Shown: positions 1 through 55,734 of the stretch, one piece after another | Layout of the letters: every line of letters starts with the position of its first letter | Position numbering within the stretch: position 1 is the first letter of the stretch | Assembly (NCBI GenBank): GCA_029260655.1 | Contig: JAJDCU010000057.1 | Span: 1-55,734 of the forward strand | DNA from: Phycisphaeraceae bacterium | Lineage (GTDB): Bacteria > Planctomycetota > Phycisphaerae > Phycisphaerales > Phycisphaeraceae | Direction: 5' to 3' | Length of the DNA stretch: 55,734 nt | Translations under genes and position numbers: made by a program | Notes under the pieces: generated by a model | What the model was told of the DNA's origin: nothing | Databases searched by the model: none | Seen by the model: the letters and a program-made list of their open reading frames with translations, nothing else

Positions 1-396
1 TCCATCAAGTCCCGTCACCGGCACACGCCTTTTGAGCGAGGCTTTATGTGGGGGCAGCCCGCGAGTCCAGGTCCTTTTAATCTTTGGATGCTCAGGGGAG
101 TCGGTTAACCGCCATCGTGAGGTTGTCGGCAGACGCGATCAAAATTAATCGCGCCTCCACTAGGGGGTGAGAAGACGCGTTTGCGCGCATAGACCTGTCG
201 CGTGGGGGTGCTTCAATCGTGCGTAAGTGGTGTTCCCGAATCGAAATGAAAAAATGTGATCAGTGGTCACTTTTCTTCGTCAGACAGGACCGATCCGTGC
301 GCACGAATCCGGTTTACGATGAACCGTGAAGGCGAGGAGCGCGAAGGAAAGTGAGAAAGACAGAAAGGACGGCGGGCCGGGCTTAGGCGATGCGGC
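1..396. other. Intergenic stretch downstream of truD
   Basis: No convincing gene is seen. A plus-strand frame is open from the window edge to a TAA at 106-108; it could be the last 35 codons of a gene cut by the edge, but the peptide is not recognisable. An imperfect 15-bp palindrome at 256-270 (GTGA...TCAC arms) resembles a dimeric regulator site, with nothing nearby to confirm it. Confidence 0.4.
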
Positions 397-1758
397 TTAT
401 TGCGCGGGGGTCGTGTCGGCTGGGTTTTGGGGCTGAGGCTGTTTAGCGGTGATGACGACGGAGGGCGGCAGTGACGGGGCTGGCGGGTGATCGGCGTTGG
501 GCTTGGCGTCTTTCATGATCTCGCGCAGGGCGATGGTGGCGAACGCGCCTCGTGGCATCTCGAAGGCGAGGCGGACGTACGGGCCGTGCTCATCGGAGCC
601 GCCTTCGACGCTTGGGTCTTTCAGGGCGATGCGCATGGGGCGGCGGGCGCCCTCGGCGTGGACGTCGCCTACGCCGGCCAGCTGCTCGTGCCTGATGCCA
701 AACACGTCGAGGATCTGCGCCTCGACCCGGCCGGGCTCTTCCTTGGCGCGGGTCATGTTGATGCCCCAGAGGGGTCCGGAGGGCGAGACTTCCAGCGATG
801 GGACACGGCCGGCGGGCGCGTTTTCTTTCTCGGCGGTTTCTTCGTTGACGTCGAAAACGCTTCGGCTGTCGTGCTTCCAGGCCAGGTCGCCCGGGACCAG
901 TTGTGTGAGCCCGTCCTCGCGCAGCCGGCGGTCCAGGACGCTATTAAACATCGCGCTTTGCATGGCGGAGACGAGGAACTCACGCTGCGTGCGGTAGATG
1001 GCCATGACGGCCTGCCTGGCGTCTTTGCCTTGCCGCAAGGCGTCGAGCGCCTGTCGGTCGAAGCGCAGGTGCTTGGGCCAGTTGGCAAGCGCTTCTTCGT
1101 AGTCGCGTTTGTCGTAGGCGTCGCGTGCCCGGCGCATGTTGTTCGGGTCTGCCTCGATGGGCCTGCCGAGCATCTCGTCGAGCAGGCCCTGGTACTCGCC
1201 CATGAGCAGGAGCCGGCCGAGGATGTGGTTGTGCTGTCGGTAGCCGAAGCGTTGGTCGCCGACGAAGTTGGGCACGCCCTGTGCGTAGAGGCGGTCGACG
1301 ATCCGTTTGGCCTTGAGCACGTCGGTGGGCTGGACGCCGCGGATGCGGATGACGAATCGGTTGCCGCCGTGGTGTCCACGCCGCAGTTTGTTGCCGTGGC
1401 GATCGGACCACAGGACCCTCAGGCTCGGGCGTTCGCCGAGGCGCTGGATGCACTGCATCTCATCATCGCGGTCGGGCAGCCAGACGGAGAGGTGCTGGCG
1501 TACGACGGCGTGTTTGTCCTTGAGCCCGGCGTACCCGATGTCGCCGCGGCCGACGCGGAACGCCCGCGCCAGGTCACGGACCACGTCGGTGGTGGTGATC
1601 GAAGTCTTTTCGACCAGGAGGTAGACGTGCTCGCCCATGCCACGGGGTTGGTACAGTGGCTGCTCCTCGACGAGGAAGTCGCCGGGGCGTTGCTTGATGA
1701 CGCCCCCGATTCCCGGGAGGTCTGCGGTCAGGTATGCCAGCGAATCGGTCAGCGACAT
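397..1758 (-). CDS. truD: tRNA pseudouridine(13) synthase TruD
   Basis: Isomerises uridine 13 of certain tRNAs to pseudouridine in the cytoplasm. Seen: an N-terminal GIGGVIKQRPGDFLVEE segment typical of TruD, the catalytic-loop motif GYAGLKDK whose Asp is about residue 81 from the chosen start (Asp80 in E. coli TruD), and a later NFVGDQRFGYRQHN motif. The ATG at 1758 is preferred because the protein then starts MSLTDSLAYLTADLPG, as family members do; a GTG at 1848 would add 30 residues of low-complexity leader. At about 453 residues it is longer than E. coli TruD (349): there is extra sequence in the middle, and the Pro/Gln/Thr-rich end (last 35 or so residues) looks disordered. It lies downstream of ilvE on the same strand, 115 bp away from the chosen start, and may be cotranscribed with it. 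Confidence 0.95.
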   Translation of the reverse strand: MSLTDSLAYLTADLPGIGGVIKQRPGDFLVEEQPLYQPRGMGEHVYLLVEKTSITTTDVVRDLARAFRVGRGDIGYAGLKDKHAVVRQHLSVWLPDRDDEMQCIQRLGERPSLRVLWSDRHGNKLRRGHHGGNRFVIRIRGVQPTDVLKAKRIVDRLYAQGVPNFVGDQRFGYRQHNHILGRLLLMGEYQGLLDEMLGRPIEADPNNMRRARDAYDKRDYEEALANWPKHLRFDRQALDALRQGKDARQAVMAIYRTQREFLVSAMQSAMFNSVLDRRLREDGLTQLVPGDLAWKHDSRSVFDVNEETAEKENAPAGRVPSLEVSPSGPLWGINMTRAKEEPGRVEAQILDVFGIRHEQLAGVGDVHAEGARRPMRIALKDPSVEGGSDEHGPYVRLAFEMPRGAFATIALREIMKDAKPNADHPPAPSLPPSVVITAKQPQPQNPADTTPAQ

Positions 1759-1873
1759 GCCCCTAGTGTGAGCGGGCTTGGCTGGGGTTTCAAGTGTTGT
1801 TAAGTATTGTGGGCGCTTTCTGGATAACTCGGTGTCAAGTGCTGACACTCAAAGGTACACCGGCCCAAGCGGA

Positions 1874-2761
1874 TCAGTCCTCGGGGACTTCGCCGCTGGC
1901 CAGATCGTGGAAGGCCTTGAACAGCCGCAGGGTGACCGGGCCGGGCGATCCTGAACCGATCACCTGGCCGTCGACTTTGGTCACGGGGATGACTTCCGCG
2001 GCCGTGCCGGTGAGGAAGACCTCGTTGGCGCTCAGTAATTCCTTGGAGGTGAGGTCGCATCGGCGTGTTTGAATACCGGCGTCTTGTGCCAGCCCAAGGA
2101 CGGTGGTCAGGGTGACCCCTTCCAACATCCCCGCGCTGGGAGGGGGGGTGACCAGTTCCTGCTCACCGCCGGCGGTGTCGCGGATAATGAAGAGGTTGTC
2201 CCCGGTGCCCTCGGCGATGTTGCCTTCGTGGTTGAGCATGATCGCTTCGAGCACGCCGGCGTCGATCGCCTCGATCTTGGCGAGGATGTTGTTCAGGTAG
2301 TTCATGCTCTTGACCGCCGGCGGCAGCGCGTCGGGGTGGTTGCGGATCGTCCTGGCGGTGACGACCTCCATCCCGTGGTCGTAGAGTTCCTGGGGGTAGA
2401 AGCTGATGGTGTCTGCGATGATGAAGACGGTGGCGCGTTTGCACAGGAAGGGGTTGAGCCCAAGCGGTCCACTGCCGCGCGTGACGCACAAGCGGATGTA
2501 GGCGTCCTGGCGCTGGTTGGCTTCGAGCGTGTCGCGTATCGCCTGGCCCAGCTCGTCCACCGGGTAGGGGATCTCCAAACGGATGGCTGCGGCCGAGGCG
2601 TACAGCCGTTTGAGGTGGCTGGCCAGCTTGAAAACCCGCCCGTGGTACGCGCGGATCCCCTCGAACACACCGTCCCCGTACAGCAGCCCGTGGTCGAACA
2701 CGCTGACCGATGCTTTTTCGGCGGGGACCAGTTCGCCATTGATCCAGACTTGCTTAGCCAC
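1874..2761 (-). CDS. ilvE: Branched-chain amino acid aminotransferase
   Basis: A class IV, PLP-dependent aminotransferase that swaps amino groups between glutamate and the 2-oxo acids of valine, leucine and isoleucine. Seen: the opening WINGELVPAEKASVSVFDHGLLYGDGVFEGIRAY, the PLP-lysine region AVKSMNYLNNILAKIEA (Lys151 expected to form the Schiff base), EAIMLNHEGNIAEGTGDNLF, and the C-terminal VFLTGTAAEVIPV motif. The 295-residue length is normal for the family. The start is a GTG at 2761. D-amino-acid aminotransferase and aminodeoxychorismate lyase are relatives, but the motif wording fits IlvE best. The gene diverges from the deiminase-like gene at 2990, so the 228 bp between them should hold both promoters. 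Confidence 0.93.
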   Translation of the reverse strand: MAKQVWINGELVPAEKASVSVFDHGLLYGDGVFEGIRAYHGRVFKLASHLKRLYASAAAIRLEIPYPVDELGQAIRDTLEANQRQDAYIRLCVTRGSGPLGLNPFLCKRATVFIIADTISFYPQELYDHGMEVVTARTIRNHPDALPPAVKSMNYLNNILAKIEAIDAGVLEAIMLNHEGNIAEGTGDNLFIIRDTAGGEQELVTPPPSAGMLEGVTLTTVLGLAQDAGIQTRRCDLTSKELLSANEVFLTGTAAEVIPVTKVDGQVIGSGSPGPVTLRLFKAFHDLASGEVPED

Positions 2762-2989
2762 TTACTTGGGTTCCGGAGGTTTGAGGTTGCTGGGCTGACC
2801 GGCGCATCCCCGCGGTCACGGTGGGGCAGGATTATAACGACCTGACGCCTGACCGCTTAGGCAGGAGACCGGGTGACGTCTTGGCGTGCGACCGCCACGG
2901 GTGAGTCTGGCGTGCGGTATCATCGGCTGCCGCCAAGAGGGCATATTGACAGGTATCGGCCAGGTCACGGGGAAAGTAAAGGGCTGTTG

Positions 2990-4570
2990 ATGATGGACGC
3001 TACACGACCGAGCTGTTTCGCTTGCGTGTGCCTGGCGTGGTTTTTGATGTGCCCGGCAGTGCCGTCGCATGGCCAGCCAGCGTCTGCGCCGGACGAGCAA
3101 ACGCTGTTCTTCGCACCGACCGCGCCGCCGGATGGCCCGGACCTCGTCCCGGCGTGGGAGCCCGTCTCGTCCCTGGCGGTGGCGCTGCCGCTTCAGGGGG
3201 TGTTCGCACGGCCGGGGATGGACGAATTCATGATCGACCTGATCGCCGCCGCCGCGCGCTGGACGGATGTGGTGGTGCTCCACGATGAGGAGCAGCTCCA
3301 GACCGTGTCGCGGGTGATCGCCGCGGTGTCTCGGCGCGATGCGGCGCTGCTTGAAAGGCTTCACTTCGTGCCCGCCCGGGTCGGGACAGTCTGGCTGCGC
3401 GATTACGGCCCGGTGTTTGCGCGCGATGCGCAGGGCCGGTTATGCCTGTTGGACTCGGTGTACAAGGATGCCCGTTTTGAATCGCGTGTCCTGGTCGAGC
3501 GACAGACACAAGGCGCGGACGGGCCGGCCTACCGGAAGATGGCGGCCGACCTCGCCAAGCGGCGCAAGGACGACACCGCGCCGGTCTATCTTGCCCAGCA
3601 CCTAAGGCAAACCGGCCGGCCAGATGCCCGCATCGTCAGGCCGCCGGCGCAGGTCTGGGGCGGCGACCTGGCGACCGATGGCCAAGGCAACCTCTTTATC
3701 TCCACCGAGACACTTATCATGCACGGCGGCAAGCGAGACGATCTCGACGCGATCCTCAAAAAATACTACGGCGCTAAGTCGGTGACCTACCTCGAACCCC
3801 TCCCCGGGCCGACCGTCAAGCACCTGGACATGTTCTTCACGGTTGTCAGCGAGGACACCTTCTTCCTCGCCTCCTACGACGCGCCGTATCTGGGCGCCGG
3901 GGTGTACGGCCAATATCTCAACGACGAGATCGTCCGCGTGCTTAAGCGCAACGAAGACCGGCTGCGGGCCAAGTTCCCCGACAGGCAGATCGTGCGACTG
4001 CCGATGCCTCCGGTCGTGTTCGCAACCCGGGAAGAGGTTGTGAAGGACTTCCGTGACCTGTGGTATACAACCAAGCTGCTAAAGGAAACCCCCGCGCTGC
4101 GCGAGCACCTGGCCCGCGCCCAAGACCCCAACGAGCGGGCCGAACTCGAGCGGAAGATCACACGCCGGGCCGTCGAGCAGTTCAGTAAGGAGTTTAGCGT
4201 CGAGCCCGGCAGCGAGCAGGAGGAGCAGCTTGTTGACCAGTTGATCCGTGAAAACAGCAACACCACCCTCGAGGAGGCGATCCAGAACTACACCCCGCAG
4301 GTGGTCATCTACAAGACCTATCTCAACAGCGTCCACCTGCCCGGCCCCGGCGCCTCGTCCGGCAGCGCCGGCGCGGTCCTGGTCCCGCGCTACAGCCCCG
4401 ACGCCAGGTCGTCGGCCGAGGAACTCGCCGAGATGGAGGCCCAGGTTCAAGCGGTCTATGAAGCGGCGCTGCCCGGGGTGGAAGTCATCTTCATCAACTG
4501 TGACACGGTGATCCAACTCAGCGGCGCACTGCACTGCGTGACCGTGACGGTTCCCCGATCAGACGGCTAA
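2990..4570 (+). CDS. Secreted agmatine deiminase / peptidyl-arginine deiminase family protein
   Basis: A member of the bacterial PAD/agmatine deiminase family (guanidine-modifying superfamily), which hydrolyses guanidino groups to ureido groups with release of ammonia. Seen: VWLRDYGPVF (about residues 135-144), VWGGDLATDGQGNLF, KHLDMFF (in the place of the GHxD motif) and the C-terminal SGALHCVTVTVP, whose Cys516 matches the catalytic cysteine. The ATG pair at 2990/2993 is chosen because it places a hydrophobic signal-peptide-like segment (CFACVCLAWFLMCPAVPSHG) at the N-terminus; an upstream in-frame start at 2873 would bury it. At 526 residues it is well above the roughly 350-residue agmatine deiminases; the excess is largely a charged helical insertion before the YKTYLNSVHLPG segment. 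Export is unusual for agmatine deiminase, so the substrate could be extracellular arginine-rich peptide or agmatine. Confidence 0.85.
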   Translation: MMDATRPSCFACVCLAWFLMCPAVPSHGQPASAPDEQTLFFAPTAPPDGPDLVPAWEPVSSLAVALPLQGVFARPGMDEFMIDLIAAAARWTDVVVLHDEEQLQTVSRVIAAVSRRDAALLERLHFVPARVGTVWLRDYGPVFARDAQGRLCLLDSVYKDARFESRVLVERQTQGADGPAYRKMAADLAKRRKDDTAPVYLAQHLRQTGRPDARIVRPPAQVWGGDLATDGQGNLFISTETLIMHGGKRDDLDAILKKYYGAKSVTYLEPLPGPTVKHLDMFFTVVSEDTFFLASYDAPYLGAGVYGQYLNDEIVRVLKRNEDRLRAKFPDRQIVRLPMPPVVFATREEVVKDFRDLWYTTKLLKETPALREHLARAQDPNERAELERKITRRAVEQFSKEFSVEPGSEQEEQLVDQLIRENSNTTLEEAIQNYTPQVVIYKTYLNSVHLPGPGASSGSAGAVLVPRYSPDARSSAEELAEMEAQVQAVYEAALPGVEVIFINCDTVIQLSGALHCVTVTVPRSDG

Positions 4571-4577
4571 GCGGCAG

Positions 4578-4607
4578 CCCGACCAGGCACGCTGACGATC
4601 GGTCGGG
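4578..4607 (+). terminator. Hairpin after the deiminase-like gene
   Basis: A perfect 7-bp inverted repeat, CCCGACC (4578-4584) and GGTCGGG (4601-4607), starts eight bases after the stop codon. No T-run follows, so it could be a Rho-type or weak terminator, or an RNA-stability hairpin. Confidence 0.35.
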
Positions 4608-4691
4608 CCATCCGCCTCGCGTTACGGCGGTAAGGCCCTATGCTGTGCGTGACGTTGACGCTGTGTACGAGAGTTTTGCATGGGGTGATCG

Positions 4692-6392
4692 ATGCCGTTT
4701 TTTTGGAGCGCTCTTACCGAGATTTTGATCCTGCTGGCCGCGGCGCTGGTGCTGGGCGCGCTGTTCGAGCGGCTTCGGCAAAGCGCGATCCTGGGCTACC
4801 TCCTCGCCGGGCTTCTGCTTGGGCCCGGCGCGCTGAACTGGGTCCACGGCGACGAGTTCGTCAGGGACTTCGCCGAGCTGGGCGTGTCGCTGTTGCTGTT
4901 TGTCATCGGGCTGGAGTTCTCGTTACGCAGGCTACTAAAGATCGGCGCGGTCGGGCTTGGCGGGGGCACGCTTCAGGTCGTGATCACCTGCTTGTTGGGC
5001 GCGGGTGCCGCTTATCAATTGGGTGTCGGCGGGCCCGAGGCCCTCGCCATCGGCGCGATCGTTTCGCTTAGCAGCACCGCCTGCGTGTTGCGTGTCCTGG
5101 CGGACCGCGCGGAGATGGACAGCATGACCGGCCGGATCTCGCTGGGCGTGCTACTTCTCCAGGACGCCGCGGTGGTCCCGCTGGTTCTGCTGGTCACGAT
5201 GCTCGGCGGCGAGCCTTCGGCCGGGGCGATCGCCAAGGGCATGGGATGGAGCGTCTTCCTGATCGCCGGGCTCGCCGGGGGGCTCTACCTGGTCAGCCAC
5301 TTCCTGCTGCCCAGGGTCATGCGCGATCCGACGCTGACGCGCAACCGCGAGTTGGCGATCCTCCTCGCCGTCGTCCTGGCGCTGGGCTCGGCCTGGTTGG
5401 CACACCGGCTGGGGCTCTCGCCCGCCATTGGCGCGTTCATCGCTGGCATCCTCCTGGCCGAGTCGCCCTTCGCCGTCCAGATCCGCGCCGATGTCGGTGC
5501 GCTGCGCGCCCTGTTCGTCACCCTGTTCTTCACCTCCGTGGGGATGCTCGGCAACCCCGTGTGGATCGCCGAGAACTGGGCGCTCATCGCAGGGACCGTC
5601 GGGCTGATCATCGTCGGCAAGACGCTGGTGACCACGCTTGTCGTCCGGCTGTTCGCATCCAAATTGCGCCACGCCGCCGGCGCTGGGCTGTCGCTTGCAC
5701 AGGTCGGGGAGTTCTCCTTCGTGTTGGCGACGATCGCTTTTAACAGCGGCAACGGCGTGCTGGGCGAGCAAACCTTCAAGCTCTTCGTCTCCGTGACACT
5801 GGTGACTCTGTTCATGACCCCGTACCTTGTCGCCGCCGGGCCCGGGTTCGGCCGGTTCCTGCAGAACCTTGCACGCCTCGGCGGGATATCCAAAACCGCC
5901 GAGACCGAGCCCGCCGCTGAGGGCTCCACGCGCATCGGCCACATCATCGTCATCGGCTTCGGCCCCGCCGCGCAGCGGATGCACGCCAAGATGTTCAAAC
6001 GTCACGGCAGCATCCTGGTCATCGACCTGAACCCGCGCAACCTCACACTCGCCCGCGGCATGGGTCTGAGCGCCCAGGTCGGCGACGCGACCAACCCCGA
6101 GCTGCTGCGCCACGCCGCCGTCGCCGACGCCGCCATCGTCGTCATCACCATCCCCGACCACCGTGCCGCCACCACCATCGTCCGCCACATCCGAAACCTC
6201 TCCCCAGACACCCCGGTCATCGTCCGCAGCCGCTACCACGCCTTCGCCAACGACCTGCACCGCGCAGGCGCGACCGTCACCGTCGACGAAGAAGACTGGA
6301 TCGGCAGACGCCTGGGCCTGGAAGTCAATCGGCTTCTGCGCCGCCAGGCAAACGCCGACCCGGGCGAGGGCGTTGATGGTTTGGACCGCTAG
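4692..6392 (+). CDS. KefB/CPA2-type monovalent cation:proton antiporter with TrkA-N domain
   Basis: An inner-membrane antiporter of the CPA2 family, expected to exchange K+ or Na+ for protons. Seen: about 12 hydrophobic segments in residues 1-390, with family landmarks SAILGYLLAGLLLGPGALN, DFAELGVSLLLFVIGLEFSLRRL, SLSSTACVLRVL, GRISLGVLLLQDAAVVPLV and LSLAQVGEFSFVLA. A cytosolic TrkA-N (RCK) nucleotide-binding domain follows from about residue 415, beginning HIIVIGFGPAAQ. The architecture matches KefB, KefC and YbaL; length is normal at 566. The last 116 bp are duplicated downstream at 7587-7702. The gene is followed by an alcohol dehydrogenase after 76 bp. Confidence 0.92.
   Translation: MPFFWSALTEILILLAAALVLGALFERLRQSAILGYLLAGLLLGPGALNWVHGDEFVRDFAELGVSLLLFVIGLEFSLRRLLKIGAVGLGGGTLQVVITCLLGAGAAYQLGVGGPEALAIGAIVSLSSTACVLRVLADRAEMDSMTGRISLGVLLLQDAAVVPLVLLVTMLGGEPSAGAIAKGMGWSVFLIAGLAGGLYLVSHFLLPRVMRDPTLTRNRELAILLAVVLALGSAWLAHRLGLSPAIGAFIAGILLAESPFAVQIRADVGALRALFVTLFFTSVGMLGNPVWIAENWALIAGTVGLIIVGKTLVTTLVVRLFASKLRHAAGAGLSLAQVGEFSFVLATIAFNSGNGVLGEQTFKLFVSVTLVTLFMTPYLVAAGPGFGRFLQNLARLGGISKTAETEPAAEGSTRIGHIIVIGFGPAAQRMHAKMFKRHGSILVIDLNPRNLTLARGMGLSAQVGDATNPELLRHAAVADAAIVVITIPDHRAATTIVRHIRNLSPDTPVIVRSRYHAFANDLHRAGATVTVDEEDWIGRRLGLEVNRLLRRQANADPGEGVDGLDR
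6277..6363 (+). repeat. 87-bp direct repeat, copy 1 (3' end of the antiporter gene)
   Basis: Identical base for base to 7587-7673 (constant offset 1,310). Similarity continues without gaps past the stop codon, at about 70% over the next 60 bases, and then fades. Confidence 0.95.
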
Positions 6393-6468
6393 TGTGGATT
6401 TGACTCGGTGCGCGATGCGTTACAGGTAAGATGCCCCTTGATCATCGCTCAGACAGGGCCCCGTCATC

Positions 6469-7482
6469 ATGCAGGCAGTGATATTCAACGAACCCTTAAG
6501 CGTTTCGGTCTGCGACACCGACAGGCCGACGGTTCGTCCGGGCGAGGTTCTGATTCAGACGCTTCTCGCCGGGCTGTGCGGGACCGATCTTCACATATTC
6601 CGCAACGAGTACATGTCGAGCTTCCCGCTGACCCCCGGCCATGAGTTTGTCGGCACCGTCGTCGAGACAGCTCAAGACGTCGAGGATTTTTCGGCAGGTG
6701 ATCGTGTCGTCGCCGATCCTAATCTTTACTGCGGGCGGTGCGAGTTCTGCCGCAATCAGCAGCACAACCACTGCCTTAACTGGCAGGGCGTAGGGATCAC
6801 ACGGCCCGGCGCCTTGGCTGAATATGTGGCTGTGCCCGCCTCGGCGTGCTACCGCGTCCCGGATTCACTTTCAGATGCTGAGGCCGCTTTCATCGAGCCG
6901 GTATCGTGCGTCATCCATGCCCTCAACCGCCTGCCGATGCAGGTCGGCGAATCCGTCCTGGTCGTGGGCGCCGGGCCGATGGGGTTACTGATTACACAAG
7001 CCATGAGGCACCACGGCGCCGGCGAGCTGGTCGTGGTAGACAAGCAGCCGAATCGGCTCGAAATGGCTTCGACCATGGGCGCGTCGCGGACCTTAGAAGC
7101 CTCGGCGAACCTGACGGATGAGTTGCGACGGATCGAGCCGCACGGCTTCTCGGTCATCGTCGATGTGACCGGCGTGCCCGAGGCTATCGAGCAGGCGTTC
7201 GCTTCACTTAGGCCAAGGGGGCGGTTCCTGCAGTTCGGCGTCACCCCACGCGACGCGACCGTTGAGCTTAGCCCCTACGACATGTTCCACAACGACTGGT
7301 CCTGGATCGGCAGCTTCGCCTTGTGCTACACCTTCCAGCAGGCCATCGCATGGATGACCGCCGGCGTCATCAACGTCAAACCGCTGATCAGCCACCGCCT
7401 GCCGCTAAGTGAGTTCCCTCATGCCCTGGACCAGTTCGCTAAAGGCGAAACGTTGAAGGTGCAGTTTGATCCTCGGGCGTGA
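6469..7482 (+). CDS. Zinc-binding alcohol dehydrogenase (MDR, threonine/sorbitol dehydrogenase-like)
   Basis: A medium-chain NAD(P)-dependent dehydrogenase that oxidises a secondary alcohol on a polyol, sugar or amino acid. Seen: catalytic-zinc ligands Cys37 (LCGTD) and His58-Glu59 (TPGHEF), with Glu143 (FIEPVSC) as further candidate; a structural-zinc cluster Cys88, Cys91, Cys94, Cys102; and a Rossmann motif VVGAGPMG at about 166-172. The 337-residue length is normal. The exact substrate cannot be read from the sequence; L-threonine 3-dehydrogenase, sorbitol dehydrogenase and galactitol-phosphate dehydrogenase all share this layout. The ATG is at 6469, 76 bp after the antiporter gene. Confidence 0.88.
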   Translation: MQAVIFNEPLSVSVCDTDRPTVRPGEVLIQTLLAGLCGTDLHIFRNEYMSSFPLTPGHEFVGTVVETAQDVEDFSAGDRVVADPNLYCGRCEFCRNQQHNHCLNWQGVGITRPGALAEYVAVPASACYRVPDSLSDAEAAFIEPVSCVIHALNRLPMQVGESVLVVGAGPMGLLITQAMRHHGAGELVVVDKQPNRLEMASTMGASRTLEASANLTDELRRIEPHGFSVIVDVTGVPEAIEQAFASLRPRGRFLQFGVTPRDATVELSPYDMFHNDWSWIGSFALCYTFQQAIAWMTAGVINVKPLISHRLPLSEFPHALDQFAKGETLKVQFDPRA

Positions 7483-7586
7483 TACGGAAGAAACAAGGGA
7501 AGAAGTGAATCGGGCGTCAAATTGACGGATGCAGGCATGGTTTTGATCGATTCGACTCCCGACTTTTTTCTGATTCAGCTCAACTA

Positions 7587-7702
7587 TCACCGTCGACGAA
7601 GAAGACTGGATCGGCAGACGCCTGGGCCTGGAAGTCAATCGGCTTCTGCGCCGCCAGGCAAACGCCGACCCGGAGGATGGCGCCGATCGTTTGGACGGGT
7701 AG
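7587..7702 (+). pseudogene. Duplicated 3' fragment of the KefB-type antiporter gene
   Basis: In the frame matching the antiporter gene this encodes TVDEEDWIGRRLGLEVNRLL, then RRQANADPEDGADRLDG and a stop at 7700-7702, against ...ADPGEGVDGLDR and a stop at 6390-6392 in the intact gene. The first 87 bases are identical; the next 60 or so are only about 70% alike. There is no antiporter sequence upstream of 7587, so it is a remnant or a transplanted tail. It lies just ahead of the sulfatase gene. Confidence 0.88.
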
Positions 7703-7827
7703 TTTGCCTTTGATTCGGGGGGTGATCGGCTAACATAGAGATTACGAGTCAGGTTCCCGGCACCTTGCTTGTCTGCGGATACCCTATTCCCCGGCGATCC
7801 CCCAGAGTTCCCCAGCAAAGAGGCCAC

Positions 7828-9573
7828 ATGGCGTTTATAACAATCCCAAGGCTGATCAAGGCCGCGTTTCTGCTGATGCTCGCGGCCCCGCTGGCGCTGA
7901 AGGGGCTGCATGTAGACAACTACATCCATCTACACACGGATATACGGTTTCTCGGGGCAACCCAGGTCCTGGCCAATGACGCGATCATATACGCCTTTAT
8001 GTTGGCCCTGTTCTATCTGTCTTTCTTGTCTAAAACGCCCTTCGCCGCATCTATTGCGCTTAAGGGACTGGCCTTCCTGGCGTATCTACTCTTTGTCATC
8101 GATTCGATTGTCATTGTAAGTTTTAATACCCACCTGACCGTCGGTGACGCCGCGTCCTACGTCTCCTATATGCCGCAATACATCACACAGGTATCAGGCA
8201 AGAAGGATATCCTTATTCTCTGCGCCGCCGTGGTGACGGTCGGTCTATCTGCCTGGATGCTTGTTTCCAGGTACACCATCAATCGTAAAGCTCATCACAT
8301 ACTGGCCATCCTTACCATCTTCGGCCTGCTGATAGCCTGGTGCTTTACCAAGAATGAAAGGTATACCCACTCGTGGATCTACAAGAATGTCGTCGATTAC
8401 AACCTGGAGACCCGCTCGGAGTCACGCGCGTATAGCGACGCCTTTGCCGGCCGGTTCCGCTACGATCACAAAGAACACAAGCAACCCAATGCGCCACAAA
8501 CTCCCAATATCATCATCCTCATGGTCGAGTCGCTTTCGTCGTACCAGAGCAAGTACTTCTCGGGCCTAAGCGGCTGGACGCCTAACCTGGACAGGATCGC
8601 CCGTCAGAATGTCGCGTACAAGGCGTTTTATGCAAACGGGTTTTCTACGAACGATTGCTACATCTCGGTGCTCACCGGCCGGGTCCCGATACGCCCACCG
8701 GCCACCGGTCTATCCGGCTGGGGGACGCCGTTCTACGGGTTCCATGACCCCGCCGAAACACTGCCGCGGATACTGGCTGAAAAAGGATACACCACCGAGT
8801 TCTTGATAGCCGGTGATCTCAGCTTCGCGGATGTCGGGGGTTGGGTACGTCGCATTGGCTTTGACTACATCGAAGGCAACGAGCACGCCTACTACGAAGA
8901 CTGGGACAGGTATCAATTCGATTCGGCCCCCGATGAGGCGCTTTACGACCGCGTCTATGACAGGATCAAGCACAACGGTGGGGGTAAGTACCTGATTTAT
9001 GTATCAACGTTGAGTACACACCACCCGTTTATCAGCCCGGATAGCGGCAACCATTCTGAGGCCGAAACAGTCATGTACGCGGACAGACAGCTCGGGGCGT
9101 TTCACGAAAAGCTGGTGGATACGGGCTTCTTTGAGCAGGGCATACTAATCATCCTCGGAGACCATCACTCGATGCTCCCGCTGACACGGGGAGAGACCAA
9201 AACGTTCGGCCCCTACCGCGCCGCGGCCAGGGTCCCGCTGATCGTGTCCTACGGCAACAAACAACAGGCGGTCGTGACCGGGCTGCATCAACAGGCCGAC
9301 CTATTCAACAGCCTGAAGAACATGACCTCAACCACCCTCACATACTCGGACTGGCTCGGTGATATCTTCAACGACAAGCCCACCAAATACATCGCTCACC
9401 GCCGCGGCGACCACAGGGATATCATCAGCGTCTTCACCCAAGACCGGGATTACCTGATCAAACTCGACGGCGACGATACCCGTCTGATCAAAGATGATTC
9501 TGTCGAAGAGGATCTGAAAGAAGAGCTGGTCGGCCAAGTGAATGCGGCGCGGGTGCCGGCGAGCGTCAAGTAA
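7828..9573 (+). CDS. LtaS/OpgB-like membrane sulfatase-fold transferase
   Basis: An integral membrane enzyme of the alkaline phosphatase/sulfatase superfamily, resembling LtaS and OpgB phosphoglycerol transferases or phosphoethanolamine transferases. Seen: about five membrane segments in the first 190 residues, then an extracytoplasmic sulfatase-fold domain beginning PNIIILMVESLSSYQSKYF, with GWTPNLDRIARQNV, SVLTGRVP and the metal-site segment IIILGDHHSMLPLT. The arylsulfatase C-x-P-S-R formylglycine motif is absent; the nucleophile is probably a Ser/Thr around GFSTNDCYISVLTG, as in LtaS-type enzymes. The ATG at 7828 is chosen because AAAGAGG lies just upstream and hydrophobic sequence begins at once. 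The antiporter tail fragment precedes it and the gene ends before an orphan PEP-CTERM tail. Confidence 0.82.
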   Translation: MAFITIPRLIKAAFLLMLAAPLALKGLHVDNYIHLHTDIRFLGATQVLANDAIIYAFMLALFYLSFLSKTPFAASIALKGLAFLAYLLFVIDSIVIVSFNTHLTVGDAASYVSYMPQYITQVSGKKDILILCAAVVTVGLSAWMLVSRYTINRKAHHILAILTIFGLLIAWCFTKNERYTHSWIYKNVVDYNLETRSESRAYSDAFAGRFRYDHKEHKQPNAPQTPNIIILMVESLSSYQSKYFSGLSGWTPNLDRIARQNVAYKAFYANGFSTNDCYISVLTGRVPIRPPATGLSGWGTPFYGFHDPAETLPRILAEKGYTTEFLIAGDLSFADVGGWVRRIGFDYIEGNEHAYYEDWDRYQFDSAPDEALYDRVYDRIKHNGGGKYLIYVSTLSTHHPFISPDSGNHSEAETVMYADRQLGAFHEKLVDTGFFEQGILIILGDHHSMLPLTRGETKTFGPYRAAARVPLIVSYGNKQQAVVTGLHQQADLFNSLKNMTSTTLTYSDWLGDIFNDKPTKYIAHRRGDHRDIISVFTQDRDYLIKLDGDDTRLIKDDSVEEDLKEELVGQVNAARVPASVK

Positions 9574-9617
9574 AAGTCCGACTGTATTTCTCACCCGCCA
9601 TCCCATCTTTGCTACAG

Positions 9618-9779
9618 ATGGCGGCGGATTCCCCATCTCCGAGGCGCGGGCGGCCAGGGCCCTTCGTCCCGGCGGCCGGCTCGATGCATCTGGTGATGGA
9701 CGCGGTCGTTCCCGAACCGACAGCCTTGGCCGTGTTCGGCCTCGCCCTGGCCGGCGCTCTGGTTCGCCGACGAAACTGA
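9618..9779 (+). pseudogene. Orphan PEP-CTERM sorting tail
   Basis: A short plus-strand frame (ATG 9618, TGA 9777) ends in VVPEPTALAVFGLALAGALV followed by RRRN: a complete PEP-CTERM signal of PEP motif, hydrophobic helix and Arg cluster. The preceding 30 or so residues are low-complexity Pro/Arg-rich and no signal peptide or body domain is attached. It is best read as the surviving 3' end of a lost or frameshifted exported-protein gene. Confidence 0.6.
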
Positions 9780-9894
9780 CACGCCGCCTGACCTCAACGC
9801 TTTTTTCAGGTCCGAGACAATCCGCCGGGTGCCGCACTTTGACTTTGACCCAAAGGGCAAAGTGTAGCGATCGGCAGGGATTAGCGGTCGAGCT

Positions 9895-10608
9895 TCAGGC
9901 CGTACGGGTGATCCTTCGACGCACGCCAAGGACCAGGCAGGCGCCGAATCCAAGAATCGCGAAGGATGTGGGTTCAGGCACGGGCACCGTCAACTCGGAC
10001 GAGATGGCGTACAGCCTATGGACGTGGGTCCTGTCATCCGTAGTCAGGTTGATCCAACTGGGGTCCATCTGGCCGGCCACGCCCACGTTGGCAAAAGCGA
10101 AAGGCAACCCCAACGGGTTTGCGCTCGTGCCGTCACCAATCGTGTCCGTCCACACAAGTAAGCCGAAGTTGCCGGGGTCGGTACTGCCGGTCGGGGTGAC
10201 GCCAATGGGAGATAAGAGACTGCCATCCCACAAGTCGGCTTCTTCTAACGCAATGGCGTTGCCGTCCAGGTCATAGATCGGATGCATGGGGTCCTGGATG
10301 TTGTCCCGGGCGTCAATGGAGGACACAGAAACGATGGCGAACCAATCCACGGGCGCGCCGTGAATGATGTCTAGCCCCGCCGCGGCCGCGTCGGCCATGA
10401 CCATTGCGTTGTAGCTCGTGATGGTGTCAGCGTCGGTGTTGGTTTCATCCGCTACAAACCAGGTGGCGCTATCTGTTACGAACGCAAGATGGTACTTGTC
10501 GCCCTGCGACAGTCCCGGTGGCGTCGTAACGATGGGGATCGCCGGCAAGGTGTGTGCGAAGACCAGGACCACCACGGCAGCGATCAGACAGATCGGTGAG
10601 GTGTTCAT
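9895..10608 (-). CDS. PEP-CTERM exported protein of unknown function
   Basis: A 237-residue exported protein. Seen: an N-terminal signal peptide (SPICLIAAVVVLVFAHTLPA), a body with no family I recognise (YHLAFVTDSATWFVADETNT, WDGSLLSPIGVTPTG, FGLLVWTDTIGDG), and a C-terminal PEP-CTERM tail (VPVPEPTSFAILGFGACLVL then GVRRR). Such tails are expected to be processed by an exosortase; none is encoded in this window. An AAGGAG Shine-Dalgarno sits seven bases before the ATG, a clear start. The body resembles conserved planctomycete proteins that describe a date- or text-like extracellular fold only vaguely, so no function is offered. Confidence 0.8.
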   Translation of the reverse strand: MNTSPICLIAAVVVLVFAHTLPAIPIVTTPPGLSQGDKYHLAFVTDSATWFVADETNTDADTITSYNAMVMADAAAAGLDIIHGAPVDWFAIVSVSSIDARDNIQDPMHPIYDLDGNAIALEEADLWDGSLLSPIGVTPTGSTDPGNFGLLVWTDTIGDGTSANPLGLPFAFANVGVAGQMDPSWINLTTDDRTHVHRLYAISSELTVPVPEPTSFAILGFGACLVLGVRRRITRTA

Positions 10609-10963
10609 TTTCCACTCCTTAGATTGTCAATGTGTGATTGGTTGGAATCTGATTCTGGATGAACGAGCGAGGGCGAGGGATTAATTAACGCGGGACAAGC
10701 AGGGGCGCTTGCGTGAGCCGAGCCACATCAATCAAAATACTGATTTGTCCGAAGATGTCAAGGTCTTGGGCGTCGGCCTTGTCTGTCTTTTGCGCCTTTG
10801 TGTCTCTTCGTGGCCAAACGTCTCATGGGATTAGCCCCAAGATGGCACAAAAGCGTAGGTGATCGGCCGCGACAATACCCCGGTGATTAATGACGATTCG
10901 AACAGTAACGACATCAATGCAGCGATCGTTGGTCGGGTGAATGTGGCATGCTTATTGGGGGGA
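10609..10963. other. Intergenic stretch between PEP-CTERM and DUF4238 genes
   Basis: This 355-bp stretch is upstream of the PEP-CTERM gene and downstream of the DUF4238 gene, so it should hold the minus-strand promoter of the former. Short open frames exist on both strands, but none has a credible protein or start. It is noticeably richer in A and T than the flanking genes. Confidence 0.4.
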
Positions 10964-11839
10964 CTAGAGGTGATCGGCAGCGTCAGGATGAGACCATATA
11001 GCTTTGAGTTCGGTAGCATCGCTATATCCAAGAAACGGTTTCCTCGCTCTAGCAAACAATTCATCATCGTATTTGGCTGGGTTATTAGTGAGTAATTCAA
11101 CGGTGTAATCGAGTGTGTCAAGACTGGCGGAGTAGATAAGTCGCTTTGCCCATCCAACTTGAAGCAGAGTTAGCATCCCCATTTCGTGGTTCATTGAGGA
11201 TAAAAAATCAGCCGCATCTCCTGCTGGTGAGATTGTTGCCATCAATTTGTGACTCAGGGGCAACATTACAGGGCCTGGTTCTCCAACCTTCCCGTAGGGT
11301 AGGACGACTGGTGGTTGGTCGGTTAGTAAGAACCCGTGATCGGTAGGTGAAATCATATTGCAGAAGGATAACTGGGTAGATCGTAGACGTCTGCGGAGTT
11401 TTTCGTATGCACCACGCCGGCATGTGAGTGTCAATGCTTTGCCCGAGTTTGGAAGATGTGATTTGTCTTCATCGGATAATGAATCGTATGCTATTGGCAC
11501 TGTAGATGCGAAGTAGACGCTACGGGTCAATGCAAGTGCAAACCAGTCAGTTAGCTGGCCAGACTCTTCTTCGTTAAGCTCAGCATGGGGGTCCACCACT
11601 AGTTGTTGGCATATTGGCGCAATACAGACTTCGAGCGGCTTGACTATATCTCCATCGAAGTCATCGGTGTCTGTTGTGTAGTAGTACGAATTGTTTAAAA
11701 TGTCCGCGGGTAAGTTTCCGAAGTTCCGGCTGTTGATGGTTAGAGTTTCTTTGTTGAGGCAGAAAAGGCGATCCCCGTCGCCTAGAAATTGGCGGATGTT
11801 GAATTGTGAAACAAAGTGCTGAGCTTTATTCACGGCCAT
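10964..11839 (-). CDS. DUF4238 domain protein
   Basis: A 291-residue cytoplasmic protein. The opening KAQHFVSQFNIRQFLGDGDRLFCLNK matches the typical DUF4238 start (K-x-QH-[FY]-[VI]-x-QF-x-[IL]-R-x-F, followed by a short strand that ends in a named 'product' stretch), and the middle GFLLTDQPPVVLPYGKVGEPGPVMLPLSHKLMATISP matches the family's later conserved block. The family's function is not established; members occur sporadically in accessory regions and some sit near defence genes. Base composition is clearly more AT-rich than in neighbouring genes, and codon choice is relaxed, consistent with horizontal acquisition. The gene is isolated: unknown fragments flank it on both sides. Confidence 0.75.
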   Translation of the reverse strand: MAVNKAQHFVSQFNIRQFLGDGDRLFCLNKETLTINSRNFGNLPADILNNSYYYTTDTDDFDGDIVKPLEVCIAPICQQLVVDPHAELNEEESGQLTDWFALALTRSVYFASTVPIAYDSLSDEDKSHLPNSGKALTLTCRRGAYEKLRRRLRSTQLSFCNMISPTDHGFLLTDQPPVVLPYGKVGEPGPVMLPLSHKLMATISPAGDAADFLSSMNHEMGMLTLLQVGWAKRLIYSASLDTLDYTVELLTNNPAKYDDELFARARKPFLGYSDATELKAIWSHPDAADHL

Positions 11840-11876
11840 TGCATACGTCCATACTTACAGAAATATTCTTTCCGTA

Positions 11877-12029
11877 TTATCCCAACTCCACCTCATCCTG
11901 ATACTCCGGGACGCTGACGTTCCAACCCAGCTTTGGCAGGATGACTTCTGGCAGCGCTTCTGCGCCGCGATCTTCGCCGGGGGTTTTCAGGTACCTCGTG
12001 CGTGCGTATCCCCCGGCGAAACCGGGGGC
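11877..12029 (-). pseudogene. Decayed 3' coding fragment
   Basis: A 50-codon minus-strand frame runs from just after a TAA (12030-12032) to a TAA at 11877-11879. Its latter half (RGAEALPEVILPKLGWNVSV, then PEYQDEVELG) has well-balanced, protein-like composition, unlike a random frame. No start codon, domain or partner is visible. The first part overlaps an 11-bp inverted repeat. It is either a gene remnant or a frame through a short repetitive element. Confidence 0.35.
11973..12020. repeat. Perfect 11-bp inverted repeat (REP-like hairpin)
   Basis: TTCGCCGGGGG (11973-11983) is the exact reverse complement of CCCCCGGCGAA (12010-12020), with a 26-base spacer; a third, partial GCCGGGGG-like block follows at 12022-12029. 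It lies between two minus-strand genes and could act as a terminator for the downstream side or be a short palindromic repeat unit. Confidence 0.6.
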
Positions 12030-12062
12030 TTAGGGGAGAGAAGATTTGAAACGGGATCCGGC

Positions 12063-13070
12063 TTAGGCGGCGTTGTTGCCGTTTGATCGGCCGTTGAGCA
12101 GGCCGTGGTCGAAGTACCACTGGGCGGTACGGCGGACGCCTTCGGCGGCGGTGATCTTGGGGTCGTACCCGATCGCCTGGTTCGCCTTGGCGTGGGTGAA
12201 GGATCGGTTCTTGGTGAAGAACCCGACGCGCCTGCGGTGTAAGGGCGGCTCGATGCGCAGGGGGATGCAGAGTGCTTCGCACATGACGGCGGCGGCGTAG
12301 ACCGGCGCCAGGGGGATGTGTCCGCGCGGGGGTTTGACGCCGACGGCGTCGGCGACGAGGGATGCCAGTTGTTTCAGTGGCACGTAGTCGGGGCCGCAGA
12401 GGATGAAGGTATCGCCGAGCGCTTCGGGCTTCTCGCCGCAGAGGATGATCCCGTCGACCAGGTCGTCGATGTAGACCATGTGGAAGTTGACCTTGCCCGG
12501 GCCGACCATGCGGAATCGGCGGGTGTGGATGGTCTTGAAGAGTTTGAGCAACCGCATGTCACCCGGGCCGTAGATCCCGGCGGGCCGGAAGATGGAGATC
12601 GGCTGGCCCTGTTCCTGGCGCTCTTTGGCGAGCTTTTCACCGTCGAGCTTGGTGCGCTGGTAGATGTCGCAGGGGGCGTAGGGTGCGGTTTCATCGGAGG
12701 GGATCTGCTTGACCGACCCGTGGACGCCGATGGTGCTGCAGTGTGCGACGCGTTCGCAGCCGTGCTTTTTCGCGGCGTCCAGGACGTATTGCGTGCCGGT
12801 GACGTTGACATCGTGGTAGTAGCTGTCGGCGTGTCCGGCGGTCCTGAAGCAGGCGGCGATGTGATAGACCTTCTCGCAGCCGGCGACAGCGCGGTCGACG
12901 GCGTCCTGGTCGGTGATGTCGCCCTGGATGATCTCGATGTCGTGGCCATCCAGGAACGAGGTGTCCGAGCCCTTGCGCGCCATCGCGCGGACCCGGTGCC
13001 CGTGCGCTGCCAGCGTGACCGCCAGCCTGCCTCCCGTGAACCCTGTTGCGCCTGTCACCAGTACTTGCAT
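12063..13070 (-). CDS. NAD-dependent epimerase/dehydratase (extended SDR)
   Basis: A cytoplasmic extended short-chain dehydrogenase, usually acting on nucleotide sugars or related ketones. Seen: the nucleotide-binding motif VTGATGFTGGRLA near the N-terminus, GDITDQDAVDRAVAGCEKVYHIAA, the active-site serine region HCSTIGVHG, and the catalytic Tyr-x3-Lys in DIYQRTKLDGEKLA; then FRPAGIYGPGD. The ATG at 13070 is preferred to the TTG three bases earlier. Length (335) is normal. It follows the GT4 gene by 88 bp on the same strand, suggesting a role in making or altering a surface glycan, though 3-beta-hydroxysteroid-dehydrogenase-like and dihydroflavonol-reductase-like members also look like this. 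Confidence 0.88.
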   Translation of the reverse strand: MQVLVTGATGFTGGRLAVTLAAHGHRVRAMARKGSDTSFLDGHDIEIIQGDITDQDAVDRAVAGCEKVYHIAACFRTAGHADSYYHDVNVTGTQYVLDAAKKHGCERVAHCSTIGVHGSVKQIPSDETAPYAPCDIYQRTKLDGEKLAKERQEQGQPISIFRPAGIYGPGDMRLLKLFKTIHTRRFRMVGPGKVNFHMVYIDDLVDGIILCGEKPEALGDTFILCGPDYVPLKQLASLVADAVGVKPPRGHIPLAPVYAAAVMCEALCIPLRIEPPLHRRRVGFFTKNRSFTHAKANQAIGYDPKITAAEGVRRTAQWYFDHGLLNGRSNGNNAA

Positions 13071-13158
13071 CAATCGCTTCTCGCTTGCCCCGGCTACTTC
13101 CGGTCTTCCGCGGACGGCCCGCCGGTATGTGTCGCTTGGCCCTGTATGGTCGCAGGGC

Positions 13159-14349
13159 TCACGCGGTGTTTGGGCTGTGTCCGCCGCTTGTTTTAGATCG
13201 GCTAAGGCCGGGCAGTGTGTTGTAAAAATCTAACAGTCGCTGTCGGAACCGCTGTTCGCTGAACTCCCGCTGGACGTAGGTTCGGCCGGCATCGCCGATT
13301 TCCTGACGCAGTTGATCCGATCCGATCAGACGGCCCATCCCCTGCGCCATCGCCTCCGGGTCAGGCTCGACCAGTACGCAGACCTCGTCATCCATCACCT
13401 GGGTGTGCGTCGGCAGCCTCGTGGCCAGGACGGGCTTGCCCGATTGCAGGTAGCTGTAGACCTTCATGGGGGTATTGTTGCCCTGTGTCCTGGGCGAGAC
13501 AAGGATGTCGGCGAAACTCAGCACGGCTCCGAGGCTGTCGATCGGGACCGGGCCAATAAACCGCACGCGGTCCAGCTCAAACAGCCGACCGGCGTGGGCC
13601 TTGTATTGCTCGATGTGCTCGGGCGAGCCGCCGACGATCAGCAACACGGCATCGGGGTGCTTGTCGGCGACTTTTGAGAAGGCGTCCAGCATCAGGCCGA
13701 TGCCCTGGTAGCTTTCCAGGTTCCCGACATACATCAGCCTTGTGCCGGTGGCCTGGGTCAACGATTGAGGCAAGGTGGTGTCGTCGCTGCCGGTGAAGGG
13801 GATATCCGGCAAGAGCGCGACGTTGCCGGCCCGGTGGTATCTCATCGCCTCATCGACCAGGGCCGGGCACACCGCCAACACGCCCAGGCTCCTGCGCACC
13901 GTGCGCCTTTCCATCCAGGCAAACACCCAGGCGATCGGGGTAAAAAGCTTGTTTTTCTCCACGATCTGTAGGCTCATCAGTGAGTCCATGTCGAAGATGT
14001 ACCCCACGCCAAACAGCGCCCGGATCAGCCAGGCGATGAACGCCGACTCCTCCACGGCGTGGACCACGTCGTAGCTGTTGCGCCGCGCCATGGACACGGC
14101 CTTGCACAGCATGAACAGGTCGCAGACGGCCTTCTGCCAGCTCGGCCCGATCGGGATCTTCTTCACCAGCGGCGGGTGGGCCGTGCGGTGGTGGGTCACG
14201 GCGTCGATCCGGACGTCCTCGCCCTCGTGGTAGGAAAGCACGTCGATTGTGTGGCCCTGCTGAGACAGCGCCTGCAGCGCCGCGCGCACCGCGATCGGCG
14301 TGCCTCGGTTGGTGAAAAATGGCTGGGGTGCCAGGAACAGGATCTTCAA
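13159..14349 (-). CDS. Group 1 (GT4) glycosyltransferase
   Basis: A GT-B-fold transferase that adds a sugar from a nucleotide donor to a lipid or glycan acceptor at the membrane. Seen: N-terminal MKILFLAPQPFFTNRGTPIAV, the linker segment RLMYVGNLESYQGIGLMLDAF, the donor-site stretch VLLIVGGSPEHIEQY, and SFADILVSPRTQGNNTPMKVYSYLQSGKPVLAT with the family's Glu position replaced within the PMKVYSYL motif. The start is a TTG at 14349, supported by the perfect family N-terminus. At 396 residues it has the usual length. Its neighbour downstream is an SDR epimerase, so the pair may serve one surface polysaccharide or glycolipid. Confidence 0.88.
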   Translation of the reverse strand: MKILFLAPQPFFTNRGTPIAVRAALQALSQQGHTIDVLSYHEGEDVRIDAVTHHRTAHPPLVKKIPIGPSWQKAVCDLFMLCKAVSMARRNSYDVVHAVEESAFIAWLIRALFGVGYIFDMDSLMSLQIVEKNKLFTPIAWVFAWMERRTVRRSLGVLAVCPALVDEAMRYHRAGNVALLPDIPFTGSDDTTLPQSLTQATGTRLMYVGNLESYQGIGLMLDAFSKVADKHPDAVLLIVGGSPEHIEQYKAHAGRLFELDRVRFIGPVPIDSLGAVLSFADILVSPRTQGNNTPMKVYSYLQSGKPVLATRLPTHTQVMDDEVCVLVEPDPEAMAQGMGRLIGSDQLRQEIGDAGRTYVQREFSEQRFRQRLLDFYNTLPGLSRSKTSGGHSPNTA

Positions 14350-14607
14350 CGCGGCGCTCCGTCACGGTCGAAAGTGTCTCGGTGGGATGGCTTGGGCGTC
14401 AGGGTGAAAGTCATCGTGATCGACGGTCCGTTCTCGCGTAAGAGCCGGGTTCATTTCGGGGGTTCATCCCCGGGCCAACCTATCGGCGAGGCGGGGTTGA
14501 CGGCCCGGTCATTCATACATCGGCCTGTGCGCGTCACCGCGGCTAGACTGATCGACAGGTCCAATAATAGCCGTCTGTATCGGCGTTATCCTTCACTTAG
14601 AAGGGCG

Positions 14608-15462
14608 CTAGGCTCGCTTGCCGAGGCGCTTGCGCAGCTGCATCCGCAGTTGAGCCGACAGGAATCCCCCCAGGCCTGCCGTCCGCCCGTAGGTGTCGGG
14701 CTGGCGGTCGCGGGTCTCGATCAGGCGCTTGATGGACGCCGCCGGCATCGCGCGGTCCACCGAGCCATCGAGCGCCATCCCGTACCTGCCCGCATTGCAG
14801 GCCTGACCGGGTAGCGGCAGGGGGTCGGTGCCCGGCAGCACCCACACATCGTGTCGCCGCGCATCTTGAAATTGTTTCGGCGCTGCGCTGAGCCTGAGCC
14901 GGCCCGCGTTGTCGCCCAGGCACAAACGGCTGCCAAGCGGACCGCTGAGCAACCGGTCGACCAGCTTGCCCCGCGCCCCGCGCCACTTGCCTACGCCGTA
15001 AGGCAGCACGGGTAAACCGCCGGCCTCGATCACTTTCTCGATCGTATGTTCAGCCACACGCCCGTCGGTGAACTGTTCGTTGCAGCACAGAGCCAACACC
15101 TCCAGCCCCTCACGTGTAACGATCTGCCGCCCGGCGATGACGACCAGCACGTCTTGGCCGCCCTGCGCCGCAATTAATGATCGGCCTTCGCTTGCCGGAT
15201 GGAACCGCCAGCGCCCGTGGTCGAACTCGTGCTGGGCGATCAGTGACTCGAACGCGTGGTCGTTGGCGGTCTCGGCCAGCATCAAGCAGCCCGGCGCGTC
15301 CCCCGTAAGCCCTAGCCCAAGCGCCGCCGCCTGGAAGTTCGCCCGCGCCGCATCAAAGAACGTGGTCCGGTCGAAGCAGTCGTACAGGTGGACGTGCGCA
15401 TCGACCAGCATCGGCGCTTCCCACGTATCCACGGCGGGTTGTTCGTTCGCTTCGATGGTCAT
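14608..15462 (-). CDS. TIM-barrel-hydrolase-like protein
   Basis: A 284-residue protein opening with LVDAHVHLYDCFDRTTFFDAA, the H-x-H strand that starts amidohydrolase/PHP-type metal-dependent hydrolases. Later segments (VLPYGVGKWRGARGKLVDRLL, GRLCLGDNAGRL, DVWVLPGTDPLPLPGQACNAGRYGMALD) resemble a barrel with a C-terminal phosphate or metal site, including a Gly-Thr-Asp turn that fits the family's late Asp. I do not recognise the subfamily. The C-terminus is Arg/Lys-rich (LRMQLRKRLGKRA). An ATG at 15462 is used; the ATG 16 codons later (MLVDAHVHLYD) is also possible. It is upstream of the GT4 gene on the same strand but 258 bp away. Confidence 0.65.
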   Translation of the reverse strand: MTIEANEQPAVDTWEAPMLVDAHVHLYDCFDRTTFFDAARANFQAAALGLGLTGDAPGCLMLAETANDHAFESLIAQHEFDHGRWRFHPASEGRSLIAAQGGQDVLVVIAGRQIVTREGLEVLALCCNEQFTDGRVAEHTIEKVIEAGGLPVLPYGVGKWRGARGKLVDRLLSGPLGSRLCLGDNAGRLRLSAAPKQFQDARRHDVWVLPGTDPLPLPGQACNAGRYGMALDGSVDRAMPAASIKRLIETRDRQPDTYGRTAGLGGFLSAQLRMQLRKRLGKRA

Positions 15463-15838
15463 GGCTCACCTACCCCGCTCCAAACCCACACCAGCCGGCC
15501 GCCCGGGTAAACAGTACCGCCAAGGACCGGCCGACTCAACGCGCCACTGGGGCGTCCTTATTATCCGGGTCGTGTTCCGAATGTCGTGTGTGTCTGCTAT
15601 TGGATAATCGCAGATCGCCGATCTCAACCCTTTGGGCTAACACGCGGGTCGGCGTCCCGCCGGCCTTGAGCTTCAATCACCCCCTGCTGTTGCCTGCAAG
15701 CAGCCGTATGGCCGGCGCCTGCGACCTATTTTCACCGCATGAGCCTATTTTGTTTGATATCCGGCCAGGGTAAATGTTAATATTGGAGTTTCGTGAGTTG
15801 TCGTTTCGTTTTTCTTCATCCGAGTCTGGGCGGGCCAT
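15463..15838. other. Divergent intergenic stretch
   Basis: These 376 bp separate two divergent genes and should contain both promoters. AT-rich sequence at about 15750-15785, shortly before the plus-strand gene, is the likeliest core promoter zone. No gene, RNA or terminator is convincing. Confidence 0.4.
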
Positions 15839-16837
15839 ATGAAGCTACACGGTTGGTTTTTTTCTCCGGTCATGGTGTTGGTCCTGTCATTCAGCGGCAC
15901 GGGCCAGGCCCTGGCTCAAAGCGGCACCGTCCGGTACGACATCACGGTTGCCAACACATGGAGCGAGGCGACCCACCCCGGGGTCTTCCCCGCCAATGTC
16001 GGGCCGCACTTTTCCATTATGGCGTTCCTGGCGCACAGCGAGCAATATACGCTCTGGGCGCCGGGGCAGTTGGCCAGCCCCGCGGTTAAACAGATGGCGG
16101 AGACCGGCGACCTGATCAAGTACCAGGCCGATGCGCAGGCCGCGATCTCGGCGGGGGACGCCTCGTGGAGTTGGTGGAACTTTCTGACCAACCCATCCAC
16201 CTCGTGGACCGTGACCTTGTTGGATATGGACGACACGCACCCGTTGCTTTCGATCATGTCGATGATCGGCCCGAGCCCCGATTGGTTTGTCGGCGTCTCC
16301 GGGCTGGACCTGCGCGAGAACGGGATATGGCGCAACAAGGTCGTCGTGGATATCTTTACCTACGACGCCGGGACCCGCTCGGCCGAGGCCTTCGAGCTGT
16401 TCGGGCCCCTGGAGAATCCGCCTAAGCCGATCAGCCTGCTGGACAACGTGCTTCTGCCGGGGAATATCCCGCTGGGTAGTTTCACGTTCGAACTGGCGAC
16501 ACCTTTCCTCGAAGGCGACATGGATCACGACGGCTTCGTCGGGATCGAAGACCTGAACTTTGTCCTGGGCAACTGGAACCAGACCGTCCCGGCCGGCAAC
16601 CAGGTCCGCGGCGATATCACCGGCGACGGGTTCGTCGGGATCGAAGACCTGAACCTGATCCTGGGCAACTGGAACGCCGGCACCCCGCCGCCGCCCGAAG
16701 CGCTAAGCAACGTGCCCGAACCCGCCACGGCGGCGCTGCTTGGTTTCGGCGTGTTTATGATCAGCAGGCGGCGTCTGACCTACCCCGGCAAAAGCGTCAG
16801 AGTCTCAGCCCGCTTAGCTTCCCAAGGCCCTGATTAA
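15839..16837 (+). CDS. Spondin-domain, dockerin-like, PEP-CTERM exported protein
   Basis: An exported protein of 332 residues with four parts. A signal peptide (about 1-27) is followed by a Spondin_N-type domain (about 29-190): YDITVANTWSEATHPGVFPA, HFSIMAFLAHSEQYTLWAPGQLASPAVKQMAETGD, DWFVGVSGLDLRENGIW. Two dockerin-like EF loops then follow, DMDHDGFVGIEDLNFVLGNW and DITGDGFVGIEDLNLILGNW (16514-16675), and a PEP-CTERM tail (NVPEPATAALLGFGVFMISR) followed by a short basic end. Spondin_N in animals and bacteria is a secreted beta-rich, often calcium-linked domain; here it is probably displayed at the surface after exosortase processing. Its stop codon overlaps that of the convergent gene at a shared TTAA (16834-16837), so no terminator separates them. 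Confidence 0.83.
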   Translation: MKLHGWFFSPVMVLVLSFSGTGQALAQSGTVRYDITVANTWSEATHPGVFPANVGPHFSIMAFLAHSEQYTLWAPGQLASPAVKQMAETGDLIKYQADAQAAISAGDASWSWWNFLTNPSTSWTVTLLDMDDTHPLLSIMSMIGPSPDWFVGVSGLDLRENGIWRNKVVVDIFTYDAGTRSAEAFELFGPLENPPKPISLLDNVLLPGNIPLGSFTFELATPFLEGDMDHDGFVGIEDLNFVLGNWNQTVPAGNQVRGDITGDGFVGIEDLNLILGNWNAGTPPPPEALSNVPEPATAALLGFGVFMISRRRLTYPGKSVRVSARLASQGPD

Positions 16838-17952
16838 ATATTGGGCGAGAATGTCAGTTGTTGCAGGATGGGTGTCCCGATCTGCCACGCCTGTTCCCAC
16901 TCGCTTGCCGGGGCCTCGAATATCACGATGTAGAGCGTCCCGGTTTTTTTGTTGGCCATCAGCAGGTTAAAGGTCACAAAGGCCCCGTCCTCTTTGTCCT
17001 CATCTATCAAGGTGACGTTGTACATGGCGAACGGGCCCTGATCATTGCCCTGAGGCTCACTCACGACCTGCCGGTCTTTCATTATCTGCGCCATGAGCGC
17101 GGGCAGGGCCTGGGGGGTCGGCATCCCGAATCGTCGGTCGGCCGCGGGCACCACGTTGACCGTCAAGCCGGTCAGGAACGCGCCTTGCTCGTCGATATTT
17201 TCTTTCGAGATGAAGTAGCCGAAGGTCCCTTGCTGCAGGTCTACTTTGGTGTGCCAGCCGGCAGGCTTAAGCAGAACGGTCTTGGTTAATGGGCACAACC
17301 ACCAGCTATAGCCCTCGGGTGGGTCGGCCAGCTTCGGCTCCCAAGGCTCCGCCGGGAGGATCTTCAGCGAAGCCCGCCAGGTATCGCAGATGTTCCTGGC
17401 GCGTGCGATCAACGCCTCGCGGTCTTCGCCGTCCTGCTTGGTGAGGTGGACGGCCAACTCGATCAGTCTGCCCTCGCGGGCGAGCGCCTGGTTGATACCC
17501 ACCGTCTCAAGCCCGTCTGTACTCTCGTCCTCGGGAAGCCCAAACGGAACGTCCCCCTCCTGCTGTTCGTTGAGGATGATTACCTCGAAGATGTCGTCAT
17601 CGCCGGCCTGGAATCGCCGCGCGATGAAGTGTTCTTCTCCAAGGGCCTGCATGAGTGGTTCCTGCCTGGCCTGGACACCGTCGATCAGGCTGTCTTGCGC
17701 CCCCGGGCCGGGTGTGACCAGGGTAGAAACCAGCACGGCAGAGGCTCCCGGCGCCTCGAAGCCGAATTGTTTGGTGATCAGCGGGTCCACCCACTGCTCG
17801 GTCGGATCGAACGGCTCATCCGAGATGCCCGGGAAATCGAACTCGATAGAGCCGGCGTTGTCTTGTGACTGATAGGTTTCTGCCGCGGCGGGTTGAACCA
17901 GCAGGGCGATGGCCAGTGCGCTTGCAAGAACAATTAATCGATATGGTCTCAT
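16834..17952 (-). CDS. Secreted protein of unknown function
   Basis: A 372-residue protein with a clear signal peptide (LIVLASALAIALLVQPAAAE). The mature part has no family I recognise. It looks soluble and mixed alpha/beta, with segments such as PPEGYSWWLCPLTKTVLLKPAGWHTK and FGYFISKENIDEQGAFLTGLTVNVVP that resemble the periplasmic 'PsbP/DUF-like' lipid- or ligand-binding proteins, and a late LLMANKKTGTLYIVIFEAPASEWEQAW. That resemblance is an impression only. ATG at 17952. It is convergent with the spondin gene, sharing the TTAA at the stops, and is followed upstream by another unknown gene on the same strand. Confidence 0.75.
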   Translation of the reverse strand: MRPYRLIVLASALAIALLVQPAAAETYQSQDNAGSIEFDFPGISDEPFDPTEQWVDPLITKQFGFEAPGASAVLVSTLVTPGPGAQDSLIDGVQARQEPLMQALGEEHFIARRFQAGDDDIFEVIILNEQQEGDVPFGLPEDESTDGLETVGINQALAREGRLIELAVHLTKQDGEDREALIARARNICDTWRASLKILPAEPWEPKLADPPEGYSWWLCPLTKTVLLKPAGWHTKVDLQQGTFGYFISKENIDEQGAFLTGLTVNVVPAADRRFGMPTPQALPALMAQIMKDRQVVSEPQGNDQGPFAMYNVTLIDEDKEDGAFVTFNLLMANKKTGTLYIVIFEAPASEWEQAWQIGTPILQQLTFSPNI

Positions 17953-18019
17953 CGATTGAGTATAGACGTGCCCGATAGCGACAACAACCCGGTGATGGCG
18001 GCGCGGCGTCGGTGGGACG

Positions 18020-18568
18020 CTAGAACACCCACCACAGCAGCAGAGCTTCGATGATGAGGGTGACGCTCATCAGCACGGCGAGGGTCAGGCCGTAGCGGCT
18101 CTTGAGGTGATCTAACAAAGTGATCCGGCGCGGCGGGGTGATCATGCGCAGCTGCGGCTCGCCGGCGGTGGGGCACAGGTGCGGGGCGATGCCTCGGCGG
18201 GCCTGGTCCTGGACGATGGCGATGATCATGTTCGCGTCGAACGGGGTCAGGCCAAAGAGCTTCGCCATGCGGATAATTTTTTCGCGGTGCTCGGGCCGGA
18301 GGATATCGCCTTCGAGGACCTCTGCGGTGCGCACGGCCAAGACCCAGCGCGGGTCGGCGGTGCCTTGCATCGGGGTCGCCCGGGGGGCGGGTTTGATCTT
18401 CGGTTCAGACGCGCTGGTCAGGCGCAGACGGCGGAACCTGCCGGGGCCTTTTGGCGGGTGAGCATCAATCGCCGGGCGGCGTTGCGCGCGGGATGGCTGT
18501 TGTCCACGGCCGGGGCTGATCGGCGTGGGCGCGGCCTGCCCGGGTTGGCGCGGCGGGGGCGCTGACAT
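18020..18568 (-). CDS. Small tail-anchored membrane protein of unknown function
   Basis: A 182-residue protein. The first 65 residues are Pro/Arg/Gln-rich and probably disordered; a helical middle (WVLAVRTAEVLEGDILRPEHREKIIRMAKLFGLTPFDANMIIAIVQDQARRG) follows; the C-terminus is a single hydrophobic helix (YGLTLAVLMSVTLIIEALLLW). The layout suggests anchoring in the membrane with the bulk in the cytoplasm. No known family was recognised. ATG at 18568; same strand as the gene at 16834-17952, 67 bp upstream of it. Confidence 0.7.
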   Translation of the reverse strand: MSAPPPRQPGQAAPTPISPGRGQQPSRAQRRPAIDAHPPKGPGRFRRLRLTSASEPKIKPAPRATPMQGTADPRWVLAVRTAEVLEGDILRPEHREKIIRMAKLFGLTPFDANMIIAIVQDQARRGIAPHLCPTAGEPQLRMITPPRRITLLDHLKSRYGLTLAVLMSVTLIIEALLLWWVF

Positions 18569-18772
18569 GCTCCTTGTCCTTGTTTTTCAGGGCCCGACAA
18601 GCCGACTGGCGGCCGGGCTCCCACCACTGACAACGATAGCACAGCCAAAGCGATATCCAAGGCGTTTGAACCGGGTTCAAAAAGAAAATGTTCAAACCGT
18701 CCGATAACCGGGGTTGCGCCGGTGGTTTCAGGTGTTTTTGCGGCAATGGGGGGCAAAAAGAGGGACGGGGAA

Positions 18773-18791
18773 GCTAAGCCGCAAGCGGCTT
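18773..18791. repeat. Short palindrome, copy 1 (GCTAAGCCGCAAGCGGC)
   Basis: A 17-mer at 18773-18789 that recurs exactly at 24181-24197. It contains AAGCCGC/GCGGCTT arms, able to form a small hairpin, right after the rimO stop codon on the minus strand; no T-run follows. Confidence 0.6.
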
Positions 18792-18794
18792 GGG

Positions 18795-20348
18795 TCAGCG
18801 GATCACGTTCAGGGGCGTGGTCTTGTTGAGCTCTGCCAGCGGGGCGGCGATCAGGTCGTAGCCGTCGTACGCGATGATCTTGCAGTGGATGAGTTCGCCG
18901 GGGCTCAGTTCACTTTGAGACTGGACGTAGGTGACGCCGTCGACCTGCGGGGCCTGGGCTTGTGTGCGTCCCTCGTAGAGCCGGCCGCCTGGTGTGACGC
19001 CGTCCGTGGCCTCGATGGTGCTGTCGGTCGTCGCATCAATCAGCACGTCGACCTCGGGCTGGCGCTGTGACATCTGGGCGTGGCGTTCGAAGACCACGTC
19101 TTGCTGCGCCCCCATCAGCTCGTCGAGCCGCTGCTTAACGATCTCATCGGACACGGCCCCGCCTTCCTGATGCAGCGAACCCGCGGGCGTGCCGGGTTCT
19201 GGGGAATAGGGGAACACGCCCATCTGATCGAAGCCGAAGTCGCGGACAAAGTCGACCAGCTCGCGGTGTTCGGCATCGGTTTCGCCGGGGAACCCGGTGA
19301 TGAAGGTGGTGCGCAGCGCGATCCCCGGCACGCGGTCGCGGAGTTTATTCAGTAGTGTTTCGATGAGCTTTCGGCCGGTGTGGCGGCGCATGGTGTCGAG
19401 CACGCGGTCGTTGATGTGCTGCAGGGGCATGTCGATGTACTTGACGATGTTGGGCAGGTTGGCGATGGCGTCGATCATCTCGTCGGTGAACTTGGAGGGG
19501 TAGGCGTACATCAGACGAAGCCATGCCCCGCCGTGCTCGGCGGCGAGCTTGTCTAACTGCGTGAGCAAACCCACCAGCCCTTCTTGGGGGGCGTCGTAGC
19601 CGATGTCCTGTCCGTAGCTGGTGGTGTCCTGCCCGATGAGGTTCAGCTCGAACGCGCCGTCGGCGAGCAGTTCACGTGCCTCTTTGATAAACGCGCCGAC
19701 GGGTTTAGATCGCATCTTCCCGCGGATCGAGGGGATCGTGCAGAAGGTGCAGTTCTGGTTGCAGCCCTCGCTCATGCGGATGTATGCGTAGTGCCGGGGG
19801 GTGAGCCTGAGTCGTGCGCCGTCGTCCTCGAAGTATCCGGTCGAGTCGACGCCGCGGGTCTGCTTGGCGATCGTGGCGTTGGCGGCGATGCTCGAATAGA
19901 TCGGCAGGTCGGCCCCGACGTCTTTCTGCGCAGGCCTCTCACCGCGCACCGCCTGGGCGATCCGGTCGCGGTCGAACACGCCGATCAGCGCGTCGATGTC
20001 CGGGCACCAATCGAGCATCTTCGCCCGGTGGCGCTGGACCAGGCAGCCTGCGACGATCAGCTTCTTGATCTTGCCCGCCCGCTTGAGCTTTGCGGCCTGC
20101 TCGATCTCCTGCATCGACTCGTCTTTGGAGGCTTCGAGGAAACCGCAGGTGTTGATCACGACGGCGTCGGTGTCCTGGCCGTGCGACACCGGGGTGAGCC
20201 CGTCCTCGGCGAGCAGCCCCAGCATCTTCTCGGAGTCCACCAGGTTCTTCGGGCAGCCCAGGCTCACGAACGAAACCGTGCGCACGTCCCCGCCGCCGGG
20301 GGCGGGCCGGCCGGTGCTGTCAGCGTGTGTGTGGTTCTGCTTAGCCAA
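18795..20348 (-). CDS. rimO: Ribosomal protein S12 methylthiotransferase RimO
   Basis: A radical-SAM enzyme that methylthiolates the beta-carbon of Asp89 (E. coli numbering) of ribosomal protein S12. Seen: an N-terminal MTTase/UPF0004 domain (VSFVSLGCPKNLVDSEKMLG, INTCGFLEASKDES, VAGCLVQRH) with its three Cys for an auxiliary cluster, the radical-SAM motif CNQNCTFC, and a C-terminal TRAM domain (residues about 440-505). SLGCPKNLVDSE is diagnostic of RimO rather than MiaB. The annotated start is a TTG at 20348; the first 21 residues (His/Gly-rich) are not conserved, and a GTG at residue 22 is an alternative. Length (517) is a little above the E. coli enzyme. ZIP gene lies 45 bp upstream on the same strand. 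Confidence 0.95.
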   Translation of the reverse strand: MAKQNHTHADSTGRPAPGGGDVRTVSFVSLGCPKNLVDSEKMLGLLAEDGLTPVSHGQDTDAVVINTCGFLEASKDESMQEIEQAAKLKRAGKIKKLIVAGCLVQRHRAKMLDWCPDIDALIGVFDRDRIAQAVRGERPAQKDVGADLPIYSSIAANATIAKQTRGVDSTGYFEDDGARLRLTPRHYAYIRMSEGCNQNCTFCTIPSIRGKMRSKPVGAFIKEARELLADGAFELNLIGQDTTSYGQDIGYDAPQEGLVGLLTQLDKLAAEHGGAWLRLMYAYPSKFTDEMIDAIANLPNIVKYIDMPLQHINDRVLDTMRRHTGRKLIETLLNKLRDRVPGIALRTTFITGFPGETDAEHRELVDFVRDFGFDQMGVFPYSPEPGTPAGSLHQEGGAVSDEIVKQRLDELMGAQQDVVFERHAQMSQRQPEVDVLIDATTDSTIEATDGVTPGGRLYEGRTQAQAPQVDGVTYVQSQSELSPGELIHCKIIAYDGYDLIAAPLAELNKTTPLNVIR

Positions 20349-20393
20349 GCGCGAAATGGTAGCACACCCGGCGATGGAACATCAAAACTATGG

Positions 20394-21347
20394 TCAGTGA
20401 GCGTGCCCGGCGTGGTCGTCTGGGCCGGGGGCTTTTGCGGGGTCGTCGGCTTGTATCGAAGTGGAGGTGGGGCTTTGTTCGTGCGCGTGGGATCTGGCCT
20501 CGATGTGGCTGACGGTCCAGGCCAGCGCGACCCCCAGCAGCAGCGCCGCGGAGAGCGAGGCCCGGTCGTGGTGGTGGAACTGCAATTCCGGCAGCAGATC
20601 GCTTAACGAGATGACCAGGAACACCCCGGCGCTGAACGCCACCGCCGCGCCGACAACCTGGCTGGATTCGATGTCGACGCTCGCAAGCCCCAGGTAAAAC
20701 AGCACGGCACCCAACGGCACCGCCAGCGCGAACAGGGCGTTGACTAGGTGTCTCATCGGGACGGACCAGCCGCCCGCGGCCATGAGCGTTCCGAGCGTCA
20801 GGGAGTCGAACGGCTTGTGCAGGAGGATGACCAGGAAGACCGCCAGCCCGGGCCAGCCTACGTGGATACCGTCGCCGCCGGCCTCGGTGTGTATGCACGC
20901 CGCCAACGCAGCGCCGGCGATGAGGCTGTGGATCGAAAGCCCGACCGCCGCGCCGCCCCAGCCCAGGCGGTGTTCGTGCCCGTGCGCCGGCCCAGACGGC
21001 TCTTGGTCACACGCCGGGCATGCCGGTCCGTCGGTCACAGCTTCTGCGCCCGCCGGCGGGTTCTCGTCCGGGGCGTCGTGGTGGTGGAAGCAGAAGAACC
21101 TTTCCAGGAAGAACATGGCCATCAGCCCCACGACCAGCCACCGCACCGCCGTGTAGGCCGGGATAGCCATCATCGCGTGGGGCAGCAGGTGCAGCAGGGC
21201 GACGCCGAGCATGAACCCGGCGACGAGGCTGATCGCCAGTTGCATCCGCCGGTGGTTCAGTCGAATCAGCAGGGGGATCAGCCCGCCGGCCAGTGAGGCC
21301 AGCAGGACCAGGAAGCAGTAAAGAGCCAGCAAGCTGTAGTGTGTCAT
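20394..21347 (-). CDS. ZIP family divalent metal transporter, His-rich
   Basis: A 317-residue inner-membrane importer of zinc or related metals, about eight membrane segments. Seen: the ZIP pore motif GLSIHSLIAGAAL (segment IV) and the segment V motif ILLHKPFDSLTLG, plus an early AGFMLGVALLHLLPHA. Metal-buffering stretches stand out: FFCFHHHDAPDE, a CPAC followed by HGHEH in the long loop, ELQFHHHDRA, and a His-rich C-terminus (HAHEQ, DDHAGHAH). This is typical of ZIP transporters; metal specificity cannot be read. It is followed by rimO on the same strand. Its own promoter must lie in the 640-bp stretch before rho. Confidence 0.9.
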   Translation of the reverse strand: MTHYSLLALYCFLVLLASLAGGLIPLLIRLNHRRMQLAISLVAGFMLGVALLHLLPHAMMAIPAYTAVRWLVVGLMAMFFLERFFCFHHHDAPDENPPAGAEAVTDGPACPACDQEPSGPAHGHEHRLGWGGAAVGLSIHSLIAGAALAACIHTEAGGDGIHVGWPGLAVFLVILLHKPFDSLTLGTLMAAGGWSVPMRHLVNALFALAVPLGAVLFYLGLASVDIESSQVVGAAVAFSAGVFLVISLSDLLPELQFHHHDRASLSAALLLGVALAWTVSHIEARSHAHEQSPTSTSIQADDPAKAPGPDDHAGHAH

Positions 21348-21987
21348 CTGGGGGTGTCTGCCCTATGGAAATACCGTTATCTGGCTGGGTATAATACGGC
21401 ATCGCCTGGGCAGGGTTTGCCAGCATGGGCGGCCCAAGGCGGGTGGTTATCCGGACCCCCCGCAGGTTGTGCGGGGAGAAAATTTGGGTTCGGATCAGAT
21501 ATATGGGCTGGGGGGCTTGCCTGAATTGACCGAAGGGGGTACAAATGGGGCATCTCCCACAGCGACCGGGGCCCATTTGGGCATGGTCGAATCGCAAAGG
21601 ACAACCGGACCCCGCCGCGGCATGATGATTGGCGGTTCACAGCGGGTCGGGATCCAAGTTTGAAATGCACGTGGGACGCCCGATCCGCGGTTACCACCGG
21701 CACAAGCCGGGGCCAACCGCCAGACATGCCCGGCCGAGACCGTAGCGGTGCAGGCGTGACGTGGGTCCGGCTTTTTGGGTATCACAACCCGAACGTGTTG
21801 GAGGTGACGTGTCTGGAACCCCTGGCGCCTCATAAAGGGCCAATTGACTGGGTTCGTTCACGCATCCCGTTGACTGAGCGTGTTTGGGGCCGACCGCCCC
21901 TTGGTCGATCACACATCGGCCGATAGTTTTTTTTTCGCCTCGGCGCCGCATTTTTTGAGATGACGGCGCCCCCACAAGCAGATCCAT
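21348..21987. other. Long divergent intergenic stretch, including the rho leader
   Basis: This 640-bp stretch separates the divergent ZIP and rho genes. Two inverted repeats are clear: CCCCGCA/TGCGGGG at 21458-21476, and the terminator-like structure at 21886-21935. A consensus TATAAT lies on the plus strand at about 21390. Short open frames on both strands look accidental. The length suggests a long 5' leader on rho. Confidence 0.5.
21886..21935 (+). promoter_or_regulatory. Candidate attenuator in the rho leader
   Basis: GGCCGA (21888-21893) pairs with TCGGCC (21916-21921), followed after five bases by nine Ts (21927-21935): an intrinsic-terminator-like arrangement ending 52 bp before the rho ATG. 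An alternative hairpin, GGGGC (21886-21890) with GCCCC (21896-21900), uses the same left arm and would exclude the first. Mutually exclusive folds next to a T-run suggest attenuation. Confidence 0.45.
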
Positions 21988-23274
21988 ATGCAAACAGCGA
22001 CCGGGATACTGGAGATCGGCAAGCGTGCCGACGGCCGACTACGCGAGCTAGACCAGACCTACGTCTCCTCGCCCAACGACCCGGTCGTTCAGGCCAAGGA
22101 CATCGACCGCTACGACCTGCGCCCGGGTCTGAGGCTGGAGGTCGAACTGGGCAAGCCCATGGGCGGCGGCGGGGGGAACAACCAGCAACCCCAGGGCGGG
22201 CGCAAAGGCAAGGGCAAGAACCGCAAGACCAAGAAGCCCAAGATCGACGCCATCGCACCCAACGCCCTGCGCGTCGACAAGGTCATCTCGATCGAGGGGA
22301 TGGACCCCGAAGAATTCCTCAAGCAGGCTCGCAAGTTCGAGGACCTGACCACCGTCGATCCCGAACCCAGGCTCACGCTGGAATACCCCGACTGTCCCCC
22401 GGCTTGCCGGCTGATCGACCTGTTCTGCCCCATCGGGTACGGGCAGCGCGGCATGATCGTCAGCCCGCCCAAGGCCGGCAAGACCATCCTGCTCCAGAAC
22501 ATCGCAGGCTCGGTCGCACGCAACCACCCCGAGATCGAAACGATCGCACTGCTGATCGATGAACGACCCGAGGAAGTCACCGACTTCAGGCGCAACGTCC
22601 CCTGCACCGTCTGGGCCTCCAGCAATGACCACACACCCGAGAAGCACTGCGCGATGGCCATGCTCGCGATCGATCGCTGCAAGCGCTGGGCGGAGATGGG
22701 CAGGGACGTCGTCGTCGTGATGGATTCGCTGACACGCCTGGGCCGGGCGTTTAACACCGCGCCGAACATGCAGGGCACCGGGCGCACCCTCTCCGGCGGA
22801 CTCGACGCGGGCGCGCTGGCTATCCCCAAACAGCTCTTCGGCGCTGCGCGGCGCTTCGAGGAAGGCGGCTCGCTGACCATCATCGCCACCGCGCTTGTCG
22901 ACACCGGCAGCCGAGGCGATCAGGTCATCTTCGAGGAGTTCAAGGGCACCGGGAACATGGAGCTGATCCTCGACCGCAAGATCGCCGAGCAACGCCTGTT
23001 CCCCGCGATCGACCTCGCCGCCAGCGGCACCCGCAAGGAAGACAAGCTCATCGCCGAGCACGAGCTGAACACCATGACCGCCCTGCGCCGTAGGCTGTTA
23101 AATATGCCCCCGCCCCAGCAGGTCGAGCAGTTACTCAAGGCGCTCGAGCGCTTCAAGACCAACGCCGACCTCGTCGGCAATCCGCAATCCCCCGGCGCTG
23201 CGCCGACTCCCGAGCAAGAGCAGCGCGGCCCGCTAGGCCCCGGCCGACGCGCCCAACGCACCGGGACGATCTGA
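21988..23274 (+). CDS. rho: Transcription termination factor Rho, N-terminally reduced
   Basis: A hexameric RNA-dependent ATPase that ends transcription. Seen: Walker A in SPPKAGKT (about 159-166), Walker B and following VVVMDSLTRLGRAFN, Q-loop segment RTLSGGLDAGALAIPKQLFGAARRFEEGGSLTIIATALVDTGSRGDQVIFEEFKGTGNMEL, and the R-loop region RRRLLNMPP. All match Rho closely. The N-terminus is different: the helical Rho_N domain of E. coli (about 47 residues) is absent, the RNA-binding cold-shock-like domain starts at once (GILEIGKRADGRLRE), the aromatic RNP1-like GFGFLR is not preserved, and a Gly/Asn/Gln stretch followed by Lys/Arg (residues about 58-83) is inserted. No alternative upstream start restores these. 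Confidence 0.94.
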   Translation: MQTATGILEIGKRADGRLRELDQTYVSSPNDPVVQAKDIDRYDLRPGLRLEVELGKPMGGGGGNNQQPQGGRKGKGKNRKTKKPKIDAIAPNALRVDKVISIEGMDPEEFLKQARKFEDLTTVDPEPRLTLEYPDCPPACRLIDLFCPIGYGQRGMIVSPPKAGKTILLQNIAGSVARNHPEIETIALLIDERPEEVTDFRRNVPCTVWASSNDHTPEKHCAMAMLAIDRCKRWAEMGRDVVVVMDSLTRLGRAFNTAPNMQGTGRTLSGGLDAGALAIPKQLFGAARRFEEGGSLTIIATALVDTGSRGDQVIFEEFKGTGNMELILDRKIAEQRLFPAIDLAASGTRKEDKLIAEHELNTMTALRRRLLNMPPPQQVEQLLKALERFKTNADLVGNPQSPGAAPTPEQEQRGPLGPGRRAQRTGTI

Positions 23275-23294
23275 TTTTCATCTATCATTTTGAA

Positions 23295-23459
23295 TTAATC
23301 TAACAATGCCCAGTGGGTCCACTTCCGGTTTTCACTGGTGTATTCGTTGAAACCCATCATCTTACTGGGGTCGTGCACTTCAAAGCTGAATACTTCGCCG
23401 GCGCTATGGTAAAAGCCTTTGCCAAGTAGGCGTGGAAAACCCACTCGTGCATGGTGCTT
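23295..23459 (-). pseudogene. Degraded 3' coding fragment
   Basis: A 54-codon minus-strand frame, closed upstream by TGA, reads RVGFPRLLGKGFYHSAGEVF, SFEVHDPSKMMGFNEYTSEN, RKWTHWALLD and stop (TAA at 23295-23297). The composition is strikingly protein-like and no start or ribosome site is present. It appears to be the end of a lost gene; the family is unknown to me. It lies between the convergent rho and thiE genes. Confidence 0.45.
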
Positions 23460-23486
23460 TCAGGTGCAATGCCAGCGGACTGGTAG

Positions 23487-24521
23487 TCAGTTAGTTATCT
23501 CAGTAAGCAGTTGTCGCACGACCGCCAGGGGGTCTTCGGTTCCGCAGATCGCCGAACTGACCGCGATACCTTTAACCCCTACGCCGGTTAGCTCGCCGAG
23601 GTTTTCCGGGGTGATCCCACCTATGGCGAGGTGGGGGAGTTTGTTCCAGGCGAGGTATTCTTTGAGATATGCCGGGCCGGCGATGATGGGTTTGTGTTTG
23701 GTGGTGGTGGGGAACATCGGGCCGACGCCGCAGTAGTCGGCGCCGTCTTGCTGGGCCTGTTTGGCCTGGTCGAGGTTGCAAGTGCTGACACCGATGATGA
23801 GTTGTTTGCCGACGAGTTTGCGTGCCTCGGCGCAGGGCAGGTCTGTCTGGCCCAGGTGTACGCCGTCGGCGTCCCCGAGTAGCGCGACATCCGGGCGGTC
23901 GTTGATGATGACGCTGACACCATTGGGGCGGCACAGGGCGACGAGTTCGCGTGTGCGTGATAGCAGTTCGCCTGCGTCGAATTCTTTTTCTCGCAGCTGG
24001 ATACAGACGGCGCCGCCTTCGATCGCTGCCTTGGCGACGCGCATCCAGTCGCCGTCCGGGCAGAGGGATTCACTGATGAGGACGCAGAGGCGCCACTGCT
24101 TAGCTATGCCGGTTCCTAGCGCGGTGTTGAGTTGCTGCTCCAGGGCGTAGCCGCGGTAGCGTTGTGATTCAATAGTCTGCGCTAAGCCGCAAGCGGCGTC
24201 GCCGAGGGTTTTGCCGTACTCTTCGAGCGAGCGGAGGGCCTCGCTGAGCCGTTTTCCGGCGGCGGCGGCGGTGTCGGCTACGCCGCCGCGGGTCATCTCG
24301 CTTTCGGTGGTGATCTTTGTCCCGACATCCCCGGGCGTGTCGCGCCAGGCCGACAGGCCTTGGATCTTCGACAGTGCCTCGGCCAGGTCGTGGCGGAGTT
24401 GTTTCAGTTGGCGCGACAGGTCGTTGTCGTCGAGCACAAACCGCGCCGCATCCTCCATAACCCGCATCGCTTCACGGGCGCGGTTGGCGTTGGCGTCGAG
24501 GATGCGTTTGACGTCGGGCAT
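23487..24521 (-). CDS. thiE: Thiamine-phosphate synthase with N-terminal ThiE-associated domain
   Basis: Couples HMP-PP and the thiazole phosphate to thiamine phosphate in the cytoplasm. Seen: an N-terminal helical domain (about 1-125; RILDANANRAREAMRVMEDAARFVL, QLRHDLAEAL, SLEEYGKTLG) that many planctomycetes and others carry ahead of ThiE, then the ThiE barrel with CIQLREKEFDAGELLSRTREL, VIINDRPDVALLGDADGVHLGQTDLP, IIGVSTCNLDQAKQAQQDGADYCGVGPMFPTTTK and AIGGITPENLGEL. All the phosphate- and Mg-binding motifs look intact. ATG at 24521, one base after the stop codon of the LAB_N gene, so translation is probably coupled. Its place behind lipid-modification genes may be only operon convenience. 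Confidence 0.93.
   Translation of the reverse strand: MPDVKRILDANANRAREAMRVMEDAARFVLDDNDLSRQLKQLRHDLAEALSKIQGLSAWRDTPGDVGTKITTESEMTRGGVADTAAAAGKRLSEALRSLEEYGKTLGDAACGLAQTIESQRYRGYALEQQLNTALGTGIAKQWRLCVLISESLCPDGDWMRVAKAAIEGGAVCIQLREKEFDAGELLSRTRELVALCRPNGVSVIINDRPDVALLGDADGVHLGQTDLPCAEARKLVGKQLIIGVSTCNLDQAKQAQQDGADYCGVGPMFPTTTKHKPIIAGPAYLKEYLAWNKLPHLAIGGITPENLGELTGVGVKGIAVSSAICGTEDPLAVVRQLLTEITN
24181..24197. repeat. Short palindrome, copy 2 (inside thiE)
   Basis: Exact second copy of the 17-mer GCTAAGCCGCAAGCGGC found at 18773-18789. It lies inside the thiE coding region, where it encodes part of AACGLAQ on the minus strand. Confidence 0.6.
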
Positions 24522-24522
24522 C

Positions 24523-25092
24523 TCAGGCGTCTTTCTTTGCCCGCGGGTGGTAGATCATCCAGAGGTTTCGGCCGTAGATCAACCAGCCGGCGCCCTGGCC
24601 CAGGAACCCGACGATGTCTTTGCGCCAGATAAAGTAGGTGATCAGCATGGACGCGCCGATCAGGCTCATCCACCAGAACGCCGGGGGCACGACGGACTGT
24701 TGCAACTTTTCGCTGGCAAGCCACTGGACGATCATCCGGCCGGTGAACAGGACCTGCCCGAGCAGCCCCAGCACCACCCAGGCGATGCCGAAAGGCGTGG
24801 AGATGTTCAGCAGCCTGAAGGTGAACGACCGCGTGTCGTTTCTTTGAAGCAGAAGCAGGGCGTACTGCTCGGGTGTCATCCGCTGCGTCTCGCCGTCGAG
24901 GTAGGTGACGTGGTAGGTCGGTGAGGGGTTTTCGTCGTCTGTGGCGATAAGCCTGGTCGACTCGACCATGGCGGGTGTGTCGTGGATGGCGACGCCGGGC
25001 GACCACTGGTCCGGGCGCATTTGCCAGGAGAGGAACCCCACGCCCAGCACGGCGATCACGACGAAGCCGATGACCATGTAGCGGCGTTTCAC
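24523..25092 (-). CDS. LAB_N (lipid A biosynthesis N-terminal) domain membrane protein
   Basis: A 189-residue membrane protein. An N-terminal membrane helix (YMVIGFVVIAVLGVGFLSW) is followed by a roughly 65-residue extracytoplasmic part with a short domain (YHVTYLDGETQRMTPEQYALLLL) and then the LAB_N domain: GLLGQVLFTGRMIVQWLASEKLQQSVVPPAFWWMSLIGASMLITYFIWRKDIVGFLGQGAGWLIYGRNLWMIY, three helices. LAB_N proteins often accompany Arn-type lipid modification and are sometimes annotated as lipid-A-biosynthesis proteins without a proven reaction. GTG start at 25092 overlaps the TGA of the GT2 gene (25089-25091), consistent with translational coupling. The extra N-terminal domain is not usual for short LAB_N proteins. 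Confidence 0.85.
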   Translation of the reverse strand: MKRRYMVIGFVVIAVLGVGFLSWQMRPDQWSPGVAIHDTPAMVESTRLIATDDENPSPTYHVTYLDGETQRMTPEQYALLLLQRNDTRSFTFRLLNISTPFGIAWVVLGLLGQVLFTGRMIVQWLASEKLQQSVVPPAFWWMSLIGASMLITYFIWRKDIVGFLGQGAGWLIYGRNLWMIYHPRAKKDA

Positions 25093-25877
25093 AGCGTTCT
25101 CCGAGGTGTGTCATCGTTGCTAACAAGGTCTGTCGAGCAGTCTCGGTACCGGCGGATCATCCATCGCACGGCGAAGAGATCCAAGAGCCCGGCCGGGCCC
25201 CGGCTAAGCAGGCCCAAGCCGTACTTGGTCGAGCCCGCGTGCCGGGCTCGGTGGTTGACCGGGACCTGAACGATCTGCGCCCCGAGCATGCGTGCGTAAG
25301 CCGGCATGAACCGGTGCATGCCTTTGAATTGAAGGGGGAACTGTTTGGCGATCTCGGCGCGGACGACGCGGGCCGAGCAACCGGTGTCGTGGACCGGGTC
25401 ACCGAGGATCCACAGCCGGGCCTTTCGGCCGATCATGCTGCCGATCTTGCGTATCGCGTGGTCGTTGCGGTTGGCCGAACGGTCGCCCTGAACCATGTCG
25501 GCTTCACCTGAGTCGATCCGTGCAAGCATATTGGGCAGATCGGCGGGGTCGTTTTGCAAATCGGCGTCGAGGGTGGCGATGCACCGGCCACGGGCGGCCT
25601 GTATCCCGGCGTGCATCGCGGCGGATTGGCCGCGGGGCGCCGGCCGGTGCAGCACGCGCAGCCAGGGCCGATCGGCCTGCAGTTCCTTGAGGCGCGTCAG
25701 CGTCTGGTCGGTCGAGCCATCGTCAACGATGATCAGCTCGAAGTCGATCCGTGCATCGCTCATGGCCTTGCCGACCTGCTCGATCAGCGGGCGGACGTTG
25801 TCCTGCTCGTTGAGCGCGGGCACGATGATGGACAGCGCCGCGGTGGCGGGGGTTTGGATTGTGTTGGCGGTCGTCAT
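25089..25877 (-). CDS. Glycosyltransferase family 2 (polyprenyl-phosphate sugar transferase-like)
   Basis: A GT2 enzyme of the dolichyl-phosphate mannosyltransferase / ArnC type, expected to load a sugar onto undecaprenyl phosphate on the inner face of the cytoplasmic membrane. Seen: LSIIVPALNEQDNVRPLIEQV, the nucleotide-binding IIVDDGSTDQTLTRL, the metal site TLDADLQNDPADLPNM, and the later DTGCSARVVR and HRFMPAYARMLG. No C-terminal membrane helices are visible, unlike ArnC; the end (RMIRRYRDCSTDL) is short. ATG at 25877 is chosen because the GT2 fold starts about 15 residues later and it overlaps the upstream gene's stop by four bases (ATGA, 25874-25877). A longer start at 26000 would run deep into that gene. 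Confidence 0.88.
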   Translation of the reverse strand: MTTANTIQTPATAALSIIVPALNEQDNVRPLIEQVGKAMSDARIDFELIIVDDGSTDQTLTRLKELQADRPWLRVLHRPAPRGQSAAMHAGIQAARGRCIATLDADLQNDPADLPNMLARIDSGEADMVQGDRSANRNDHAIRKIGSMIGRKARLWILGDPVHDTGCSARVVRAEIAKQFPLQFKGMHRFMPAYARMLGAQIVQVPVNHRARHAGSTKYGLGLLSRGPAGLLDLFAVRWMIRRYRDCSTDLVSNDDTPRRTL

Positions 25878-27595
25878 GATTCGGCGGGCATCATAGCCGT
25901 TTGTTCGGCGGGTACCGGGTCCGGTGCGCTGGGCGGCGGATTCATCAGCGGCCCGCGTGTCAGGGGGATCAGGCTGACACTCATGAGAACGACGACCCAC
26001 ATCGACCAGCAGACCAGCGTCCTGCCGGGGTAGTGCCGCAAGGCGTAGCGCAGACTCAGCAGCCAGATCATCAGCAGGCTCGCGCCCATCCCAAGCCAGT
26101 AATACCAGGGCATCGTTGCGACGATCGGCCCGGTCAGCCTGCCTTGATCGACCAGGGGTGATTGGAAATACATGATCGCGGGCAACGCCAGCGAAGCGAG
26201 CCCAATCAGCACCAGATGCGGCCAGCGTGTGAAGCGCCAGATCCGGGCGTGCCGGGCCTCCGCGGACCGGTCACTGTAAAGCCGAAGTGACTGACCGATC
26301 AGGATCGCGGCGGCAGGCAGGACCGGCAGCAGCCCGCCGACGTGCCCGTCCACGGGCCCGGTGAGGACCATCAGCGACACGCAAAGGAACCACGCCCAGC
26401 CGATGAAGACTCGCCGACGCACGCCTGATGACGAGGCGCTGAACGGCTGCGCCAGCGACCCGATCAGCCAAAGGGTCCACGGCAGCACCAGGACCAGCAG
26501 CAGCAGGCCGCGGTCGACCACCGCCCGGCCCCATCCCGGGCCCGCCATACCCTCCGGCCACAAGGCGGCTACCCAGCGCTCCCAGATGTGCGTGTCCTGT
26601 CCGTGGACATACACCGCCCAGGGCATGACCATCAGGGCCGCGATGAAGATGGCGGCGATCAGGCCCAGAAGGTGGCTGATGCGATTGGGGCACATGATCG
26701 AGATAACCAGGATCGGGCCAAGCACGATCGGAATGGCGACGGGCCCGGCGGTCAGCACGGCCATCCCCAGGGCCGCGCCACAGACAAACCAGCCGATGCC
26801 CTGGCGGGGCAGTGACGGTGCCGGCCGTAACGGCCGAAGCGCCCACATCGCCGAGGCGATGCCCAGGGTTTCCAGCCCGACCATCGCGATCTGTGGCGTG
26901 CCCGACCGGGCGAAATACACCAAGGCAGGGCACGAGAGGCAGACCATAGCCGAGAAGCTGGCAGTGACCAGCCCCCCGACGGAGAAGCCGGCCCAGAACA
27001 CGGCCGCGAGGGTCAGCATCCCGAAGATCGCCGTGAGCAGCCGACCCTGGTAGAGCAAGTCTTTTTCCGTCACGGTCAGCGGGTCCAGCGACGCGAACGC
27101 CAGTTGATCCAGCCAGACAAACCCCGGGGGCTGGTCCAGTTGTGGTTGGCCCTGCGCGATCGGAGCCAGGGACTCCAGGGAGATATCCCCGTGGTACATC
27201 TCGAGGCGGTTACGCCAGGTTTCGACGGCGAGGGCGAGGTGGCCGGCTTCCGCGGGATCGGCCGATTGCGCCCGCCCAAGGTTCGTGAAGATCGGCACGG
27301 CACTGATCGCCAGCAGGGCCACCAGGATCAGCCACGCCATGGGCCGGTCGGGCCCCGATGTCGACGCGGCCTTGCCCGGGGTCTGCCCGGGACCGGCGAC
27401 GGCGGGTGCGACGGGGACGGGTGGCGGCGTGTGCGCCGAGGCCGGGGGCGGATGCGGGGTTTGACCACCGGCCCCATGACCACTGGGGGGGGCACTATTG
27501 TCCGTCGTCTGAGGGTCCTGAACATGCCCAGCCCGGGAGTCTGGTTCGACCGAGCCGGTCGGCGGTTTCCCGGGGTTTTCTGGTGGTGTGGGCAT
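25874..27595 (-). CDS. ArnT/PMT-like glycosyltransferase (GT83/GT39 type)
   Basis: A polytopic membrane transferase that takes a sugar from a polyprenyl-phosphate carrier on the outer face of the inner membrane. Seen: a long Pro/Gly/His-rich disordered N-terminus (about 90 residues), then AWLILVALLAISAVPIFTNLGRAQ and the catalytic-loop region SADPAEAGHLALAVETWRNRLEMYHGD, where ArnT/PMT members have an acidic residue pair after the first helix, followed by VWLDQLAFASLD and about ten further helices. Segments such as ALVYFARSGTPQIAM match ArnT-like proteins. The ATG at 27595 is preferred over a GTG at 27643. It overlaps the GT2 gene by four bases, forming an ArnT/ArnC-like donor and acceptor pair. 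The acceptor need not be lipid A. Confidence 0.83.
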   Translation of the reverse strand: MPTPPENPGKPPTGSVEPDSRAGHVQDPQTTDNSAPPSGHGAGGQTPHPPPASAHTPPPVPVAPAVAGPGQTPGKAASTSGPDRPMAWLILVALLAISAVPIFTNLGRAQSADPAEAGHLALAVETWRNRLEMYHGDISLESLAPIAQGQPQLDQPPGFVWLDQLAFASLDPLTVTEKDLLYQGRLLTAIFGMLTLAAVFWAGFSVGGLVTASFSAMVCLSCPALVYFARSGTPQIAMVGLETLGIASAMWALRPLRPAPSLPRQGIGWFVCGAALGMAVLTAGPVAIPIVLGPILVISIMCPNRISHLLGLIAAIFIAALMVMPWAVYVHGQDTHIWERWVAALWPEGMAGPGWGRAVVDRGLLLLVLVLPWTLWLIGSLAQPFSASSSGVRRRVFIGWAWFLCVSLMVLTGPVDGHVGGLLPVLPAAAILIGQSLRLYSDRSAEARHARIWRFTRWPHLVLIGLASLALPAIMYFQSPLVDQGRLTGPIVATMPWYYWLGMGASLLMIWLLSLRYALRHYPGRTLVCWSMWVVVLMSVSLIPLTRGPLMNPPPSAPDPVPAEQTAMMPAES

Positions 27596-27704
27596 CGGGG
27601 CAAGGGTCCAGTGGTGATACCGGCTGATCGCACCGGACCACACATTCTAATGGGCCAGGAAGATGGGTGCGAGTAGGCTTGGATGGGCTCATCGGCTGGT
27701 TCGA

Positions 27705-30008
27705 TCAGGCCCGTGGCGGTCCTGACAGGGCCTTTTCCAGTTGGCGGAGGTAGACCTTGGCCCGTCGGCGCTGCTGTTCATCCAGCGTGTGCAGCCCGAA
27801 ACGGACCCGGTAGAACAGGTCGGTAAGGGTCACGGCGGGGTCCATCCGGCCGGGCAGGTTCCGCGCCAGATCCTCGGCGTATGACCGCGGGCTCTGCCAG
27901 CTGGGCCTGATGTAGCCGTGGCGTCTGAGCAGCGCGGTCATATCCATATAAAAAGCCAGATGCTTGGCGAGGGCCCGCTGGTGGACCGGCGGCAGGGCGG
28001 CGAGTTTCAGGGCCGTCATCCGCCTGCGACGGATGACGACCAGGCGGATCAGGAAGACGCTGACGACCGCCACAAACACCACCGTGCCGACAGCTTTGGC
28101 GGTATTGGTTTTATCCAGTTGCCAGGCCATGGGCAGCAGCCGGACGAAGGTGACGATCTGCCCAAGCCAGGCTTTGTCATCGCGGACGGATTTGGCCAGC
28201 TTGGCGTTGAGCCCTGACAGCAGGGCCCTGCGAGCCCCGACGTCGTATGCCACGATCGACCGGATCCAGCCGAACTCGAGGTGTTCATAGGCCTCGCGGA
28301 GAGAGGTCATCCACGTGCGCTGCTGGCGAGCCTGACGGTCGATCTCCGCGGCCGGGGTCGCGTCGTAACTGCGCCAGCCCGAGCCCGAGCCGAGGTTGAC
28401 CTCGGTCCAGGCGTGGGCGTCGCTCTGGCGAACGATGTAGTAGCCGCCGATCTGGTTGAACTCGCTTGCGCGGAACCCGGTGACGATCCGTGCCTGCATG
28501 CCGATCGACCGGGTCATCGCCGCCAGGGAGGAGGCGAACAGCTCGCAGTGTCCGCTGCGTGAGCCGAAAAGGAACTCGATGATCGGCTCGGCTTCGGGAT
28601 CGGCCCTGCGGCTGTCCATCGTGTAGTTGCAGGTGCTGCGGAGGTGGTCGGCCAACACCTCGGCGATCCGGGCGTCGGCGGGGTCGTACTTGGCGAAGGG
28701 GTCACGGCTCATACCCAGCTCGGACAACACGCCCAGGGTGTAGCTTCTGATCCGTGGGCCTTGCACCGGCCAACCCCTGGCGTATTGGTCCTGGTCGAAA
28801 GTGACCATGTTGGGCTGGAGCATCATCGGTTCATTGAAAGCGGGCTGCTCCAGGTCCGTGTATCGCCTGTCCAGGTCCCGGATGTTAAACAGGGGCCAGC
28901 GGAGGGTGTAGATCAGCGCACTCAAGACCGGTCCGCTGGACGATAACTGTCGGTCCCTGGGGCTGAACACGGCCGAGGAGATGCCGTCGCTTTGGAAGTG
29001 CGTCATCGGCAGGTAGGTGAACAGGTTGCGGTGGTTGATCTGCCTGAGGGTGATGTATGCGTGAACGATCGGGACATTTTGGGGCAGGTGCGCCAGGGTC
29101 AGTCCCCGCTTGTTGACCCGCAGCCGGCGGTCGGTGCTGACCGCTTCGGGGCTGCGTTTCCAGGTGTGTGTGAAAGGGTCGTAGGTGTCCAGCGCCGCGC
29201 CGCGCATCAGCCAGGAACGGCTGCTGATCGGTTCGCCGTGCAGCTCGACCCGCAGGTTCATCACCGGCACGTGGCTGCCGCCTGCGATCGGCTTGCCATC
29301 GAGTCTGACCTGCGGATTGAAACCCACATGCTTGGGGCTCAGACCTTCGCCGGTGTCACCCAGCAGAGACGATTCAATAGACCGGGGCATCGCGATGAAC
29401 ACAGCCACCGCCAGCGCCGCGCAGATCACGGCGATCATCGTGGTTGCGCTGCGGAACTGCCACCGGTAGCCTCGGCCGACCACGGGGTCGGGCCTGCCGA
29501 CCCGGCGTTGATCCGATGCCGCCGATCGGTTCGCCTCGTACACCCGGTCGCTGCTGCTCTTGAGTTGGAACGTCAGAAAGGTCAGCAGCGCCAGCACACA
29601 GTAGACCCCCAGCAGGGCCCCGTAGATGATCGACACGCTCAGCACGCTGGCACCGATCATTTGAAGGAGGCTGAGCATCAGCAGTTGGCCGTACTCCCGG
29701 TTGGTTTTTCGCGCATACAGCAGCAAGATCTGCAGCCACATGGTGAAGTGGCCCATCGTGATGATGATGTTGTGCGGACCGCTAAACCACTCGGACACCC
29801 ACCACGCCAGCGTGCCCAGGGCCGCGAGGTTGATCGCCCACCGAGGCAGGGGCCTGCCCCACGGGCCATCCGTGATGTAACGCGACAACACCACCAGCGA
29901 TCCGGCGACCAGCAGCATCCCCGGGTTCGCCTCGGCGAAGCAGAACGTCACGATCCCCAGGAGGATCTGGTAGAACGCGATGCGGCTGAATGTCTGAGAA
30001 AGATCCAT
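27705..30008 (-). CDS. TgpA-like transglutaminase-domain membrane protein
   Basis: A membrane protein of the DUF3488/transglutaminase family (TgpA type). Seen: about six N-terminal membrane helices (for example FSRIAFYQILLGIVTFCFAE, LMLSLLQMIGASVLSVSIIYGALLGVYC), an extracytoplasmic transglutaminase core with Cys488 in SGHCELFASSLAAMTRSIGM, His532 in QSDAHAWTEVN and the Asp of WRSYDATPAA forming the triad, a further membrane helix (AVGTVVFVAVVSVFLIRLVVI), and a cytosolic DUF4129-like C-terminus. ATG at 30008. It follows the DUF58 gene by 20 bp, the pairing usual for this family; a MoxR ATPase, the third usual partner, is not in the window. Confidence 0.9.
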   Translation of the reverse strand: MDLSQTFSRIAFYQILLGIVTFCFAEANPGMLLVAGSLVVLSRYITDGPWGRPLPRWAINLAALGTLAWWVSEWFSGPHNIIITMGHFTMWLQILLLYARKTNREYGQLLMLSLLQMIGASVLSVSIIYGALLGVYCVLALLTFLTFQLKSSSDRVYEANRSAASDQRRVGRPDPVVGRGYRWQFRSATTMIAVICAALAVAVFIAMPRSIESSLLGDTGEGLSPKHVGFNPQVRLDGKPIAGGSHVPVMNLRVELHGEPISSRSWLMRGAALDTYDPFTHTWKRSPEAVSTDRRLRVNKRGLTLAHLPQNVPIVHAYITLRQINHRNLFTYLPMTHFQSDGISSAVFSPRDRQLSSSGPVLSALIYTLRWPLFNIRDLDRRYTDLEQPAFNEPMMLQPNMVTFDQDQYARGWPVQGPRIRSYTLGVLSELGMSRDPFAKYDPADARIAEVLADHLRSTCNYTMDSRRADPEAEPIIEFLFGSRSGHCELFASSLAAMTRSIGMQARIVTGFRASEFNQIGGYYIVRQSDAHAWTEVNLGSGSGWRSYDATPAAEIDRQARQQRTWMTSLREAYEHLEFGWIRSIVAYDVGARRALLSGLNAKLAKSVRDDKAWLGQIVTFVRLLPMAWQLDKTNTAKAVGTVVFVAVVSVFLIRLVVIRRRRMTALKLAALPPVHQRALAKHLAFYMDMTALLRRHGYIRPSWQSPRSYAEDLARNLPGRMDPAVTLTDLFYRVRFGLHTLDEQQRRRAKVYLRQLEKALSGPPRA

Positions 30009-30027
30009 AGGATTGACGGCCTCGCGG

Positions 30028-31248
30028 TCATGTGTGAGCGGCTCCGACTGGTGCGCCGCCGCGCCTGGCCGACTTGTCTGCCTCGCCTGGCGTGTGCCTG
30101 GATGCGCGATCACCTCGGCCGAGGTAGGTGATACTCGCCGAGGGGCCCGGGCGGTTTGGTGGCGGGGGCCACTGGGGCCGGACGACGACGGTCGGGGGCG
30201 CGGGCAAGGGCTGGGAGGCGCTCGATGTCGGGTCCGGTGTCAGCCGCGCCAGGCTGTCCAGCAGGCGCTGGCGGTGCGCCAGGCTGTTGTGCATCGGCAA
30301 CACAGGGCTGTCCGCACCGGCTACCGCGAGCCCGACATGGATGCCGTGCAGGTACGCCTCACGGATCAGCGACCCGGTGAGGTTGATCGCCTCTTCCTGT
30401 GCATCGAGCCATCCGTCGCCCGGCGGCTGCGCCGGATCGGACGTGTCTTGTGCCTCCCCGCGCAGGTCCAGCAGGACCATCATCCTCGGCGTCCTGGGGC
30501 GGGTCATCTCGCGTGACACCAGGTCCGACCCGCGGGCCGAGTGCTTCCAATCGATCAGCCGGTAACTGTCGCCCGGGCGGTACGGCCTAAGCCCGAAGAA
30601 CTCATCCATCCCGCCGCCGCGGTCGGCGTGCTTGTTGCTGATGACTTGGGTGTTGGATAGCGACAGCGCGGTCTGGCGGTTTAGTCGGCGAAGCGGTGGG
30701 TAGATCAGTGTTTGTCCGGCCTGGGTAAACTCGATCGCCTTGTTTAGGATGCCGAAGGGGAAACTACTTCGGACGATGACCCGCTCAAACTCCAGGGCCC
30801 CGCGCCGCACGGGCCAGCAGGGGGCTTCCGCCTGGACCGATTGGTTTGGCCCCAGGTGCAGGACCCACCCAAACGGCCGGCCCTTGAGCCTCGGCGGGTG
30901 TTCGGCGAATGGCCCGCAACGACGCCAGCCGCGGCGGCCCTTGCCCCACGTCTCGATGATCTCCACGCTGAACAGCGCCAGCCGGGATCGATTGACCAGG
31001 TGATAACGCAGCACCAACGGCTCGCCCGCCACCCCGCGCGTCGGCGCCAGGCGGTGAACCTCGATCCCCCTTAACGAAACCCCAGTGACCAGCAACGACA
31101 CCACCAGCGCACCGGCCACCAACCCAAACGCCCAAAACAACAGATTCGCCTGGGTGTAGACCGCGGCGATCAGGATCAACGCCGTGACTACAAAGTAGGC
31201 CAGGCTGCCCGAACCGAACTGGATACGGCTTCGTGACCTCTCCATCAT
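30028..31248 (-). CDS. DUF58 domain membrane protein
   Basis: A DUF58 protein of 406 residues: two N-terminal membrane helices (YFVVTALILIAAVYTQANLLFWAFGLVAGALVVSLLVTGV), a beta-rich extracytoplasmic-type domain, and the DUF58 core FFGLRPYRPGDSYRLIDWKHSARGSDLVSREMTRPR followed by a von Willebrand A-like strand MMVLLDLRG. The region after about residue 330 is Pro/Ser-rich and probably disordered. DUF58 genes commonly sit between a MoxR ATPase and a TgpA-type transglutaminase; here the latter follows 20 bp downstream. Their shared role is not settled. ATG at 31248 (a second ATG immediately follows). Confidence 0.88.
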   Translation of the reverse strand: MMERSRSRIQFGSGSLAYFVVTALILIAAVYTQANLLFWAFGLVAGALVVSLLVTGVSLRGIEVHRLAPTRGVAGEPLVLRYHLVNRSRLALFSVEIIETWGKGRRGWRRCGPFAEHPPRLKGRPFGWVLHLGPNQSVQAEAPCWPVRRGALEFERVIVRSSFPFGILNKAIEFTQAGQTLIYPPLRRLNRQTALSLSNTQVISNKHADRGGGMDEFFGLRPYRPGDSYRLIDWKHSARGSDLVSREMTRPRTPRMMVLLDLRGEAQDTSDPAQPPGDGWLDAQEEAINLTGSLIREAYLHGIHVGLAVAGADSPVLPMHNSLAHRQRLLDSLARLTPDPTSSASQPLPAPPTVVVRPQWPPPPNRPGPSASITYLGRGDRASRHTPGEADKSARRGGAPVGAAHT

Positions 31249-31324
31249 GCCTCCCCAGGCGGGCCTCCTTGCCGGTGACTTGGCCGATCAATCATGCCGG
31301 GTGAACGCGGCCGCTGTGACGGCT

Positions 31325-31816
31325 TTACCGCAGATAGGGCTCGCTCATTTCCAGGGTCTCCTCGACGATATCCTGCGGGTCGGGCTGGTAGAGGTCCTCG
31401 CCGTTGACCAGCGTGATCAGCAGCCGCTTGTTCGGGCCGGGTATCCGCAGGTCCTGCACCGCCGAGTTGAAGCCCGATCGTCTGATCAGCACGCGGATGT
31501 CGTACTCCAGGAACCCCGCGCCGGGTTCATCCACCGGGACGCTGAACCGCCCGTCCACGTCCGAGATACCCCGTGGCAGTGACTTGCGTGAAAGCTTGTC
31601 AGGGTCGATCACGATATCGACCGACGCCATCGGTAGCGCGTCCCCTTCGGACAGGCGCGGGTCGGTCTCATCGACGACCAGGACTGTCGAACTTGGGCCC
31701 TCGATCACCACGCCCTGTAATTGATAGCTGTGGCAGCCGACCAGACAAAGCGCCGCCAACATCAGCATCGGCTTGCATACGTTGTGTGATTTGCCGGTCA
31801 ATGCGGTTGGCCTCAT
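31325..31816 (-). CDS. Lipoprotein with carboxypeptidase-regulatory-like domain
   Basis: A small lipoprotein. Seen: a hydrophobic signal ending in the lipobox LVGC (LMLAALCLVGCHSY), then a short beta-rich domain with VDIVIDPDKLSRKSLPRGISDVDGRFSVPVDEPGAGFLEYDIRVLIRRSGF, the GxFxxPV...GxxxYxIxVxxxGY-like pattern of CarboxypepD_reg proteins. The ATG at 31816 gives a 28-residue leader; ATG at 31768 and GTG at 31837 are alternatives. It lies 76 bp upstream of the DUF58 gene on the same strand and 73 bp downstream of scpB. It is likely anchored in a membrane, but its partner is unknown. Confidence 0.72.
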   Translation of the reverse strand: MRPTALTGKSHNVCKPMLMLAALCLVGCHSYQLQGVVIEGPSSTVLVVDETDPRLSEGDALPMASVDIVIDPDKLSRKSLPRGISDVDGRFSVPVDEPGAGFLEYDIRVLIRRSGFNSAVQDLRIPGPNKRLLITLVNGEDLYQPDPQDIVEETLEMSEPYLR

Positions 31817-31889
31817 CTGCTGGCTTAGGTAGGTCACATCCCGCGGCGCTCAAACGTCCGCCGTGGATGGCTGTGGGTTTGCGCCCGGG

Positions 31890-32540
31890 TCACAGGCCGC
31901 CGGGCTTGGACTTCTCGACCTTAGGCAGGTCCTTGAGGTTTGACAGCCCAAAGACTTCCAGGAACCCCTTGGTCGTGCCGTACAACATCGGCCGACCGAT
32001 CTCCTCGGCCCGGCCGACGATCTTGACCATGTGACGGTCCATCAGGCTGCGTAACACCTCGCCGCAGGCCACCCCGCGGATGTTCTCGATCTGCGCCCGC
32101 ATGATCGGCTGCTGGTACGCCACGATCGCCAGCGTTTCCATCGCCGCCGGGCTCAGCCGGGTTTGTGTTCGGCTCTTGTGCAGCTCGGACAACACATCCG
32201 CGTACTTCGGCAGCGTCAGGACCTGCAAACCCCCGGCGACCTTCTCGATCCGGAAGCTCCGCCCGGTTTCTTCGTAGACCTTGTTCAGCCCGTCGGCCGC
32301 GTCCTGGATTGTCTTGATGGCAAATCCGCCCAGCAGCTCGCCGAGCTTCGCCGAGGTCATCGGCCGATCGGTTGTCAATAGCGACGCCTCGACCTTCAAC
32401 GCAAGCTCATCCGCCTGCTCCTGGCTCAACGGCGCGTCGTTTTGCCCGTCCGCCTCGACGGCCGGCTCCTGGGCCTTCTCTACCGGCTGCGCCGCCTGCG
32501 CGTCGGGCCCATCCTCGGTGACTTGCTGGGTGTCGGTCAT
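31890..32540 (-). CDS. scpB: Segregation and condensation protein B
   Basis: ScpB joins ScpA and SMC in the condensin that compacts the chromosome. Seen: after a 60-residue acidic, Gln/Ala-rich N-terminus, two winged-helix domains: ALKVEASLLTTDRPMTSAKLGELLG and IQDAADGLNKVYEETGRSFRIEKVAGGLQVLTLPKYADVL, then the diagnostic RLSPAAMETLAIVAYQQPIMRAQIENIRGVACGEVLRSLMDRHMVKIVGRAEEIGRPMLYGTTKGFLEVFGLSNLKDLPKV. The ATG at 32540 is preferred to the ATG six codons earlier. No scpA is visible in the window. Its C-terminus is short (SKPGGL). Confidence 0.94.
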   Translation of the reverse strand: MTDTQQVTEDGPDAQAAQPVEKAQEPAVEADGQNDAPLSQEQADELALKVEASLLTTDRPMTSAKLGELLGGFAIKTIQDAADGLNKVYEETGRSFRIEKVAGGLQVLTLPKYADVLSELHKSRTQTRLSPAAMETLAIVAYQQPIMRAQIENIRGVACGEVLRSLMDRHMVKIVGRAEEIGRPMLYGTTKGFLEVFGLSNLKDLPKVEKSKPGGL

Positions 32541-32634
32541 ACCCACATTGTACGCCAACCGCCAGCGAATGGGGACTTCAGCTTGGAGGTTACTTGTACG
32601 CCGGTTACAGATTACTGATATCAGGAGGCCCCTA

Positions 32635-33021
32635 TTATTCGTCAGGGGCCGCCTGCTTCATCCATTGCGTAAGCTTTTTGATCACCTTCGGTGAGAGCAA
32701 GTGGTTGCTGCGACTTTCCATTCTCAATAACCCCCGGACAATCTTGACAAGGCCCAACTCATCCATTTCGCCGATCCATCGGCTGGCCTTGATAGCCGAT
32801 GCAGAGAAAGATTGTCGGTGCCAGAGGCAGTATTCGGACTCCTCATTGGCATGGATTCCAGGCTTGAACCGGACGTGGTCCACATTATTGATGCGAACGA
32901 CGATTTCGTCGCGTTGCCATCCAGAGGCCTGCAATTCCCGGATCAGTGCTTCGATGGACTTTCGTCCGGGAGTGAAACAGGGGATGCAGAAAAATTCGGG
33001 TGATTCCGAAGATCCAACCAC
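32635..33021 (-). CDS. Unknown protein paired with the Panacea-domain gene
   Basis: A 128-residue frame from a GTG at 33021; an open run upstream reaches the TGA of the neighbouring gene in the same frame, so the true start may be earlier (no in-frame ATG is present). The sequence (PGRKSIEALIRELQASGWQRDEIVVRINNVDHVRFKPGIHANEESEYCLWHR, then a helical KASRWIGEMDELGLVKIVRGLLRMESRSNHLLSPKVIKKLTQWMKQ) matches no family I know, although the 'I..M..L..M...LG' helical end could be a DNA- or RNA-binding helix bundle. Its position, 54 bp downstream of an antitoxin-domain gene, makes it a candidate toxin or accessory partner. Base composition is AT-richer than in scpB. Confidence 0.5.
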   Translation of the reverse strand: MVGSSESPEFFCIPCFTPGRKSIEALIRELQASGWQRDEIVVRINNVDHVRFKPGIHANEESEYCLWHRQSFSASAIKASRWIGEMDELGLVKIVRGLLRMESRSNHLLSPKVIKKLTQWMKQAAPDE

Positions 33022-33075
33022 AACGACTTGCGGGTGTGTGTCATCACCGATCTGGTAGAGATGGCCCCGTATACT

Positions 33076-33639
33076 TCACGCCCCCGTCGCTTCCAGTGTC
33101 AGCCTCGCCAGATTCTGACGGGAACCTTTCTGTCGTTCGTATGCATCCAGGAGGTCCTGCCAGGATAGATCACTGTTTGTGTCTTTTGCTTTCTTCCAGG
33201 CATACCCAATGAATGTGTTGGGGTCGTGGAAGTAAGCGTACAAATCGTCATGGCTCTTGGAGTTAAACAACCGGAACGCTTCGTCCATCGCGTCTAACTC
33301 GGATTGGCAGAACTCATCGGTATCAGGCGTGTAAGTACGCTTTACCCCTGCGCTGGGGCGTGGGCCATTCAAACTGACAACCTCAAACAACTCTTTCGCT
33401 TCATGCCCCTGAAGGATACGCCTTGCCCGATCATAAGCGGACTTGGCGACCGGGCCATGGGGCCAGGCTTCCAGCGTACCCCCGATTACTGGACGGCCAG
33501 TTTCAGCCACATGGATCGCATCGACCAGAGCATGAATCTTGACGAAGTCGTAAATGTCAAAAAGCGCATTGATGCGCTTCATGACATAAGCCAGCACCAA
33601 GTCATAGCGGTAATCGTTGAAAGGAGCGAGTTGCGTCAT
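33076..33639 (-). CDS. Panacea (SocA/DUF4065-type) antitoxin-domain protein
   Basis: A protein carrying the DUF4065/Panacea domain, known from the SocA adaptor and from antitoxins that neutralise diverse toxins. Seen: FDIYDFVKIHALVDAIHVAETGRPVIGGTLEAWPHGPVAKSAYDRARRIL, the core pattern (K..Y...IH...GRP......AW.HGPV...Y). The helical C-terminus (LDAMDEAFRLFNSKSHDDLYAYFHDPNTFIGYAWKKAKDTNSDLSWQDLLDAYERQK) is consistent. Start at the ATG 33639 keeps the domain intact; ATG 33735 would add 32 unlike residues. The stop TGA (33076-33078) is directly followed, in frame, by the next open reading frame. The AT-rich character of the region suggests horizontal transfer. Confidence 0.82.
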   Translation of the reverse strand: MTQLAPFNDYRYDLVLAYVMKRINALFDIYDFVKIHALVDAIHVAETGRPVIGGTLEAWPHGPVAKSAYDRARRILQGHEAKELFEVVSLNGPRPSAGVKRTYTPDTDEFCQSELDAMDEAFRLFNSKSHDDLYAYFHDPNTFIGYAWKKAKDTNSDLSWQDLLDAYERQKGSRQNLARLTLEATGA

Positions 33640-33756
33640 GGTTAAGTCCGGCCCAGAAACCAAACGCCAGTACGACAGATTATACAGGGAAAGAGCTTTG
33701 GGGTCAAACAAAATCCTAACATCCACCCATTCCATTCTTCGGCTTGCCCGACTCGC

Positions 33757-34470
33757 TCACGCCAGCGCGCCGCTGGAGCGCAGGGAGGCGACCCGTGGCT
33801 GGAGGTTTCGGCCGGGGCAGACGGTCGGGCCCAGCTCGCGGTGGGTGTAGACCCGACTGACCGGCACGCGGTACCGGCCCATCAGGTGCCGAAGCGATAC
33901 CTGAAGCGACCGTAGCTGCGCCTGGGAGGGGGACTGCTGCTCGAAGTTGCCCAGGAGCATGACCCCGATGTTGTGCGGGTTTTGCTGGCTGACGTGGGCG
34001 CCCTGGTAGGCGACCGATCGGCCTTGGATGACCCGGCCGGCCCGGTCGATGACGTAGTGGTAGCCGATGTCGCCCCATCGCCGGTCGCGTGTGTGGATGT
34101 TGCGGACCTGTTCCAGCCGGGCACGGGTGCTGCGCACATCGGTGAACCAGACCGGGGTGTGGCCTTCGTGGTGGACGGTGATCCGGCTGACCCCGCTCAT
34201 CGGGTTGACCTTCGATCGAATCGGCCCCGAGCGTGTCCACCAGGTGCGCGGCAGGACCGGCCAGGACCCGTTAGCCGACGCTGTGGGGCTGGGTGCTTGT
34301 GGCCTGGGCGCTGCGACCGCCGGCGTCCCGCTTGAGGTGGAGGTCGGCATGCTGGGATTCCCGGGCCAGGGCGTTCCGGGTCGGCGGACCAGGCTCGTCG
34401 GGGACTGCGAGCAGCCCGTAGCGAGTAGCGCCAGCCCGGTCATCAGCATTTCACGTCGGGTCATCTTCAT
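33757..34470 (-). CDS. Tat-lipoprotein N-acetylmuramoyl-L-alanine amidase / PGRP-like
   Basis: A type 2 amidase (PGRP-like) expected to cleave the lactyl-peptide bond of peptidoglycan in the periplasm. Seen: a twin-arginine plus lipobox leader (MKMTRREMLMTGLALLATGC), a Pro/Ser/Thr-rich linker, and the amidase core: ITVHHEG (first Zn His), RRWGDIGYHYVIDRAGRVIQGR, GAHVSQQNPHNIGVMLLGNFE, and YTHRELGPTVCPGRNL (later His and Cys ligands). The combination of two His and one Cys fits a three-ligand zinc site, as in PGRPs. ATG at 34470. TatA is encoded 1.8 kb upstream on the same strand. It may act in cell-wall turnover. Confidence 0.86.
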   Translation of the reverse strand: MKMTRREMLMTGLALLATGCSQSPTSLVRRPGTPWPGNPSMPTSTSSGTPAVAAPRPQAPSPTASANGSWPVLPRTWWTRSGPIRSKVNPMSGVSRITVHHEGHTPVWFTDVRSTRARLEQVRNIHTRDRRWGDIGYHYVIDRAGRVIQGRSVAYQGAHVSQQNPHNIGVMLLGNFEQQSPSQAQLRSLQVSLRHLMGRYRVPVSRVYTHRELGPTVCPGRNLQPRVASLRSSGALA

Positions 34471-34634
34471 GAATCAGACCGCTGTGTGGATCCCCGAGCC
34501 TAACCGCCATGGCCCGGATATTCCAGAGTAAATCTAACAAAACATCGGCACCCGGATCGAGGGGTCTGGATAATTTCCTGCCGGTGACCCGCCGCCGCGG
34601 GGGTTTGTGCGGATCAGGTGGTTGCCCAGGCGGT

Positions 34635-36200
34635 TCATGCCGCGGTCGCGGGCTCGGCGGGCACCTTGGGCTTTGATTGCTGGGGCAAGGCCAGACGCTT
34701 GACGACGACGATCAACGGATGATCGGGGTTGCCCTGGCGCGGGTCGGTCAGGACCTGCCAGCCCCCGACCGCGCCGAGTTGGCCCAATAGCTCCACCGCA
34801 CGGTAGCAGTCCCGTGGATCGATCCCGATCGGCGCCTGCCTGGGCCTTGGGGTGACGATCGCCAACACCCCGTCGTCGGTCACCACCCGATGGGCCTCGC
34901 GCAGCAGCGCGACCGGGTTGGCATGACGTTCGATCTGGTCGAACAGCAAAGCCATCGCCACGGCCCCATCTTCCAGCGGCAGACGCCCGGCTTCGGATTG
35001 GTGCATAAACGCAGGCTTCCCTCCCGGGTAGTTCTGGCCGGCGACACACTGTTGGGCCAGGCGTATCCTGGCCGGGTCACGGTCGGCGCCGATGCAGCTT
35101 AGCCCCTGGCCTGCCAGCATATGGGTCAACAGCCCGGCCCCACATCCGATCACCGCGATGCGCTTGGGTTTGCCGGCCTGCTGGATCACCTGCATCGCCA
35201 CCGCCGCGCGCAGATCGGTCGCCGCCTTGTACGACGGGTCCTGCCCGTACCGGGTCCATTCGCTTTGCTGGATCGGCAGGTCGGGCGCATCCTCAGCCGA
35301 CGATGGCGGGCTTGGGGGTATCCCAAATACACGGGCGTTCCAGAGTAGCGGCGTCCCGGCGTACCTCTCACGCACCGCATCCAGGTCCGGCGCGATCCGG
35401 TCGAAGCCCCATTTTTGCCGAAAGGTGTCAAGCGTCTGCTTCACGCCCTCCTGCGTGTCGGCCGTGGTCTGCCTCGCCCCACGCAGCCCGTGGCGATGCA
35501 CGTATTCGATCTGCGGCACCGCGAAGCAGGACCAGCCCTTGAGCCTGGCGGTGAGCCCAAAGTCGATCGTCTGCCCGCGCAGGATGTTTTCGTCGTATCC
35601 GCCGACCTCGTCGTAGACTTCGCGCTTACAGCAGTAAAAGCAGCCCATCACGTGATCGACTTCGATCGCCTGCGTGATCGAGTCGCGCGCTGCGCCGGCA
35701 AAGATGTGGTGATACCCCTTGGGGTGCAAAAGCCAGTCACCGAAGGCGTGCACCTTCCCGTCCGGCCTTAGCTGCTTGGGCCCGACGACCCCCAGCCTCG
35801 GCGGCCCCTGGTCGAACACCTCGCACAGCCGGGCCGCCCAGCGCCGGGTCAGCATCTGCGTGTCCCCGTCCAGCCGAACCAGGATGTCGCCGCTGGATTC
35901 GCGCACCAGCCGGTTCGCCCCGATCGACAGCACCCCGGTGTGCTCCGCCTCAATGAGTTTCAGGAACGCCTCGCCCCCGCGCCAGGTCTTCTTCGACCAC
36001 CCCCGGAGCGTGTCCAGGCTGTCATCGGTCGATCCGTCGTCGTAGGCGATGATCTCCAAGGGAGTCGGGTCGTCGTCCAGCGTGTCCAGCAGGGATTGCA
36101 ACAGATCGCCCAGCAGGTCGGTCTTGCCGTCATGGCTCGACGCCTTGCCGTTGTTGTAGTTGGGGATCAGGATGGAAACTCTGGGCGCAGGATGACTCAT
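34635..36200 (-). CDS. Bifunctional GT2 glycosyltransferase / SAM methyltransferase
   Basis: A fusion of a GT-A transferase with a class I methyltransferase. Seen: VSILIPNYNNGK, EIIAYDDGSTDDSLDTLRGW, the DxD-type site LVRLDGDTQMLTRRW, and a long acceptor region with VMGCFYCCKREVYDEVGGYDE (about residues 1-260); then a roughly 80-residue linker and the methyltransferase with motif I IAVIGCGAGLLTHMLAGQGL, followed by CIGADRDPARIRLAQQCV and the SAM-end EDGAVAMALLFDQIERHANPVALLREAHRVVTDDGVLAIVTPR. Together these could glycosylate and methylate one glycan. ATG at 36200. It follows tatA by 66 bp and may share its transcript. The last 20 residues are Pro/Ala-rich. Confidence 0.85.
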   Translation of the reverse strand: MSHPAPRVSILIPNYNNGKASSHDGKTDLLGDLLQSLLDTLDDDPTPLEIIAYDDGSTDDSLDTLRGWSKKTWRGGEAFLKLIEAEHTGVLSIGANRLVRESSGDILVRLDGDTQMLTRRWAARLCEVFDQGPPRLGVVGPKQLRPDGKVHAFGDWLLHPKGYHHIFAGAARDSITQAIEVDHVMGCFYCCKREVYDEVGGYDENILRGQTIDFGLTARLKGWSCFAVPQIEYVHRHGLRGARQTTADTQEGVKQTLDTFRQKWGFDRIAPDLDAVRERYAGTPLLWNARVFGIPPSPPSSAEDAPDLPIQQSEWTRYGQDPSYKAATDLRAAVAMQVIQQAGKPKRIAVIGCGAGLLTHMLAGQGLSCIGADRDPARIRLAQQCVAGQNYPGGKPAFMHQSEAGRLPLEDGAVAMALLFDQIERHANPVALLREAHRVVTDDGVLAIVTPRPRQAPIGIDPRDCYRAVELLGQLGAVGGWQVLTDPRQGNPDHPLIVVVKRLALPQQSKPKVPAEPATAA

Positions 36201-36266
36201 GGCCTTGTTATCGGCCTGGCCGGGGTCGTCGCTACAGGATCGGGGGTGAGTTTGATTGGGCGATGG

Positions 36267-36557
36267 CTAAGAGCTTTGGTTGCTCGACTCGGCCTTCTCG
36301 GCGGTGTCGGTGGCGTCGACGGATGTGGCCTGGTGCTGCTCTATCTTGGGCGGCTGTTTGGAGGCGGTGTCGATGTCGTCTTCGATGCCGGACAGGCCCT
36401 TTTTGAACTCGACGATGCCCTTGCCGATGCTCTTGCCGACCTCGGGCAGGCGTTTGCCGAAGATCAGCACGCCCAGCAGGGCGAGGATGATGGCCTCCCA
36501 CATCCCAAATCCTTGGAAGAACAGGCCCAGGGTCGCGGTGGCGTGGGTGTCGAGCAT
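36267..36557 (-). CDS. tatA: Sec-independent protein translocase subunit TatA
   Basis: TatA/E-type pore component of the twin-arginine pathway. Seen: one N-terminal membrane helix (GFGMWEAIILALLGVLIFG), the hinge FGKRLPEVGKSIGKGIVEFKKG, which is the Tat-A signature of F-G-x-x-x-L-P and following amphipathic helix, and a charged C-terminal tail. 96 residues is usual. A GGAG Shine-Dalgarno lies about seven bases before the ATG. TatB and TatC are not in the window. A Tat-lipoprotein is encoded 1.8 kb further along on the same strand, which is a plausible substrate but not evidence of linkage. Confidence 0.92.
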   Translation of the reverse strand: MLDTHATATLGLFFQGFGMWEAIILALLGVLIFGKRLPEVGKSIGKGIVEFKKGLSGIEDDIDTASKQPPKIEQHQATSVDATDTAEKAESSNQSS

Positions 36558-36866
36558 GATGGGTCTCCTGCCGAAGTCTCGGCAATGCAGCAGGCGGTTT
36601 GAATCATTCAGGCAAAATGCCGGTTAATCGTTTTTCAGTACCCAGCTTACGGGTTTTCTAAACATCACGCATTATACATGCATGGCCCCGGTGTTCGCCC
36701 TTTGGAGTATGGGATGCATGCAGCCGCTACACGCATCTGGGGGCCTTTTGGGGCTCTGCTGGCATCATACCGCGCGGGTGGTGGGGCGGCCACAGCGCCG
36801 GGTTCCGCCGCGGATGATCGTCGTCGCAGCTAACGCCTCGGCGTTGGGTGTCTTTTCAGGAAGAGT
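36558..36866. other. Intergenic stretch with a candidate tatA promoter
   Basis: These 309 bp hold no credible gene. On the minus strand a perfect TATAAT (complement of 36671-36676) lies 114-119 bp upstream of tatA; no matching -35 is obvious. Near 36860 the sequence is the region just after the stop codon of the large PEP-CTERM gene; no terminator hairpin stands out. Confidence 0.4.
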
Positions 36867-39800
36867 CTAAGCCTTGCGGCGTCGGCGTCGCAGCGCCACG
36901 GGGCCGGCGCCGATCGCCAGGATCATCAACGCGGTCGGCTCAGGCACGACCGATCCCGGCGGCGGGGGGGCGCCTTCGTTCCAGTTTCCCAGCACCGCGT
37001 TGAGGTCCTCGATCCCGACAAACCCGTCGCCGGTCGGATCGCCCCGCAGCAGGTCGCCGGACAGCACGGACTGGTTCCAGTGGCCCAGCACGATGTTCAG
37101 GTCCTCGATCCCGACGAATCCGTCCCCGTTGAGGTCGCCGGCGAGCACGACCGCCGCCGAGATGTCGTCGATGAAGATCGTCCCGGTTGCGCCCATGGCC
37201 CCGCCGGTGATAAACGTGATGTCGAAGGACTGGATGTCCGTCAGCAGGGGGATCAATGCCTCATACATCTCGAACCCGGAGGAGGTGCCCGTGATGGTGA
37301 AGTTGTACTCGGTGATGTCGCCTATCAGATCCAGCCCCGAGACCGGCGAGGTGGAGACCCGAACCCGAGCCCTGAACTCATCACCGGGGGTGATGTCGTA
37401 TTGCCAGAACCACCGCAGCGCCAGGCTTCGCCCCGTATCGCCCTCGCCAGGGACCGCGGTGGCGTAGCTGCGCCACGCCTCGTCCTGGACGGCACTTAAG
37501 TCGGTCAGTTCCAGCGAGTGGGTCGGGCTCAACGCGACCTCATCGCTCCACGTAGCGTTCGATGAATCGTGCCAGCCGAACGGGCGTGACGGATCAAACG
37601 GGTGTGCCTGGTCCACGTCCGGGTTTTGCAGCAGGTTGCCCGCCTGCACCGCGGCGTTGTAGTCGATCACCACGCCGTTGACCACCAGTTGCCGGCCGAC
37701 CATTTGGGCACTCCCGCCCGCGGGCACCTCGACGAGGATGACCGCCTGATCCTGCGGGATCAAAAAGGAACTGATGCCGGTCACGTCACGGGCGATAAAA
37801 CGGTTCGACACCGCGTCGTACAAGTCGACGGGCGCGGCGCCCACGTCAACCTGCACCGACTTTTGTGTGTCGAACGGGTTGTAGTAGAGGAACGTCGGGT
37901 GCGCATCGTTGCGGAAGGAATCGGTCGCCAGCAGATCGAGTTGGAGGATCTCCGGCTGATTCGTCTCTCGGATGATCGACCCGAACACGCCGGCATACGC
38001 GCCGCCGTACAACGCGAAATCCGTCTCGGGACCCCAGCCAAACACCAACGGGTCACCCCCGGCGAAGAGTTCTTCGCCCTGGTTGTTCCAGTGGTGGCGA
38101 AGCCCCTCGTAGGCGATCACGTTGTCCGGGTCGCCCAGCCAGAACTCCGACGACTGGTTCTCCGCGGTGTGTTCATTGGCGTAGAACAGGCGGGCGGCGT
38201 TGGCGGCGTGGAGCATCCACTTGCCGATCGCGCGGGAATAACGGTCTTCATACCGCGCCACGGGGACCAGCGGCATGGCGGTGAGGAACGTGTTCATCGA
38301 GAAAGCGTATCCCTGGACATCGTTGCCGGTGTTCGGACGGATGAACCCCATCAGGCCGTCGACCTCCTGGCCGCCCCAGGTGCCCTCGACCATGATCTTG
38401 TCGGGCCGGGCATCGCTGCGATCAAAGACCCAGTTGACCATCTTGTGGATGTCGTAGTTCCGGCCGTGCTCGGCGTTCATGCGGGCGGCCGTGTAAGCCC
38501 CGAACGGGACCAGTATTTCGTAGTCGGGATTTGTCTGCAGGTCATCGTAATACTGAAGACTCCAATCGACAGCGTCGAGGTGGTCCTGCGCCCGCTGGGG
38601 GTCAACGGTCTTGTTCCGGTAGTACGCCGCGTGCTGGAGCCAGGCCATCCCCATCCCCATATCCGGCTCGCGCCAGACGCCATTAAAGACCGGTTGCTGG
38701 GTCTTGAAGTTAAAGGCGGTGTGGTTGAAGTTCGCGTTGGTCCCGCCGACGGTAAGGACGTTCACCGCGTTATAGAAGGCGTCATCGACCACATCCATCA
38801 CCGGGGCGAGTTCGGTCTGCCCGGGGTAGTGGTCCGCGATGCTGTAAAAAAGGATACTGGGGATCGTCTCATACCACGCCGTCCCCCCCGAGCCACCGAA
38901 CGGCCCGTTAAGGATTATGGGTTCATTCCTAAGGAGGCCAAAAAACTCACGGCTCATCGACACATAGTTGTGCGGCCCGGCACTCTTGTCGACCCCCACC
39001 AGCGACCCGCCGAGCACCGCGCCTAAGGTGGAGATCGATTCGAACACCTGTTCGCCGTTTTCGCCGAACGTCCGGACATCACCGACATAGGCCGCGATGC
39101 CGAAGGATTCTTGCAGTAACGGGAACTCCGGGGTCGAGTCGATCCGCGTCAAAGGCAGGTACTGGCCCGTGGCGTTAGTGTCGAACACGAGGCTGTCGAA
39201 CTTCTGGGCGGTATCCCGCCAGTCCCGCATCTGATAGGACGCGACGCGGTTGGGCATGACATCAACACGGTTAATGGGGTGTTGATTCGGCGCACCCGGC
39301 AACACCATCAGCAGCGGAGGCTCGGGAACGATCGCCGAGATGTCGTCCACAAACATGGTGCCCGTCTCGGCCCGGGCGCCGCCTGGATTTTCCGTCGATC
39401 GGAAGATGATGTCGAACGATGCGTCGGTCGCGCTCAGCGGGATGCTTGTCAGGAAGTTCTGGAAGCCGCCGCTGTTGGCACTGCCGTCGGTGAAGAAGAC
39501 GTGGTCCGTGATCGTACCGCCGAGGTCCAGCGATAACGCCGGGGCGTTGGAAATCCGGACGAAGGCGCTGAACTTACTACCACTGGTGATGTCCCAGTTC
39601 CAGTTCCAGTTCAGGTCCAGGGTACGGCCGGTCGCGCCCACACCGGGGATGTCCGTCGCGAAGCTGCGCAACTCTTCCAGGCCAGCCGTGTTGGTATCCG
39701 GGATATACAGCGAGTGGATCCCGCTGGTGACCGGGTCGGTCGTCCCGTTGCTCCACGCCGCGGATTGGCTGTGGTGCCAGTAGTCCGCGTAGCCGTTGGG

Positions 39801-39959
39801 GTGGTCCACGCCGGGGGTCCCGTGGGGGACAAACCGGCTTACGGTTTCTACGTCCACGTTCTCCAGCAGCTCTATGGCAACAGCCGACGCGCCCGTCCCG
39901 GCCAAGGAGACAACCGCCGCAGTAGTCATACCTAAAAAGAATTTCATCGAATTCTTCAT
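36867..39959 (-). CDS. Large PEP-CTERM/dockerin exported protein with enzyme-like core
   Basis: A 1,030-residue exported multidomain protein (numbering from the ATG 39959). A signal peptide (about 1-26) leads into beta-sandwich module A (about 27-210), close to the PEP-CTERM protein at 54447. At 211-215 a stray PEP motif (VPEPP) marks the join to the central domain (about 229-765), paralogous along its length to the 50602-52329 protein; helix-rich, with WYETIPSILFYSIADHYPG, NFNHTAFNF and RAIGKWMLHAANAARLFYANEH. A second beta-sandwich module follows (about 777-940), then two dockerin-like loops (36978-37139) and a C-terminal PEP-CTERM tail (VVPEPTALMILAIGAGPVAL then RRRRRKA). The core resembles an (alpha/alpha)6 glycosidase toroid, but no catalytic residues can be assigned. 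The reaction is unknown. Confidence 0.85.
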   Translation of the reverse strand: MKNSMKFFLGMTTAAVVSLAGTGASAVAIELLENVDVETVSRFVPHGTPGVDHPNGYADYWHHSQSAAWSNGTTDPVTSGIHSLYIPDTNTAGLEELRSFATDIPGVGATGRTLDLNWNWNWDITSGSKFSAFVRISNAPALSLDLGGTITDHVFFTDGSANSGGFQNFLTSIPLSATDASFDIIFRSTENPGGARAETGTMFVDDISAIVPEPPLLMVLPGAPNQHPINRVDVMPNRVASYQMRDWRDTAQKFDSLVFDTNATGQYLPLTRIDSTPEFPLLQESFGIAAYVGDVRTFGENGEQVFESISTLGAVLGGSLVGVDKSAGPHNYVSMSREFFGLLRNEPIILNGPFGGSGGTAWYETIPSILFYSIADHYPGQTELAPVMDVVDDAFYNAVNVLTVGGTNANFNHTAFNFKTQQPVFNGVWREPDMGMGMAWLQHAAYYRNKTVDPQRAQDHLDAVDWSLQYYDDLQTNPDYEILVPFGAYTAARMNAEHGRNYDIHKMVNWVFDRSDARPDKIMVEGTWGGQEVDGLMGFIRPNTGNDVQGYAFSMNTFLTAMPLVPVARYEDRYSRAIGKWMLHAANAARLFYANEHTAENQSSEFWLGDPDNVIAYEGLRHHWNNQGEELFAGGDPLVFGWGPETDFALYGGAYAGVFGSIIRETNQPEILQLDLLATDSFRNDAHPTFLYYNPFDTQKSVQVDVGAAPVDLYDAVSNRFIARDVTGISSFLIPQDQAVILVEVPAGGSAQMVGRQLVVNGVVIDYNAAVQAGNLLQNPDVDQAHPFDPSRPFGWHDSSNATWSDEVALSPTHSLELTDLSAVQDEAWRSYATAVPGEGDTGRSLALRWFWQYDITPGDEFRARVRVSTSPVSGLDLIGDITEYNFTITGTSSGFEMYEALIPLLTDIQSFDITFITGGAMGATGTIFIDDISAAVVLAGDLNGDGFVGIEDLNIVLGHWNQSVLSGDLLRGDPTGDGFVGIEDLNAVLGNWNEGAPPPPGSVVPEPTALMILAIGAGPVALRRRRRKA

Positions 39960-40132
39960 CACATTCGCCTCACAGATATCGAAGAAGAACATTCAATGAC
40001 GACAACGCGGAGGGCAACGGGGAACAGAACCGATCTCATGTTCTGTCCCTTCAACTGACACCTAGCGGGCGACGTCACTGCAACATCTTCGACTCGGGAC
40101 CAATGTTTCTCGTGTCATTGGTCTGCACCCAT

Positions 40133-40912
40133 CTACCGCGGACATTTCTTTGCTACGACAAGGAGATTCTCGGGAAGCCCCTTCATGGGCGCCCCTTCCC
40201 AATCGGCGAAGCCTTCTCCGAACTCCGCGACTTCGATGAGTTGGCAGCCCGCATTCCTGACGGCGCTGATAAAATCAGATACGGTCCAATGGAATTCATA
40301 GGACTTTAGATTCCCCGGTTTCGCATTCAAGATTTCTTCTGAGACGTCGTATTCGAATGGGCCCCGGTCGTAGTACGATGATCCGACGACCAGGGAATCT
40401 TGTGATTCTTTCCATATCCGCCTGAAGGGGTGGTATTCGTTGATGACGAACAGGCCCCGGGGCTTGAGGATGCGGGCGGCCTCCAGGTAATACCGTTGGA
40501 GGTCAGAAACCCACACGGCCACATGCCCGCCGGTGTACACAACGTCAAAGGATTCGCTGTCGATGCAAGACAGGTTTGTCACATCCGCCTGAAGGAACCT
40601 GACCGCAAGCCCCAGTTCCTTGGCGCGTCCGCTGGCGATATCCAACTGTTGCTGCGAGATATCTACGGAAGTCACTTGGGCGCCCAGACCCGCGAGAGCG
40701 AAAACGGCTTGGTTGTCTCCGCTGCCCAGGACACAGACGCGCTTGCCTGTGATGGGCCGGAGATACCGCAGCTCGTACGGACTTAATACCAGTTCGGGCT
40801 CCTGGTGGCATCGATTCCAAAGCCCACGGCCGTCGGCGCTTTTACCCCAGGAGTCCGCGGCGGCATTCCACCGCGTCATATTGGCGTCGTGGTAGATGTT
40901 GGTCATATACAT
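40133..40912 (-). CDS. Class I SAM-dependent methyltransferase
   Basis: A cytoplasmic methyltransferase of the Rossmann type. Seen: motif I VCVLGSGDNQAVFALAGLG, then VTSVDISQQQLDIASGRAKELGLAVRFLQADVTNL, and the post-motif region ESFDVVYTGGHVAVWVSDLQRYYLEAARILKPRGLFVINEYHPF. The exact methyl acceptor is unknown; the N-terminal TRWNAAADSWGKSADGRG resembles a common methyltransferase-11/UbiE-like lead-in. ATG at 40912 is chosen because it sits four bases after the stop codon of the Gfo/Idh/MocA gene, implying a coupled pair; a TTG at 40930 would overlap it. Within the glycan locus it may methylate a sugar or a small metabolite. Confidence 0.87.
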   Translation of the reverse strand: MYMTNIYHDANMTRWNAAADSWGKSADGRGLWNRCHQEPELVLSPYELRYLRPITGKRVCVLGSGDNQAVFALAGLGAQVTSVDISQQQLDIASGRAKELGLAVRFLQADVTNLSCIDSESFDVVYTGGHVAVWVSDLQRYYLEAARILKPRGLFVINEYHPFRRIWKESQDSLVVGSSYYDRGPFEYDVSEEILNAKPGNLKSYEFHWTVSDFISAVRNAGCQLIEVAEFGEGFADWEGAPMKGLPENLLVVAKKCPR

Positions 40913-40916
40913 CCGA

Positions 40917-42014
40917 TCAACGGATAGCAACTTCCTTGCCGCCGCGCTCGGCGGACCGGTAGACCCCGTCGAGCATCTTCTGAACCATCAGCCCGTGTTC
41001 GCCGGGGGCTGTTGAGGGCTTCTTGTAGAGGACATGGTCGACAAAGTCACGGAGCTTGGCATAGAAGAACCCATTGCTCGTCTTGGAAGTCTCCAGCCAC
41101 CCCGGGGTGATGTTGATCATATGCCCGTCCTCGTCGCGGAACAGTTTGGGGTCGGACCAGGTCCCGCCGCCCTTGTCGCCGATGAGTTGGAAGTCAAACA
41201 CGTCGCGCTCGATATGGCCGACGAACATCGCTTCGATATGCAGCACCGCGCCGTTTTCAAACCGGATGTGTCCCACCGCCAGGTCTTCCACGTCGTAGGT
41301 CTTGTGGTCCCAGCCCGGCCACATGGAGGCGATGCCGGCCGGTGGCTTGTTGCCCATGTAGGTCCATGTATTTCCGACGGCGGCGACGGGGCGGGGCGAA
41401 CCCATCGTGTAATGACACATCTCCAGCACGTGGACGCCGATATCGATCATCGGCCCGCCGCCCTGTAGTTTCTTTTGGCCAAACACCCCCCAGTTGGGTA
41501 TCCCCCGCCGGCGGACAGCCTGGACCTTCGCGAACATGATCTTGCCAAGTTTCCCGGCATCCACAGCCTGCTTGAGGAACTTGGTGCGGGGCTCGTATCG
41601 GTACTGGAAACCGATCACCAGTTTTCGGCGCGCCTTCTTGGCGGCGTCCAGCATGGCTTTCCCCTGGGTCGCGTTCATCGCCAGTGGCTTCTCGACAAAT
41701 ACATGGGCGCCCGCCTTGCTGGCCGCGATCGATGCCGGGGCGTGCAGGCCGTTGGGCGTGCAGACGATCACCGCGTCGGGTTTTATCTTCCTGAGCATCT
41801 GCTTGTAATCGGTGAACAAGCCTTCTTCGTCGATGTCGTATTTACCGGCCTTGTCCTTCATCGCCTGCCGGTTGACATCGGCCAGCGCAACGACCCGGGC
41901 CTCATCGATGAGTTTAAGGGCGTCGAGGTGGGTGGATGTGATCGCGCCCGCTCCGATGAACGCGATCCGTAGTGTGGGTTTCTGCCGTGGCGTCTTCGTC
42001 TTGGCTTGGGGCAT
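40917..42014 (-). CDS. Gfo/Idh/MocA family oxidoreductase
   Basis: An NAD(P)-dependent dehydrogenase, often acting on sugars, inositols or glycosides. Seen: the dinucleotide-binding motif RIAFIGAGAITSTHLDALK, the loop IVCTPNGLHAPASIAASKAGAHVFVEKPLAMN with the catalytic-site Lys of EKPLA, and GGGPMIDIGVHVLEMCHYTMG, in which the Asp and His are usual catalytic residues. Length (365) is normal. ATG at 42014. It lies 80 bp behind the FG-GAP/dockerin gene and is followed at once by the methyltransferase. Several planctomycete sugar loci carry such enzymes; the substrate here is unknown. Confidence 0.92.
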   Translation of the reverse strand: MPQAKTKTPRQKPTLRIAFIGAGAITSTHLDALKLIDEARVVALADVNRQAMKDKAGKYDIDEEGLFTDYKQMLRKIKPDAVIVCTPNGLHAPASIAASKAGAHVFVEKPLAMNATQGKAMLDAAKKARRKLVIGFQYRYEPRTKFLKQAVDAGKLGKIMFAKVQAVRRRGIPNWGVFGQKKLQGGGPMIDIGVHVLEMCHYTMGSPRPVAAVGNTWTYMGNKPPAGIASMWPGWDHKTYDVEDLAVGHIRFENGAVLHIEAMFVGHIERDVFDFQLIGDKGGGTWSDPKLFRDEDGHMINITPGWLETSKTSNGFFYAKLRDFVDHVLYKKPSTAPGEHGLMVQKMLDGVYRSAERGGKEVAIR

Positions 42015-42094
42015 GCGGGCAATCTTGGGTGGGGCACGGCGGGTGTGTTAATGAGCCATTGTACATACTCATTAACTCTGATTCGACCACGCCA

Positions 42095-43984
42095 TCATCG
42101 CCGGGCGCAACGGCGTGGGATCATCAGCGCGCCGATGAGCAGCAGTGTAACGGTGCCGGGCTCGGGCACCAATGCCGGGGGCGGTGGGCCCGAGTTCCAA
42201 TTACCCAGCACGGTGTTGAGGTCTTCGATCCCGACAAACCCATCGCCGGTGACGTCGCCCAGGAGCGGGTCGGCGGGGGTGACGTTTTGATTCCAACTGC
42301 CCAGAACGATATTCAGGTCCTCGATCCCGACAAACCCATCGCCGTTGAGGTCCCCGAGGGTGATGGGCTCGATGGCGTGTAACAACTGGTTCGCCGATAC
42401 GTTGCTCAGTTCCTGTACGAGGCCACTGGGCCAGGCGATGGTGATCAGGTCGATCGCGGCTGCGCCGGGGCCCAGCCCGAAGTGTGCGGCGAATTCGTTC
42501 TGGCTAAGAAAATTACTCCCGGCACCGATCTCCCGAACCATCTCATCGCCCGCGACAGCGGTGTCCGGGTCAACGGTAATGAACGCCCCGATGCCGTCGC
42601 GGTTGGAGACGGTCCCCTCGACTTCGATCCTCAGCCAGTCGTTGGTGTTGCCGCCGTCGTTGCGGTAGAGGACCGCCTCTTCGCCGTTCTTGGTGATGAA
42701 GATGTCCAGGTCGCCGTCATTGTCGTAATCGATGCTTAGCAGCCCGCGGCCCTGATCCCCATCCGTGATCCCCGAGGCGATGGAGATGTCGGTAAACACC
42801 CCGTTGTCGTTCTGGAAGAGGCGGGACTTGTCGAAAGAAAAAGGCCAGCCGTTGGTAATCGCCAGGTCCAGGTCGCTATCGTTGTCGTGATCGAGGAAGG
42901 TGCTGCCCCATGACCACCCCGAATCACGGACGCCGGCGGCGTCGGTCTGGTCGGAAAAAGTGCGGTCGCCGTTGTTGCGGTAGAGGCGGTTGCCGCTGTG
43001 CTCGCCGCCGATGAGGCCGGGGATCTTGACCAGGGCCGAGATGAACACGTCCAGCAGGCCGTCGCCGTCGTAATCGCCGACGGTCAGCCCCATCCCGTCC
43101 TCATCGGTGCCGAAGCTGGCGGCGAGCGTGCCGTCGGTGAACGTGCCGTCGCCGTTGTTCCAAAAGATCTGGCTGGTCTCGAAGTCGGCGGCGATGACCA
43201 GGTCGGGGTGGCCGTCGCGGTCCATGTCGGTGAAGGTCGAGGAGAAGCGGTAGGCTTTGGTGTCGGTGCCGGCGGGGAGGAACTGCGAGGGGCGGAAGAC
43301 GTCCAGCCCGGCGGCGGCGGTGACATCCTGGAAGTGCCCGGGGTTGGCGGCGCCGAGGTTGCGCAGCAGCCGCGAAGTACTCGCCGAGGTTTCGATGCCC
43401 CAGTCGTTGGTGTGGATATCCAGATATCCGTCGCCGTCGTAATCGCCGAAGGTGACGCTTTGTCCGTAGCGAGAGACGCCGCCGATGTCGGCGCCGCGCG
43501 AGACGGCCTGCTCGGTGAACTGCCCGGCACCGTCGTTGATATACATGTAAAACCGATCGGCGCCCGCCATGGTGGCGTCGCCTGCGGCGGTGACGTACAG
43601 GTCCAGGTCGCCATCGTTGTCGATATCCCCCCACGCCGGCCCGTTGGTGGGGAGGTTGGCGGTGAAGCCCGCGGCCGTGGAGACATCCTCGAACGTGCCG
43701 TCGCCCTTGTTGCGGTAAAGGATGTCCGGCGCGTCCAGGCGGGTGACAAAGATATCTGCCAGGCCGTCGTTGTCGAAGTCGCCTGCGGCGGCGCCCCCGG
43801 TCATGACCAACTGCCCGGCCCCGAGGCCCGCGTTCTGGACATGAGTTATTCCGGCGGCGGCTGTCACGTTGGTGTACACCACCGCCGAGGCGGGCTGCGA
43901 TCCAACGCATAGGGCACACACCGCGATCACCGAAGCGGTAGCCGACCGAGAATGTCTAAACACCCCACGCCATGAATCCACCAT
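42095..43984 (-). CDS. FG-GAP/VCBS-repeat, ASPIC/UnbV, dockerin-like, PEP-CTERM exported protein
   Basis: An exported 629-residue protein resembling the CRTAC1 family. Seen: a signal peptide (SVIAVCALCVGSQPASA), a beta-propeller of FG-GAP-type calcium repeats (for example GDFDNDGLADIFVTRLDAPDILYRNKGDGTF, WGDIDNDGDLDLYVT, FGDYDGDGYLDIHTN, IDYDNDGDLDIFITKNG), then a UnbV/ASPIC-like region (WLRIEVEGTVSNRDGIGAFITV, EIGAGSNFLSQNEFAAHFGLGPGAAAIDLITIAWPSGLVQEL). Two dockerin-like loops (42194-42355) and a PEP-CTERM tail (LVPEPGTVTLLLIGALMIPR) end the protein. The family often binds extracellular ligands or glycans. The ATG 43984 is chosen for its purine-rich GGGAG and proper signal peptide. The gene lies between the transporter and the oxidoreductase. 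Confidence 0.9.
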   Translation of the reverse strand: MVDSWRGVFRHSRSATASVIAVCALCVGSQPASAVVYTNVTAAAGITHVQNAGLGAGQLVMTGGAAAGDFDNDGLADIFVTRLDAPDILYRNKGDGTFEDVSTAAGFTANLPTNGPAWGDIDNDGDLDLYVTAAGDATMAGADRFYMYINDGAGQFTEQAVSRGADIGGVSRYGQSVTFGDYDGDGYLDIHTNDWGIETSASTSRLLRNLGAANPGHFQDVTAAAGLDVFRPSQFLPAGTDTKAYRFSSTFTDMDRDGHPDLVIAADFETSQIFWNNGDGTFTDGTLAASFGTDEDGMGLTVGDYDGDGLLDVFISALVKIPGLIGGEHSGNRLYRNNGDRTFSDQTDAAGVRDSGWSWGSTFLDHDNDSDLDLAITNGWPFSFDKSRLFQNDNGVFTDISIASGITDGDQGRGLLSIDYDNDGDLDIFITKNGEEAVLYRNDGGNTNDWLRIEVEGTVSNRDGIGAFITVDPDTAVAGDEMVREIGAGSNFLSQNEFAAHFGLGPGAAAIDLITIAWPSGLVQELSNVSANQLLHAIEPITLGDLNGDGFVGIEDLNIVLGSWNQNVTPADPLLGDVTGDGFVGIEDLNTVLGNWNSGPPPPALVPEPGTVTLLLIGALMIPRRCARR

Positions 43985-44308
43985 CTCCCGTCCTCTCACA
44001 AATGCTTCAGAAATACCCACACCCATCGCAGAAAGTGCGAAGGGTGATTCAGGTGGAACCGCGCTCAAGCCCCCACAGCTATTCACGGGAAGGAACCACA
44101 ATGAAACGATTCGCCATCTGACTATTGTACCTTAACCCATCGCCAATCAAACGATACTAATATCTGCATGCGGCGTATTCAAGACATTCGAATGGCACTG
44201 TAAATACTGATACACGAAGGGATTGTGGGCCTTTCACTTTCCGGCGTCCCGCGAGATGCAAACATTTCCCGGTTGGAGACGGCCTCTTAGGTGAACCATG
44301 GCGTCGGC

Positions 44309-46006
44309 CTAGCCCTTCATCCCCGTCAGCGTGACGCCTTGGATGAAGTACCGCTGGACGAAAAAGAAGAGGATGATGATCGGCAGGGTCATGATAAACG
44401 CCGCCGCCATCAACAGCCCGACGTCTCGGCCGGCGTGGAGGTTGAACTTGAACAACCCCATCGCCAGCGGGAACAGCCGGTCGTCGTTGACGTATATCAG
44501 CGGGCCCATGAAGTTGTTCCACGTCGCGATGAAGGTGTAGACCGCGATGATGGCGATGGTCGGTGTGACCAGCGGGACCATCACGTGCCAGTAGATGCGC
44601 AGGAATCCGCAGCCGTCGATCCTTGCGGCGTCTTCGAGGTCTCTGGGGATCGTCATGAGGAATTGGCGGAGCAGGAAGATGAAAAACGGCGTGCCAAAGA
44701 TCGCCGGCGCCCACAACGGCAACAGCGTGTCGTACCAGCCGACGGACTTGAAGATCAGAAACGATGGGACCATCGTGACCTGCGGCGGGATCATCATGGT
44801 CGCCAGCATGATGACGAAGCACAGGTCCCTGCCCGGCCAGTTCAGTCTCGCGAAGGCGTAGGCCGACAGCGTGGAGGCGAAGACCATCAAGACGATGCTG
44901 AGGATGCTCAGCGACAGGCTGGTCATGATGTACCGGCCGAAAGGTACCTCGCGGAACACGGCCCGGTACTGGTGCAAGATCTTATCCACCCAGGCGCCCG
45001 TAAGGCTGCTGGGCGTCACCGTCATCTCGACGGAATACGGCGGGCTGCCTTGGGGGGCCGGCCCGATGTGGTTCAGCCAATAGTAGATGCGGCGCTGCAT
45101 CGGGTCGGCCAAGCCGTCATGCCAGCGGAGCTGAATCTCGCGCCATTGGTGGTTCGAAAAATTGATCACCTCCGAACTGCGGTAGAGCTGGCCGGCACGT
45201 ACGACGTCGAACCCGACCCTCGCCCAACTCCCATCGCCGCGGCAACTGATCAATACACGGTCGATGTCTGCCGGCTCGAACCCGACCTGCGGCTCAATCC
45301 CAACAGTACCCGTCGGCTGGGCCTGAGTGAACCGGAGATTCAATTCCGAAAACACCTCGCCCTGCTGCCGCCGACCGACCAGCTCGCCGTCGCCTCGCAC
45401 AAGCCGCCAGCCTTCGCCGGCGGACACCGCGTGCATTTGGTAATCCGAACTGCGGACACGGACCGCCCCCACGCAGATCCGCCGATAGACCTGGTCGAAG
45501 ACCCGGGCAAGCATCGTGTCGTCGACCGATCTGCTCACCTCGTCCACGATCGCGTCGGCGCCCGCCGATCGGGCGGTGTCGCTGAGCCGCTCACCGATGA
45601 GGGTGAACAGCCCCCGGACCATCTCGGTGCGGTAAGCATCGGGATCGATCTGCCCCGACCCGATCGACACCTCACCGGCGTCGGTACGCGGCTGCCAGGC
45701 ATCGACTCGGTCTAGAAACAGCCGTTCGAGGCGCGGCTTGGCCTGATGCCAGTCAGACTCGTCCACGCCGGAGAACCCGCGCGGCTCATCGAACTTGTTG
45801 ACATCGATGTAAGGCGACGAAGCCTGGGGCTTTGGCGCGGTCGGCCAGAGGTCCGCGTCCGCGCTGGCCATCTCCCGGGTGGTCTTGAAGCTGGTCGCGA
45901 CCATCCAGACGAACGGGAAGCTGAACAACACCGCCCCGGTGACCAGCACCGTGTAGATGATGGCCATCTCGATCGAAAACAGTTTTCGGAAGAAGGAACG
46001 CTTCAT
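44309..46006 (-). CDS. Sugar ABC transporter permease (MalG/UgpE-like) with large extracytoplasmic insert
   Basis: An inner-membrane permease of the carbohydrate (CUT1) type. Seen: one N-terminal helix (MAIIYTVLVTGAVLFSFPFVWMVATSFKTTREM), then a roughly 280-residue extracytoplasmic insertion absent from normal MalG proteins, ending in a beta-rich part (SWARVGFDVVRAGQLYRSSEVINFSNHQWREIQLRW), then five further helices with the ATPase-docking EAA-like motif EDAARIDGCGFLRIYWHVMVPLVTP. 565 residues against the usual 270-300. The ATG (46004-46006) overlaps the fused gene's stop by four bases (ATGA). The insert may form a sugar-receiving domain. Confidence 0.9.
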   Translation of the reverse strand: MKRSFFRKLFSIEMAIIYTVLVTGAVLFSFPFVWMVATSFKTTREMASADADLWPTAPKPQASSPYIDVNKFDEPRGFSGVDESDWHQAKPRLERLFLDRVDAWQPRTDAGEVSIGSGQIDPDAYRTEMVRGLFTLIGERLSDTARSAGADAIVDEVSRSVDDTMLARVFDQVYRRICVGAVRVRSSDYQMHAVSAGEGWRLVRGDGELVGRRQQGEVFSELNLRFTQAQPTGTVGIEPQVGFEPADIDRVLISCRGDGSWARVGFDVVRAGQLYRSSEVINFSNHQWREIQLRWHDGLADPMQRRIYYWLNHIGPAPQGSPPYSVEMTVTPSSLTGAWVDKILHQYRAVFREVPFGRYIMTSLSLSILSIVLMVFASTLSAYAFARLNWPGRDLCFVIMLATMMIPPQVTMVPSFLIFKSVGWYDTLLPLWAPAIFGTPFFIFLLRQFLMTIPRDLEDAARIDGCGFLRIYWHVMVPLVTPTIAIIAVYTFIATWNNFMGPLIYVNDDRLFPLAMGLFKFNLHAGRDVGLLMAAAFIMTLPIIILFFFVQRYFIQGVTLTGMKG

Positions 46007-48804
46007 CGTTCGTAGTGCACCCATTTTTTGCTCAGCCACATCTGAAACAGCGTGACCGACAGGACCACGACAAACAGGATCCACGCCATCGCACTGGCCA
46101 TGCCCATGTTCAGAAACCGGAACGATTCGTTGAACAGCTTGTAGGCGTAAAAGAGGGTGGCGTCTGCGGGGCCGCCGTCGGTCATGATGTACGCCGACTC
46201 GAAGGTCTGGAAGACGCCGATCATCCCCATCAGGAAGTTGAAGAAGATGTAGGGCGTAAGCAGGGGCATGGTCACATGCTGGAATTGCTGGACGCGGTTA
46301 GCGCCGTCGATCTGGGCGGCCTCGTAGAGCGACTCGGGGATCTCCTTGAGCCCGGCGAGCCAGATGATCATGCCCCCGCCCGCGGCCCACAGCGCCATCA
46401 AGATCAGCGCGGGCTTGGCCCACACCGGGTCGTGCAGCCAGTGGGGGGGGTGGGTCACCCCCAACAACGAAAGCGCCCGGTTCAACAAGCCCGTCACTGG
46501 ATCAAATACCCATATCCACAGGATAAATCCCGCGACCGCCGGCACGATCACGGGCAGGTAGAAGATCGTCCGGAACAATGGCAGGCCCTTGGCTTTGGTG
46601 TTCAGCAGCATCGCCATCGCGAGCCCGACGATGATGATCAACGGCACGCCGAGGATCATGTACGCCGTGTTCCAAAGGCTCCGCCAAAGCAGCGGGTCGT
46701 TTGGCACACGCTTGCGGACCACGTCGTCGTAGTGGAAGCCCAGCGCGTTGGTGTAGTTATCCAAACCTACGAACACCGCCGGGTTAAGCACGTCGTAACG
46801 GCTGAAGCTGATAATCAGAGAGAAGACGATCGGCCCGGCGCCTAATACGATAAACCCGATCAACCAGGGGGATGCGCAGATGTAGCCTTCGATCCAGCTG
46901 CGGTGTGTGAGTCCTTGCTTTCGGGTCTTGTACTCCCGGTACCCGATGATGCTGGCGAAAGTCAGGAACACACCCACGACATAAGCCGCGATCAGTTTCA
47001 TCCACGGCACGGGCGGCCCGGTGGGGGGATTAAGGAACCTGTCAAGCGCTACATCGGCGCGCCGCTTGCCATAGTTCAGCGCCTCATACGGCTTTTGGAC
47101 ATGACGTATGGCCGACTCCATCGCGCGGATGTGTTCGCTCCACAGCATCTGACCGATCGGCGTGACCGGCCGGTACTTGCTGGTCGGTAATAGGTCGACG
47201 AACACCCGGTGGGCGCGGCGCATATCCTCCGACACAGCTGGGTTGTTCTCGACATACTCTTCTTGCAGCCAGCTCATCACCCGGCGGTCGGGGTGTGAAT
47301 ACGGGAAATACGTCTGCCCCTGGGCCCTGGCCAGCGAGGCCTCGAACTGCGTCATCAGGCGGTTCGCCTCCGCCGAGCACATCCATCGCAGAAGGTCCCA
47401 CGCGGCCTGTTTGTTCCTTGCGGAGGACGGGATCGCGTACGACCAGCCGCCCATCCATCCGACCGGTTTGTGGCCGGCGGCAAGACGCTTTTCGGGGATG
47501 GGTGCGCCGACCGCCCCGAAAGACAACTGGGGCGCATAGGCGCTGATGAGCTTGAGGTACCCGTCGCTGTCCATCCGCATCGACACCTTCCCGATCAGGA
47601 AGGGGTCCATCGGTCCGCTGCTTATGTTGGCGGTGAACGCCTGGGCGACCTTCACGCCGCCGATCGCGTCGTAGGCGTCGGTCATGAACTGAAGCGCTTC
47701 GACGACCTCCGGGCTGTCCAGCCGGCACTGCGAGCCGTCGTCGCTCATAAACTGCCCGCCGTTTAGCCACCCGAACATGTACAGCCAACTGTTGGCGAAC
47801 AGCGGGATGAAGCCCGCCGTCTTTAGCGCCCCGCTCTCGGGGTCGTAATAGGTCAACCGGGCGGAATAGCTGTCTTGATCGAAGATCTTGACCTGGCAAG
47901 TCCCGCCGGTGAATACGCCGGGGATAGCGGTCAGGCCGGACGGCTGTTCGCGCCGCATATCAATACGCACGGTGTCCGGGGAGAGGACTTCCGCGATGCG
48001 ACCGCGGAACACCTCGGTGCCGCTGACCAGGGCGATGACGTCGCCGGGCCTGACGCCGTGTGTATTCACATCAATCGGGGTGTCTTGCGGCAGGCTATCG
48101 TTGACCGCCGAGCGCCTGGTCCATGCCTCCAGCCGGACCTCGCCTTGGGCGGTCACCCGGGCGTCGGCGTGGACGAGCTTGTGGCAGAGTTGCTCCCACG
48201 TCCGCGGCGGCTTGGCCTGCCCGGCCTTTGCGGCGCCCGCGATCACCTCATCGTCGTCGGGTTCGTATACAAACCCCGCGCGGATCAGCGCATCACGATT
48301 GAAATAAAGTCCGCGGGTGTCGACGCTGATGGGGACCGCGTAGACCTTGTCTTTATAGATGCCCTCTTCCCAAGGCGGGCGGAAGAAGTTGTCCGGCCGA
48401 ACCCCGTCGGGGCGGTCCTTGTCGGCTTCTACAAAGGGGGCCAGGTCTTCAAACGCCCCACGGCTGGCCCATTCCACGACGGCGAACCGGTCGAACTGAA
48501 TCACATCCGGCGGCGCCCCCCCGGCTACACCCAAGAGGAACCGGGTCGGGTCGCTGGTCGCGTCACGGACCGACGCGGCGCCCATCAACACCTTGTACTG
48601 AGGGTTGCGCCGCTCGAACTCCTCGACCGCGACCCGGACCGCGTCGCCGGCCTCGACCGGGGTCCACAACAGAATTTCGGTCACCCCGGACTTACGCTCT
48701 TCCCGGCCGATGCGCGGGTAGAGGGCAGCGGCGATAGCCACCGCTAATATCACGGTGATCAAGAAGCGATTGGAAGCTACGAAGTGACAAGTAGAACGGA
48801 TCAT
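46003..48804 (-). CDS. Fused sugar-binding protein and ABC permease (MalF-like)
   Basis: Two ABC importer subunits in one 933-residue chain. Seen: an N-terminal membrane helix (SNRFLITVILAVAIAAALYP) acting as an anchor; a family 1 solute-binding domain (about 42-590; ILLWTPVEAGDAVRVAVEEFERRNP, GGAPPDVIQFDRFAV, YAVPISVDTRGLYFNRDAL, GWMGGWSYAIPSSARNKQAAWDLLRWMCS) with an about 120-residue insertion (190-320); then membrane helices from about 602 and the MalF-type permease with EAAQIDGANRVQQFQHVTMPLLT at 828-850. The binding domain faces outside, so it is a receptor tied to its channel. Stop overlaps the partner permease's ATG. No ATPase gene is near; a shared MsmX/UgpC-like ATPase is assumed. 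Confidence 0.92.
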   Translation of the reverse strand: MIRSTCHFVASNRFLITVILAVAIAAALYPRIGREERKSGVTEILLWTPVEAGDAVRVAVEEFERRNPQYKVLMGAASVRDATSDPTRFLLGVAGGAPPDVIQFDRFAVVEWASRGAFEDLAPFVEADKDRPDGVRPDNFFRPPWEEGIYKDKVYAVPISVDTRGLYFNRDALIRAGFVYEPDDDEVIAGAAKAGQAKPPRTWEQLCHKLVHADARVTAQGEVRLEAWTRRSAVNDSLPQDTPIDVNTHGVRPGDVIALVSGTEVFRGRIAEVLSPDTVRIDMRREQPSGLTAIPGVFTGGTCQVKIFDQDSYSARLTYYDPESGALKTAGFIPLFANSWLYMFGWLNGGQFMSDDGSQCRLDSPEVVEALQFMTDAYDAIGGVKVAQAFTANISSGPMDPFLIGKVSMRMDSDGYLKLISAYAPQLSFGAVGAPIPEKRLAAGHKPVGWMGGWSYAIPSSARNKQAAWDLLRWMCSAEANRLMTQFEASLARAQGQTYFPYSHPDRRVMSWLQEEYVENNPAVSEDMRRAHRVFVDLLPTSKYRPVTPIGQMLWSEHIRAMESAIRHVQKPYEALNYGKRRADVALDRFLNPPTGPPVPWMKLIAAYVVGVFLTFASIIGYREYKTRKQGLTHRSWIEGYICASPWLIGFIVLGAGPIVFSLIISFSRYDVLNPAVFVGLDNYTNALGFHYDDVVRKRVPNDPLLWRSLWNTAYMILGVPLIIIVGLAMAMLLNTKAKGLPLFRTIFYLPVIVPAVAGFILWIWVFDPVTGLLNRALSLLGVTHPPHWLHDPVWAKPALILMALWAAGGGMIIWLAGLKEIPESLYEAAQIDGANRVQQFQHVTMPLLTPYIFFNFLMGMIGVFQTFESAYIMTDGGPADATLFYAYKLFNESFRFLNMGMASAMAWILFVVVLSVTLFQMWLSKKWVHYER

Positions 48805-48957
48805 GATGCTCGTGGACCACTCTCAATCATTTCGCATGACGACCCTGTCTCCGGAACCTGTGTGTTGCGCCGCACCTCAACGCTTACCGTGTACCTGCTT
48901 GAATAACACGCGGTCAAGGATTGGCAGGCTCCGCTTGCCCCATCATATAATCCCTGG

Positions 48958-50469
48958 TCAAACCGGGTCCACCTCCCGGATGACCGGCCGGATTCGCTTC
49001 ATGACTGTTTTCGGCTTCATGTAGGCAAGGAGCTCGTCGAGGCCGAACGTTGCGAATCCGGTCGCACGGTCGGACATCGCGTAGGGCATCACCAACCGGT
49101 CCTTGTGGATGATCGCGCCGCAGGTATACACGACATTGGGGACGTAGCCGTCGCGCTCGTCCTCGGTCGGCACGAGGATAGGCTCACGGGTCCGTCCGAT
49201 GACCCGGCTAGGGTCATCCAGATCCAGGAGCAAGGCCCCGATGCAATACTGCCGCATGGGGCCGACGCCGTGGGTCAGCAGCAGCCAACCGCGGTCGGTC
49301 TCCAGCGGAGACCCGCAATTGCCGATCTGCACCGACTCCCAGGGACTCACAGGCTTCTGGAGCAGCTTGGCGTTGTTCCAGATGTGGGGGTTGTCTGACT
49401 TCATCAGGTAGAGGCTCTCGCCGTCGAGCCGGGACACCATCATGTACTGCCCGCCGATCTTGCGTGGGAACAGCGCCATCCCCTTGTTGCGGGCGCACTT
49501 GCCTGTGAGCGTCATGATGCGGAAGCGGCGGAAGTCCGTCGTCTCGAACATCTGGGGAAGGACATTAAACCCGTCGTAAGCGGTGTAGGTTCCGTAATAG
49601 GTCACCCGCTGATCATCCTCGACGAATCGGACCAGCCGGACGTCCTCCATGCCCGCGCTCTCGCCGTCGGCCATCGGGAAGATAACCATGTCGCCGGGTG
49701 CGACATGATCGTCGAAGCTCAGCTCGTAATTCGCTTGAGCCAGGTGGCGCACGTGCTTCACCGCGGCCTTCATCGCCGGGCACTCGTGATGCAGTTTCAG
49801 CAGGCCCTCAACCGATCGCTCCAGGTTTGCCATGGTGAAGTGGTCGCCGAGTTGGTCGAGGATGCTATCGATCTCGTGGCTATGACAGCCCATCTCGACC
49901 AGCTTCATCCGGAACAGCTTCTTGTCGTAGAGGTGGTCGGAGATGATTTTCCCGGTGCTGGGTGAGTTGTCGGGGCTGTCCATGGTGATCCCGCCGTCGC
50001 CGTGGATGACGCCCTGCCAGAACACGATCGAGGAGATGTGCCCCTCGCCGGTCGCCCGCAGGCTCATGAGGGCCCTTATATCACCCGCCGGCACGCCGGA
50101 TTGGTCTGGGTGCAGCACGATCGAGGGGTTGAACAGCGCCGCGGACTCGATCGAGTACTCCTTGGTGAAGTGCGCGCCAATCAAGAGCTGGCGGTTCTCG
50201 GATAACACCGAATCGGGGGCCATGTATTGCGTGACTTTTTCGAAGTGTTCACGCAGGATGGAGTTGATGCCGTTGTGCCTGTCGACGAAGCACTTCATGA
50301 CCCTGTCCAACACGTCATCAACCTCATCCTCGGTCAGCGACATCACCCGGCCGATGACCGAACGTATCCGGTCGCCGTTCACCAGGTCCAGGTACATGGC
50401 GATCACCCGTTTATGATTCGAACGGAAAACGTCCGAACCTCGATCCACATTGATCTCAACAACTCTCAT
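48958..50469 (-). CDS. Glycoside hydrolase family 130 phosphorylase-like protein
   Basis: A five-bladed beta-propeller enzyme of family GH130, whose members phosphorolyse or hydrolyse beta-mannosides (for example beta-1,4-mannooligosaccharide phosphorylase). Seen: an N-terminal lead with VFRSNHKRVIAMYL, a helical section (about 30-80), RALMSLRATGEGHISSIVFW, then the family's later blocks GMEDVRLVRFVEDD, KGMALFPRKIGGQYMMVSRLDGESLYLM, WESVQIGNCGSPLETDRGWLLLTHGVGPMRQYCIGALLLDLDDPSRVIGRTREPIL and YVPNVVYTCGAI. No signal peptide, so cytoplasmic. ATG at 50469 is preferred to the GTG 9 bases upstream. It sits 153 bp before the binding-protein/permease fusion, fitting use of the imported sugar. Specificity cannot be read. 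Confidence 0.92.
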   Translation of the reverse strand: MRVVEINVDRGSDVFRSNHKRVIAMYLDLVNGDRIRSVIGRVMSLTEDEVDDVLDRVMKCFVDRHNGINSILREHFEKVTQYMAPDSVLSENRQLLIGAHFTKEYSIESAALFNPSIVLHPDQSGVPAGDIRALMSLRATGEGHISSIVFWQGVIHGDGGITMDSPDNSPSTGKIISDHLYDKKLFRMKLVEMGCHSHEIDSILDQLGDHFTMANLERSVEGLLKLHHECPAMKAAVKHVRHLAQANYELSFDDHVAPGDMVIFPMADGESAGMEDVRLVRFVEDDQRVTYYGTYTAYDGFNVLPQMFETTDFRRFRIMTLTGKCARNKGMALFPRKIGGQYMMVSRLDGESLYLMKSDNPHIWNNAKLLQKPVSPWESVQIGNCGSPLETDRGWLLLTHGVGPMRQYCIGALLLDLDDPSRVIGRTREPILVPTEDERDGYVPNVVYTCGAIIHKDRLVMPYAMSDRATGFATFGLDELLAYMKPKTVMKRIRPVIREVDPV

Positions 50470-50601
50470 GAAACGCACATCCTCACAGAATCGTCCAAAG
50501 TAAACCGGGCCCTAAAAGAGCCCGCCGCCTCGTTACTCATCCGCCGGAAAGACCATTCCCTCTGGCGATTGTGGTGGGGCGGTGGTCCGCCTCGCCACAG
50601 A

Positions 50602-52329
50602 TCAATCGTCCCGGTAATCGACCACGACACCGCCCACCAGTGTCCTGCTGCGGTCGCGTGTAACCTCCCCCGACACGGGGGTCAGAACTACGACTATCGC
50701 ACTGTCCGCGGGTATCGAAAGCCCGACACTGCCTGTCGCGCCTCGCTGGACGAAGCTGTTTGCCACACAGTCGTACACATCTTGAGGGTCGTCGCCCACA
50801 TCGATCTGCACCGTTTTTTCAACCGCATACGGATTGAAGTAAAGGTATGTCGGGTAGGCGGGTTCACGGTAGAAATCCGTCGCCAACAGATCGACCTGGA
50901 GTATCCGCTCGTCGCTCGTGGGCGCGATGATCGCACCGAACACCCCTACGAACGCGGACCCGTACAGGCCGAAGTCCGTTTCGATCGGCCCCCAGTCCTC
51001 GGTGAGCGGGTCGCCGCTGGCATAGAGTTGCTCGTGCGGTCGGCCGGCGTGCCAATTGTTTCGGATGCCCTCGTAGGCGATGACGTGATCGGGGTCGCCC
51101 TTCCAGCCGGGGGAGGATTGCCGGGCCGGGGGGTGTTCGTTGGCGTAGAACAGACGGGCGGCGTTGGCGGCGTTGAGCACCCACTTACCGATTGCGCGTG
51201 CGTAGCGGTCGTCGTAGCGCGCGACGGGTACGATCGGCCAAGCGGTGACAAATGTATTCATAGCGAACGCATACCCGCCGGCGCCTCGCTCATCCTGGCG
51301 CCGCGACCCCATCAGGCCGTGTACGTCGTGCCCCGCCCAACGCTCGGCGATCATGATCATGTCCTGCCGGGCGACGCTGCGGTCGAAGCACCAGTTGATC
51401 AGCTTGTCTACGTCGTAATCCCGATCGAGTTCGGCGTTCATCCTGGCGGCGGTGTAGGTACCGAATAGCAGTTGTATCTCGTAGTAAGGGTTGGTCGGCC
51501 AGTCGTCGAGGAACCGCATGCACCAGTCGGCGGCGTTGAGAAACCGCTGGGCGTCTTCTGTTTTGCCGGCGGCCTGCGCCCGGCGGTAGGCGACGTACTG
51601 GATCCACCCGATCGACCCGGCCGAGCCCGGCTCGCGCCACTTGCCGTTGTCCGTGGGCTGCATCGAGGTGAAGTTAAACGCGGTGTGGTTGAAGTCCGGG
51701 TTCTGACCGTTGTCGGTCAAGACCACGCTCGCCTCATACCACCGCTGCGCCGTGGCGTCGATGATCGCATCCATCCGCCCCACACCGGGGTATCGGTCGG
51801 CCAGGCTGTAGAACAGGATGTGCGGGAACGTCTCGTACCAGAAGCTGCTGCCGCTGCGGTCGACGGGCTTATTGAGGATCAGGTTCTCGCCGCTGGCGGT
51901 GCAATAAAACTCCTCACACATCTGGACCCAGTTGTGCTCGCCGCGGGTCTTGTCGATACCAATGAGCGTCGCGCCCAGGACCGAGCCCATCGTCGCGATG
52001 GACTCATAGACCCTGGCGCCCTGGATCTCGTTGAGGGTCCGGTAGTCGCCGACGTAAGAGCTGATGCCAAACCCCGTACGGTCGATGTTGACCCGGTTCT
52101 CGTCCAGCCAGATCACCGGCAGGTGCTCGCCCTGTGCGCTCAGGTCAAACGCCAACCGGTCGTAGCCCGCCGCAACCGAATTCCAGTCCCGCAGATGGAA
52201 CGGCTCTGGCAGGTTCGGCGCCAACTCGATGCGGTTGATCAGGTTCTGCTGCTCGGCGACCGCGGCGAGCGGCGGCAGCGTAACCGCGATCATGATCAGC
52301 AGGATGGTCCAGACATTCTTCGGACTCAT
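50602..52329 (-). CDS. Secreted enzyme-like protein, paralog of the large PEP-CTERM protein's core
   Basis: A 575-residue exported protein with a signal peptide (VWTILLIMIAVTLPPLAAVA). The mature protein is closely related over its length to the core of the 36867-39959 protein: shared blocks are NRIELAPNLPEPFHLRDW, WYETFPHILFYSLADRYPG, NPDFNHTAFNF, REPGSAGSIGWIQYVAYRRA, GTYTAARMNAELDRDYDVDKLINWCFDRS, YAFAMNTFVTAWPIVPVARYDDRYARAIGKWVLNAANAARLFYANEH, and a beta-rich end (TYLYFNPYAVEKTVQIDVG). Unlike its paralog it has no dockerin or PEP-CTERM tail. The pattern of repeated helix pairs and Trp/His/Tyr-rich strings suggests an (alpha/alpha)-toroid glycan enzyme (inference). ATG at 52329; a TTG start at 52353 would displace the signal. 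Confidence 0.82.
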   Translation of the reverse strand: MSPKNVWTILLIMIAVTLPPLAAVAEQQNLINRIELAPNLPEPFHLRDWNSVAAGYDRLAFDLSAQGEHLPVIWLDENRVNIDRTGFGISSYVGDYRTLNEIQGARVYESIATMGSVLGATLIGIDKTRGEHNWVQMCEEFYCTASGENLILNKPVDRSGSSFWYETFPHILFYSLADRYPGVGRMDAIIDATAQRWYEASVVLTDNGQNPDFNHTAFNFTSMQPTDNGKWREPGSAGSIGWIQYVAYRRAQAAGKTEDAQRFLNAADWCMRFLDDWPTNPYYEIQLLFGTYTAARMNAELDRDYDVDKLINWCFDRSVARQDMIMIAERWAGHDVHGLMGSRRQDERGAGGYAFAMNTFVTAWPIVPVARYDDRYARAIGKWVLNAANAARLFYANEHPPARQSSPGWKGDPDHVIAYEGIRNNWHAGRPHEQLYASGDPLTEDWGPIETDFGLYGSAFVGVFGAIIAPTSDERILQVDLLATDFYREPAYPTYLYFNPYAVEKTVQIDVGDDPQDVYDCVANSFVQRGATGSVGLSIPADSAIVVVLTPVSGEVTRDRSRTLVGGVVVDYRDD

Positions 52330-52373
52330 GCAGTGGGCCTTTATCAACAACACGCCGGGCGCTTGCGGGCAAC

Positions 52374-53270
52374 TCAGTTGTAATAATCCGCATCAATATT
52401 ATTGAAGTCGTGGACGCCCCACCAGTAACTGCTGGCGCCGGCGAAGTAGGAGGGTTTGGTCCAGATCGTACTGTTGTTCGCATTGGGGAACGACCCGGAT
52501 CCGGAGTCGGCTTCGACGTGACCATCGAGGTACGCCACGTTCTGGTAATCCGGGAAGTTTTCGTCGGTGCTGATCGGGTGGCCGATCACCGCCCCCGGGT
52601 CCCACTCGAGGTTCTGGTGGACCAAACAGGCGGCGAGAACCCGCTGAGAACTGAATGTATCGTCCTGTGTATTGCCCGGGGGCCGGTCGCCCCAGGATGC
52701 TATCCCCCCTCGATTGGGGCCGGGTTCGATCTTCCCGTTAGTCGGATTGATGCTCTCGGCGAACCCCAACCCCCCGATGTACATGTATCGGATCAACACC
52801 GTCTCCCCCCACGCCCCGTTACTATTCGGGGGATTCTCGTAGATGCTGCCAACATCGGGGTTGGCGATGTCGTACACCTGGGCCGGCAAGTCCTTCCACA
52901 CCTCTGGGTCTGTGGCCATCTCAAAGTTCAGCCCGTAGCTTTCGAGGACCTGCCAGGACTCGCCGAGTCTGGAGGGTTCGCCTTCATCGAAATTGATACG
53001 GTCCGGCACACTTCGGCCCCCACTTCTGAAGCCATCCGGTAACTTCGTTCCGAAGTCGTCAGGGCAGAAGGTCTGGGGCACGCGGCTCTTGTTGTCGGCG
53101 GCGAAACTGTTGGCGATGGTGGCCCACTGACGGAGGTTCGACTTGCAGACGGTCCGCAACGCCGTTCTTCGGGCAGCGCCCAATGCGGGGAGCAGGATGC
53201 CAATGAGCAAGGCAATAATCGAGATCACCACAAGCAGTTCGATGAGTGTGAAGGCGTGTCTGCGTCGCAT
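52374..53270 (-). CDS. Type II pseudopilin-like exported protein 1
   Basis: A protein with a prepilin-type N-terminus: short basic leader (RRRHAF), then [27 protein letters not shown], the methylation/cleavage segment, with the Glu5 position in place. After it come [59 protein letters not shown], the DG-motif end seen in many planctomycete 'prepilin' proteins. 298 residues. It is probably processed by a prepilin peptidase and then surface- or pseudopilus-associated. ATG at 53270 follows an AGGA signal. It is paralogous to the next gene upstream. The low-complexity end ([16 protein letters not shown]) is Asn/Asp-rich. Confidence 0.88.
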
Positions 53271-53476
53271 GATCAGTCCTTTCCGATACATGGTCAATGA
53301 CCTATGTGTGATGTTTGACATCAATTCAAGCGCCCCCGGCCCGCACATACCACTTCAGTCTCTCCCGGACCCTAAGAGCCTGTCGTGGAGTCGACCGGAG
53401 CCGACGCCCGCACACCACGAACGGACAACCACCTATCCCCGTGCCCACGACGGTTCTGTGACCTGACCGCACGGCC

Positions 53477-54316
53477 CTATCGTCGGGGATTGGATTTGAA
53501 GCTTCCCCAGTAATAAGTGCTATTACCGCCTGAGTAAGATACATATTCGAATTTCAGGGCGGTCATCGGGAAGGGGAAGAACTCGCTGCCGCTGTCGCTG
53601 TCGACGTGCCCGTCTCCGAAGGTGATGTTCATGTAGTCCGGCGTTTCCAGGTCGCTCCCGGATGGGTGCCCGATGAACAGGCCCGGATCGCCGGCGGCCG
53701 CCCACTGCGGGTTGTAATGCACCAGGCACGAGGCGATCACGCCCTGGTCAACAACGTTGTCGTCCAAGGAGGTCACGGGCCGGCGCTCTCCCCAGGACGC
53801 ATCTGCTAATCGCTCCGGGGTATTGAAGAAGGGTTTCTCTATCATCGCGATCGGCTCCAGGCCGGCCATGTACATGTAGCGGATGTGGGCCATGGGCCCC
53901 CAAGCGCCCCAATCGGCGGGGTCCACGAAGAAGGAGGGGTCGTCCGAATAAAACTCGGGGTCGGTCGCCACCTCCAGCGTGATCCCGTAACTTTCAAGGG
54001 TTTCCCACCGCACCCCGAACCTCGCCTCTTCATTGAGGAGGGTTGTGGTCTGGTCCGTGTCCGCGTTGATCCGGTCCAGGATCGCCCTGTTCTCGTTATC
54101 GTTCGGCGAGAAGCAGCGGGGCAGCACGCCCTTGCTATCCGCGGCGAAGGCTGTCGCCATGATGCCGAATTGACGGAGGTTTGACTTACAGACCGTCCGC
54201 TGCGCCGACCGTCTGGCGGCGCCCAGCGCCGGCAGGAGGATGCCGACCAGCAGGGCGATGATTGAGATCACCACAAGCAACTCGATGAGCGTAAAAGCGT
54301 CTCTTCGGCGGTTCAT
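53477..54316 (-). CDS. Type II pseudopilin-like exported protein 2
   Basis: Paralog of the preceding protein: [50 protein letters not shown], then [69 protein letters not shown]. Same order of motifs, including the DGHV turn. The 279-residue length is similar. The two genes are 206 bp apart and arose by duplication. A plain major pilin is unlikely, because of the large globular part; a pseudopilin-like surface protein associated with the glycan locus is the working idea. ATG at 54316. Confidence 0.88.
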
Positions 54317-54446
54317 TTCAATAAATCCTTGTTTAGCAGGGCGAGTGCGTCCATGCCTTCTCCCCTAAAGGTCCCGGTGGGCGTCAACCCGCCGGGACCG
54401 TGCTTTTCTGTCAACGCCGCTGCGATCGCTGCGGCGTCAGGCCGAC

Positions 54447-55214
54447 TCAGGCGCGACGACGACGACGCAGTGCCGCCAAGCCGCCGATACCCATCAGAGC
54501 CAGCGAGGCAGGCTCGGGGGTCGCGGAAACGTTATCCACGAAAAGCGAGCCTACCGCATCAAACTTGCCGGGGTCGCCGTCATTCGCAAGAGACCGGTCG
54601 CCCGTGTTGAAGATGATGTCGAACGACGCGTCGGTCGCGGTCAACGGGATGCTCGCCAGGAAGGTCTGCCACCCGCCGCTGTTGGCGTTGCCATCAGTGA
54701 AGAAGAAGTGGTCCGTGATCGTACCACCGAGGTCGAGCCCGCCGAAGGTCGGTGCGTCCGAAATCCGGACGGTAGCGGTGAACACGGGGCCGCTGGTCAT
54801 GTTCCAGTTCCAGTCCCAGCTCAGATCCAGGGGGAGCCGGTTGGGGTTGCCCACGCCGGGGAGGTCCGCCGCGAAGCTACGGCCTTCTTCCCAACCGAGC
54901 GTGGCATCGACGATGGGTGGGTTAAACACGCCACCGATGGCGCCATTGAAGTCACTGAGCCGCTGGGAGTGGAGCCCGCCCGCGACCGGGTCGCCGGCAT
55001 TGTTCCAACCGGTGTGGCCGCTATGGTGCCAACCGTCCGGGACGCCGGCGGGCGTATCCGCACCGGGGGTCCCGTGGGGGGCAAACCGGCTTTCGACTTC
55101 CATGTCACCGTTGACAACCAGGCCCAGGTCACCGGCCGACACGCTTGTCCCAGCCAAGGCGACAACAGCCGCTGCACTCATTCCAAAAAACATCTTCATC
55201 GAATCCCTCATCAC
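54447..55214 (-). CDS. PEP-CTERM beta-sandwich exported protein
   Basis: A 255-residue exported protein: signal peptide (about 1-28), a beta-sandwich body (SRFAPHGTPGADTPAGVPDGWHHSGHTGWNNAGD, LDLSWDWNWNMTSGPVFTATVRISDAP, DLGGTITDHFFFTDGNANSGGWQTFLASIPLTATDASFDIIF) and a PEP-CTERM tail (TPEPASLALMGIGGLAALRR then RRRA). The body is very close to the N-terminal module of the 36867-39959 protein; 126 aligned bases differ at 16 positions by my count. The Trp/Asn-rich jelly-roll-like strands and regular PEP-CTERM gene context suggest carbohydrate binding (inference). Possible start ATG at 55214, immediately before a second Met. Confidence 0.86.
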   Translation of the reverse strand: MMRDSMKMFFGMSAAAVVALAGTSVSAGDLGLVVNGDMEVESRFAPHGTPGADTPAGVPDGWHHSGHTGWNNAGDPVAGGLHSQRLSDFNGAIGGVFNPPIVDATLGWEEGRSFAADLPGVGNPNRLPLDLSWDWNWNMTSGPVFTATVRISDAPTFGGLDLGGTITDHFFFTDGNANSGGWQTFLASIPLTATDASFDIIFNTGDRSLANDGDPGKFDAVGSLFVDNVSATPEPASLALMGIGGLAALRRRRRA

Positions 55215-55391
55215 TGTCTCCTCTCAAGTGTAGAAAAAGATCATCAAACTTAACCATCTTCAGAGCCGGCTCAATTCGGACCGGCTCAGAATGCACGCTT
55301 ATATTAGTCTCTGAAGGCCATGTTTCTTTCCAAAACCGAACGAATTGCAATTGAAACAATCGTCCTTATCGGCCGATTCTTACGGCACTTG

Positions 55392-55734
55392 TCACGCACG
55401 GCCCTGAGGCCGATCCATGCCCCGACGGCCCCTGAGCAGCCCCAGGCAGGATGCCGCCAGCAGCACCGCTGACGCCGGCTCAGGCACGGGGACGGCGACG
55501 ACCGAGATGTTGTCGATAAACATCGTCCCCAACGTTTCAAAGGAGTCGTTGACGGCCTGGGTCCGGAAGATGATGTCATACGATCCATCGCTGCCCGAGA
55601 CGATCGGGACGTCCAGGGTCATCGTCACGAACACCCCGCCGGAGTTCCCGGTGAGCGTGAGCGTGGTGTCGATCAGGTTGGGGCTCTCGGTGAGATTGCC
55701 CGTCCCGGTGAAGGGCCCGTCGGTGCGTGCGTGG
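55392..55734 (-). CDS. PEP-CTERM exported protein, truncated at the window edge
   Basis: The C-terminal 113 residues of another exported protein, open to the window's last base. It reads DGPFTGTGNLTESPNLIDTT, then GVFVTMTLDVPIVSGSDGSY, DIIFRTQAVNDSFETLGTMF, then IDNISVVAVPVPEPASAVLL and a short Arg-rich end (GRRGMDRPQGRA). The FIDNIS block matches FVDNVS in the 54447 protein and FVDDIS in the large protein, so this is a third related beta-sandwich module. The start lies beyond the window; an internal GTG would not restore a signal peptide. The basic tail is longer than usual after the hydrophobic helix. Confidence 0.78.
   Translation of the reverse strand, partial: HARTDGPFTGTGNLTESPNLIDTTLTLTGNSGGVFVTMTLDVPIVSGSDGSYDIIFRTQAVNDSFETLGTMFIDNISVVAVPVPEPASAVLLAASCLGLLRGRRGMDRPQGRA

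Follow-up and report, generated by a model that had tools for sequence, protein, structure and literature searches.

Is a Panacea antitoxin gene that runs past a single TGA into a second open frame one broken gene, a gene read through its stop, or a toxin-antitoxin pair whose two genes happen to share a frame? The question is raised by positions 32,635 to 33,639 of contig JAJDCU010000057.1 from a Phycisphaeraceae bacterium; the whole stretch of DNA analyzed, 55,734 nucleotides long, is referred to as the window. Panacea (DUF4065) antitoxins pair with dozens of toxins and are encoded first at most loci (Kurata et al. 2022, PMC8832971), and MazF/PemK is among the commonest folds of the Panacea network (PMC10440598).

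Structure and insertion of the locus

On the minus strand, the panA frame runs from 33639 to 33076 and is closed by a TGA (33078 to 33076). As originally predicted, the same frame goes on directly beyond it, reading SIRGHLYQIGDDTHPQVVVV... for 146 codons up to a stop at 32637 to 32635 (minus strand). No ATG was seen in that frame near the panA/panT junction, again as predicted, and its earliest ATG, GTG, or TTG codon is the GTG at 33021 (33019 to 33021), which gives a protein of 128 aa. PanA (187 aa; 33076 to 33639) is a Panacea (SocA-like) antitoxin that matches PF13274 with 44.1 bits against a Pfam cut-off of 25.7 (E 4.5e-11 to 6e-11) from an ATG at 33639, and its ortholog at the related locus L002 starts at the equivalent ATG. 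SocA of the SocAB system likewise has a Panacea domain, but PanA differs from it in reaching 25.9 bits with the NCBIfam SocA model (NF047745), below the equivalog cut-off of 190. A sigma-70-type promoter-like site (TTGACC-17-TATAAT, a consensus match at 11 of 12 positions; 33679 to 33707, minus strand) lies 39 nt before the panA ATG, and L002 has TTGATA-16-TATACT 38 nt upstream of its panA ATG; about one such match would be expected by chance within the scanned stretch.

The pair is flanked upstream by an N-acetylmuramoyl-L-alanine amidase-like gene (33757 to 34470) and downstream by an scpB-like gene (31890 to 32540), both on the minus strand and both named from sequence. In relative terms the block is AT-rich, as had been noted, with a GC content of 52.8% versus 62.4% for the window and a GC3 of ~0.62 versus 0.86 to 0.88 in the flanking genes. 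The amidase and scpB genes are directly adjacent, without the pair, in three congeners and several other genera, which marks the pair as an insert. In the window (31890 to 34470) and in genome G488 the pair occupies the amidase-scpB interval, which is empty in G431, G482, G467, and other genera. The pair occurs in both the window and L002; it was either gained once or lost elsewhere.

Two genes in five genomes

Scanning bacterial genomes with the partner protein returned one relative, L002 (Phycisphaeraceae), which is 72% identical and occupies the same chromosomal site. Searches of genome samples from the order (400 genomes), the class (397), and the phylum (392 and 246) led to three further loci, one (L004) from the same family as the window and two (L053 and L054) from other families of the class. 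Among the sampled genomes the partner is rare and turned up only within this class, and no relatives of it were found in plasmids, phages, or viral contigs. Weak matches in G449, G437, and G704 were dismissed as spurious and had no Panacea gene.

At all five loci panA lies directly upstream of the partner as a separate gene (n = 5 genomes), and the Panacea model matches every one of the five upstream proteins (window, L002, L004, L053, and L054). The two genes overlap by up to 4 nt or are separated by at most 3 nt, and the flanks differ between loci. In L004 the partner begins at a GTG that runs into the panA stop (GTGA), and in L053 and L054 it begins at an overlapping ATG (TGATG); in L002 the panA stop is a TAA, followed by a 2-nt spacer (AC) and a partner in frame -1. 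The proposed comparison of the TGA position in homologs thus finds separate genes in all four relatives, overlapping in three and in another frame in one. The frame is shared in the window because the spacer (AGT, 33073 to 33075) is 3 nt long instead of 2 nt. Judged from these comparisons, the common frame of panA and panT is a coincidence of spacer length.

The same comparisons bear on two explanations that take the shared frame at face value. If the TGA were read through, a PanA-PanT fusion would be made besides free PanA, with the partner as a C-terminal half of the Panacea protein, and the unbroken frame across the TGA in the window agrees with this. Frame continuity was found in none of the four relatives, however: L002 has a TAA and another frame, and L004, L053, and L054 have overlapping separate genes. 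Folding of the junction RNA gave no unusual structure (z, +0.9 and +1.3), and nucleotide conservation at the junction, striking at first sight, proved in a permutation test to be no greater than in the rest of the operon. A single ancestral gene split by a recent nonsense mutation would also leave a shared frame in the window, which is all that speaks for it. Against it, no fused homolog occurs among the relatives found, every relative has a separate start or start-position codon for the partner, and the two-gene order of panA before panT persists in further families of the class. With neither a fused homolog nor a junction structure, readthrough is very improbable and a split gene slightly more so, and these two suggestions of the original prediction are not supported.

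Its other suggestion, that the partner could be the toxin of a Panacea module, agrees with the linked order in five genomes, the Panacea protein in five of five, the low GC content, and the empty site in relatives. Across the five genomes the genes lie no more than 100 nt apart, and occur in at least two species, without a longer operon being conserved around them, as is required of a PanAT locus. The pair resembles the PanAT systems (PMC8832971) in having two genes less than 100 nt apart with the antitoxin first, a Panacea domain in the first protein, a small partner, and a presence in several species. It differs from them in a partner family absent from Pfam, NCBIfam, PADLOC, and PHROGs and in the AUA/AUC start position seen in two genomes. 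By gene order and domain content the pair fits the PanAT class of type II toxin-antitoxin systems, for which toxicity of PanT and its neutralization by PanA are predicted.

The start of panT

Where translation of the partner begins is less simple. The N-termini of the relatives read MIRGVWQL (L004), MIGDVYTI (L053), and MDGQIYRL (L054), to be compared with (ATA)RGHLYQI in the window and (ATC)RGHIYQI in L002. Scored as mean BLOSUM values with residue 1 excluded, the ungapped N-terminal alignment gave +9.7 at the ATA of the window and +11.7 at the ATC of L002, while all other offsets scored -8 or less. The alignment therefore places ATA (33070 to 33072) and ATC on the ATG or GTG start codon of the related panT genes, so that the partner (32635 to 33072) is ~145 aa long rather than 128. 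A GGGGG tract (33081 to 33085), which may act as a Shine-Dalgarno-like sequence, ends 8 nt before the ATA, and its L002 counterpart ends 7 nt before the ATC. The GTG at 33021 makes a poor start because it stands behind an invariant His-Pro (residues 14 and 15 of the frame, 33031 to 33036; 5 of 5 homologs) and because the GTG of L002 falls on another codon. With no Shine-Dalgarno-like sequence before this GTG either, the start of the predicted 128-residue protein is very probably wrong. Our first idea, a one-base insertion that lost an overlapping GTG start, was dropped because the ungapped alignment favors ATA/ATC.

The missing start codon could be an artifact: if a one-base insertion at the junction were an assembly error, the true start would be a GTG overlapping the TGA. 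The assembly is a draft of 83 contigs, and GTGA is the arrangement seen in L004. Yet the GTG of the window is out of the partner frame, L002 also has no GTG there, and ATA/ATC is the better start fit in the ungapped alignment. Moreover, over ~15 kb of the window aligned to relatives, no protein was split over two frames, repeat-like matches aside. We therefore regard such an error as improbable.

The AUA/AUC start position is the sole unusual trait of the window pair. AUA and AUC are near-cognate codons which, in work by Hecht et al. in 2017, reportedly served as poor translation starts in Escherichia coli. We suggest tentatively, at somewhat less than even odds, that AUA/AUC is the real, conserved start of panT and that coupled near-cognate initiation just after the panA stop acts as a throttle, holding a toxin of a previously undescribed family far below its antitoxin.

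Selection and possible decay

Between the window and L002, dN/dS was 0.054 (panT) and 0.107 (panA); dS was saturated. The low ratio of panT indicates purifying selection and, with the L002 homolog at the same site, marks the downstream frame as real coding sequence, a partner that was a working protein through most of the divergence of the two lineages. At synonymous sites the two genes of the pair have diverged much more (1.7 to saturated) than scpB (0.5) or the amidase (0.65), probably because third positions in the flanking genes are strongly biased (GC3 of 0.86 versus 0.6). In L002 a TAG interrupts the partner frame (L002:3394-3399) ~15 codons short of its common end with the window; that copy may have lost its C-terminal helix, or its toxin may be decaying.

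Toxin genes of toxin-antitoxin pairs often decay, and panT might have been silenced by independent losses of its start, one in the window lineage and one in L002, leaving a conserved panA and an early pseudogene. The lack of ATG, GTG, or TTG at the expected start in both genomes would be explained in this way, as would the TAG near the end of the L002 partner. On the other hand, the 145-codon frame of the window shows no other damage, and dN/dS is ~0.05 over the whole divergence, for which dS is saturated. It would be a coincidence for two lesions to strike exactly the third position of the start codon while the window copy has no other, unless the change were ancestral; in that case the gene would have been kept for a long time with an ATH start. 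Because the window frame is intact, a weak ancestral start that still works is slightly favored over loss in both lineages, and we consider silencing rather unlikely.

The nature of PanT

The partner had no match in Pfam, NCBIfam, PADLOC, PHROGs, or PDB sequences. None of its five members matched PF02452 (PemK/MazF) at an E value of 5, falling short of the cut-off, so the partner is not filed as a member of that family. A structural model of PanT built from two sequences was weak (pLDDT 61), and a second model, of the truncated L002 copy, was of unusable quality (pLDDT 44). The best two VIA-align matches of the model with pLDDT 61 were MoxT (Z 4.5, model residues 2 to 125) and MazF (Z 4.1, residues 3 to 122), values in a range of Z 4 to 5 that may arise by chance; kinases formed a plateau below them at Z ≤3.5. 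Foldseek searches against the PDB and viral models returned nothing significant, only kinase-like noise.

The genome of the window carries a second Panacea pair (L100; contig C22, about 5,300 to 6,371), where a Panacea gene (E 1e-19) is followed by a 135-aa partner. The family of the L100 partner is linked to Panacea genes in six of six genomes, and a transposase-like frame adjoins the pair. L100 resembles the window in its order of a Panacea gene and then a MazF-like partner, whereas its partner belongs to another toxin family, starts at a normal ATG, and matches the window partner only weakly by profile (P 0.0009).

Compared directly with PemK (34 sequences from the phylum), the partner profile aligned colinearly over ~95 columns, a match that is not significant (P 0.01 to 0.07, about the level of the best shuffle). 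Against the L100 partner family, it scored above 150 of 150 column shuffles at the P value of 0.0009 given above, and all control families remained below 1%. The L100 family in turn matches PemK with a profile probability of 86% (P 4.8e-6). This chain through L100, together with the weak fold matches, favors a diverged MazF/PemK-type mRNA interferase. We infer from the profile alignment that the His-Pro of PanT is the counterpart of the Arg-Pro motif of MazF/PemK. From sequence profiles and the model, PanT is likely a diverged MazF-like mRNA interferase with predicted RNase activity. That the family is unrecognized, as the original prediction put it, is true of Pfam, NCBIfam, PADLOC, and PHROGs; by the profile chain it is probably a diverged MazF-like family. 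The profile and structure searches it proposed likewise named no library family, but they did yield an indirect link to PemK via the L100 family and fold matches on a model with a pLDDT of 61.

Two MazF-like Panacea partners that inhibit protein synthesis, the PanT proteins from P. moraviensis (Pseudomonas) and B. ruminantium (Bifidobacterium), have a remote similarity to EndoA/PemK/MazF without a CDD match (PMC8832971); the window partner, compared with them by description, differs in that its match to PemK is indirect.

Proposed mechanism and implications

Our preferred reading, to which we give a probability of about 60%, is a PanAT-type operon of two genes in which a low level of AUA-started, MazF/PemK-like PanT would be neutralized by PanA, with the shared frame coincidental. 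The promoter-like site ~40 nt upstream may drive panA and then panT. Ribosomes finishing panA at the TGA would restart 3 nt on at the AUA, aided by the GGGGG tract. With AUA as the start codon (AUC in L002), the toxin would be expected at a very low level relative to the antitoxin. PanT would act as an mRNA interferase of the MazF/PemK fold, bound and neutralized by PanA.

For the Panacea network, the pair adds a partner family not listed in profile libraries, and it illustrates that a picture of one frame and one stop may come from spacer length alone. If initiation at AUA/AUC is true, it would offer a simple means to set the toxin-to-antitoxin ratio, and gene callers that accept ATG, GTG, and TTG would miss such a start, reporting a protein of 128 aa without its first strand.

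Follow-up and report, generated by a model that had tools for sequence, protein, structure and literature searches.

A PEP-CTERM gene copy probably inserted into the signal-peptide codons of a glycosidase-like gene in an uncultured planctomycete

The large exported protein encoded at positions 36867-39959 appears to have arisen by in-frame insertion of a PEP-CTERM gene copy into a nearby gene for an enzyme-like protein, within the codons of its signal peptide. The window, i.e. the whole analyzed stretch of 55,734 nucleotides, is one entire contig (C57) of a 3.5-Mb genome in 83 contigs, and the fused gene with all its parts, the stand-alone PEP-CTERM gene and the stand-alone core gene lie on its minus strand. 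In the reading that we favor, with a probability of roughly 85% and for a single MAG, the start codon of the donor would now be used, the signal peptide of the donor would export the fused protein, the internal VPEPP would be a silent linker, and sorting would depend on the C-terminal tail. The architecture of the gene, the direction of the change and both junction regions are evident from sequence comparison, and the two observations that point to an in-frame fusion by insertion are the existence of unfused relatives and the fact that the donor piece is flanked on either side by sequence of the recipient. In the following, P denotes the stand-alone PEP-CTERM gene of the type found at 54447 (the donor type), and the recipient is the core gene that received the insert.

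Counted from the ATG at 39959, the fused gene encodes 1030 amino acids, and a second in-frame ATG upstream, at 39992, extends the mechanical ORF to 1041 amino acids. From the N- to the C-terminus the 1030-residue protein consists of a signal peptide, module A, VPEPP, a short junction, an enzyme-like core, module B, a dockerin-like repeat and a PEP-CTERM tail. The signal peptide is of the donor type (residues 1-26, 39882..39959; MKNSMKFFLGMTTAAVVSLAGTGASA compared with MRDSMKMFFGMSAAAVVALAGTSVSA, with the cleavage site judged by eye). It is followed by module A (residues 27-210, 39330..39881), a beta-rich domain that is 58.5% identical to the module of the window's own P; the strands of module A reach residue 210 in the predicted model, at low to medium confidence. 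P itself (54447-55214) encodes a tail that scores above both the Pfam and the NCBIfam cut-offs, and has orthologs in three congeners (78-84% identity). BLASTP aligned the whole fused protein with the product of P in a match that takes in the signal peptide (242 columns, 55% identity, E 2e-71), and at the DNA level the two genes are 69% identical over 611 columns. The original prediction that module A ends at FVDDISAIVPEPP (residues 203-215, at 39353-39315), where the tail of the 54447 paralog begins, was borne out, as the BLASTP alignment runs through the PEP and extends past it into the next residues, LLMVL; the VPEPP (residues 211-215, 39315..39329) is aligned with the PEP of 54447-55214.

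The core (residues 229-770, 37650..39275) is 50% identical to the product of 50602-52353, a stand-alone core paralog that has its own signal peptide, lacks the module and is represented by orthologs with 79-86% identity in four congeners. As had been proposed, the core begins where the mature paralog does, in the register APNQHPINRVD / EQQNLINRIE, a match that coincides with the expected start of the mature 50602-52353 protein. Behind the core lie module B (37146..37649), which belongs to the same module family as A, and a dockerin-like repeat (36960..37142), which was matched by NCBIfam dockerin_GC (E 1e-4, 22.6 bits, cut-off 29) and Pfam Dockerin_1 (13.9 bits), in both cases below the cut-off. 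The PEP-CTERM tail that had been claimed for the C-terminus (residues 1005-1028, 36876..36947) was recovered with TIGR02595 at 16.1 bits against a cut-off of 16, although its Pfam score of 16.7 bits falls below the cut-off of 20.7.

A search with the stand-alone core through 400 genomes of the order, a set that includes the genome of the window, found the core in eight of them. Four of these are other members of the window's genus (G070, G121, G127 and G157); in G106, the one remaining congener, no core gene was found. Each of the four carries two core copies, the stand-alone ortholog and a copy that shares 81-86% identity with the large protein of the window. In this second copy the signal peptide leads straight into the core, which is followed by module B, and module A is absent. 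The mature starts of the second copies read AQNQLP (G070, G157), AQRQLP (G127) and AQRQMP (G121), and a C-terminal PEP motif is reached in three of them. The comparison of orthologs that had been recommended in search of separate genes therefore found the core gene without module A in four of the five other genomes of the genus, and P as a separate gene in three of the four core-bearing congeners; a P ortholog was not found in G157, whose contig stops short of that position. A scan of named genomes yielded 80 loci encoding the core (36 of which were taken into alignment A2 and 51 into alignment A3), and in BLAST none of the 80 had module A in front of the core. Nine of these loci, four from this genus and five from other planctomycete MAGs (L068, L079, L081, L082, L093), have module B after the core, and module A was likewise absent before the core in all nine. 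Since the gene is unfused in four congeners and no N-terminal module A occurs in the 80 loci, the fused form is, by these alignments, derived and the unfused form ancestral, and the converse finding that had been named beforehand as fatal to the proposal, an ancestral fused gene, failed to appear. The PEP-CTERM tail at the C-terminus predates the event, as do module B and the dockerin-like repeat, all three having been part of the recipient.

Over the stretches covered by the congeners' contigs a common gene order was found, consisting of P, two pilin-like genes, the stand-alone core, a GH130 gene, two ABC genes, an FG-GAP gene and the large protein, with oxidoreductase and methyltransferase genes between the latter two in the window and in G127 that are absent in G121. 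The G121 ortholog of the large protein (L052, G121:C294, 2003-4420; L021) contains a premature TAA within module B, which points either to gene decay or to an error in the assembly. In G070 and G157 a gene with a related module and a dockerin-like/PEP-CTERM tail lies directly downstream of the core gene (L054, 12111-13034; L055, 3848-4819), and its counterpart in the window's genome is found on a different contig (L004, L034; G000:C76).

At the left joint, approximately 65 bp within the interval between the methyltransferase gene and the ATG of the fused gene resemble the ribosome-binding site, the ATG and the first 14 signal-peptide codons of the G157 and G070 copies. This remnant of the recipient's start (39997..40062, with the ATG at 40039; MRSVLFPVALRVVV) scored 40 in local alignment with G157 (40062-39998; best of 2000 shuffles, 36) and 35 with G070 (40051-39997; best of 2000 shuffles, 29), and it gave no local match to G127 and G121, which have different signal peptides. 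It was also the top match in the whole 55-kb window when overlapping 200-bp tiles of both strands were compared, the next non-overlapping tiles scoring 26 and 25. The likeness to the recipient breaks off at 39998/39997, and likeness to the donor leader of G070 begins at 39996. This donor leader (39960..39996), which includes a ribosome-binding site, aligned with the P leader of G070 with a score that was reached by 5 of 2000 shuffles; the P leaders of G127, G121 and the window aligned in the same register, with scores that are weak when taken alone (reached by 55, 108 and 509 of 2000 shuffles, respectively).

From 39996 the likeness to the donor continues through the signal peptide, module A and the PEP down to approximately 39305, and likeness to the recipient is found again from approximately 39301, at a point within the same signal peptide that is already broken upstream. 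At this right joint the recipient side scored 47 against G070 (best of 500 shuffles, 23), the donor side scored 23 compared with 26 for the best shuffle and is thus non-significant alone, and the right-flank DNA of G157 and G121 scored 17 and 13, below the best shuffles, these two being compared at the protein level. Because donor likeness ends near 39305, recipient likeness resumes at 39301 and in G070 the recipient ends lie three bases apart, a segment of about 695 bp (39302..39996) would have entered the signal-peptide codons with almost nothing lost, both joints being read from diverged sequences and perhaps displaced by several bases. Inspection of the joints by eye revealed neither a target-site duplication nor clear microhomology.

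The sequence that spans the internal PEP junction, VPEPPLLMVLPGAPNQHPINR, retains pieces of both parents. According to the original prediction the helix of the tail was replaced by PLLMVLPGAPNQHP; a simple replacement did not hold up, as the first part of this peptide is probably the start of the helix itself and its last part, APNQHP, is the mature N-terminus of the recipient. Within the LLMVLPG junction (39294..39314), the DNA alignments from both sides suggest that LLM probably stems from the start of the old PEP-CTERM helix (compare PEPP-L-LM with PEPASLALM) and that VLPG straddles the join. APNQHP (39276..39293) aligns with AQNQLP, AQRQLP and AQRQMP of the congeners, and the N at its third place is also found in the AQNQLP of G070 and G157, the congeners that match the upstream remnant. 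Both flanks of the insert hence resemble G070 and G157.

These joints are consistent with an event in which a copy of a 54447-type gene, beginning at the ribosome-binding site and ending shortly after the start of the sorting helix, entered a nearby gene within its signal-peptide codons, this recipient having encoded a signal peptide, the core, module B, the dockerin-like repeat and a PEP-CTERM tail. The idea that a PEP-CTERM gene was joined in frame to the gene of a secreted enzyme-like protein is upheld by the unfused congeners as far as the fusion is concerned, but the end-to-end join that it implied gives way to an insertion. Fusion by deletion, in which a PEP-CTERM gene lay directly upstream, the intervening DNA was lost and the two frames were joined end to end, would be a simple and common route, from which the same direction of change and the same domain order would be expected. 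We rejected this candidate because the start region of the recipient sits upstream of the donor piece, which is the wrong side for such a deletion, and in addition G127 and G121, whose contigs cover that side, have no P-type gene immediately before the core; such an origin thus seems quite improbable. That the insert is a misjoin from assembly or binning is a concern with a single MAG of 83 contigs as the sole source, but it is very unlikely, since the insert differs by about 30% in its DNA from the window's own P gene, the same recipient gene is found on both flanks and a frame of 1030 codons is kept.

Gains of domains are usually inferred from architecture alone. At this locus the donor leader, the donor sorting motif, the recipient start and the recipient mature end all remain readable, and it is for this reason that a route by insertion can be argued. 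As in gene fusions and domain gains of other multidomain proteins, a domain of another gene was joined in frame to an existing protein; the difference is that the piece here would have entered signal-peptide codons together with a ribosome-binding site and a signal peptide of its own, and that the old start was left upstream as a short overlapping ORF. The gene would accordingly illustrate, with remnants of both parent genes left at the joints in one uncultured planctomycete, how an N-terminal module can be added to a secreted modular enzyme while export is retained, and how a sorting motif can degenerate into a linker.

After the proposed insertion translation would begin at the donor ATG, and the donor signal peptide would presumably export the fused protein. 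The old ATG of the recipient at 40039 now heads an ORF of 26 codons (39959..40039), whose TGA shares one base with the ATG of the fused gene (TGATG). It is conceivable, if rather doubtful, that the old start, with its ribosome-binding site and ATG, is still functional, and that translation of the 26-codon ORF couples or tunes the expression of the fused protein. If this were true, a broken signal peptide would have been turned into a leader peptide in one step, with the donor supplying a new export signal and its sorting motif becoming a linker.

The internal copy of the sorting signal retains the PEP motif and lies 819 residues from the end of the protein. A hydrophobic helix and a basic cluster are both absent after it: the best 14-residue hydrophobicity is 0.6 compared with 1.91-2.24 in the window's four C-terminal tails, and the best six residues contain one basic residue compared with three to six in these tails. 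The full-length model (mean pLDDT 73.2) places the VPEPP in a loop between a strand and the core (residues 209-222, pLDDT under 50), without a helix there, and forms a helix at residues 1010-1029. No PEP was found at the equivalent place in the congeneric orthologs. The C-terminal tail of the fused protein combines a PEP with a helix of hydrophobicity 2.24 and a basic cluster of six residues. Lacking a hydrophobic helix and a basic cluster and lying in a low-confidence loop, the internal PEP is therefore probably silent, as judged from the sequence and the model, and the recipient's old C-terminal tail would still be the sorting signal, with exosortase processing taking place solely at the C-terminus.

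The structure prediction had been named as a possible objection, and the VPEPP indeed lies in a loop, as would be expected if it were an ordinary proline-rich linker resembling a PEP motif by chance. Chance occurrences of PEP are found at other places as well, one of them in the mature N-terminus of 50602-52353 (residue 49). However, the VPEPP stands at the column of the paralog's PEP, in an alignment that is unbroken from the module through to LLM, and these contiguous DNA and protein alignments continue to back its ancestry in a tail, so that a chance likeness has very little in its favor. Hardly any weight is left for the view that the internal PEP is still recognized by an exosortase and that module A is consequently cleaved or differently anchored. 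The PEP and a short hydrophobic LLMVL remain and the genome contains two exosortase genes (over the PF09721 cut-off), but the low hydrophobicity and the single basic residue speak against recognition, as do passages of Haft et al. (2006; PMC1569441) that place the PEP-CTERM signal near the C-terminus virtually without exception. Compared with the PEP-CTERM/exosortase system as these passages present it, the fused protein is alike in its C-terminal PEP, helix and basic cluster, together with the exosortase genes of its genome, and differs in carrying an additional, truncated internal copy far from the C-terminus. A literature keyword search combining PEP-CTERM, planctomycetes and dockerin gave no match, and one combining PEP-CTERM, exosortase and gene fusion matched type IX secretion only.

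Module A is about equally distant from all four P genes (58.5-62.8% identity). In the comparison that also covered four-fold sites, its amino acid identity to the P genes was 60-65%, lower than the 78-84% between the window's P and its orthologs. At four-fold sites the differences between module A and the P genes (0.32-0.45) overlap with those between the window's P and its orthologs (0.25-0.34). In a module tree of 15 rows, which contained no P ortholog from G157 and left out the third-type modules of the window's genome, G121 and G127, A branched outside the four P orthologs (support 92/96), and a pairing of A with the window's own P stayed unrejected in the AU test (p-AU 0.093). With A nearly equidistant from the four P genes, overlapping four-fold-site ranges and this AU result, attempts to name the donor copy and to date the event were unsuccessful. 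Because the protein identity of A is lower while the four-fold-site differences overlap, the data suggest a relaxed or changed constraint on module A after the fusion; an older donor copy that has since been lost is equally possible. The position of A outside the P orthologs would also allow the A copy to be old and the fused gene to be ancestral, with module A lost in the congeners, but the exact loss of the insert and restoration of the signal peptide would then be needed in four congeners and at further planctomycete loci, and the remnant of a broken signal peptide occurs in the window alone, which makes this the least credible of the alternatives.

With regard to function, the model of the 560-residue paralog 50602-52353 (pLDDT 93.8) consists of an (alpha/alpha) toroid followed by a C-terminal beta domain. 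VIA-align ranked GH76 first (6u4z, Z 21.6, rmsd 3.7 A, 327 aligned residues, 10% identity), with other toroid glycosidase families close behind, and Foldseek alone returned weak matches, the best to GH146 (E 3.4e-5, TM 0.33). Pfam GH76 did not match the two window proteins (E up to 1) or 52 family members (E up to 0.1), no Pfam glycosidase family was matched by the core, and no credible relative emerged when solved structures were searched by sequence. The core thus shares its fold with the (alpha/alpha) toroid glycosidases, such as GH76 mannanases (6u4z), GH88 unsaturated glucuronyl hydrolases and GH127/GH146, and differs from them in the lack of a Pfam glycosidase match and in its 10% identity to 6u4z. 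Because of this glycosidase-like fold and of the adjacent GH130 and solute-binding-protein ABC genes, the core is likely to be a secreted or surface glycan-acting enzyme; mannan as its substrate would be a guess by analogy. Module A would be an extra N-terminal domain beside the glycosidase-like core, a second beta-rich and perhaps glycan-binding domain in addition to the related module B, and in the proposed mechanism it may bind a polysaccharide or a surface next to the core.

When the large protein was compared with its own genome (G000), 116 matches were obtained, 111 of them at query residues of at least 821, mostly to the dockerin-like repeat and the PEP-CTERM tail, and only eight reach E 0.001 with Pfam Dockerin_1. 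A search of this 95%-complete genome for cohesins (PF00963, E up to 0.001) gave no match, although diverged cohesins could escape the profile at this threshold; a large set of dockerin-like tails is thus present without a recognizable cohesin.

The core family (L061-L140), with its toroid glycosidase-like fold and no Pfam family, is broad, with 348 relatives among 480 candidate stretches, and its hosts include planctomycetes, Verrucomicrobia, Paenibacillus, Bacteroidota, Ignavibacteria and several archaeal MAGs. In copies from Paenibacillus and related Firmicutes (L075, L077, L084, L095, L109) almost nothing precedes the core in the open frame, and these proteins may for this reason be cytoplasmic. 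Of the 80 loci, 14 have approximately 180-270 residues, counted from stop to stop, ahead of the core (L067, L072, L076, L078, L080, L083, L085-L091, L099). Pfam found nothing in three proteins with such N-terminal domains. Five of the 14 domains match one another and other loci of the group in phmmer and gave no BLAST link to module A (E up to 1), and since they match one another and not module A, the N-terminal domain of these loci seems to have been acquired in a second, separate gain at this boundary.
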